The position numbers and the translations under genes are program-made. Positions 1 to 40,695 of a stretch of DNA of 40,695 nucleotides are shown here, in pieces. Below the pieces are notes generated by a model. It was not told where the DNA came from. It saw nothing but the letters and a program-made list of their open reading frames with translations, and searched no databases. Positions within the stretch are counted from its first letter, which is position 1, and each line of letters starts with the position of its first letter. Origin of the DNA: a virus; the IMG/VR virus record IMGVR_UViG_3300041404_000202, positions 1 to 40,695 of that record. One strand, written 5' to 3'.

Positions 1-195
1 TTAAGCCGCTTGCCGGTGCTGCTTTGCGGCCTCGATCCAGGCCAGGATCTCCTGTTCGGACCACGCACTGATGCGCCCGATCTTGACCTGGGTGGGGAAG
101 TCGCCCGCGGCCACATGCCGGTAGATGGTGGCCCGCGACAGCCCGGTCTTCTTCTCGACCTCTGGCATGCGGATGAATCGCTCGTCAGCCGCCAT
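1..195 (-). CDS. AlpA/Xis-type small DNA-binding protein
   Basis: 64-residue protein of the AlpA / MerR-like helix-turn-helix type. Visible are the N-terminal FIRMPEVEKKTGLSRATIYR helix-turn-helix (residues about 7-26), the wing FPTQVKIGRISAW and the C-terminal helix EILAWIEAAKQ. In this family such proteins act as excisionases or regulators of phage integrase genes. The ATG at 195 is chosen because the protein then begins right at the conserved domain and overlaps the end of the upstream gene by 11 bases. It is the last gene of the leftward operon and stops exactly at the window edge, which is where lambda-like genomes place xis next to int. A direct role in excision is inference. Confidence 0.85.
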   Translation of the reverse strand: MAADERFIRMPEVEKKTGLSRATIYRHVAAGDFPTQVKIGRISAWSEQEILAWIEAAKQHRQAA

Positions 196-544
196 GCGGC
201 ACCTCCTTCTTCGCTTGCTCTGCTCGCCATTCCGCCCAGCTGGGGTCGGTGGCCTTGTGTTCGATCCACTCTGGCGTGTCCGGGGTGGCTTCGTAGGTCT
301 TGCCTGTGTTGGCGTAGCACCTGGCGCACAGGGCTGCGTTGTCCCGTCGATCGCCGGCGTAAGTCCGGTGGTCGCCGCAGAAGAACAGGCCGCAGCCATA
401 CGTTCCGCCATAGGGCTCACCACCGCAGACGAAGGACAGCCCGCGGTCGATCTCGGCGCCGCACCCCGGGTGATCGCAGGTTGCCGGCACGCCGTAGCCG
501 ACATCACGCTTCCAGTTCTCGTCGTAGCCTAGAGACCAGCCCAT
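185..544 (-). CDS. Cysteine-rich (probable zinc-binding) phage protein
   Basis: 119-residue protein. Start ATG 544 overlaps the stop of the upstream gene by one base (TGATG). Cysteines are arranged as CDHPGC (residues 23-28), single Cys near 40 and 51, CGDH near 56-59 and CARC near 73-76, which suggests one or two treble-clef or zinc-ribbon sites. The C-terminal third (EWIEHKATDPSWAEWRAEQ) is charged and probably helical. I do not recognise a named family; similar Cys-rich proteins are common in phage early regions. A nucleic-acid or protein-binding role is only inference. Confidence 0.7.
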   Translation of the reverse strand: MGWSLGYDENWKRDVGYGVPATCDHPGCGAEIDRGLSFVCGGEPYGGTYGCGLFFCGDHRTYAGDRRDNAALCARCYANTGKTYEATPDTPEWIEHKATDPSWAEWRAEQAKKEVPHGG

Positions 545-1215
545 CAGCGTGTCCCCTCGATCCGGCGGAACTCCACGACCCACACCCACACGTTGTCGGC
601 CCAGCGCGTGCCGGGCTTGGCCAGGCCGTCCCACAGATTGGCGAAGGCCTGTTGTGGGTACTGAAAGCAGGCGCCGCGCTCATCGTTAGCGCACCACTGG
701 CGGTTCGCCCTGTGTACGCCTTCCGCCACCGCGTCCTCGTAGGTGATGTCCTGAAGCCGCTCCACGCGCACGTCGATCACCTCGAGCCAGAGGCGGGCAG
801 CCTCACGATGGCAACCGTTGGGGACGCAGCGGCCATTGAGGATCGGCTTTAGGCGGTCCAAGCCATGGATGGTGGCGTAGGTTTGGTCGGCCTCGTAGCG
901 GGCGCGGGCGCGGCCATGGTCGAGGTTTTCGAGGATGCGCACGGTCTCGCGCACGTACAGCCTGTCGCCAACCTGGTACGGCACCTTGCAAAGACCGTGC
1001 TGGCGCTGGTCATCCGCTGTGCGCTGAACCGCATGGCCGGGCTTGCCGTACGAGTGAGTCAGCCCACTCGGGCCGGTCGAAACGTACGGGGACATCTCGA
1101 TCACCTCGGCCCAGGGTTGCGGTTGCGGCCCGACCGCCCTCCGCGTCACAGTCTTGCGGCCGCCGAGGATGGCGCGCACCATCGGCGCACTGAAAAGGAT
1201 GGGGAGTTCACGCAT
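544..1215 (-). CDS. ASCH/PUA-like domain phage protein ('morphogenetic protein' type)
   Basis: 223-residue protein starting at ATG 1215 with a GGAGG site five bases upstream on the minus strand. The N-terminus (PILFSAPMVRAILGGRKTVTRR) is the signature of phage ASCH-like proteins that are often annotated as morphogenetic or phage-related. Mid-protein QVGDRLYVRETVR and the later LEVIDVRVERLQDIT, YEDAVAEGV and WVVEFRR match the same fold. ASCH domains are related to PUA RNA-binding domains; no biochemical role is established here. Its start codon shares the CATG palindrome with the divergent gene at 1214. A longer start at 1305 adds 30 low-complexity residues and lacks family support. Confidence 0.75.
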   Translation of the reverse strand: MRELPILFSAPMVRAILGGRKTVTRRAVGPQPQPWAEVIEMSPYVSTGPSGLTHSYGKPGHAVQRTADDQRQHGLCKVPYQVGDRLYVRETVRILENLDHGRARARYEADQTYATIHGLDRLKPILNGRCVPNGCHREAARLWLEVIDVRVERLQDITYEDAVAEGVHRANRQWCANDERGACFQYPQQAFANLWDGLAKPGTRWADNVWVWVVEFRRIEGTR

Positions 1216-1921
1216 GGCAGCCTCCAATAACGAACTGAAGCGCGAGGGCGTCAGGCTGGTTGTCGCCGCTGTAGCGGGGTTCTTCGCAGGCGCTCTTTTC
1301 TTCACCGGTCAGTGCGGCTTCTGGCCCACTGGAGCTGGAGACCGGATAGCAGCTATTGGCGTGATCGTTAATGTGCTCTTTGGCGCTGCAACCGTGACCA
1401 CGGCGTTCATCGCTTACCGCCTTGGGTCGCGAGATGCAAATGACCGTGCCGAGTCCAAGGGAAACACCTCGGACATCGCTGCCGGCCTCATGTTTTCGAG
1501 CGTGGTTGGGCTCCAGTACGTCAGCAATAGGATCGCTGAACACGCCGCAAAAGCCACGCTGGTTGGTGGCGAGGCTGCTCGCGCCAAGCGCTTCCGCACC
1601 TTGGCTAACGTGCTCCGGCGATTCGCCTCGGAGATCGACGCTCGTAACGTGGCCGAGTTCGCGGTCTGTCATCGCGAACTGGCGCTCACGCTGAGCTACG
1701 CTCTCGGCAGGGTGCGGCTTCTGCCTGACCTGGCAGAGAAGGAAGCGGAAAGGCTCGAAGGAGGGAAGTCTGGAACGGAATACCAAAGGCGGAAGATCGC
1801 GGAACTGGCGCGAGTTTTCGAGGCGCTTGCTGCTGAGTTCGTGAGTCATTGCGAAACAACCTTTGCCCGAACGATAAAGGTGTCGGGAAACGCTGATGGA
1901 TCGGTAGCGTCCATCGCTTGA
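1214..1921 (+). CDS. Two-helix membrane protein of unknown function, opposite to operon
   Basis: 235-residue protein and the only rightward gene inside the leftward operon. Two hydrophobic segments (about residues 14-34 and 47-70) are followed by a soluble helical domain of about 165 residues rich in Ala, Arg and Glu. Start ATG 1214 shares a CATG palindrome with the start of the divergent gene, and GGGGAG lies about eight bases upstream. Two TM helices plus a soluble tail recall superinfection-exclusion or abortive-infection membrane proteins, but no motif proves this. The opposite orientation suggests an independently expressed moron. The antiparallel frame (1208-1942) lacks a convincing protein pattern. 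Function unknown. Confidence 0.6.
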   Translation: MAASNNELKREGVRLVVAAVAGFFAGALFFTGQCGFWPTGAGDRIAAIGVIVNVLFGAATVTTAFIAYRLGSRDANDRAESKGNTSDIAAGLMFSSVVGLQYVSNRIAEHAAKATLVGGEAARAKRFRTLANVLRRFASEIDARNVAEFAVCHRELALTLSYALGRVRLLPDLAEKEAERLEGGKSGTEYQRRKIAELARVFEALAAEFVSHCETTFARTIKVSGNADGSVASIA

Positions 1922-1938
1922 GCCTGGAGCTATAGAGG

Positions 1939-2589
1939 TCACGACTGCACCTCCCCGTTACCCGCTACGCCGATATCCGCCGGATATTCGGTATGCGGAT
2001 GGTTGGCGTTACCAGGCAGCGGCGTGTCGAAATGCAGGGCGTTCTTCGCCTCCTGCTTGGCGCGGATCTTCGCCATGACCTCGGGCTGGTTGATCCTTGC
2101 CAATTCGCGCTCGCCGTCGGCGTGCATGTCGAGGCCTGCGATCCAGCAATAGCCGGCGAGCGTGACCATGACGCCACCGACCTCCTGCGAGGGCTCACCG
2201 ATCGGGCGGCCGTAGACATAGTCCACCAGCGTGGAAACCCGGCTGTGGTCGTAGCCATTCGACTGGAGCAGTTCAAGCACCTCTTCGAGCAGCCGATCAC
2301 CACGCTCGGTCATGTTGCCGTAGAGCGAAGGCAGGAAGCATTGGCCCATCCACTTCGACACCCGCTTCTGGAACGACGCCTGACGACGGTTCCAGGCTCG
2401 GATGGCGGCGTCGTGTCCGGGGATTTCCTCGTCGTCACTGTCCTGTAGGGAGACAGGCCCGCGGCACAAACAAGCCATACCTTCGCTATCCCCCCCGTCA
2501 CACTGGACGAAGCACGAGCAGTAGTCGTATCGCTCTACAAATTGGTCACTGCCGCCACAGAAGGGGCACGGCTTTAGTTCTTCGCTCAT
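1939..2589 (-). CDS. Lar-like zinc domain fused to MazG-like domain
   Basis: 216-residue protein. Residues 1-70 resemble Lar-type restriction-alleviation proteins: PCPFCGG at 7-13, Cys pairs near 24-42 and the closing AIRAWNRRQ at 62-70. Residues about 75-190 look like an all-alpha MazG-type NTP pyrophosphohydrolase: GDRLLEEVLELLQ (97-109) and QEVGGVMVTLAGYC (135-148), with Glu-rich helices that could bind metal. Lar proteins modulate type I restriction; MazG proteins hydrolyse NTPs. Both activities are known of the families, not shown here. Stop and next start (2589) are adjacent in the operon. The fused order, zinc domain then MazG-like, is discussed in the findings. Confidence 0.75.
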   Translation of the reverse strand: MSEELKPCPFCGGSDQFVERYDYCSCFVQCDGGDSEGMACLCRGPVSLQDSDDEEIPGHDAAIRAWNRRQASFQKRVSKWMGQCFLPSLYGNMTERGDRLLEEVLELLQSNGYDHSRVSTLVDYVYGRPIGEPSQEVGGVMVTLAGYCWIAGLDMHADGERELARINQPEVMAKIRAKQEAKNALHFDTPLPGNANHPHTEYPADIGVAGNGEVQS

Positions 2590-2807
2590 TACATCCCTCC
2601 CACGTTCACGTCGATCTCAAGAAACAGCCCGTTGTCCCATCGCACATCGCTAAGGATTCGCTTGGATTCCTCCATGGCGACCTGCACGTCGGGACGAAAA
2701 TAGACGGCTGGCAGGTTCGAAATGGCCTCGTGCATGACGGGAACGGCGCGCTCAAGGGTGGCGAGGTCTTCCTCATTGATGCGGAAGGACTTGATCCGGA
2801 CGTTCAC
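2589..2807 (-). CDS. Small hypothetical phage protein
   Basis: 72-residue acidic protein. I chose the GTG at 2807, because GGAGG lies seven bases upstream and the GTG overlaps the TGA of the upstream gene in a GTGA (translational coupling). The longer reading from 2846 adds a basic low-complexity stretch. The sequence (NEEDLATLERAVPVMHEAIS, then EESKRILSDVRWDNG) is probably helical with a short beta end (LFLEIDVNVGG). No family recognised. Confidence 0.65.
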   Translation of the reverse strand: MNVRIKSFRINEEDLATLERAVPVMHEAISNLPAVYFRPDVQVAMEESKRILSDVRWDNGLFLEIDVNVGGM

Positions 2808-3604
2808 TTCGGCACCTCCGGCGCGGCGGCGAGCATGGCTGCCCATTCAGCATCCGCGGAGCAATTGGCCTCCATCCAGCTTTCCCGCATCTCGACCGTA
2901 GTTTCGACCGGCACGAGCTTCCAACCCTCCGGCACCCCCACTCGCGGTGCGCTAGGCGAGGCGAGTGACTGCGCATCTTCGAACGCGGCGCGCGCATCCG
3001 TCAGGTGTGATCCGAGGCTGAAAATTTCGTGCCGCTCGCACCACTCGCGCACCTGCTCATCCGTCACCTCATCCCCAGCCGTGGCGACAGCCTGATCGGC
3101 GGTGGAGGTTCGCGGTTCATGCGAAATTTCGAAATTTCGAAATTTCTCGGCACCTGTGGCGGCCTTCGGCTGGGCCGCATCGATTGCTTCGCCAATGCCC
3201 GCGTAGCCCTTCTCCTTCGCTGCATCATTCCAGCGGTCGAAGAACCCCTTCTTCCAGTCGTCGCCCGTGTGGGTGGAAATGGCGTACTCCCTGATCGCGT
3301 CGGGCAGGGAGAGCGAAAGGGCCGCGTGCCACGCCTTCCTCTGCAGGTGGCAGTCGCGGCTTCCAACCGGGTTCCGTTTGAGGTCGAATGCGTTGTCCAC
3401 GTACCACTGTTCGAACGTCGTCGCGTCCCTGATCGGCTGCTCGGCAGGCTGGGAGACTGGCGCCGTCCGGGAGATCCACACGCGATCGCCCATGCAGAAG
3501 CCCATGTCCGCCTCGATCTCCAGGTGGAAGCCCGAGCGGCTGTTCGACAGCGTGTTGACGATGGTTCCTTCGACGGCCTGGTTCTTGCTGGATTCGTCGT
3601 TCAC
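2804..3604 (-). CDS. Hypothetical phage early protein with a repeated GAAATTTC palindrome inside
   Basis: 266-residue protein. The C-terminal part (EGWKLVPVETTVEMRESW then EWAAMLAAAPEV) matches a tail seen at the end of many phage early proteins of unknown function (GWKLVPVEPT...MLAAAP). The N-terminal third reads like a small beta domain (GTIVNTLSNSRSGFHLEIEA). A central segment encoded by three tandem GAAATTTC palindromes (3123-3146) gives KFRNFEIS and probably lies in a linker. Its TGA overlaps the next start. Probably a modular accessory protein; no activity can be assigned. Confidence 0.65.
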   Translation of the reverse strand: MNDESSKNQAVEGTIVNTLSNSRSGFHLEIEADMGFCMGDRVWISRTAPVSQPAEQPIRDATTFEQWYVDNAFDLKRNPVGSRDCHLQRKAWHAALSLSLPDAIREYAISTHTGDDWKKGFFDRWNDAAKEKGYAGIGEAIDAAQPKAATGAEKFRNFEISHEPRTSTADQAVATAGDEVTDEQVREWCERHEIFSLGSHLTDARAAFEDAQSLASPSAPRVGVPEGWKLVPVETTVEMRESWMEANCSADAEWAAMLAAAPEVPK

Positions 3605-3837
3605 AGGTTGTGCTCCTTGATAGCGCGAATGAGGTCTGAGAGCCGGAACCGCACGTAGACCCGCTCATCGCCGTAGTGCATGCCGATCTCGACGAATCCG
3701 TGGCCGCTGTCGGTCAGTTCGCCGATGCCGTGGTCGTCGCATACCTGATCACCCTCGCCGCCATCGGCGAACGACATAATCTGGATCGGCAGCTTGCCCT
3801 TCAGGCGCAACGCGTGGTCGTTGAATTCGGTCGTCAT
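3601..3837 (-). CDS. Small hypothetical phage protein
   Basis: 78-residue protein starting at ATG 3837 in an ATGA overlap with the gene upstream. It contains beta-rich patterns (LPIQIMSFADGGEGDQVCDD, RVYVRFRLSDLIRAI). No recognised domain. The start fits the coupled gene series; the longer reading to 3930 overlaps the neighbour. Confidence 0.6.
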   Translation of the reverse strand: MTTEFNDHALRLKGKLPIQIMSFADGGEGDQVCDDHGIGELTDSGHGFVEIGMHYGDERVYVRFRLSDLIRAIKEHNL

Positions 3838-3998
3838 GGCTTTACGGACTCCTGCTGCTTCGCCTGCTCGATGGCCCGGGCGAGTTGGGAATAGAGAGTT
3901 TCCGCCGCGGCGATGTCCATGCACTGCCACGCGGGACCGACGAACACGCGCACCTGGCCGTCGCGAGCGATCGCAATGGGGCGGATGGGCTGGTTCAT
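3834..3998 (-). CDS. Small hypothetical phage protein
   Basis: 54-residue protein from ATG 3998. It begins with a short beta stretch (IAIARDGQVRVFVGPAW) and ends in a helix (AAETLYSQLARAIEQAKQQ). It overlaps the next gene by four bases. No family recognised. Confidence 0.6.
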   Translation of the reverse strand: MNQPIRPIAIARDGQVRVFVGPAWQCMDIAAAETLYSQLARAIEQAKQQESVKP

Positions 3999-4000
3999 GG

Positions 4001-4291
4001 TTAGGCGTAAGCCGTGCAGATCATCTGCGGCAGGCCCGTGCCGGGCTCGTACCACTCGATAAGCGGCTTGGTCGTGGGCTCGTCATGGAGTGGCCGGTCG
4101 TCTTCGTCGGTCTCCCTGATCGTCAGCGGGTGATCCGCCGGCAGTTCGCCCCACTGGTCGTCACGCGGCTCGTCTTCCTCGAAGTCGTAGCAGCTGAATT
4201 CCAGCGCCTGGTCGAAGTCGGCGGCAGCGCAGATCTCGCTCTGCTCGCCGAACCAGAAGAAGCGGGGCGTCACGGTGCTATTGGTATCCAT
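4001..4291 (-). CDS. Acidic hypothetical phage protein
   Basis: 96-residue, strongly acidic protein (EEDEPRDDQWGELPADH, ETDEDDRPLHDEPTT). It starts at ATG 4291, three bases after the stop of the upstream gene. The acidity recalls small phage inhibitors and DNA mimics, but no motif supports such a claim. Confidence 0.6.
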   Translation of the reverse strand: MDTNSTVTPRFFWFGEQSEICAAADFDQALEFSCYDFEEDEPRDDQWGELPADHPLTIRETDEDDRPLHDEPTTKPLIEWYEPGTGLPQMICTAYA

Positions 4292-4293
4292 GG

Positions 4294-4920
4294 TCAGGCT
4301 GCCTTGCTTGAATAGGTGGATGCGTCGAACTGCTGAATCGCCCAGACGATCGCGTGGCAGTTCCAGAGGAATCGAGTAGTGAATCTCTCGCCGGCGAGTT
4401 CGCCGACATCCTCGAAGGTGAAGTTCCGCCGTCCACGCTCCGGTGTGAACGCGAACTCGTAAGCGGCAGCCATTGCTTCATGCTCGCTATCGGCGTATTC
4501 GAGGACATCCGCACGAACCAGGTCCCAGCACCTGCGGCGATCCTTGAAGTCGCCACGATCGCGCCACCAGTCCCTGAACCGCTGGATCACGTTCTGGCGG
4601 AAGGAGTTCTCGTCCCATTCCTTGATCCCGCCATGGCGGTCCTGGGCCTCGACCTTTTCCTGCCAGTACGACGGGTTGATCCGATCGGCACCGGACCTGA
4701 AGAATTCGAACATGTCCGTCACCCGCGAGAAGACGTAGGTGCCGCTGTCGCCGTGGATGCAGAGCGTCCCCGGCCACGTGATGATGTCGAAGCCGTAGGT
4801 GTAGGACTCTCCACCGCGCCGGAACCGAAGGTGCCGGTGAACGCCATCGTGCTGGACGACCTCCATCGTGTGGGCCGATACGTCGCGCAGGAAGGCTTCC
4901 TTCGTCAGTTCCATGGTCAC
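4294..4920 (-). CDS. Conserved phage hypothetical protein
   Basis: 208-residue protein. It resembles a conserved phage protein seen in many tailed-phage early regions: LTKEAFLRDVSAHTMEV, FRRGGESYTYGFDIITWPG and GDSGTYVFSRVTDMFEFFR, followed by WDENSFRQNVIQRFRDW. Function unknown. GTG 4920 has GGAG five bases upstream and overlaps the previous stop (GTGA); ATG 4914 is the alternative two codons later. Confidence 0.75.
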   Translation of the reverse strand: MTMELTKEAFLRDVSAHTMEVVQHDGVHRHLRFRRGGESYTYGFDIITWPGTLCIHGDSGTYVFSRVTDMFEFFRSGADRINPSYWQEKVEAQDRHGGIKEWDENSFRQNVIQRFRDWWRDRGDFKDRRRCWDLVRADVLEYADSEHEAMAAAYEFAFTPERGRRNFTFEDVGELAGERFTTRFLWNCHAIVWAIQQFDASTYSSKAA

Positions 4921-5513
4921 TCGTACTCCGAAATGCCGTCTTCAGTGAGACGGGCGTTGTAGGCATCGCGGATGCGCTGGCGCTGCCGCTCCGCGTCGAG
5001 GTCGTATTCCGGCACGCCGTCCATGCAGTCCTTGAAGGCCTGGCGCACCTCGCTGGTCGAGCAATCGCGGGCCACGCCAAGGACTTTCCACCATGGCTCG
5101 CGCACGGGCACCGAGGGCGGAGTCGTCACACCTTGACGGGCTGTCGCCAGGGAAGGAGTTGCGTGCACCTTCGGCACGCACTCCGGGTGGTACATGGGCA
5201 GAGGCGCACCAACGGAGGCAGGTAGGACAGGCGGGGTAGCCGCCGGGGCAAGGCCGACCAGCCACCAGCGCGTACAGCCGCCGGTCGTGTCATGCCGCAG
5301 CGCCTTTCCGGCATCCAAAAGCTTCTGCATTCGTCGGCGAGCCTTCGGCACCGAAACCGCGGCTTCGCTCGCGATCGCGCGCAGGTGCGCGCCCGTGAGC
5401 ACCGCGGTCCTGTCGCCGCACCGGAAGGGCTCAAGGATCATCGATCGGTGCGCGGCCTTCATGCACGCACGGGCCACGGCCTTCTCGAAATCGGCAGGAG
5501 TGATGGTATTCAT
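4917..5513 (-). CDS. Winged-helix protein with C-terminal degenerate J-domain
   Basis: 198-residue protein. Residues 5-90 look like a winged helix-turn-helix (LTGAHLRAIASEAAVSVPKARRRMQKLLDAG, then wing RHDTTGGCTRWWLVG). A proline-rich linker (91-138) leads to a J-like segment (139-190): EPWWKVLGVARDCSTSEVRQAF, then RQRQRIRDAYNARL, which matches helices I, II and III of DnaJ J-domains. The HPD loop is absent (DGVPEYD lies where it would be), so stimulation of Hsp70 is doubtful. Start ATG 5513 has GGAG upstream and an ATGA overlap with the methyltransferase end. Role is inference: a regulator or replication-associated adapter. Confidence 0.7.
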   Translation of the reverse strand: MNTITPADFEKAVARACMKAAHRSMILEPFRCGDRTAVLTGAHLRAIASEAAVSVPKARRRMQKLLDAGKALRHDTTGGCTRWWLVGLAPAATPPVLPASVGAPLPMYHPECVPKVHATPSLATARQGVTTPPSVPVREPWWKVLGVARDCSTSEVRQAFKDCMDGVPEYDLDAERQRQRIRDAYNARLTEDGISEYE

Positions 5514-6281
5514 GCGATCTCCTTCAGCGGCAACTGGTGAGCGCGCGTCGTCTGAGCCTCCACGACCCTCGCCGCCGCGGTACGTGCGATCAGCGGGTCC
5601 TTCTCGATGAGGATGCAGTCCCGATCCAGGCCTACGCACGCAACGCCAGTGGTTCCACTGCCGGCGGTGTTGTCCAGGACCACGTCGCCAGGATTCGTGT
5701 AGGTCCGGATCAGGAAGTCCATGAAGGCGACAGGCTTCTGGGTCGGGTGATAGCTACCGCGCTGCTTATCGCTGGAAAAGAACTGGACCGACCGCGGGTA
5801 ACGCTCGGTAGAGTCGTAATCGGTCACTGTGATGCCCTTTCCATAGACTTCGGAGTTGACGGGGGGGCTTCCGCTTGCTCGTCTTCCTCTCATGGCCCGA
5901 GGTCTTCTGCGGGTTGTAGGTCGGCTGCTTCCGGTAAAAGACCTGTGCGGTCTCGTGGGCGCGCAGCGGCTGCTTCTTTGCATTGAGGAAGCCGGTCGCG
6001 TTGCCTTTCTCCCATATCCACTCGTAGCGGTACTCGGCCAGGTTGCTGGCTACCAGGAGGGAGGCGAAGGGCTGGGCCGCACAGAGCACGATGGCGGCGT
6101 CGGGTTTGGCGATCCGGCGGTAGTGCGCCCACAGTGGTTCGAACGGGATCACCGCATCCCAGGCGCACTGCGTCGTGCCATAGGGCAGGTCGGCGAGAAC
6201 CATGTCGACGCTGCCGTCAGGGATCGACGCCATCAACTCAAGGCAGTCGCCCGTCATCAGGGTGATGGTGGAGGTGGTCAA
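5510..6281 (-). pseudogene. DNA methyltransferase (N6-adenine/N4-cytosine type) split by a C7 frameshift
   Basis: Two overlapping minus-strand frames together form one beta-class methyltransferase. The 5' part (from ATG 6281) has motif IV DLPYG and EYRYEWIWEKGNATGFLN, and runs to a stop at 5766. The 3' part (to 5510) has SYHPTQKPVAFMDFLIR and the SAM motif DNTAGSGTTGVA. Frames meet at seven C (plus-strand G 5861-5867); six C would give a continuous protein of 256 residues with KRKPP joined to VNSEVYGKG. So the gene is broken as written, or phase-variable, or the run is a sequencing error. Its 3' end overlaps the next gene by four bases. Known role of the family: protection against restriction or regulation. 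Confidence 0.8.
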
Positions 6282-6685
6282 AGCAGTGCGCCCCTGTCCG
6301 TAACCGGCGCGTCAGTCGTCCGCGCCGCAACCTTGCGGACCGTCTCCAGCGTGTTGCATCCGCCGTGTTCGTCGACTATCCGCCAGCCCGGTAACTCCAG
6401 GCCGCGAAAGAACTCGCCATAGGTCCGGAACGCTGCGACACACGCTGCAGTGAAGCCGCGATGGGTGATGACCTCACCGATCCGCTGCGGCTTGTCCGAG
6501 CCGCGTACCAAGAAGAGCACGTACACGCGCGCCTTCTTCACACGGCGTATGGCCGACCGGACGGCTCCCGGCGTGATATTGAACTGGTTGGCGACCTCGT
6601 CCGTAGTTAAGGTGGCGCGTGCCGCCGCGATCGCTGCATCGCGGTCGTGGTCGCGGACGTTCGCGTAGATCGGGGCGACGGCCAT
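6278..6685 (-). CDS. Small HTH protein
   Basis: 135-residue protein. TLTTDEVANQFNITPGAVRS (about residues 26-45) is a clear helix-turn-helix. The C-terminal half (RVYVLFLVRGSDKPQRIGE, FRTYGEFFRGLELPGWRIVD) has no recognised family. ATG 6685 overlaps the RdgC stop (TGATG) with GAGG about eight bases upstream; the GTG at 6688 is one codon earlier. Probably a regulator or DNA-binding accessory gene; specificity is unknown. Confidence 0.6.
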   Translation of the reverse strand: MAVAPIYANVRDHDRDAAIAAARATLTTDEVANQFNITPGAVRSAIRRVKKARVYVLFLVRGSDKPQRIGEVITHRGFTAACVAAFRTYGEFFRGLELPGWRIVDEHGGCNTLETVRKVAARTTDAPVTDRGALL

Positions 6686-12886: not shown

Positions 12887-13077
12887 GCAAAGTCACCGAC
12901 AGAGGCGCCGACTCGCAGATCGAACTCGGCATGCGCCTGGAAGCCTGGTTCCGTGGACGCAACACGGACAACACCCTGGCGATCGTCCAGCGCCTGCGTG
13001 TCGCGTTCAACGTCTCGCGGGCCACGGCCTATCGCTACATCGCGGCCCACCGCAAGTTGGAGCGCGAAGGCACATGA
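12883..13077 (+). CDS. Small HTH protein
   Basis: 64-residue protein from ATG 12883 (ATGA overlap). FNVSRATAYRYIAAHRKLER (residues about 42-61) is a helix-turn-helix of the kind that binds DNA. Probably a small regulator. No named family. Confidence 0.6.
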   Translation: MSKVTDRGADSQIELGMRLEAWFRGRNTDNTLAIVQRLRVAFNVSRATAYRYIAAHRKLEREGT

Positions 13078-13307
13078 ACCGCCTGTCGTCCCCTGCGTAC
13101 CTGCGCGCCCTGGCCATTGTGCCCAGCGTGCTGGCGCATGGGCCGACATCCGAGCAGCACGTCGCTGCTGAGATGCATCTTGCCTCGCTGGCGCCCTCGC
13201 CACAGGCCTCGTTGTTCAACCCGCAGCACGCTCACCCGGGGGTAGCTTCCCGGGGACAGCCGAGTCCGGTCGGTTGCGTGCCTGCACTTTCCCGGGACCC
13301 GGAGTAG
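13074..13307 (+). CDS. Small hypothetical protein
   Basis: 77-residue protein starting in an ATGA overlap. The first half looks helical (SSPAYLRALAIVPSVLA, AAEMHLASLAP) and the second is rich in proline and serine. No family recognised. The overlap and position support a gene. Confidence 0.5.
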   Translation: MNRLSSPAYLRALAIVPSVLAHGPTSEQHVAAEMHLASLAPSPQASLFNPQHAHPGVASRGQPSPVGCVPALSRDPE

Positions 13308-13309
13308 GT

Positions 13310-13543
13310 ATGCACGAGAAGAACCTGGAAGACCTCGCGACCATCAGCGCCCTGCTGGTGCGACTTGGGGCGCGGGCCACCATGGCTGGCAACGCATCCA
13401 TGGCCGATTCGGTCAGCGATATTTCCGCCAGCTGCATGACGTGGCTGTGCCTGACGCTAGATGTAAATGGTGGTGAGGTGCGCCGCCTATCTGCCCAGCT
13501 GCTTGCTGATGCTCGCGCCATCCCGGGCGAGGCGGTGCACTGA
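13310..13543 (+). CDS. Small hypothetical protein
   Basis: 77-residue protein from ATG 13310 with GGAGTAGGT directly before it. Helical pattern: NLEDLATISALLVRLGAR and MADSVSDISASCMTW. It precedes the replication initiator gene by one base. Unknown function. Confidence 0.55.
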   Translation: MHEKNLEDLATISALLVRLGARATMAGNASMADSVSDISASCMTWLCLTLDVNGGEVRRLSAQLLADARAIPGEAVH

Positions 13544-13544
13544 C

Positions 13545-14339
13545 ATGGCAACGGAACACTGGTTTCGCTGGCATCACGGCACATTCAACGATCCGAAGCT
13601 TCGGACGGTCGCGTCACGTGCAAGCGCTCGCCTGTCACGTAATGTCACGGTTGGTCACGTTGTGGCTGTGTGGGCCGCGATGATGGAGAACGCGTCACAG
13701 GCATCGCCGCGCGGTGAACTGTCGAACTGGTCGAATGAAGACGTTGGCATCGCCCTGGATATCCCCGAGGAGGAGGTCGAGGCCATCTTCAACTCGATGC
13801 AAGGGAAGACCCTGGACGCGGAAGAGCTCATGGCCTGGAAACGTAGGCAGCCCAAGGCCGAGGACACCACGGCGGCTGACCGGAAGCGGGCTCAACGCGA
13901 GCGTGATCGCCTCGCTGATGTCACGGCAATGACCATCGAGTCACGCAATGTCACGGTAGGTCACGACAGAGGAGAGGAGAGGAGAGAAGAAGAGAAAGAG
14001 CAGAGCACGCCAACTTCGTCGGCGGCTGCTCCACTCGCTCTCGCCTCGGCCGAAGCCCCAGGCACCCCGAAGCCGGCGAAGCGGAACGGCACCCGCCTGC
14101 CGGATGACTGGCGCCCCACGCCGGAACTGATTGCCGCTGCCCGCACGGAGCGGCCGGACATCGACCTGCGGCTGGAGACGGCGAAGTTCCGCGACCACTG
14201 GCACGCCAAGACGGGCCGTGATGCGACGAAGCTCGATTGGGACGCCACCTACCGCAACTGGATTCGCAACGCCCGCAGCCCGAACGGCTTCGGCCAGCGC
14301 AACGAGCCCGTGCGCCACCGCGAGGAACTGCGCCGATGA
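13545..14339 (+). CDS. Phage replication initiator (O-like) containing the iterons
   Basis: 264-residue protein. Residues 3-120 form the winged-helix start common to phage initiators (HWFRWHHGTFNDPKLRTVAS, LSNWSNEDVGIALDIPEEEV). A basic linker (AADRKRAQRERDRLADVTAM) and a C-terminal domain typical of O/DnaT-like proteins follow (LPDDWRPTPELIAAARTERP, FRDHWHAKTGRDATKLDW). It should bind the phage origin and load helicase. ATGA overlap with the DnaB gene. The peptide RNVTVGH occurs twice because repeated GTCACG origin-like elements are embedded in the coding sequence. Confidence 0.8.
   Translation: MATEHWFRWHHGTFNDPKLRTVASRASARLSRNVTVGHVVAVWAAMMENASQASPRGELSNWSNEDVGIALDIPEEEVEAIFNSMQGKTLDAEELMAWKRRQPKAEDTTAADRKRAQRERDRLADVTAMTIESRNVTVGHDRGEERREEEKEQSTPTSSAAAPLALASAEAPGTPKPAKRNGTRLPDDWRPTPELIAAARTERPDIDLRLETAKFRDHWHAKTGRDATKLDWDATYRNWIRNARSPNGFGQRNEPVRHREELRR
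13574..14008. other. Candidate phage origin: 10-bp-phased GTCACG iterons and purine tract in the initiator gene
   Basis: GTCACG starts at 13613, 13634, 13644 and 13654, and again at 13920, 13940, 13950 and 13960; single-base variants lie near 13573 (ATCACG) and 13694 (GTCACA). The strict 10-base phase puts copies on one helix face. A purine-rich tract of AGAGGAGAGG type (13967-14008) follows. In lambda, ori lies within O. The repeats also keep RNVTVGH in protein, so some constraint is coding; the even spacing at DNA level argues for iterons. Confidence 0.65.
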
Positions 14340-15673
14340 ACCCGCGCGACTCCATGCGGCTCGGCCTGCGCGTGCCGCCGCACTCCAACGAAGCCGAGCA
14401 GAGCGTCCTGGGCGGCCTGATGCTCCGTCCCGACGGTATCGACGTCGTGTCGTCACACCTTGACGCTGACGACTTCTACCGCGGCGACCACCGCCTGATC
14501 TTCCGCGCCATGGTCGCCTTGTCCGCCCGCGGCACGCCGTGTGACGCGATCACCCTGGGCGAGTGGTTTGCGAAGAACGACTTCGACCAGGTGCCCCCGG
14601 CCTACCTGATGCAGCTGGCCAACGACACGCCCAGCGCGGCGAACATCGTGGCCTACGCGCGGATTGTCCGCGAGAAGTCCATTCGCCGCCGCGTCATCGC
14701 GGTCGCGTCCGACCTCGTCGAGAACGCCTTCGGCGTGGAGCAGGAGGCGATGGATCTCGTCGACGGCGTGATCGGCCAGCTGATGGGCATGCAGCACATC
14801 GAGCAGAACACCGAGTACACGCTTCGTCAGGCCTTGACGATTGCCTACGAGGCGGCCACGGCGGCGAAGGAGCGCGGCGGCAAGATACCCGGCATCCCCA
14901 CGGGCCTGACGGAGCTCGACGACGTCCTCGGCGGCTTGCACAAGTCCGACCTGATCATCGTTGGCGCCCGTCCGGCCATGGGCAAGACGGCGCTGCTGCT
15001 GAACATGGCACTCGGCCACGATGGCGCCGCTGGCTTGATCTCGACGGAGCAGCCGGTCGTGCAGATCGGTTCACGCATCCTGGCGATCGAGGGCGGGATC
15101 AACGCGTCGCGCCTGCGCAATGGCTCGCACGACGAGGACGACCTCGGCCGCATGGCGAACGCCGTGGGCAACCTCATGGACCGCGAACTAATGATCTGCG
15201 ACCAGGCCGGGGTCACGATCGGCGAGGTCCAGCGCGTCGCTCGTCGGTGGAAGCAGAAGCATGGCATCCAGCGCCTCCTGGTGGACTACGTCCAGCGCAT
15301 CAAGGGCAACGACCCGCGCGCCTCGCGCATCGATCAGGTGGGTGACGTCGCCATCGGCCTGAAGGACATCGCCCGCGAGTTGGACATCCCGGTCGTTGCG
15401 CTGGCGCAGGTCAACCGCGAGGTCGAGAAGCGGGCCGACAAGCGGCCCAACATCGGCGACCTGGCGAACTCCAGCGAGATCGAGAAGGAGGCCGACCAGG
15501 TCCTGATGCTCTACCGGGACGAGGTCTACAACAAGCAGTCGCCCGACAAGGGCATCGCCGAGATCAGCGTGGAGAAGAACCGCCACGGCCCGACCGGCTT
15601 CGTCCGCGCCGTCTGGCAGGCCGAGACCATGCGCTTCCGCGACATGTCGCACCACGGGGCCTATGACTACTGA
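14336..15673 (+). CDS. dnaB: Replicative DNA helicase, DnaB family
   Basis: 445-residue DnaB-type helicase. N-terminal domain: PPHSNEAEQSVLGGLM and DFYRGDHRLIFRAM. RecA-like motor: Walker A GARPAMGKT with Lys 217, Walker B LLVDYVQ with Asp 317, then DIPVVALAQVNREVEKR and RPNIGDLANSSEIEKEADQV. It unwinds the phage fork after loading by the O-like protein. ATG 14336 is the coupled start. Full length for the family. Confidence 0.95.
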   Translation: MNPRDSMRLGLRVPPHSNEAEQSVLGGLMLRPDGIDVVSSHLDADDFYRGDHRLIFRAMVALSARGTPCDAITLGEWFAKNDFDQVPPAYLMQLANDTPSAANIVAYARIVREKSIRRRVIAVASDLVENAFGVEQEAMDLVDGVIGQLMGMQHIEQNTEYTLRQALTIAYEAATAAKERGGKIPGIPTGLTELDDVLGGLHKSDLIIVGARPAMGKTALLLNMALGHDGAAGLISTEQPVVQIGSRILAIEGGINASRLRNGSHDEDDLGRMANAVGNLMDRELMICDQAGVTIGEVQRVARRWKQKHGIQRLLVDYVQRIKGNDPRASRIDQVGDVAIGLKDIARELDIPVVALAQVNREVEKRADKRPNIGDLANSSEIEKEADQVLMLYRDEVYNKQSPDKGIAEISVEKNRHGPTGFVRAVWQAETMRFRDMSHHGAYDY

Positions 15674-16007
15674 CCTTCTGGCGCGCATCGGCGGGGATAT
15701 CCAGCGCTACGAGCAGGAGCGCGAGGCCAACCGCCTGCGCCACCCCTTCGCCATGGAGTTGTTCGACGGCCTGAAGGCTGCGGGCCTAGAGCCGAGGCTG
15801 CGCCACGCCGTGAACGCCGCAGGCGAGGTGCTCGGTCGCCCCGTGTCGCTGCCGGGCATTGCCGTGGACGGCGACAAGCTGGCGCACCTCCCAGCCTTCG
15901 AGGCCAGCTGGCGGAAGTTCTACGGCAAGCACGCCGACAGCCGCCAGGCCTACAACGAGCGCGCCCAGCGCGCGATCAAGCCCAACATGACCCGAGGCAC
16001 CGAATGA
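15663..16007 (+). CDS. Hypothetical phage protein after DnaB
   Basis: 114-residue protein overlapping the helicase gene by 11 bases. Pattern: IGGDIQRYEQEREANRLRH and FEASWRKFYGKHADSRQAY. No family recognised. Position in the replication-recombination block suggests a DNA-metabolism accessory, by context only. Confidence 0.65.
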   Translation: MTTDLLARIGGDIQRYEQEREANRLRHPFAMELFDGLKAAGLEPRLRHAVNAAGEVLGRPVSLPGIAVDGDKLAHLPAFEASWRKFYGKHADSRQAYNERAQRAIKPNMTRGTE

Positions 16008-16345
16008 CCTCCACCACCCACCATAGCCGCCGAAAGCTCACCGACCTGTGCTCCTACATCGGCAACTTCGACAACGCTGGCGCCGAATACCTTGCGAAGC
16101 GGATTCGCGTGGCGATCGCCGACCATGCCCGCGTGGCCGTGTTCGCCGGTGAGAACGGCGAGATTGCCGCGTACTCCTGGCGCCATATCGACTACGACCG
16201 GCACTGCCGCGTCCATGCGAACCACCTGGTGGGAATCTATCAGGCCAAGGACGACGGCGAGCGGTTCAAGCTGGCCGACCTGGACGCGATGGTTCAGGAC
16301 CTCGTCGTCCATATGGCCGGGCTGCGAGGGAGGAAGGTGGCATGA
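16004..16345 (+). CDS. Hypothetical phage protein
   Basis: 113-residue protein starting in an ATGA overlap. Mixed alpha/beta pattern: NAGAEYLAKRIRVAIADHAR, EIAAYSWRHIDYDR. No family recognised. Confidence 0.65.
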   Translation: MTSTTHHSRRKLTDLCSYIGNFDNAGAEYLAKRIRVAIADHARVAVFAGENGEIAAYSWRHIDYDRHCRVHANHLVGIYQAKDDGERFKLADLDAMVQDLVVHMAGLRGRKVA

Positions 16346-16542
16346 AGCGCCGTCTGTCGAACGTTGCGGACTTCGTGCTGCCCGCGGTCGCCGCCGCTGC
16401 GGTATTCGCTCTCATTTCCGGCGTCGGCCTCATCATTGCTCTAGCCGGCGGAGTGCCCTGGGACACGTCTGACCCGACCTCCCTGTGCGCGATCGCTGCA
16501 TCAACGTGCGCGGGTATGTTCGGTTGGGGAGACCGCCGATGA
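16342..16542 (+). CDS. Small two-helix membrane protein
   Basis: 66-residue protein. Hydrophobic helices FVLPAVAAAAVFALISGVGL (about 11-35) and LCAIAASTCAGMFGW (about 47-62). Coupled to its neighbours by four-base overlaps. Unknown function. Confidence 0.6.
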   Translation: MKRRLSNVADFVLPAVAAAAVFALISGVGLIIALAGGVPWDTSDPTSLCAIAASTCAGMFGWGDRR

Positions 16543-17084
16543 AGCGCACCCCACTGCTCCGCAAGACCCCGCTCAAGGCCGCGCGTGGCTTTGCCGCCAC
16601 GGCGATCATCAAGGCTGCCGCCAAGAGTGTCACGGTCGAATTCGATGGCGCCGGGAAGGTGCGCACGGTCTACAACCGTAAGGGTCTGACGGTCGGTCGG
16701 CGCCCAATGGCCACGAAGGCACAGAAGCGCCGCTGGGCGGATGCACGCGCCCGTGGCTGTGTGGCCTGCCACCTGAACCTGGTCGAGAAGGGGATGGCGC
16801 GTGCGAGCTACGGCAACGACCTCGAGATCCACCACCTGCTATCCGGTAGGCGTCGCCGCGGGCACGACGAGACCATCTGTCTCTGTACGTACCACCATCA
16901 AGGTGCTCGGCTGCCGTACCCGGATCATGGCTACGACGAGCACGCCAAGGCATTCGGCCCCAGCTTCGGCCGGGAGCCTCGCCGCTTCCGCGAGGTCTAT
17001 GGCACCGACGACCAGCTGCTGGCGTACCAGGAAATCATGATCGTGCAGCTGCCGCCCCAGTTCGGCCCGGAGGCGAGGTGGTGA
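16539..17084 (+). CDS. Ref-type RecA-dependent nuclease
   Basis: 181-residue protein. The C-terminal zinc/HNH-like core reads CVACHLNL, LEIHHLLSGRRRRGHDETIC and CTYHHQGARLPYP, the signature of the phage P1 Ref family, which needs RecA to cut DNA at displacement loops. N-terminal basic arm: MKRTPLLRKTPLKAARG. ATG 16539 is coupled to the previous stop. Neighbouring RusA-like resolvase supports a recombination role. Confidence 0.85.
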   Translation: MKRTPLLRKTPLKAARGFAATAIIKAAAKSVTVEFDGAGKVRTVYNRKGLTVGRRPMATKAQKRRWADARARGCVACHLNLVEKGMARASYGNDLEIHHLLSGRRRRGHDETICLCTYHHQGARLPYPDHGYDEHAKAFGPSFGREPRRFREVYGTDDQLLAYQEIMIVQLPPQFGPEARW

Positions 17085-17431
17085 AGCCGCTGATCGTCGA
17101 AATCGAGGACATGCGCCTCAAGGGCGGTCAGAACGCGCGTGAGCATTGGCGTGCCCGAGCAAGTCGCACGCGACGAGAGCGAGAGGCAGCACACTGGACG
17201 CTGCTCGACACCAAACGCCCGAAGCTACCTGTGGTCGTGCGCCTGATTCGGATTGCGCCCCGCGCGCTGGACGACGACAACCTGTCAGGCGTGTTCAAGG
17301 CTATCCGTGACGGTGTGGCTGACGCCTACGGCATCGCGGACAACGACAAGACGAAGATCCGGTTCGAGTACGAGCAGGAGCGCGGGGCTCCGCACCAGTA
17401 TGGCGTCCGGATCGAGGTCCACCCGGCATGA
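17081..17431 (+). CDS. rusA: RusA-type Holliday junction resolvase
   Basis: 116-residue protein. LDDDNLSGVFKAIRDGVADA with Asp 64-66 and Asn 67, then GIADND, match the RusA metal-binding region; RVIRIAP-like beta strands precede it. RusA proteins cut Holliday junctions in phage recombination. GTG 17081 has GGAGG upstream and overlaps the Ref stop (GTGA); GTG 17078 is one codon earlier. Confidence 0.85.
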   Translation: MKPLIVEIEDMRLKGGQNAREHWRARASRTRREREAAHWTLLDTKRPKLPVVVRLIRIAPRALDDDNLSGVFKAIRDGVADAYGIADNDKTKIRFEYEQERGAPHQYGVRIEVHPA

Positions 17432-17646
17432 CCGTCGATTTCCCGACTCGTGCCGAGCTAACGATCGCCTCGGTCACGGCGTCGCTAAACGCGATGGTGA
17501 ATCAGGCCTACGAGCCCGAGGCACTGGCGAAGCGACTGGACAAGCTGTCGGGAAAGCTCAAGCGAGCCGCCGGCGACCTGCGCCGGACGGCCAAGCAACA
17601 GAAGAAGAGCGGCGCCGCTGGCGCCGTGCACGACACGCGGAAGTAA
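17428..17646 (+). CDS. Small hypothetical protein
   Basis: 72-residue protein coupled to the RusA gene. LTIASVTASLNAMVNQAYEP and a basic helix (LKRAAGDLRRTAKQQKK) are visible. No function assigned. Confidence 0.6.
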   Translation: MTVDFPTRAELTIASVTASLNAMVNQAYEPEALAKRLDKLSGKLKRAAGDLRRTAKQQKKSGAAGAVHDTRK

Positions 17647-17660
17647 CGAAGGGGAATGAC

Positions 17661-18134
17661 ATGCGGCGAAACAGCGATCTGGAAGCGCGGCTCGAAGAAT
17701 GGGCCCGCGAATATGGCGGGACGCGCTATGAAGACAACGGATGGCAGGGCATATCGCCGCTGGCCAGCATCATCAAGTACCACGGGCGTGCGCCGCAGGG
17801 CCTGAACCCGCGGCGCATCGAGACGAACGGTACCGCCGATGAGGTAGAGGTGGCTGTCCGGGCGCTAGAGGCGCAGAAGGTTGGCGCCGTGCCCGCCGCC
17901 GTCATCCGCTGCCACTACTTCGCGGGAGACGTTCCGCGAGATATCCGACTTCAGCGCTTGGCTAAGGTCGGAAACCGTATGGAATCGACGAGGTACAGCC
18001 ATCATCTGCGCATGGCAAAGATGCACGTTGCGGCTTGGCTGCATCTTCCGTTCAGCGAGCCGCTGCAGGATGCCGATGCGATTGCCATGCTCGAATATGT
18101 CGTCACGATGGAAAAGATCGAATCGCCCGCTTGA
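17661..18134 (+). CDS. Q-like antiterminator candidate
   Basis: 157-residue protein. Pattern LEARLEEWAREYGGTRYEDN, GTADEVEVAVRALEAQKVGA, AVIRCHYFAGDVPRDIRL, QRLAKVGNRM and HHLRMAKMHVAAWL fits phage antitermination protein Q-like families: a helical start, a basic HTH-like centre and a closing helix. It is the last early gene and its stop overlaps the -35 of the candidate late promoter, which is the place of Q in lambda. AAGGGG precedes ATG 17661. Activity is inferred from position and pattern. Confidence 0.7.
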   Translation: MRRNSDLEARLEEWAREYGGTRYEDNGWQGISPLASIIKYHGRAPQGLNPRRIETNGTADEVEVAVRALEAQKVGAVPAAVIRCHYFAGDVPRDIRLQRLAKVGNRMESTRYSHHLRMAKMHVAAWLHLPFSEPLQDADAIAMLEYVVTMEKIESPA

Positions 18135-18159
18135 TTGCGCAATTTTTCCTGATTATTCT
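18131..18159 (+). promoter_or_regulatory. Candidate late promoter (pR'-like)
   Basis: TTGATT (18131-18136), 17-base spacer and TATTCT (18154-18159) in an AT-rich stretch. It begins within the end of the Q-like gene and leads directly to a terminator and the lysis genes. Confidence 0.55.
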
Positions 18160-18185
18160 GGCACCGTCGAAATATCAAGATCATC

Positions 18186-18220
18186 GAAGCCCTGGCACCC
18201 GCCGGGGCTTCTTCGTTTTC
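18186..18220 (+). terminator. Leader terminator (tR'-like)
   Basis: GAAGCCC (18186-18192) pairs with GGGCTTC (18205-18211) and is followed by TTCGTTTTCG. It lies about 20 bases after the predicted late start and before the lysis genes, as in Q-controlled leaders. A Q-modified polymerase would read through. Confidence 0.6.
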
Positions 18221-18240
18221 GTCCCGCCGCGGGGACGACC

Positions 18241-18272
18241 GGCCGCATCGTCACCTCCCCGACGGTGCGGCC
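18241..18272 (+). other. Strong hairpin before the lysis genes
   Basis: GGCCGCA / TGCGGCC plus an inner CGTC / GACG gives a stem of about 12 pairs with one T-G wobble and an 8-base loop. No T-run, so probably not a terminator. It may slow or protect the late leader. Confidence 0.5.
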
Positions 18273-18290
18273 AACCTATTCGGAGCACTC

Positions 18291-18824
18291 ATGGACGCCC
18301 AGACGCTGAGCAAGGCGGCAGGTATCTCGCTGCCGCGCGCCAAGGTGTGGGCACGGCCCCTGACGGACGCCATAGAGCTCTACGACATCGACCTGGACTG
18401 GCGCATGGCGATGTTCATCGCGCAGTTCGGGCACGAGACTATGGGCTTCTCCCGGACCCGAGAAATCTGGGGTCCGACCGCGCAGCAGCTGACCTATGAA
18501 GGTCGCGTTGACCTCGGCAACACGCAGCCGGGCGATGGCAAGCGCTTCATGGGTCGAGGCGGTCTCATGCTGACGGGCCGCGCCAACTACGCCGCCGCCT
18601 CGCATGAGTTCGGCATCGACTTCGTTCGGAGTCCGGCCCTGCTTGAGCGCGAAGACTATGCGGCGATCACCTCGGGCTGGTGGTGGAAGGCCCACGGCTG
18701 CAACGAGATCGCCGACCAGCGCGACTTCGTGGCGCTGACGCGCAGGATCAACGGCGCCCTGACCGGCCTGGAAGACCGCACGCTTCGCCTGGAGCGGGCC
18801 AAGTTCGAACTGGGTGTGAAGTGA
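18291..18824 (+). CDS. GH19 endolysin (chitinase-like lysozyme)
   Basis: 177-residue glycoside hydrolase family 19 endolysin. AMFIAQFGHETMGFSRTREI carries the catalytic Glu (Glu 49); ANYAAASHEFGIDFVRSPAL and ITSGWWWKAHGCNEIADQRD follow the family core. No signal peptide, so it needs a holin. GGAG precedes ATG 18291. Late lysis gene; cuts peptidoglycan. Confidence 0.9.
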   Translation: MDAQTLSKAAGISLPRAKVWARPLTDAIELYDIDLDWRMAMFIAQFGHETMGFSRTREIWGPTAQQLTYEGRVDLGNTQPGDGKRFMGRGGLMLTGRANYAAASHEFGIDFVRSPALLEREDYAAITSGWWWKAHGCNEIADQRDFVALTRRINGALTGLEDRTLRLERAKFELGVK

Positions 18825-19168
18825 ACGAGCTGCCACCGAACGAACCGCCCTTCAATTGGCTCCAGCTGGCGCTGGTTGCCGCCTTTGCCGCCGTTGGCGG
18901 CGCCATCGGGTACGTGCTGCGCGCGATGGATGGAAACGAACCTATCTTGTTCTGGAAGGCCGTCGTCGAGTTCGTCGCCGCCGGCTTCGTTGGGGTCCTA
19001 AGCGGACTTCTCTGCTCGGTGTGGGGACTGAGCATCGTGTGGACCACCTTCATCGCCGGCACGTTCGGGATGATTGGTGCCCGAGCTACCACCCAGGTCA
19101 TGCAGCGTGCCGTCTGGGCGAAGCTCGGTCTCAACCGGAGGTCGCAAGATGGCAACCCTACTGGCTAG
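18821..19168 (+). CDS. Holin
   Basis: 115-residue protein with three hydrophobic segments (about 15-34, 46-70, 73-95): LALVAAFAAVGGAIGYVLRA, AAGFVGVLSGLLCSVWG and TFIAGTFGMIGARATTQ. GTG 18821 overlaps the endolysin stop (GTGA). The pattern and place between endolysin and Rz fit a phage holin, possibly LydA type, which controls membrane holes for endolysin release. Confidence 0.75.
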   Translation: MNELPPNEPPFNWLQLALVAAFAAVGGAIGYVLRAMDGNEPILFWKAVVEFVAAGFVGVLSGLLCSVWGLSIVWTTFIAGTFGMIGARATTQVMQRAVWAKLGLNRRSQDGNPTG

Positions 19169-19631
19169 CGCCATCACGTTCCTGTCGGGCAAGGCCCGGC
19201 TCATCATCGAATACGCGTTGATCCTGCTGGTGGTCGTCCTCGGCGTCTACGGGACGGTCGCCTACTTCCGCACGCGCGCCTTGACCGAGTCGACGCTCGA
19301 CCTGAGCCAGCGGCTCGGCAAGGTCAGCGGGACGCTGGATCAGCAGGTGGACGCTAACAAGGACCAGGACAAGGCGATCGCCGAGTTGAAGCGCCTGCGC
19401 GAGATCGACAGCCAGGCCCTCGACGGCCTGCACCATGAATTGGACAAGGCCGACACTAAGGGCCAAGCGCTGCGCGACAAGGTCCGCCAGCTGGAGAAGA
19501 CCAATGCGGATGCCAAAGTCTTGCTGGACACTGCCGTGCCTCCTGCTGTTGGTTGCGTGCTCGACGACAGGCCATGCCCCGGAACCAGTGGTCACGAGCC
19601 GAACGGTGGTGCAGTCAGCCCAGCCAAGTGA
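19149..19631 (+). CDS. Rz: Rz i-spanin
   Basis: 160-residue protein. N-terminal membrane helix ARLIIEYALILLVVVLGVYG (about 16-36), followed by a long coiled coil (TRALTESTLDLSQRLGKVSG to KVRQLEKTNADAKVLLD), the layout of inner-membrane spanins. Its start overlaps the holin gene. It should join with Rz1 to fuse the envelope membranes at lysis. Confidence 0.8.
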   Translation: MATLLASAITFLSGKARLIIEYALILLVVVLGVYGTVAYFRTRALTESTLDLSQRLGKVSGTLDQQVDANKDQDKAIAELKRLREIDSQALDGLHHELDKADTKGQALRDKVRQLEKTNADAKVLLDTAVPPAVGCVLDDRPCPGTSGHEPNGGAVSPAK

Positions 19632-19818
19632 CGCGTTGCTGACGCAGTGCGAGGCTCCCGTGCTGAAGCCCACGCTGATCGTCGGTGACATCCAAGAGAA
19701 CCGCGAGCGCGCCGTCGTCGCCTTCGAGCGCTGCGCGGCTCGCATGCGCTGCCTGGTGTGGTGGATCACGTCAGCCAACCACGAAGAGCCGCCGGCTGTG
19801 TGCAAGCAGGCGGATTAG
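19504..19818 (+). CDS. Rz1: Rz1 o-spanin lipoprotein
   Basis: 104-residue protein in another frame, beginning within Rz and continuing past it. Start MRMPKSCWTLPCLLLLVACS gives a signal with lipobox LVAC (Cys 19); a second ATG lies at 19510. The mature part (TTGHAPEPVVTS, then LKPTLIVGDIQENRERAV) is longer than lambda Rz1. Overlapping Rz/Rz1 genes are a known lysis arrangement. It should be anchored in the outer membrane. Confidence 0.75.
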   Translation: MRMPKSCWTLPCLLLLVACSTTGHAPEPVVTSRTVVQSAQPSDALLTQCEAPVLKPTLIVGDIQENRERAVVAFERCAARMRCLVWWITSANHEEPPAVCKQAD

Positions 19819-20159
19819 TGGCATCGAAATGGACGAGGCAGCGAGGCGGCACGGCCTTCTCGCACCTCTACGGCACAGCGAGATGGCAGCGCACCCGTGC
19901 CGCACAGTTGGCCAAGCACCCACTCTGCGCCTTCTGCACCAGGCGCGGCCGCGTCACCGAGGCTATGGTGTGTGACCACGTCAATGGACACCCTGCCGGC
20001 GAGACTGAGGCCATGTTCTGGCATGGGCCGTTCCAGTCGTTGTGTGGCGACTGCCACAACAGTGACAAGGCGCGCATGGAGCGAGGCCGAGAGGTCCGCG
20101 GCTGCGACGCCGACGGCTGGCCGATCGACCCGCATGACCCGCCCGCAGATGCTGGATAG
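19818..20159 (+). CDS. HNH endonuclease next to terminase
   Basis: 113-residue HNH nuclease. Two CxxC pairs (LCAFCTRRG, LCGDCHNSDK) flank the HNH-like centre VCDHVNGHPAG. It resembles HK97 gp74-type nucleases that aid DNA packaging of cos phages. GTG 19818 overlaps the Rz1 stop (TAGTG). The longer reading from 19758 overlaps Rz1 strongly. Confidence 0.85.
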   Translation: MASKWTRQRGGTAFSHLYGTARWQRTRAAQLAKHPLCAFCTRRGRVTEAMVCDHVNGHPAGETEAMFWHGPFQSLCGDCHNSDKARMERGREVRGCDADGWPIDPHDPPADAG

Positions 20160-20283
20160 GACAGGGGGTAGGGAAAAGGTCAATCGAATCGGCCTTCTAG
20201 ACCGACCGTTCCCTAAATTACGCATTTCCACAATTGGCCGGACGACCCAACCGGGACGGCTGGCACGAGGTTGAGGTTCGGCG
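20160..20283. other. Gap before small terminase; candidate cos region
   Basis: 124 bases without a gene. In HK97-like phages cos lies at this place between the HNH or preceding gene and terS. Short imperfect symmetric patches (GGTC...GACC, CCGG...CCGG) are visible, but no cohesive end can be set from sequence alone. Confidence 0.35.
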
Positions 20284-20676
20284 ATGGCCAGGCCCAGATT
20301 GCCCGCATCGAAGGCAAAAGCTTCGGGGGCAGAGCTCAAAAACCCAGGGCGCTTCAAGGATCGAAAGGCACCCCGCAATGTGCGACCGCTCGGCGAGCCT
20401 TACGCAAAGATGCTGGCGCGTGAAAAGGTCGCCTGGAAGGAGTTGAGTGACGAAATGCCGTGGCTGAACGCCGCGCACCGACCGCTCGTTCGTATGGCGT
20501 GCATCTGGATTGCGCGGATGGATACGAAGGACTTCGGTGTCTCGGCGACGCAGGCCTTGAGCTCAATTCTTTCGAAGCTTGGCGCGACGCCGGTGGACGA
20601 AACAAAGGTGGCGCATGGTGGCGGCGACGAGGAAAGCGAGGAAGACAGCTTCTTCAATCGCAAGCGACCGCACTAA
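20284..20676 (+). CDS. terS: Terminase small subunit
   Basis: 130-residue protein. Basic N-terminus (ARPRLPASKAKASGAELKNP), central AWKELSDEMPWLNAAHRPLV and C-terminal LSSILSKLGATPVDETKV fit phage P27-type small terminase proteins, which recognise the phage DNA end. It ends with a long flexible acidic tail and overlaps the large subunit by 62 bases. Confidence 0.85.
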   Translation: MARPRLPASKAKASGAELKNPGRFKDRKAPRNVRPLGEPYAKMLAREKVAWKELSDEMPWLNAAHRPLVRMACIWIARMDTKDFGVSATQALSSILSKLGATPVDETKVAHGGGDEESEEDSFFNRKRPH

Positions 20677-22468
20677 GGCCTATGCCGAGGATGTTGTTTC
20701 CGGGCGGATCATCGCCGGCCCACATGTGCGGAATGCATGTCGCCGCCATCTGCTCGACCTCGAGCGGGGGCACGAGCGAGGCCTGTATTACGACCCGGAC
20801 GAAGCCAAGTTCCTGACGGACTACTTCGAGAACGTCTTCCGGCTTTCAGAGGGTCAGTTCGAGGGGTTGCCGTTCAAGCTTCACCCGTCGCAAGCGTTCA
20901 TTCTCGGCTCGATAGCCGGATGGAAGCGAGCGGATGGCACGCGGCGCTTCCGACGCGCATACGTGGAGCAAGGAAAAGGCAACGGCAAGTCGCCGCTCGC
21001 CGGCGGCCTCGGCATCTACGCCATGACGGCGGATGGAGAGGCGGGCGCCCAGGTCTACGCCGCCGCGGCGAAGAAGGATCAGGCGGGCATCCTGTTCGCC
21101 GACGCAGTGAAGATGGTCAAGCAATCGCCGGCCTTGGCCAAGCGGTTGCAGTTCGCCGGCGGCCCTGGTCGGGAATACAACATCACCCACCAGGCGTCGG
21201 GCAGCTTCTTCCGGCCGGTCTCCCGCGACACAGGGAAAACGGGCTCCGGGCCACGGCCCTACTTCGTCCTAGCGGATGAAGTGCACGAGTTGCCGGATCG
21301 CAAGATCCTGGAAATGCTGGAGCGAGGCTTCAAGTTCCGCCTGCAGCCGCTTCTCTTCATGATCACCAACTCCGGCAGCGACCGGAACTCGGTGGCATGG
21401 GAAGAGCATGAACATGCGGTCAAGGTAGCCGCGGGACATACCGAGGCGATCAACGACCCGACGTTCGTCGGTGAGGCGATCGACGACACCACATTCAGCT
21501 ATGTCTGCGCGCTTGACGAGGGCGACGATCCGCTAGAGGACCCGACGTGCTGGGTCAAGGCGAACCCCTTGCTCGGGGTGACCATTTCCGAGCAGTACCT
21601 TGCCGACGTCGTCAAGCAGGCCAAGCAGATTCCCGGGTCAATGAACGGGATTCTCCGCTTGCATTTCTGCGTGTGGACCGATGCGGAGACGGCTTGGATG
21701 ACCCGATCGACGCTCGAGCCGCTGTTGGCGGACTTCGATATACAGGAGCACCGGCGCAAACGGATCAGCGTGGGGCTCGACTTGTCCCAGAACCGCGATA
21801 TCACGGCGCTTGGCGCTGTGGTCGAGACGGGAACGGTCGATGTCCAGGTGGAGAAGGACGGCAAACGCTTCACGGTGACCAAGCCCACCTATGACGCATG
21901 GGTCGAGGCATGGACGCCGGGCGATACGGTGCAGGCGCGCGAACTGCGCGACAAGCTTCCGTACAGCGTGTGGGTGCGAGACAAGCATTTGCACGCGCCG
22001 AAGGGCGAGACGATCAGCTACCGCCACGTGGCGCAGACGCTGGCCGAGTACGACAACATGTTCGACCTTGGCGTAGTGGCCTACGACCGCTACGCCTTCA
22101 AGCGCTTTGAAGAGGATGTCGCGGAGTTGGCGCTCTCGCTGAACTTCGTCGAACACCCGCAGGGCGGCATCAAGAAGGGCAAGCCAGTCCAGGAGGGCGC
22201 CGAGGGCCTGTGGATGCCGGGCTCCGTGCGAGCGCTCGAAGAGGCGATGCTCGAGGGGCGCATCCGCTTCAAACGCAATCCCGTCCTCGTCTCCGCGGTG
22301 ATGTCCGCGGTGGTGGAAGAGGACAAGTGGGGCAACCACTGGCTCTCCAAGCTCCGGTCCGTTAACAAAATCGACGCGATCATCGCCGTGGCGATGGCGC
22401 TTGGCGCGGCTATGGGTGCCTCACCCAAGCCGAAGAAGATCAAGAAGGGCTTCGTGGTGATCAACTGA
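20615..22468 (+). CDS. terL: Terminase large subunit
   Basis: 617-residue packaging ATPase and nuclease. Walker A EQGKGNGKSPLAGG (Lys 125), Walker B YFVLADEVHEL (Asp 221, Glu 222), nuclease acidic residues at GLDLSQNRDITAL (Asp 389) and KIDAIIAVAMALG near the end. HK97-type terminase. ATG 20615 has AAAGGTGG before it and is favoured over 20579, which adds a basic overlap within terS. The motor drives DNA into the prohead through the portal. Confidence 0.93.
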   Translation: MVAATRKARKTASSIASDRTKAYAEDVVSGRIIAGPHVRNACRRHLLDLERGHERGLYYDPDEAKFLTDYFENVFRLSEGQFEGLPFKLHPSQAFILGSIAGWKRADGTRRFRRAYVEQGKGNGKSPLAGGLGIYAMTADGEAGAQVYAAAAKKDQAGILFADAVKMVKQSPALAKRLQFAGGPGREYNITHQASGSFFRPVSRDTGKTGSGPRPYFVLADEVHELPDRKILEMLERGFKFRLQPLLFMITNSGSDRNSVAWEEHEHAVKVAAGHTEAINDPTFVGEAIDDTTFSYVCALDEGDDPLEDPTCWVKANPLLGVTISEQYLADVVKQAKQIPGSMNGILRLHFCVWTDAETAWMTRSTLEPLLADFDIQEHRRKRISVGLDLSQNRDITALGAVVETGTVDVQVEKDGKRFTVTKPTYDAWVEAWTPGDTVQARELRDKLPYSVWVRDKHLHAPKGETISYRHVAQTLAEYDNMFDLGVVAYDRYAFKRFEEDVAELALSLNFVEHPQGGIKKGKPVQEGAEGLWMPGSVRALEEAMLEGRIRFKRNPVLVSAVMSAVVEEDKWGNHWLSKLRSVNKIDAIIAVAMALGAAMGASPKPKKIKKGFVVIN

Positions 22469-23751
22469 TGCTGAACTGGCTATTCGACAATGAAAAGGTC
22501 GTAGCCCGAAAGCGGGTCGATCCGACGATCAGCAATCTCGGCGATGGCGGGAGCACCCAATCGTCCGATCGCGTGAAGATGTTCGAGATCTTCGGTGATC
22601 ACACGACTCCGGCTGGCGCCGTGGTGAACGACCATTCGGCGATGCGTGTGTCCGCGGTGTATGCCTGCGTTAGCCTCATTACCGGCTGCATCGGGCAACT
22701 GCCGCTGCCCATCTACGAACGGAAGGGTGGCGCCCGTGTCAGGGTGGAAGACCACGACCTCTGGTGGCTGCTGAACGAGCGCCCCTGCAGTGGCTGGACG
22801 GCCCAGGCTTTCTGGGAGTTCATGGGCACCCAGATGCTCCTTCGGGGCGATGGCATCGCCTACATGCCGAGGAACCGTGCTGGCGTACCCACGGCATTCG
22901 TTCCATACCCGCGATCCCGCGTGGAGATTCAACGGGTCGTCACCGGAGATCCGCGCGCCCCGAAACGGAACCGTTACCTTTTCTCGGACGAGGAAGGATA
23001 CTTCGGGGCCGAGCAGGAAGACGTCCTGCATTTCCCTGGCTTCGGGTTCAATGGCATCCACTCCATGTCGGTGATCCAGTGGGGTGCACGAAACGGCATC
23101 GGCATTGCCATCAAGGGCGATGAGCATGCGGGCCAGTTCTTCAGCCAGGGCGGTAAACCCGAGGTCGCGATCACGACGCCCAACGAGATGACGCCAGCGC
23201 AGCAGGACGATTTCCGCGATGCCTGGGTCAAGAAATACTCGGGTCGTGGCCCGAATTCGATCCCCCTTGTCCTTACCGAGGGGCTGGATATCAAGGAACT
23301 CACCATGTCGGCGGTTGACCAGCAGTTGCTGGAATCCCGGCAGTGGCAGGTCATCGACGTGGCGAGGGCATTCGGTGTAGCCCCTCACCTTATCGGTGAA
23401 ACGACCAAGGCTTCGAGCTTCGGGACGGGCATCGAGAGCATGAACATCGGGTTCATCAAGTACACGATGGGCTCGCACTTGAAGCGCTTCCGAGACGAAC
23501 TGAACGCGAAGCTCTGGATTCAGAGCCGGTATTTTACTGAGCACAACGTCGACGCGTTCCTCGCGGGCGACTCAGCCGCCCAGGCGGCGTACTTCGGGAA
23601 AGCGCTCGGCGGACCTGGCGCCCAGGGCTGGATGACGCTCAACGAAGTTCGGCGCGAGAAGAACCTGCCACCCGTTCAGGGCGGCGACGAGATGTACAAG
23701 CCGACGGCAAAAGCACCGGCCCCCACGGAGAAAGACGATGCAAATTCCTAA
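22468..23751 (+). CDS. Portal protein (HK97 family)
   Basis: 427-residue portal. SAVYACVSLITGCIGQLPLP, WWLLNERPCSGWTAQAFWEF, VLHFPGFGFNGIHSMSVI and VAPHLIGETTKASSFGTGIE are family signatures. TGATG overlap with terL. Forms the dodecameric ring for DNA passage and the base of the tail. Confidence 0.95.
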   Translation: MLNWLFDNEKVVARKRVDPTISNLGDGGSTQSSDRVKMFEIFGDHTTPAGAVVNDHSAMRVSAVYACVSLITGCIGQLPLPIYERKGGARVRVEDHDLWWLLNERPCSGWTAQAFWEFMGTQMLLRGDGIAYMPRNRAGVPTAFVPYPRSRVEIQRVVTGDPRAPKRNRYLFSDEEGYFGAEQEDVLHFPGFGFNGIHSMSVIQWGARNGIGIAIKGDEHAGQFFSQGGKPEVAITTPNEMTPAQQDDFRDAWVKKYSGRGPNSIPLVLTEGLDIKELTMSAVDQQLLESRQWQVIDVARAFGVAPHLIGETTKASSFGTGIESMNIGFIKYTMGSHLKRFRDELNAKLWIQSRYFTEHNVDAFLAGDSAAQAAYFGKALGGPGAQGWMTLNEVRREKNLPPVQGGDEMYKPTAKAPAPTEKDDANS

Positions 23752-24475
23752 GCTGATGCAGCTGGCCATCGACAATGCGAAGACGTCGAAGCCGATGCGT
23801 GCCGAGACCGCCGACGACGAGGCGACGATCTACCTGCATGGCGTCATTGGTGGGTGGTGGGGTGACATCGACGAAACGACCTTCGCCAAGACCCTTGCGG
23901 GCATCGACGCCAAGACGATCCACCTCCGTATCAACTCGCCCGGTGGTGACGTGTTCGCTGCCCGGGCGATGATGACCGCGATCCGGCAACACAAGGCCCA
24001 TGTGGTGGCCCACGTCGACGGTATCGCCGCCTCGGCTGCGACCGATATCTGCATGGCTGCGAACAGTGTGGAGATCAGCAAGGGCGCGTTCTTCATGATC
24101 CATAACGCCTGGACGGTGGCGATCGGTAACAAGGACGAGATGCGGACGACCGCAAACCTCCTGGAGAAGATCGACGGGGCGATCAACGACGACTATGTCG
24201 CGCGCACCGGCAAGTCCGCCGACGAGATCAAGGCATGGATGGACGACGAGACGTGGTTCACGGCTGACGAAGCTGTGACCAATGGCTTCGCGGACACTGT
24301 CGTCGAGGTGAGCGGCAGTGCGTCGAACTCCGCCGCATGGAACGTGTCCGCGTACAAGAACGCACCGAAGGCCCTCACCGAGCCCAAGAATCCCGCGGTC
24401 GACGATGCCACCGTCGCCGCCTACAGAGCGCACCTTGAGCGTGGCTTCTCCATGCTTGAGCGCACCCCTGCGTAA
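23738..24475 (+). CDS. ClpP-type prohead protease
   Basis: 245-residue S14 protease. Catalytic Ser 99 (DGIAASAATD), His 122 (FFMIHNAW) and Asp 146 (EKIDGAI); also LRINSPGGDVFAARAM. Processes the capsid during head maturation. Starts inside the portal gene end. Confidence 0.95.
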   Translation: MQIPKLMQLAIDNAKTSKPMRAETADDEATIYLHGVIGGWWGDIDETTFAKTLAGIDAKTIHLRINSPGGDVFAARAMMTAIRQHKAHVVAHVDGIAASAATDICMAANSVEISKGAFFMIHNAWTVAIGNKDEMRTTANLLEKIDGAINDDYVARTGKSADEIKAWMDDETWFTADEAVTNGFADTVVEVSGSASNSAAWNVSAYKNAPKALTEPKNPAVDDATVAAYRAHLERGFSMLERTPA

Positions 24476-24498
24476 GCGGCTCCCGCGCGCAGTTTCCT

Positions 24499-24521
24499 AA
24501 CCGCCGAGAGGCGGTTTTTTT
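24499..24521 (+). terminator. Intrinsic terminator between protease and capsid genes
   Basis: AACCGCC (24499-24505), GAGA tetraloop, GGCGGTT (24510-24516), then a run of T. Strong rho-independent form just before the capsid gene. Confidence 0.85.
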
Positions 24522-24540
24522 ATGCCCAAAGGAAAACACC

Positions 24541-25752
24541 ATGTTCAACATGCAAGCCGAGCGGGAGCGCCGTAACGCGCTGGCAAAAGACACCCGTAAC
24601 CTGCTGGACAACAACAAGTCCACCTGGACGCCCGAGAACGACAAGCAGTACAACGACAACATCGCCGAAATCGAGCGTATCGACGCGACCATCGCGCGCG
24701 AGCAGAAGATGCTCGATCTGGCGGCTGAGAATCACTTCAAGGATGTCTCGCGTGAATCGGACCAGCCGAAGGACAAGGCGCAGTCCCTCTACAACAAGTG
24801 GTGCCGCGGGGGCGACAACGCACTGACCCAGGATGACTGGGCGGCCATTCGCAACACCATGAGTGGCAATCCGGCTGCCAACCCCGAGCAGGGTGGCTAC
24901 ACCGTGCCCACGACGATCGCCACGACCATCCTCGATGCCCTGAAGGCGTACGGCGGCATGCGCGTGGTGGCTGACGTGATCCGCACGAGTGGAGGCGAGC
25001 CGATGCAGTTCCCGACCTCCGATGGCACGAGCGAGGTGGGCGAGATCGTCGGCGAAAACACGAGTGCCACCGACGCCGATGTTGCGTTCGGCACCGTCGG
25101 GCTGGGCGTCTACAAGTACAGTTCGAAGGTCGTCACGGTGCCCTGGGAGCTTCTGCAGGACTCCACGGCGGATATCGAAGGGTTCATCACTGGGCGCCTC
25201 AATACCCGTCTTGGCCGCATCACCAACCGTCACTTCACGATCGGCACCGGCGTGGCCCAGCCCAGGGGCGTCATGGTGGCGGCGCCGATCGGCAAGACCG
25301 GCGCGGTCTCGGCGATCCCGGCGATTCTCTACGACGACCTGGTCGATCTGGAGCACAGCGTCGACCCTGCCTATCGCTTGAACGCCAAGTGGATGTTCCA
25401 CGACGACTTCCTGAAGCTGGTCCGGAAGGTCAAGGACGACAACGGCCGCCCGATCTTCGTCCCGGGCTATGAGCAGGGGAACCCGGGGGGTGCCCCGGAT
25501 CGCCTGCTGAACCGCGACATCCAGATCAACCAGGACGTGGCCTCGCCAGCTGCCGGTGCCATATCGGCCGCCTTCGGCGATTTCAGCTACTACAAGATCC
25601 GCGACGTCATGGCGGTCACGATGTTCCGCTTCTCGGATTCGGCCTATACGAAGAAGGGACAGGTCGGCTTCCTGGCCTGGATGCGCTCGGGCGGCAACCT
25701 GGTCGACATCGGCGGGGCGATCAAGACGTTCAAGCACGGCGCCGCGGCGTAA
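24541..25752 (+). CDS. Major capsid protein (HK97 fold)
   Basis: 403-residue capsid protein. N-terminal delta scaffold coiled coil (about 1-75: MQAERERRNALAKDTRNLLD, IAEIERIDATIAREQKML) is removed in this family. The HK97 core begins near GGYTVPTTIATTIL (about 118) and includes EIVGENTSATDADVAFGTVG, KVVTVPWELLQDSTADIEGF and FHDDFLKLVRKVKDDNG. AAAGGAAAA lies before ATG 24541. The terminator upstream and the hairpin downstream delimit its messenger. Confidence 0.95.
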   Translation: MFNMQAERERRNALAKDTRNLLDNNKSTWTPENDKQYNDNIAEIERIDATIAREQKMLDLAAENHFKDVSRESDQPKDKAQSLYNKWCRGGDNALTQDDWAAIRNTMSGNPAANPEQGGYTVPTTIATTILDALKAYGGMRVVADVIRTSGGEPMQFPTSDGTSEVGEIVGENTSATDADVAFGTVGLGVYKYSSKVVTVPWELLQDSTADIEGFITGRLNTRLGRITNRHFTIGTGVAQPRGVMVAAPIGKTGAVSAIPAILYDDLVDLEHSVDPAYRLNAKWMFHDDFLKLVRKVKDDNGRPIFVPGYEQGNPGGAPDRLLNRDIQINQDVASPAAGAISAAFGDFSYYKIRDVMAVTMFRFSDSAYTKKGQVGFLAWMRSGGNLVDIGGAIKTFKHGAAA

Positions 25753-25770
25753 GCCCCCTACATCGACCTA

Positions 25771-25794
25771 GAAAGCGGCCTTCGGGCCGCTTTC
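25771..25794 (+). terminator. Strong UUCG hairpin after the capsid gene
   Basis: GAAAGCGGCC / GGCCGCTTTC with a TTCG loop, followed by TATTGG. Stable stem that probably ends or protects the capsid message. Confidence 0.7.
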
Positions 25795-25809
25795 TATTGG
25801 GAGTCATTC

Positions 25810-26244
25810 ATGGCAAAGCGAAATCAACAGGTCCAGGCCAACACTGCGCCGCCGATCGAGGTACTTACGGGCACCGATCAGCTACCGGGGCACGTGGAAC
25901 TGGCCGATGGCATCACCGTGACGCTGGGGGACATCGTCCGCCGCGCCCACATCAATTCCGGCCTCGACGCCGAGGCATGGAATGCCCTATCGCAGGAAGA
26001 TCGGGATGTGGCCATCCTTGCCGCCCGAGACGTCCTCGTTGCGGAAGTCAGCGACGAAGATTCCGAGGAAGAGAGCGAGCAGGAAGCGGCAGGCCTCGTC
26101 GAATGCGCCGTTCTCCACGACAGCATCTACGGCAAGCACGACGACATTATCGAACTGGATGCTACCCACGCCGAGGCCGCCCGCGCCGCCGGATACGTGG
26201 ACACCCACCCGAACGCAATCAAGGCGATCCGGGGCGAGGCATGA
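25810..26244 (+). CDS. Head-region hypothetical protein
   Basis: 144-residue acidic protein, between capsid and connector. Pattern: PIEVLTGTDQLPGHVELADG, LSQEDRDVAILAARDVL, then a very acidic stretch and ECAVLHDSIYGKHDDIIELD. Could be a head accessory or decoration protein by position only. GGGAG precedes ATG 25810. Confidence 0.65.
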   Translation: MAKRNQQVQANTAPPIEVLTGTDQLPGHVELADGITVTLGDIVRRAHINSGLDAEAWNALSQEDRDVAILAARDVLVAEVSDEDSEEESEQEAAGLVECAVLHDSIYGKHDDIIELDATHAEAARAAGYVDTHPNAIKAIRGEA

Positions 26245-26804
26245 CCTGGTCGATCGTCTCCCCGCCCACCGTGGAGCCGATCAGCCTTGAGGTAGCGAAG
26301 CTTCACCTCCGCGTTGACTGGACCGTCGAGGATGACCTCATCCTCGCGCTGGTGGCTGCGGCCCGCACGCACGTCGAAGTCGTGTGTGAGCGGGCGCTGA
26401 TGCCCCAGACGTGGGCTGAGCGGACCGACGGTTTCACGGACCGCATCGAGCTACGCGGCGGTGTTGTAAGCGCTATCGATTCCATCACCTATGTCGATGG
26501 TGACGGTGTCCAGCAATCCATCGACCCATCGACATGCGTCGTGGATCTCACGGCGCAGCCGGCGGTCCTCATGGCTCCGTTTGGCACGCGCTGGCCCATC
26601 GCCCGCCAACAGCCTGGATCTGTAGTTGTCACCTATCGCGTGGGGTATGCGGATGCCGAAAGCGTGCCCGCGCCGATAAAATCCGCGATCCTGCTGTACG
26701 TCGGTGACCTGTATACGAACCGGGCAAACCAGCAGGAAGCCCAACTGTTCAAGAACACGGCGGCGCAGTCGCTGCTATGGCCATGGCGCCGGGTGATGCC
26801 GTGA
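26241..26804 (+). CDS. Head-tail connector (gp6-like)
   Basis: 187-residue protein. LEVAKLHLRVDWTVEDDLI, ALVAAARTHVEVVCERALMP and VPAPIKSAILLYVGDLYTNR are the pattern of HK97 gp6-like connector proteins that attach to the portal. ATGA overlap with the gene before. Confidence 0.85.
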   Translation: MTWSIVSPPTVEPISLEVAKLHLRVDWTVEDDLILALVAAARTHVEVVCERALMPQTWAERTDGFTDRIELRGGVVSAIDSITYVDGDGVQQSIDPSTCVVDLTAQPAVLMAPFGTRWPIARQQPGSVVVTYRVGYADAESVPAPIKSAILLYVGDLYTNRANQQEAQLFKNTAAQSLLWPWRRVMP

Positions 26805-27142
26805 CGCTGACGCCCGGTTCGCTGAGTCGGCCGATCGATATCCAGCGCTCCACGAATGGAAGGGATGGTGCCGGGCAGCCGATCAAGGTGTGGGAGACGA
26901 TCGCCACGGTTTGGGCGAACGTGAAGAGCCAGACCGGCATGGGTACGATCGTGGGCGATCAGGGCGGCGTGGCCACCTCGGTCACGCGCTACAGCTTCCG
27001 GATTCGCTACCGGACTGGCATTGACGCCAGCATGCGCGTGCTGATGGGCGGCATCCCCTACGACATCACGTCGGTCCAGATGGATGAAGACCGAAGGGAG
27101 TGGACGGACCTAGTCTGCAACCGAGGCGCGAACGATGGCTGA
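26801..27142 (+). CDS. Head closure / head-tail joining protein
   Basis: 113-residue protein. TPGSLSRPIDIQRSTNGRDG, VWANVKSQTG and GIDASMRVLMGGIPYDITSV match SPP1 gp16-type head closure proteins. GTG 26801 overlaps the connector stop (GTGA) and gives the usual family N-terminus; ATG 26777 and 26783 are longer options. Confidence 0.8.
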   Translation: MTLTPGSLSRPIDIQRSTNGRDGAGQPIKVWETIATVWANVKSQTGMGTIVGDQGGVATSVTRYSFRIRYRTGIDASMRVLMGGIPYDITSVQMDEDRREWTDLVCNRGANDG

Positions 27143-27638
27143 CAACCTCAAGGCGACATTCGACACGTCCGGGTTCACAGCCGCCCTGGATCGCCTTGCC
27201 GGACCAGCCAGAACGCACCTTGCGCGATCGATGGCCGTCGCCGGCGGCCAGGTGCTTCGCGACGAGGCAAAGGCGCTGGCTCCCGTCAAGGATGGCATCC
27301 TCCGAAATGCCATTTACCTCGCCTTTCGAGAGGCTAGGTCCAACGACAAGCAAGTCCAGTATTCGGTGACATGGAACTCGAAGAAGGCTCCGCATGGTCA
27401 CCTCATCGAGTTCGGTCACTGGCAACCCTTCAAGATTGCCGTGCTGCCGGATGGGCGTATCTACACCCTGAAAGCTCGGCTTCCGTCGCCTAAGTGGGTT
27501 CCTGCACATCCTTTCTTGCGGCCCGCGCTGACGGGCGGAACTGCGCGCGCCATGGCAGCGATGATTGCAAGGGGGCGAGAGCGGTTAGCGGAGTTGCTGG
27601 CAGGATCTACGGAAGAAAAGGAGGCGGCGGATGCTTGA
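27135..27638 (+). CDS. Tail completion protein, HK97 gp10 family
   Basis: 167-residue protein. MADNLKATFDTSGFTAALD, HLARSMAVAGGQVLRDEAKA, LRNAIYLAFREARS and PHGHLIEFGHWQPF are the gp10-type pattern. Joins head and tail. Overlaps its neighbours by eight bases. Confidence 0.88.
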   Translation: MADNLKATFDTSGFTAALDRLAGPARTHLARSMAVAGGQVLRDEAKALAPVKDGILRNAIYLAFREARSNDKQVQYSVTWNSKKAPHGHLIEFGHWQPFKIAVLPDGRIYTLKARLPSPKWVPAHPFLRPALTGGTARAMAAMIARGRERLAELLAGSTEEKEAADA

Positions 27639-27981
27639 GGAAGCGCTCTACGGGCTCCTGAACCCGCTCGCGGCAGGTGGCGCGTCGCCAGACGTCACAC
27701 CCGATACGCCCGTGTTTCCGTGCATCACCTACCAGCAGGTTGGCGGTGAAACGTACCAGTACGTCGAGAAGGCTCTGCCGGATCACCGGCACGCGCGCGT
27801 GCAAATCAACGTGCACGCGGAGTCTCGGCTCCAAGCCTCGACGATCGCTCGTGAAATCGAGCGTGCGCTCATAGAAAGCCCGCTTGTCGCTCAGGCCTAT
27901 GGGGCGTTCGTGAGCACATACGAAGACACGCTGAAGATCTACGGCACACGCCAGGACTTCGGCATCTGGGTCAAGGAATAG
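27631..27981 (+). CDS. Tail completion/terminator protein (DUF3168 type)
   Basis: 116-residue protein. EALYGLLNPLAAGGA, PDTPVFPCITYQQVGGETY, HARVQINVHAESRLQASTIA and YGAFVSTYEDTLKIY fit tail terminator-like proteins (DUF3168) that cap the tail tube. Confidence 0.82.
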   Translation: MLEEALYGLLNPLAAGGASPDVTPDTPVFPCITYQQVGGETYQYVEKALPDHRHARVQINVHAESRLQASTIAREIERALIESPLVAQAYGAFVSTYEDTLKIYGTRQDFGIWVKE

Positions 27982-28015
27982 GCCCGACCCCGGCGCCGCC
28001 GCGCCTAAGCTACCG

Positions 28016-28038
28016 ACCCGGCCATGTGCCGGGTTTTT
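28016..28038 (+). terminator. Intrinsic terminator before the major tail protein
   Basis: ACCCGGC (28016-28022), loop CATGT, GCCGGGT (28028-28034) then T to 28038. A clear rho-independent site between tail completion and tail tube genes. Confidence 0.82.
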
Positions 28039-28062
28039 CGTTTCTACGACCGAGGAAAGCCC

Positions 28063-28719
28063 ATGAGCTCCTATTTCCCCAATGGCACGCAGTACGCCAT
28101 TTCGACGACTCTCGCGGCGGCGATCGCCCTGACGGCCATCACGAACGCCAACCCGGCCGTCGCGAGCGCGGCCGCACCGCCGGCCGACGGCTCCATCGTT
28201 GTGCTCGCCTCGGGCTGGTCGGCACTCAATGACACGGTGGCCAAGACCGCCAACGCCGCTGCGGACAGCTTCGAACTGGCAGGGGTCGACACTACCTCGT
28301 TGGTCGATTTCCCCGCCGGTGCTGGCGCGGGCACCGCCCGTGTCGCGGGTGGCTGGGTGCCCATCACGCAGGTTCGGAGCAACAACGTAACGGGCGGCGA
28401 ACAGCAGTTCTTCACGTACCAGTACGTCGAAGACAAGTCGAACCGCCAGCGGCAGAAGCCGACGACGAAGAGTCCGATTGTCATCACGCTGAACATGGAC
28501 TACGACCCGGCCCTGCCGTGGTACGAGGCGCTGATCCAGGCGGACAAGCTCGGGCAGCCGGTCATCCTGCGTGCGACGCTGACCAGCGGCGATGTCATTT
28601 ACTACCTCGCCTATCCCTCGTTCAACAAGGTCCCCACGGGCGGTCTCAACGAGAATCAGCAGAACGTCGCGACGTTCTCCCTGTTGGGCGATCCGGTTCG
28701 CTACGAGGCTGCCGCGTAA
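28063..28719 (+). CDS. Major tail (tube) protein
   Basis: 218-residue protein. YFPNGTQYAISTTLAAAIAL at the N-terminus, DSFELAGVDTTSLVDFPAGA and YDPALPWYEALIQADKLGQP fit siphovirus tube proteins. ATG 28063 follows GAGGAAAG, directly after a terminator. It is the tail tube subunit needed in many copies. Confidence 0.85.
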   Translation: MSSYFPNGTQYAISTTLAAAIALTAITNANPAVASAAAPPADGSIVVLASGWSALNDTVAKTANAAADSFELAGVDTTSLVDFPAGAGAGTARVAGGWVPITQVRSNNVTGGEQQFFTYQYVEDKSNRQRQKPTTKSPIVITLNMDYDPALPWYEALIQADKLGQPVILRATLTSGDVIYYLAYPSFNKVPTGGLNENQQNVATFSLLGDPVRYEAAA

Positions 28720-29027
28720 TGTTCACGATCGAAGCCAACCCGACGTTCCCCGCAACCATCACCCTCGTGGGCCAGTCCCGCCGTCAGAAGCTTGAGGTGG
28801 TCTTCCGCCACAAGCTTCGTGACGACGCGGAAACGCTGCTCACCGACTTCGCTACGGACAAGAAGTCGGCGGCGGATGCCGTGCTCGAGGTGATGGAAAG
28901 CTGGGATGCGAACAAGCCGCTGGACGCAGTCAGCCTGGCCGCTCTGCAGCAGAACCAGCCCGGGGCCTTGGAGGCAATCCTTGCCGCCTGGGGCGCAGGC
29001 CTTCGGGTAGCCCGCGAGGGAAACTGA
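28719..29027 (+). CDS. Tail assembly chaperone, gpG-like
   Basis: 102-residue protein: MFTIEANPTFPATITLVGQS, RRQKLEVVFRHKLRDDAE, AVLEVMESWDANKPLDAVSL. It covers the tape measure during assembly. Its last codons GAG GGA AAC TGA form a slippery GGGAAAC directly before the stop. The -1 product with the next frame should be about 209 residues. Confidence 0.85.
   Translation: MFTIEANPTFPATITLVGQSRRQKLEVVFRHKLRDDAETLLTDFATDKKSAADAVLEVMESWDANKPLDAVSLAALQQNQPGALEAILAAWGAGLRVAREGN
29018..29024 (+). other. -1 ribosomal frameshift site GGGAAAC
   Basis: The heptamer is in the required zero-frame phase G_GGA_AAC and ends one base before the TGA at 29025-29027. Shifting back by one base continues LRAAVQALYGQRP into the gpT-like frame. 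This matches the known lambda G/GT mechanism. Confidence 0.85.
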
Positions 29028-29347
29028 GGGCGGCGGTGCAGGCGCTTTACGGCCAGCGTCCCACTGCCGCAACCGCTGCACTCCTTGGCCTTCGCCCCGA
29101 CGATTATCCCGTCGACCAAAACCTGGTCGAACTGTGGCCCGAGGTCTTCCCCCAGCTGCTGTTCTTCCGCGGTTTCACAACGCAATGGCGGCAGGGTCCC
29201 TGTGGCCCTGCCGGCCTGGACTACTCCGTGATCTTTCACGAGTTGGACCGTAAGGGTCTGGCCGCTGCCGACTACGACGACATGCTCCACGCCCTCCGGG
29301 TCATCGAGGACGAGGCCCTGAAGATGATCCACACGAGCAAGCCATGA
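29028..29347 (+). CDS. gpT-like extension of the tail chaperone (DUF1799 type)
   Basis: The -1 frame after the slippery site encodes ALYGQRPTAATAALLGLRPDDY and then FRGFTTQWRQGPCGPAGLDY, a DUF1799-like pattern found after chaperone G genes. It has only a GTG at 29036 with no clear ribosome site, so most product is probably the frameshifted G-T fusion. Coordinates begin at the frame just after the stop. ATGA overlap with the tape measure. Confidence 0.75.
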
Positions 29348-32091
29348 CCGACGAGAGCATTGGCACCGCCCGCCTCGACCTTGTCGTCGATACCACGCAG
29401 TTCAACGCCGCGATCGATCTGGCGAAGCGCAGCGTCAGTTCGATGTCGCAGGAGGCACAGCGGGACTACAACCAGCTTTCGGCTGCCGAGAAGCGGCGCG
29501 TGGATTCCCTGGTCCGCCAGGCCGACACCCTCAAGCTGACCCGGGCCGAGCAGATCGCCTACAACGCCGCGTTGAAGGGCGTGCCGACCAGCATCCTCGA
29601 TGAGCTGAAGGTGAAGCTCGCGGCGCAGGAGTCGGCAACGAAGGGGCTCACCGACGCCAACAACAAGTACGTGATGAGCGAGAAGGCCCGTGCAGCGGCG
29701 CTACGTGGCGTGCCTGCCCAGATTACGGACATCGTCACCGGGCTCGCCGCCGGCCAGCGGCCCATAACGGTTCTTCTGCAGCAAGGCGGCCAGCTCAAGG
29801 ACATGTTCGGCGGTATCGGCCCGGCGGCAGGCGCCTTGGGTCGGGGATTGGTCTCGCTGGTGAACCCGGCAACGCTCGTCGCGGCGTCGATCGCTGGTCT
29901 CGTTTACGTGATGAAGCAGGGCGAGGACCAGTCGGAGGCATTCCGAAACGCTGTCGTCCTGACCGGCCATCAGATTGGGGTCACGGCTGACCAGCTGGCC
30001 GCCTCGGCCGGAACCATTAAGGAGCAGGTCGGTGGAAGCTTCGGTGGCGCCGCGGAGGCGCTGACCAAGGTCGCTTCGACGGGGCAGTTCGTCGGTGCGC
30101 AGATCGAGACGATCGCGCGCGCGGCTGTGTCATTGAATAGAGCAACGGGCGCTGCGATCGACGACACGATCGCCCAGTTCGTACGCCTTGCCGATGACCC
30201 GGTAAAGGCCGCGGAGGCGCTGGACAAGCAGTTCCGGTTCCTGGCGCAGTCCACCAAGGATGAAATCGCCGCCCTCGTCGAGCAGGGGCGCGTTCAGGAG
30301 GCGACGACCCTGCTGGTCAACCAGTATGCGGACGCGGTGGAGTCGCGGTCTCGCGAGGTGGTGGAGAACGCCGGCTGGATGGCCCGATCATGGCGTGCCG
30401 TGAAGGACGCCGTGGCCGGCGCCCTGGATGCCGCCTCGTCCATAGGGCGTGATCCCACACTGACCGACCAGCTGCAGAAGCAGACCGTACAGCTGGCGGA
30501 ACTCCAGGCGCAGGCGAACAGCGGCGTCCGCTTCCGCTGGAACCTCGACGGCATCGTCGACATCAACAAGGAGATCGACAAGACGAAGGCAAGCATCAAC
30601 CTGATCCAGGATCAGCTGATGGGCCAGTCGAACCTCAGCGTCGCCACCGCTGCGGCAAATCGGATCGAGACGGATGGAGCGGCCGGAAAGCGCATCCTTG
30701 AGGCGGCGACGAAGCAGTACGCCACCACGATCGACAAATACCAGCAGGAACGCCAGAAGATAGTCGACGCCGCCGCGGCGGCACTGAAGGCCGACCCTGG
30801 CAATGAGAAGAAGATCCTCGATGATAAGGCCAAGGCGCTCAAGGGCCTCGACGAGCAATACCAGAAGGCCGTGGACGGGCAGGTACGTGCCGCTGCCGCC
30901 CTGGCAAAGCCCGGGCAGACGCTGATTCAGCGACTTCAGGAGCAGATCGCGGCGAACGAGCAGGACGCGGCAAGCACGGACAAGCTCACGGCCTCACAGC
31001 GCCTCCGGATTTCCGTCGAAGCTGACCTGAAGGCTGCCGGCGAAAAGGTCGGGACGGCAGACCGGGCGAGCATCAAGGTGCTGCTGGATAAGTTGGAAGC
31101 GACGGACAAGCTGAATAAGTCCGAGACGGACCGTGCGAAGGCTGCGGAGCAGCTGGCGCGCCTCCAGGCCCAATTGCGCGCCCAGGAACAGAACCAGAAG
31201 GACGCGAATGGAGCCGACCTCGCAGAACTCGGTCATGGTAGCGACCAAGTCGAGCAGATCCGCCGGCGGCTGGATATCGAGCGGGGCTACACCGACGGGC
31301 TGAAGCAGCTTCGCGATCGCGGGGTGGCCGAGAATACCGAGTCCTACAGGGTGCAAGAGGAAGCCCTCCGGAAGTCGCGCGACACCATGCTTGGCGTGGA
31401 AGAGGACTACCAAACGCGCCGCCTTGCGCTGATGGACGATTGGACTAATGGCGCGCGCCGCGCGGTCGAAGACATCAACTTCCAGGCGAGCGATACGGCC
31501 GGCAACTTCGCCAATCTCGTCCAGAGCACCTATGGAAGCCTATCTGACTTCATTACCAATGCGGTGACGAAGGGGAAGCTCGGGATCAAGGACCTAGTCT
31601 CATCTATCCTCACGGAGGTTGCCCGGCTCGAAGCGAATAAAGCAGCCGCGGCGTTGATCAGCTACGGCGTTGGGCTTTTCACTGGCGACGGCGGAGCCTC
31701 ATCCACCGTTGCGGCCAACGCCAAGGGCGATGTCTTCAACTCGCCCGACCTGTCGGCATTCTCCGGAAAGATTGTCGATAAGCCCACGTTCTTTAACGCG
31801 TATGCGAAGGGCGGGAATGTGATGGGCGAGGCAGGGCCGGAGGCGATCATGCCCTTGACCCGGACCTCTGACGGGAAGCTCGGCGTGAAGAGCCAGGGTG
31901 GATCAGGTGACACGATCTTCGATATCGATGTGACCGTGAATGCGGACGGCTCGTCCTCCGTGGACGCAGCTGGCGCTGATCAGGCGATGGGCAAGCGGTT
32001 CGGTTCTGCCATCAAGTCGGCGGTCAAACAGACGATTGCAGAGGAACAGCGGCCAGGCGGTTCGCTGTGGCGGTCCCGGGTGAACGCATGA
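29344..32091 (+). CDS. Tape measure protein
   Basis: 915-residue protein, the longest besides J. Helical over most of its length with YVMSEKARAAALRGVPAQIT, TVLLQQGGQLKDMFGGIGPA and ALVEQGRVQEATTLLVNQYA of lambda-type tape measures, and the C-terminal region SLSDFITNAVTKGKLGIKDL, GGNVMGEAGPEAIMPLTR. Its length should set the tail length. ATG 29344 overlaps the chaperone end. Confidence 0.93.
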   Translation: MTDESIGTARLDLVVDTTQFNAAIDLAKRSVSSMSQEAQRDYNQLSAAEKRRVDSLVRQADTLKLTRAEQIAYNAALKGVPTSILDELKVKLAAQESATKGLTDANNKYVMSEKARAAALRGVPAQITDIVTGLAAGQRPITVLLQQGGQLKDMFGGIGPAAGALGRGLVSLVNPATLVAASIAGLVYVMKQGEDQSEAFRNAVVLTGHQIGVTADQLAASAGTIKEQVGGSFGGAAEALTKVASTGQFVGAQIETIARAAVSLNRATGAAIDDTIAQFVRLADDPVKAAEALDKQFRFLAQSTKDEIAALVEQGRVQEATTLLVNQYADAVESRSREVVENAGWMARSWRAVKDAVAGALDAASSIGRDPTLTDQLQKQTVQLAELQAQANSGVRFRWNLDGIVDINKEIDKTKASINLIQDQLMGQSNLSVATAAANRIETDGAAGKRILEAATKQYATTIDKYQQERQKIVDAAAAALKADPGNEKKILDDKAKALKGLDEQYQKAVDGQVRAAAALAKPGQTLIQRLQEQIAANEQDAASTDKLTASQRLRISVEADLKAAGEKVGTADRASIKVLLDKLEATDKLNKSETDRAKAAEQLARLQAQLRAQEQNQKDANGADLAELGHGSDQVEQIRRRLDIERGYTDGLKQLRDRGVAENTESYRVQEEALRKSRDTMLGVEEDYQTRRLALMDDWTNGARRAVEDINFQASDTAGNFANLVQSTYGSLSDFITNAVTKGKLGIKDLVSSILTEVARLEANKAAAALISYGVGLFTGDGGASSTVAANAKGDVFNSPDLSAFSGKIVDKPTFFNAYAKGGNVMGEAGPEAIMPLTRTSDGKLGVKSQGGSGDTIFDIDVTVNADGSSSVDAAGADQAMGKRFGSAIKSAVKQTIAEEQRPGGSLWRSRVNA

Positions 32092-32423
32092 CCGATACCT
32101 TCACCTGGCGCTCGATCGGCACGCCGGCCGGGCAAGTCAGCTTTCGCGTGCGTAAGGCGCAGTTCGGGGACGGCTATTCGCAGGAAGTCGCTGACGGCAT
32201 CAACAACAAGGTGCAGTCGTGGCCCCTGCAGTTCGTCGGCACGAAGGCCGAGCTTGCACCTATCGTTGCGTTCCTCGATGACCATGCGGGATACGCGGGC
32301 TTCTTTTGGACGCCTCCGCTTGGCGTACAGGGGCTCTACAAGGTGACCGCCTACACGCCAACCCCCTTGAGCGGTGACCTTTACACGCTGACTGCCACGT
32401 TCGAGCAGAAGTTCGCCCCATGA
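32088..32423 (+). CDS. M: Minor tail protein M-like
   Basis: 111-residue protein: RVRKAQFGDGYSQEVADGIN, NKVQSWPLQFVGTKAEL and DHAGYAGFFWTPPLG are the lambda gpM pattern. First gene of the tail tip block, ATGA overlap with the tape measure. Confidence 0.9.
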   Translation: MTDTFTWRSIGTPAGQVSFRVRKAQFGDGYSQEVADGINNKVQSWPLQFVGTKAELAPIVAFLDDHAGYAGFFWTPPLGVQGLYKVTAYTPTPLSGDLYTLTATFEQKFAP

Positions 32424-33109
32424 CCTTCGTTGCCGATATCCAGCGCCTCGAGCCCGGGGCGGAGATCGTGCTGTTCGAACTCGACGCCCGGAGCATCACC
32501 GGCGGCGGCGAGGGCGACATCATCCGCTTCCACGGCTACACCCAGAGCGAATCGATCCTCTGGCAGGGCAAGACCTACGACCCGTGGCCCATCCAGGCTG
32601 ACGGCTTCAAGGTCGACCCAGCCCAGCCGACGGTCCCTACGCTGTCCGTGGGCAACGTCAACGGGCGAATCACGGCCCTATGCCTCGCCTTCCAGGACAT
32701 GGTCGGCGCGCGCCTGACGCGGCACCGCACGCTGAAGAAGTACCTGGATGGGCAGCCGGAGGCCGACCCGGAGCAGGAGGCCGCGCCGGACATCTGGTAC
32801 ATCGAGCGACGCGCGTCCGAAGACAGTCAGCAGGTGACGTTCGAGCTAGCCAGCCCAATGGATCTGGGCGACCGCCAACTGCCGAGCCGCCAGATCATCA
32901 CGAACGTATGCAGCTGGCTGGTGAAGGGCGGGTACCGCGGCCCCTATTGCGGCTACCACGGACCACCGGTGGCGAAGCAGGACGACAGCCCTACGGACGA
33001 CCCGTCGCTCGACGTCTGCGGTGGTCGCCTGTCGTCGTGCTATCTGCGCTTCGGCCGGTACAACCCGCTCCCTTATGGCGGCTTCCCGGCCGCGAAGCTG
33101 ATCCGATGA
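32420..33109 (+). CDS. L: Minor tail protein L-like, probable Fe-S protein
   Basis: 229-residue protein. LEPGAEIVLFELDARSITGG, FHGYTQSESILWQGKTYDPW, PADGFKVDPAQPTVP-like core, and four cysteines at 164, 177, 200 and 207 (NVCSWLVKGGYRGPYCG, DVCGGRLSSCY). Lambda gpL holds a [4Fe-4S] cluster at similarly spaced cysteines. Connects tube and tip. Confidence 0.9.
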   Translation: MTFVADIQRLEPGAEIVLFELDARSITGGGEGDIIRFHGYTQSESILWQGKTYDPWPIQADGFKVDPAQPTVPTLSVGNVNGRITALCLAFQDMVGARLTRHRTLKKYLDGQPEADPEQEAAPDIWYIERRASEDSQQVTFELASPMDLGDRQLPSRQIITNVCSWLVKGGYRGPYCGYHGPPVAKQDDSPTDDPSLDVCGGRLSSCYLRFGRYNPLPYGGFPAAKLIR

Positions 33110-33858
33110 ACCCGAAAACGCAGTTGGCGGCACACGCACACGCCATCGAGGCATACCCGCGCGAGTCCTGTGGGCTGGTCGTGGTGAAGAGGGGAAGGGA
33201 GCGCTACGTCCGATGCCGGAACCTCGCCACGACGCCGTCCGAACACTTCGTTCTGTCTCCCGAGGACTACGCGGCCGCCGAGGATGCCGGGGAGATCACC
33301 GCCATCGTGCACTCGCATCCCGACGTTCCCGCGCGGCCGTCAGAAGCGGACAAGGTGGGCTGCGAGCGGTCAGAGTTGCCGTGGGTCATCGTCTCGGTGA
33401 TGCCAGGCCCGGTTGTTGCCGAAACGCAGGTCATCGAGCCCACTGGCTACGAGGCCCCGCTGGTTGGCCGCACGTGGACCCATGGCGTATTGGACTGCTG
33501 GGCCTTGTGCCGCGACTGGTACCGCCATGAGCGTGGGGTTCTTCTTCCTGACCCGCCACGGTCCGACGAGTGGTGGAACGACGGCGTAAGTGACCTCTAT
33601 GGCATCGCCGCCATGGCCGCCGCGGGCTTCCGCCGAATCGACCTTGCCGACCTGGCACGCGGCGACCTGATCCTCATGCAGATACGCGCGAAGAACCTGG
33701 TCCCGAACCACGCAGCGATCTACCTGGGCGACGGGCTGATCCTGCACCACCTGTACGGCCGCCTGAGCTCGCGCGACGTGTACGGTGGGTATTGGCAGGA
33801 AGTCACGCGCTCGGCATGGCGCCTCAGTGCGCCAACCCAGCCCCCTGGAAGCCCATGA
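33106..33858 (+). CDS. K: Tail assembly protein K-like (JAMM plus NlpC/P60)
   Basis: 250-residue protein. N-terminal Mov34/JAMM part with HSHPDVPARPSEAD (His 69, His 71), then NlpC/P60 part with GVLDCWALC (Cys 131) and PNHAAIYLGDG (His 202). Both are known of lambda gpK. Probably helps tail tip assembly and may cleave peptidoglycan. ATGA overlaps both sides. Confidence 0.93.
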   Translation: MNPKTQLAAHAHAIEAYPRESCGLVVVKRGRERYVRCRNLATTPSEHFVLSPEDYAAAEDAGEITAIVHSHPDVPARPSEADKVGCERSELPWVIVSVMPGPVVAETQVIEPTGYEAPLVGRTWTHGVLDCWALCRDWYRHERGVLLPDPPRSDEWWNDGVSDLYGIAAMAAAGFRRIDLADLARGDLILMQIRAKNLVPNHAAIYLGDGLILHHLYGRLSSRDVYGGYWQEVTRSAWRLSAPTQPPGSP

Positions 33859-34496
33859 CCGCGACGACCATCATCCTCTCTGGGCCCATGCGGAAGCGCT
33901 TCGGGCGCGAGTTCCACCTTCATCTCGATGGCAAGTCGCCACGAGAGGCCTGCCGCGCACTTGCCGCTGTGCTTCCCGGGTTCCGCGACTACCTGCTGAA
34001 GGCCAAGGCCCGCGGCGTCGAGTTCGCTGTCTGGCGTGGGCGTGGGAAGCAGGCCGAGAACATCGGCGTGGAGCAGTTGGATGAACCGGCAGGTTCGACG
34101 ATCCGCATTGCCCCGATCGTCGTGGGATCGAAGCGTGCTGGTGTGCTCCAGACGATCATCGGGATCGTGCTGATCGTGGTCAGTTTCTGGACCGGCGGTT
34201 CCACCCTCTCCATCGGTATCTCGATGGTCGCCGGCGGCGTCGTGAAGATGCTGACACCAGTGCCCAAGCTCAGTAAGTCGGCCGACTCGTCGGGAAACCA
34301 GTCGAGCTACATCTTCAACGGCCCGACCAACACGACGGCCCAAGGCGGTTGCGTGCCCGTGGCCTATGGCCGCGTACGTGTCGGGTCCGCAGTGATATCC
34401 GCCGGCATGATCGCCGAGGACTACAGCAGCGCGACCAGCAACGTCGGCTCCGGCACGGCAGGCGGCAACTCGAAAAAGACACCGTTCGACGACTGA
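33855..34496 (+). CDS. I: Tail assembly protein I-like
   Basis: 213-residue protein: IILSGPMRKRFGREFHLHL, PREACRALAAVLPGFRDYL, a membrane-like GVLQTIIGIVLIVVSFWTGG (about residues 95-115) and NGPTNTTAQGGCVPVAYGRV, the pattern of lambda gpI. Needed to start tail tip assembly. Confidence 0.9.
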   Translation: MTATTIILSGPMRKRFGREFHLHLDGKSPREACRALAAVLPGFRDYLLKAKARGVEFAVWRGRGKQAENIGVEQLDEPAGSTIRIAPIVVGSKRAGVLQTIIGIVLIVVSFWTGGSTLSIGISMVAGGVVKMLTPVPKLSKSADSSGNQSSYIFNGPTNTTAQGGCVPVAYGRVRVGSAVISAGMIAEDYSSATSNVGSGTAGGNSKKTPFDD

Positions 34497-34526
34497 TCGT
34501 CTCGACCTCCGGCCTTCGCATTCTCC

Positions 34527-34550
34527 AGCCCGCCATCGTGCGGGCTTTTT
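34527..34550 (+). terminator. Intrinsic terminator before gene J
   Basis: AGCCCGC (34527-34533), 6-base loop, GCGGGCT (34540-34546), then T to 34550. It lies between I and J, so it may reduce J messenger. Confidence 0.8.
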
Positions 34551-34562
34551 CATGGGACGCAT

Positions 34563-37500
34563 ATGGGACTCGATCCCCGAATCTCCGGCGCCAAGGGCGG
34601 TGGAGGCGGACACACGCCTGTCGAATCGCCCAACACTCTCCGGTCGATCTCGTCGTTTCGCATCCTCGACCTGATCTCCGAAGGGGAGATCGCCGGCCTG
34701 GTGAACGGAATGCAGTCGGTGTTCCTGGACGGAACGCCGCTGGCGAATGCCGATGGCACGTTGAACTTCACCGGGGTGGCGGTGCAGACGCGACCCGGCA
34801 CGCAGGACCAGGACTACATCCAGGGATATGGTGGCGTCGAGAGCGACACCAGCGTGGCCACCGAGCTTCGGTCGTCGACGCCGTGGGTGCATGCGCTGAC
34901 CGACACGGACCTGTCCGCCGTCAGAATCACGCTGCAGGTGGATGCTCTCCAGCGAAGCAACACCACCAACGGCGATATCAACGGTTTCACGGTCCAGTAC
35001 GCGATCGACGTGTCGACCGATGGCGCGGCCTACCAGACGGTCCTCAACACGGCATTCAGCGGCAAGGCCACCAGCCCCTACCAGCGTAGCCACCGCATTG
35101 ACCTACCGCCAGCGACTACCGGCTGGAACGTGCGCGTTCGTCGACTGACGCCGAACCAGAACAGCGCGACCACCTCCGACACGACGCGCATCGTCTCGAT
35201 CACCGAGATCATCGACGCGAAGCTGCGGTGCCCGAATAGCGCCCTGGTCGCGATCAGCGGCGACGCCTCCCAGTTCACGAATATCCCGTCGCGGGCGTAC
35301 GAGATCTTCGGCCGGAAGGTCAAGATTCCGAGCAACTACAACCCGCAAACCCGCGTCTACACGGGCGTGTGGGACGGGTCGTTCCAGACCGAGTGGACCA
35401 ACAACCCCGCATGGATCTTCTACGACATCGTCACCCAGGACCGCTTTGGCCTGGGCGACCTGATCGACGCGTCGATGGTGGACAAGTGGGAGCTGTACCG
35501 CATCGCCGTCTACTGCGATCAGCTGGTCGACGATGGCAAGGGCGGTCAGGAGCCGCGCTTCACCTGCAACACCTACCTCCAGAGCCGTGCGGACGCCTTC
35601 AAGCTGCTGGGTGACCTGACTTCGGTGTTCCGCGGCATGTCGTACTGGATGGGCGGCGTGATCGCGGCGGTGGCGGATATGCCGCAGGACCCGGTCTACC
35701 CGTACACCGCGGCGAATGTGATCGAGGGCAAGTTCACGTACCAGTCGTCGCCGCGCAAGACCCGCTTCACGACGGCGCTGGTCACCTGGAACGACCCGGC
35801 GAACGCCTACGGCCAGGAGGTCGAGTACGTCGAGGACATCCCAGGCCTCGCTCGCTACGGCCTGCAGCAGACGGAGTTCGTCGCCTTCGGGTGCACGAGC
35901 CAAGGACAGGCGCACCGGGCGGGCCGCTGGGCCCTCGTCACGAGCCAACTGGAAACCGATTCAGTCACGTTCGCCGTGGGCATGGATGGCGTCATCGCCG
36001 CGCCCGGGCAGATCATCCAGGTAGCGGACCCTGCGCGCGCCGGAGCGCGGCAGGGCGGACGCGTGTCGGCAGCCAGCCAGGTATCGGTCACGGTCGATCG
36101 CCTTCCCGACCTGGTCGAGGTGGGTCACACCCTGACGATTACGCTGCCTAGTGGGATCGCCGAGTCCCGGTCGATCGCCAACATCGATGGCCGCACGCTG
36201 GCCGTTGGTCAGCCGTTCACGGCGGCGCCGGTGCCGGAGTCGGTGTGGACGGTGGAGAGCGCGACGCTCGCCACCCAGCATTTCCGCGTCCTCAGCGTCT
36301 CCGAGGACTCGTCCGACGACGAGATCCGCTACACCATCAGCGCCGTGCAACACGTGCCGGGCAAGTTTGCCAACATCGACGATGGCGCGGCTATCCAGAT
36401 CCCGCCGATCAGCCAGCTTCCCACGGGCGTCCAGCCGCCGCCCACGAACGTCCGCCTGACCGGGCACGTGGTGGTGGAGCAGGGCATCGCGAACAACGTG
36501 ATGACCATCGAGTGGGACAAGGCCGAGGGCGCGGCCAACTACAAGGTCGAGTGGCAGAAGGACGACGGCCAGTGGATTCAGGCCGGCACGGTGCCGACGA
36601 CTTCGGTGGATGTGGCCGGCATCTACACCGGGACGTACGTCGCGCGCGTCACCGCCTTCAACAACGGACGAACGGCCTCACTTGCCGCATTCAGCCCCGC
36701 GACCGCGATCACCGGCAAGACCGGCTCGCCGCCGCGGCTGGCGACGCTCACGACCGAGAGCCTGATCTTCGGCATCGGCATCCACTGGACCTTCCCGGAC
36801 GCCGTCAGCGACACGCAGCGCACGGAGATATGGGCCAGCACGAGCGCGACACGCCCCGATCCGGACGAGATCAACCCGGATGCATATCACCTTGGCGACT
36901 TCGCCTACCCGGGCAATAGCACCGAACTCCACGGCCTGATGGCCGGCACGTCGCTGTTCTTCTGGGGCCGCATGGTCGATAAGGCCGGGAACATCGGCCC
37001 CTGGTATCCCGAGACGGGCGCAGTCAACGGCCAGAGCAGCAGCGACGCGGGTCCGATCCTCGAGTACCTGACCGGGCAGATCACGAAGAGCCAGCTCGGG
37101 CAGGAACTGGCCGAGGCCATCGACTCGATCGACGGCCTTCAGTCGTTCATCCAGCCGCCCCAGGCATGGGAGGACGACGTCGCTTATTCGACCGGCGCCT
37201 TCGTCAGTCATGACGGCCGGCTGTGGCTGGCCCTGGAGAACGCTGCCGCTGGCGTCGAACCGGGCACCGACCCAGAGGTATGGCGCGATGTCGGCGCTAT
37301 CGCCCAGACGGCCGCTGGGCTGGCGCTGCAAATGTCGAACATCAACCTCACGGTGGAGGAACTGGACGGGCAGGTCCAGGCCACGGCGGAGAAGACGGAA
37401 TCGGTCTATGCGCAGCTGAACCCGAAGAAGATTGGCGCACTCACTGACGGAAGCATCGGCGGTCCGAACGACCTCCCGCCGACCGCTGGGTTCTTCGCCC

Positions 37501-38153
37501 AGACGCTGGCGCAGGTCAGCGACAACCATGCCCTCGGTAAGCGCGTCGAGACGGTCCAGGCCACGATTGGAGCGGTCAGCGCGGCCGTGACGACCGAGAT
37601 CCAGGCGCGAGTCGACGGTGATCAGGCGCTGGCTTCGCAGGTGACCACCGTGCAGGCCACGGCAGGGGCAGCCCAGGCCTCGGCTCAGCTGGCGTTCCAG
37701 ACGGCTGCCAACGTCGATGGCCGGGTGTCCGCCGCGATTATCGGCAAGGTGGGCGTCACGACCGATGGGAAGTACTACCAGGCAGGTTTTGCCCTCGGCA
37801 TCGACAACAGCGGCGGCACGGTTCAATCCCAGTTCCTAGTGACCGCCGATACCTTCGCGATATTGCCCACATCTGCCGGCGGAACCGCTGTGGCCCCCTT
37901 CGTGATCCAGGGTGGCCAGACCTTCATCAGCCAGGCACTCATCGGTACCGGCTGGATCACCGACGCGATGATCGGCAACACGATTCAGTCCACGGCTGTC
38001 GACAGCACCGGCAACCCCTTGTGGTCTCTGAACAAGGGGTCCGGCTTGGTCATGCGCGGGTCGGGCGCGGGATGGCGCACGGAGCGCGATGGTGCAGGTG
38101 CGCGGCTGTATGACGGTGCCGGAATCCTTCGTTTCCGCTGGGGCGCCTGGTAA
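34563..38153 (+). CDS. J: Host specificity protein J-like central tail tip
   Basis: 1196-residue protein. N-terminal conserved J part: SPNTLRSISSFRILDLISEG, IAGLVNGMQSVFLDGTPL, FGRKVKIPSNYNPQTRVY, PAWIFYDIVTQDRFGLGDL. Fibronectin type III-like repeats at about 625-800 (PPTNVRLTG... MTIEWDKAEGAANYKVEW). Near residues 866-910 WEDDVAYSTGAFVSHDGRLW...EVWRDVG resembles a carbohydrate-binding module of the CBM5/12 type. The C-terminal part has coiled-coil-like segments and a short conserved end. Recognises the host. Confidence 0.93.
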   Translation: MGLDPRISGAKGGGGGHTPVESPNTLRSISSFRILDLISEGEIAGLVNGMQSVFLDGTPLANADGTLNFTGVAVQTRPGTQDQDYIQGYGGVESDTSVATELRSSTPWVHALTDTDLSAVRITLQVDALQRSNTTNGDINGFTVQYAIDVSTDGAAYQTVLNTAFSGKATSPYQRSHRIDLPPATTGWNVRVRRLTPNQNSATTSDTTRIVSITEIIDAKLRCPNSALVAISGDASQFTNIPSRAYEIFGRKVKIPSNYNPQTRVYTGVWDGSFQTEWTNNPAWIFYDIVTQDRFGLGDLIDASMVDKWELYRIAVYCDQLVDDGKGGQEPRFTCNTYLQSRADAFKLLGDLTSVFRGMSYWMGGVIAAVADMPQDPVYPYTAANVIEGKFTYQSSPRKTRFTTALVTWNDPANAYGQEVEYVEDIPGLARYGLQQTEFVAFGCTSQGQAHRAGRWALVTSQLETDSVTFAVGMDGVIAAPGQIIQVADPARAGARQGGRVSAASQVSVTVDRLPDLVEVGHTLTITLPSGIAESRSIANIDGRTLAVGQPFTAAPVPESVWTVESATLATQHFRVLSVSEDSSDDEIRYTISAVQHVPGKFANIDDGAAIQIPPISQLPTGVQPPPTNVRLTGHVVVEQGIANNVMTIEWDKAEGAANYKVEWQKDDGQWIQAGTVPTTSVDVAGIYTGTYVARVTAFNNGRTASLAAFSPATAITGKTGSPPRLATLTTESLIFGIGIHWTFPDAVSDTQRTEIWASTSATRPDPDEINPDAYHLGDFAYPGNSTELHGLMAGTSLFFWGRMVDKAGNIGPWYPETGAVNGQSSSDAGPILEYLTGQITKSQLGQELAEAIDSIDGLQSFIQPPQAWEDDVAYSTGAFVSHDGRLWLALENAAAGVEPGTDPEVWRDVGAIAQTAAGLALQMSNINLTVEELDGQVQATAEKTESVYAQLNPKKIGALTDGSIGGPNDLPPTAGFFAQTLAQVSDNHALGKRVETVQATIGAVSAAVTTEIQARVDGDQALASQVTTVQATAGAAQASAQLAFQTAANVDGRVSAAIIGKVGVTTDGKYYQAGFALGIDNSGGTVQSQFLVTADTFAILPTSAGGTAVAPFVIQGGQTFISQALIGTGWITDAMIGNTIQSTAVDSTGNPLWSLNKGSGLVMRGSGAGWRTERDGAGARLYDGAGILRFRWGAW

Positions 38154-38437
38154 TGGGTCTTGGCATGCAGGTGTTCGACGCCGCAGGGAACCTCGCGATC
38201 GATGTGACAACGCGCCTATCTCGCGTCATAGGCAGCACCACAATCGCGGCCGGCAGCACAGGATCAATTGCGGTGCCGAACACTACGCAGGGCGCCATTT
38301 GGTTTGCCATCTATGGCAACGGCGGAAACCGATATTCGCCTGTGATGTCGGTGTCCGGCGGCGTCATTTCGTGGTCGCCGCGCACGGGGTTTCCGGGCGG
38401 AGCCGTCGACGTGACCATGCTCTACGGGCTGTACTGA
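38153..38437 (+). CDS. Short tail tip accessory protein
   Basis: 94-residue protein after J, from ATG 38153 (TAATG overlap). MGLGMQVFDAAGNLAIDVTT and GAIWFAIYGNGGNRYSPV. The start of this sequence resembles a segment in the next protein (GLQVFNAAGQKTFDI). Confidence 0.7.
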   Translation: MGLGMQVFDAAGNLAIDVTTRLSRVIGSTTIAAGSTGSIAVPNTTQGAIWFAIYGNGGNRYSPVMSVSGGVISWSPRTGFPGGAVDVTMLYGLY

Positions 38438-39078
38438 TGACCGTCGGTTTTCAGATATTCCTGGCCGATGGCACCACGGTCCAGGCAGACGATACCTATC
38501 GGAACCTTTCCGTTCGTGAGCAGGGTTCTGCCGTTACCACAACAGCTACCGCCGCCGGCGGCACCTCGTTTGTGACCTTCTTCCGAAACGGCCTGACGAT
38601 GCCGCTGCTGGCCGTGGGTGGAACAGGTCTGGCAGTCGGGCAGGCCTTCTTCGATGCGGCTAACAACCGATGGGGTTTCATTATCACTTCGGCGGGTGGC
38701 GTTGGCACCGCGGTTCCGTTCTACATCTTCGATGTTCCTTTCGATACCGACCCACATTTTGGCCTGCAGGTATTCAACGCCGCTGGGCAAAAGACCTTCG
38801 ACATCATGCAGAAATATCTCCGCGTGAACGACATGTATCAGTCCGGTGTATCGGCGCCCGTGAACAGGAATTACGACCCTGCGCGTGACTACGCGTGCAT
38901 CCACATGATCACGGGCTTCCGAATCTCCGCTGTCGCCGGCAATACACAGCTTCTGGCAACGCGGGTGGCCGCCGGGGCCGTGACATCGCAGGGTATCACC
39001 GTCGACGGATCGCAAGGCATCCCATCGATCAACGAATCACCCGCGACGATTCTTGTCGCCGATGTAACCCACTACTGA
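38437..39078 (+). CDS. Tail fibre-related hypothetical protein
   Basis: 213-residue protein: FQIFLADGTTVQADDTYRN, AAGGTSFVTFFRNGLTMPLL and FGLQVFNAAGQKTFDI. It shares the GLQVF-AAG element with its neighbour. Starts in a TGATGA overlap. Probably part of the tail tip or fibre assembly. Confidence 0.7.
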   Translation: MTVGFQIFLADGTTVQADDTYRNLSVREQGSAVTTTATAAGGTSFVTFFRNGLTMPLLAVGGTGLAVGQAFFDAANNRWGFIITSAGGVGTAVPFYIFDVPFDTDPHFGLQVFNAAGQKTFDIMQKYLRVNDMYQSGVSAPVNRNYDPARDYACIHMITGFRISAVAGNTQLLATRVAAGAVTSQGITVDGSQGIPSINESPATILVADVTHY

Positions 39079-39085
39079 GGCACCC

Positions 39086-40198
39086 ATGGCACTGAATATC
39101 CAGCGTCTCAACTTCGACCCGGTGACGGGCGACAATGCCAGCGAAGCCTTCATGAAGCTGGACCTCGACATCGGCGAGATAGCCCAGGCGATCGACGGTG
39201 ATGGCAGTCCTGGCGCCGGGATCGATGGACGCCTCACCACTGTCGAGGCCGTCGTTGATGGGCTCGGTAACGCCTCGTCCAAGGACGTGGGAGCGGCAGC
39301 CAATACGGTGGCCGCTGGCGACGATGGTCGGTTCATGTACCGAGGCATGCGGAATCTACTGATCAACGGTGGGTTTCGGATCAATCAGCGTGGGTTTGCC
39401 GGGGGCAATCTCTCAGCCAACACGTATGGATACGACAGGTGGCGTACGTTTGGCGCGGTAGCCTCCATCACGCGGTCGGCAGATCGCTCGACCATTACCT
39501 TGAACGGAACGATCGGCCAGATTATCGAATCGCCCGATCTGGCCGGTGCAACGGTAACGGTCTCAGTGAAGAACCCATCTGGGGCGATTACGGTCAATCT
39601 ACGGCCGGACGCGACCACTGCAGCAGTAACTGGCGTCATCGCTGCTGGTGCGGGCACGAAGTCGGTCACGCTGGTTATCCCGGCATCGATGACGGGTAAC
39701 GTTTTCTTGCAACTCGTCACGGCCGCCCCGGTAACGTTCGACGGCAGCGCGAAGCAAGGTGGTGTGCAGCTGGAGCTTGGATCGTTCGCGTCGGCATTCG
39801 AGCTACGCCCCGCCGGTACGGAATTTGCCCTCTGCCAGAGATACTTCTGCAAGAGCTTCGACCCCGATGTGACGCCCGCGCTGAATCTGGCAAGCGGGAC
39901 AGGTGGTCAGTCCACGCACATTGCCACGGGTCTCAGCACAGGAAACGCCCGAACGGAAGGCATCCCATTCCCCGTACAGATGCGATCGACTCCCGCGTTG
40001 ACGCTATACACAACGAGTTCGGCTCCGAGTCAGGCGAATAGCTGGGCACTCTTCACGAGCTCGTATTTCACTTGCCCATCTCCGACCCCCTCGGTCAGCA
40101 CAACCGGATTTAGCGTCACCCTCGTATTTGGCAGCGGCTTGGTGCAGGCATCGAGCTACACCGTAGCAGGCCATTGGACAGCGGACGCGGAGCTTTGA
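39086..40198 (+). CDS. Tail fibre protein
   Basis: 370-residue protein. N-terminal NASEAFMKLDLDIGEIAQAI tail-attachment-like part, NLLINGGFRINQRGFAGGNL, YDRWRTFGAVASITRSADR and the end GGVQLELGSFASAFELRPAG, ALCQRYFCKSF fit phage tail fibres with a beta-rich distal domain. Likely host-receptor contact with J. Confidence 0.82.
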   Translation: MALNIQRLNFDPVTGDNASEAFMKLDLDIGEIAQAIDGDGSPGAGIDGRLTTVEAVVDGLGNASSKDVGAAANTVAAGDDGRFMYRGMRNLLINGGFRINQRGFAGGNLSANTYGYDRWRTFGAVASITRSADRSTITLNGTIGQIIESPDLAGATVTVSVKNPSGAITVNLRPDATTAAVTGVIAAGAGTKSVTLVIPASMTGNVFLQLVTAAPVTFDGSAKQGGVQLELGSFASAFELRPAGTEFALCQRYFCKSFDPDVTPALNLASGTGGQSTHIATGLSTGNARTEGIPFPVQMRSTPALTLYTTSSAPSQANSWALFTSSYFTCPSPTPSVSTTGFSVTLVFGSGLVQASSYTVAGHWTADAEL

Positions 40199-40200
40199 TC

Positions 40201-40695
40201 ATGGCGAAATATATCTACACCGACGGCAGCCACACTGCCGTTCGCGACAAAGAGACCGGATCTATCATTCCCGTCGCCGGCGATGGTTGGCTTGGTGATG
40301 CGTATCGCGATTGGGTTGCGTCCGGTAATGCACCCGACGAGCCTCCCGCACCGACATTCGAGGACTATGTCGCGCGGTTCACGCCAGGATTGCAACAATG
40401 GATGGAGGGTGTGGCGCGATCGAACGCCTACGACTCTGTCCTGTCATGCGTCTCCTACAAGGATTCAGGCGTTGCCCAGTTCGCCGGCGACGCCGCGGCG
40501 ATGATCGCCTGGCGCGATGCTCTGTGGCAGTGGGCGTCACAGTGGCAGGCCGGATTCAATGGTCAGTTGCCTGACCCCATCCCCACGCTGGAAGAGATCA
40601 TCGCCTTGGCGCCGCAGCCGGCGGCGTTCGGCTGGGTCGTGCACCCGCAGGGACAGATCATCGAGTCGCAGGCTCCGGTCGAGCAGACCGCCTGA
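40201..40695 (+). CDS. Tail fibre assembly-like protein
   Basis: 164-residue protein: MAKYIYTDGSHTAVRDKETG, APTFEDYVARFTPGLQQWM and NAYDSVLSCVSYKDSGVAQF, AMIAWRDALWQWASQWQ. The C-terminal pattern (SY...WRDALW) is seen in phage fibre chaperones and related proteins. ATG 40201 follows the fibre gene by two bases. It ends exactly at the window edge. Confidence 0.7.
   Translation: MAKYIYTDGSHTAVRDKETGSIIPVAGDGWLGDAYRDWVASGNAPDEPPAPTFEDYVARFTPGLQQWMEGVARSNAYDSVLSCVSYKDSGVAQFAGDAAAMIAWRDALWQWASQWQAGFNGQLPDPIPTLEEIIALAPQPAAFGWVVHPQGQIIESQAPVEQTA

Follow-up and report, generated by a model that had tools for sequence, protein, structure and literature searches.

Two helically phased iteron arrays within a phage replication initiator gene: a probable intragenic origin of lambda-like principle and new layout

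The replication initiator gene of the virus represented by IMG/VR record IMGVR_UViG_3300041404_000202 contains two clusters of the hexamer GTCACG with copies at 10-bp steps, which raises the question whether this gene also harbors the origin at which its product acts. The window, i.e., the whole stretch of DNA analysed, comprises 40,695 bases. Judged by the gene order CI-like repressor, CII-like activator, initiator, and DnaB helicase, the phage is temperate.

The initiator gene (13545..14339; all features given here are on the plus strand) encodes 264 amino acids and belongs to PHROG 1408/3729, annotated as "replication initiation protein", and 3992, "primosomal protein". Its product is an O-like phage initiator, for which domain matches and an AlphaFold (AF2) model indicate an N-terminal DNA-binding-like domain, a disordered linker and a C-terminal domain with weak likeness to DnaT. 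The model has a mean pLDDT of 73, mostly > 88 in the N-domain, with predicted helices at residues 17-30, 36-52, 64-71, and 108-134 and a disordered stretch at 134-175. In case of the C-terminal domain, the DnaT profile (Pfam PF17948) scored below the cut-off (14.8 vs. 25 bits; E 0.023 when taken alone), and the matches of the relatives' C-terminal domains are weak as well (best E 0.0024; E <= 0.1 in 5 of 22). Profiles of Pfam and NCBIfam gave no name to the N-domain, and a search of solved structures by sequence yielded no match to the initiator. The presumed DNA-binding role of the N-domain rests on the family annotation and the predicted fold, with no similar solved structure. A winged-helix or MarR-like fold was set aside, since all matches of the fold search were weak (E > 0.7). 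The end of the initiator gene is overlapped by the start of a gene encoding a DnaB-like replicative helicase (14336..15673; Pfam DnaB_C, E 3.8e-77, and DnaB N, E 8.6e-30; PHROG 19). In L009-L013, L015, L029, and L046, all of the window clade, N-domain, linker, and iterons are kept and the C-terminal domain is swapped for unrelated ones.

Cluster 1 (13634..13659) and cluster 2 (13940..13965) each consist of three GTCACG at 10-bp steps. Single outlying copies are situated 21 bp before the first triplet (13613..13618), kept in L002-L004, L006, L007, and L009 and absent in more distant relatives, and 20 bp before the second (13920..13925), where several relatives keep a copy. The eight start positions listed in the original prediction (13613, 13634, 13644, 13654, 13920, 13940, 13950, and 13960) are exact, and so is the separation of about 306 bases, the two 26-bp blocks being 306 bp apart and 92% identical, spacers included. 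The two clusters had been thought to flank most of the code of the N-terminal domain; instead, cluster 1 is located inside this domain (residues 31-38), in the loop between predicted helices 17-30 and 36-52. Cluster 2 is situated in the linker code at residues ~132-141, where helix 108-134 ends and the predicted disordered stretch begins. The window shows no enrichment of GTCACG as such (44 seen vs. 38.3 expected), and the argument therefore lies in the spacing and not in the frequency of the hexamer. GTCACG-N4-GTCACG has 4 matches in the window vs. 0.04 expected, all four in the clusters of the initiator gene, and triples of 6-mers at 10/11-bp spacing are restricted to these two clusters in the whole 40.7-kb window. 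Apart from the initiator gene, a perfect tandem repeat of CGAAATTT (3.1 copies) is present at 3122-3146 of this genome, which has 64% GC.

Both clusters had further been described as ending in a purine tract, which is correct for cluster 2 only. Adjacent to it, a purine-rich tract of low stability composed of AGAGG repeats (13966..14010; TRF 13968-14005) is proposed as DNA unwinding element. Its purine fraction of 0.89 ranks at the 99.97th percentile for the window, and in the region from 12.8 to 16.5 kb no 45-bp stretch is less stable than the one starting at 13956. Cluster 1 is followed by ordinary coding sequence without an adjoining unstable tract. For 67 initiators with a chain of iterons in the linker, the 45 bp after the chain were surveyed: their stability is below the gene average in 66 and they are more purine-rich in 63, and in 57 of the 67 the least stable 45-bp window of the gene starts right after the chain. 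Repeats of AGAGG, AGATAC, AGATAA, or AGAGAC make up the tract and are translated into GEERR, DTDTDT, DKDKDK, and ETETET peptides. This purine- or AT-rich tract next to the linker cluster probably represents the unwinding element.

Relatives of the initiator were gathered with peptide patterns that exclude the iteron peptides and were complemented by those of a first scan, resulting in a non-redundant set of 74 initiators (<85% identity). Synonymous-codon shuffles, in which both the protein and the codon usage of every gene are preserved, served as null model. Identical 6-mers at lag 10 occur 179 times in the N-domain code (13.4+-6.7 in shuffles) and 596 times in the linker code (27.6+-9.7), and no excess was observed for the rest of the gene (15 vs. 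10.4). Successive copies are spaced by 10 bp (218 times), 11 bp (27 times), or 12 bp (9 times). The cores are GTCACG, (C)GAACGC, or GTAACGC. The GTCACG core comprises 6 bp, is not palindromic, and has flanks with little information. The leading G of GTCACG, though not selected for, is invariant at 236 of 236 sites. The linker of L113 contains the longest array seen, with seven GTCACG at 10-bp steps and one 12 bp on, followed by further sequence in place of the usual purine tract.

Both clusters are present in 47 of the 74 initiators (32 of class TCACG, 14 of GAACG, and one of TAACG), a clear linker cluster alone in 20, a clear N-domain cluster with a degenerate linker cluster in two (L015 and L083), and neither in five. 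The motif class of both clusters agrees in 47 of 47 cases, which represent few independent events, since the class follows clades and changed only 3 times among the two-cluster phages; an independent-pairs test of co-switching comprises 2 pairs only and has no power. All support is comparative, and related sequences are not independent of each other.

These observations very probably reflect an intragenic origin made up of the linker cluster and the adjoining tract, to which the same iterons, placed in the code for the DNA-binding domain, add an auxiliary array. We infer the following course of initiation. The initiator would bind GTCACG, three copies at 10-bp steps offering their sites on one face of the helix. 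Next to the linker array, the tract would be the likely site of melting, and the neighboring DnaB helicase would be loaded there, as established for lambda (PMC7466680). The N-domain array, located ~300 bp upstream, would be bound by the same initiator and most likely be auxiliary, contributing to nucleation, enhancement, or copy control of the initiation complex. In this respect the clusters look unequal, with linker cluster and tract as putative origin core, because many relatives lack the N-domain cluster and hardly any the linker cluster. The original prediction of a phage origin inside the initiator gene, similar to lambda ori and with short unfamiliar iterons, fits everything tested in these sequence comparisons.

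Alternatively, only the linker cluster may be the origin and cluster 1 an operator or roadblock by which the initiator represses its own gene or limits RNA polymerase. We consider this the less likely reading but a serious alternative to an enhancer role, and several properties of cluster 1 would suit such a function: no unstable tract adjoins it, about 20 of the 74 initiators lack it while keeping the linker cluster, and it occurs early in the gene, at a distance from the linker cluster that varies without helical phase (Rayleigh p 0.85 at 10.5 bp for 47 pairs). However, cluster 1 shares its iterons with the linker array, and a cluster that moves between loops and can lie as far as 180 bp past the start codon would be unusual for an operator. 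In the window clade, cluster 1 is carried by a six-residue insertion (LSRNVT) missing from other members, and in the relatives of Escherichia, Pseudomonas, and Aeromonas as well as in the GAACG class it is located in the next loop, between predicted helices 36-52 and 64-71. Cluster 1 is expanded in L049 (1511-2302), where a longer loop insertion in the N-domain adds a fourth GTCACG at 10 bp, and it is replaced in L050 (2414-2510), near its usual position, by two copies of the inverted hexamer CGTGAC 10 bp apart. A rigid DNA loop between the clusters finds no support in the 47 pairs, as these show no helical phase.

The genes of regulators adjacent to the initiator gene could also point to CI, CII, or another phage regulator, or else to a host protein, as the factor that binds the arrays in place of the initiator. 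This is improbable, as in the window arrays are found in the initiator gene only, phages with very different hosts (Xanthomonadaceae, Escherichia, Pseudomonas, and Aeromonas) repeatedly show these motif classes in their initiator genes, and the initiator family itself has undergone switches of class. Viral contigs were also scanned for GTCACG triplets with 10-bp steps irrespective of gene family, and the outcome argues in the same direction: the scan returned at least 119 stretches, and among the matches listed, 84 of 107 clusters (80 loci) lie in ORFs matching the initiator domain. The ORFs with such triplets in L225, L230, L259, L263, L281, and L291 do not match this domain; their Arg/Glu-rich, linker-like contexts are similar, which suggests that the iteron may be common to other phage initiator families. 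The two-cluster segment of Escherichia phage Evi (L025:1989-2440) is covered to at least 80% in 1,798 of 5,426 complete E. coli genomes; the E. coli copies, roughly 2,160 in number, are annotated as hypothetical protein or phage replisome organizer.

That the origin is a plain single-array origin in the linker, with the N-domain copy as a neutral duplicate or relic of recombination, could be suspected from the near identity of the two 26-bp blocks, which extends to their spacers. We regard this as implausible: N-domain copies are kept in 49 of the 74 initiators, their hexamer codons are invariant across 15 genes while the flanks drift, and copies decay where the linker motif has changed. GAACG arrays occur in both N-domain and linker of L072, L076, and L078. 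In L089, L090, and L095, which are 75-84% identical to L078 outside the iterons, the linker arrays are GTCAC and the N-domain GAACG copies are decayed, as expected for selected sites. L090 and L095 still retain the peptide SNATERG, in case of L095 written as TCA AAT GCG ACA GAG CGC vs. TCG AAC GCA ACC GAA CGC. After a change of the linker class, the N-domain copies cease to be maintained at the DNA level, even in genes whose peptide stays. In a tree built without the cluster-bearing columns, which comprises only 78 columns and has many open forks, the window clade (12 rows, 98/88) is placed apart from the Escherichia/Pseudomonas-type clade (21 rows, 97/90), and thus the two-cluster GTCACG layout arose at least twice.

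Both 26-bp blocks encode SRNVTVGH, and a joint constraint on protein and DNA had been proposed. The shared RNVTVGH was found as described, but the constraint is mainly on the DNA. Since 10 is not a multiple of three, a 10-bp phase leads to reading of the hexamer in all three frames (TCA-CGN as SR, GTC-ACG as VT, GGT-CAC-G as GH), so the shared peptide is a read-out of the DNA repeat and no independent constraint, and the wobble positions that should be fixed can be predicted. Codons were compared for pairs with the same residue in 15 genes of the window clade, 40-80% identical to the window protein. Those of the hexamer in cluster 1 (S31 TCA, V34 GTC, T35 ACG, G37 GGT, and H38 CAC) are the same in 484 of 484 pairs, vs. 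52% for the adjacent R32, N33, V36, and V39 and 54% elsewhere in the domain. The codons of S133 (TCA), V136 (GTC), G139 (GGT), and H140 (CAC) in the linker cluster do not vary either; a single deviation was seen at T137. Relatives that keep the peptide and lose GTCACG, which would have spoken against the original prediction, do not occur in the window clade, as its hexamer codons are identical. Furthermore, GTCACG triples at 10 bp give TGA in all three antisense frames and are for this reason codable only in the present orientation. The notion that RNVTVGH is a functional protein motif used twice, with the DNA repeat as a by-product, accounts for the peptide shared by both clusters, but it is practically untenable and was rejected due to a repeat period that is no codon multiple, invariant wobble positions in the hexamer next to free ones, peptides of other clades (NATERGRTQ, VTQCNA) with matching DNA repeats in both places, and the predicted disorder of the linker.

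It is tempting to speculate further that these phages share a widespread class of origin that is bipartite within one gene, with the linker array, the tract, and an obligatory identical array in loops of the DNA-binding domain, and in which both arrays switch iteron class in step with the binding specificity, so that the site would have repeatedly reshaped the domain that recognizes it. We hold this extension to be tentative, to be taken seriously without being favored. In any case, the arrays are a sequence mark by which origins can be located in many temperate phages, a large group in which most initiators carry the annotation "hypothetical" or "replisome organizer" and to which prophages of a third of the complete E. 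coli genomes belong. Odd recurring peptides of phage replication proteins (SRNVTxGH, TQCNAP, NATERG, DTDTDT, and GEERR) are explained as read-outs of origin DNA. With three motif classes, each with matching arrays, these phages lend themselves to studying how initiator and site change specificity jointly when the same bases encode both, and the role of the second array is open to clean testing, because both arrays can be recoded without a change of the protein.

Among known systems, lambdoid origins (lambda, Stx phages, and P22, with O or 18) are similar in that iterons and an AT-rich tract occur in the linker code in the middle of the initiator gene, next to a helicase or helicase-loader gene; P22 also pairs its initiator with a DnaB-like helicase. 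In lambda and Stx phages, four to six 19-bp iterons and an AT-rich region are located in the middle of O, the lambda iterons being imperfect inverted repeats (PMC7466680) that are annotated 20-24 bp apart in one cluster. Linker iterons and an adjoining unstable tract are lambda-type features of the window gene. As in iteron origins of any kind, several direct repeats in helical phase are maintained by selection at the DNA level. Inverted-repeat iterons of ~19 bp were not found among the window iterons; here, 6-bp cores at 10 bp form two clusters, one of them in the code of the DNA-binding domain. Repeat lags are 20-24 in lambda O, 14-24 in P22 18, and 15 in TP901-1 rep, with none at 10, and the iteron repeats of lambda and P22 are restricted to the linker. 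The N-domain profile gave no match to lambda O and an insignificant one to P22 gp18 (E 0.33).

Rep (ORF13) of the Lactococcus phage TP901-1 resembles the window gene by direct repeats inside the initiator gene, with six or more shared bases at lag 15; it differs by this 15-bp period, and neither an N-domain cluster nor a significant domain match was seen. Short iterons in two separate cis regions for one initiator are likewise known from ori and crr of satellite phage P4, but these sites are kilobases apart and lie outside or at the end of the initiator gene. A published description of the present arrays was not found in a search of mainly open-access literature. In SPP1, gene 38 houses direct repeats together with a DUE (oriL), and another site of similar organization is located far away (PMC6316719). 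Its oriL and oriR share with the window gene two sites for the same protein, G38P, as well as repeats with an AT-rich DUE in the initiator gene, but they are ~13 kb apart and each has its AT-rich element, compared to ~300 bp, one gene, and one tract here. In PICIs, two iteron sets flank an AT-rich region, an organization reported for "no other known bacterial replicon" (PMC6092414). The rep-ori of SaPI and EcCI is similar in that two iteron sets constitute one origin bound by the initiator of the element (PMC6092414); its AT-rich region is situated between the sets, 3' of rep, whereas in the window both sets are in the coding region and the tract is located downstream of cluster 2 and not between the clusters. 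The present layout thus shares its principle with the origins of lambda, SPP1, and PICIs and equals none of them: the principle is lambda-like, the layout is new.
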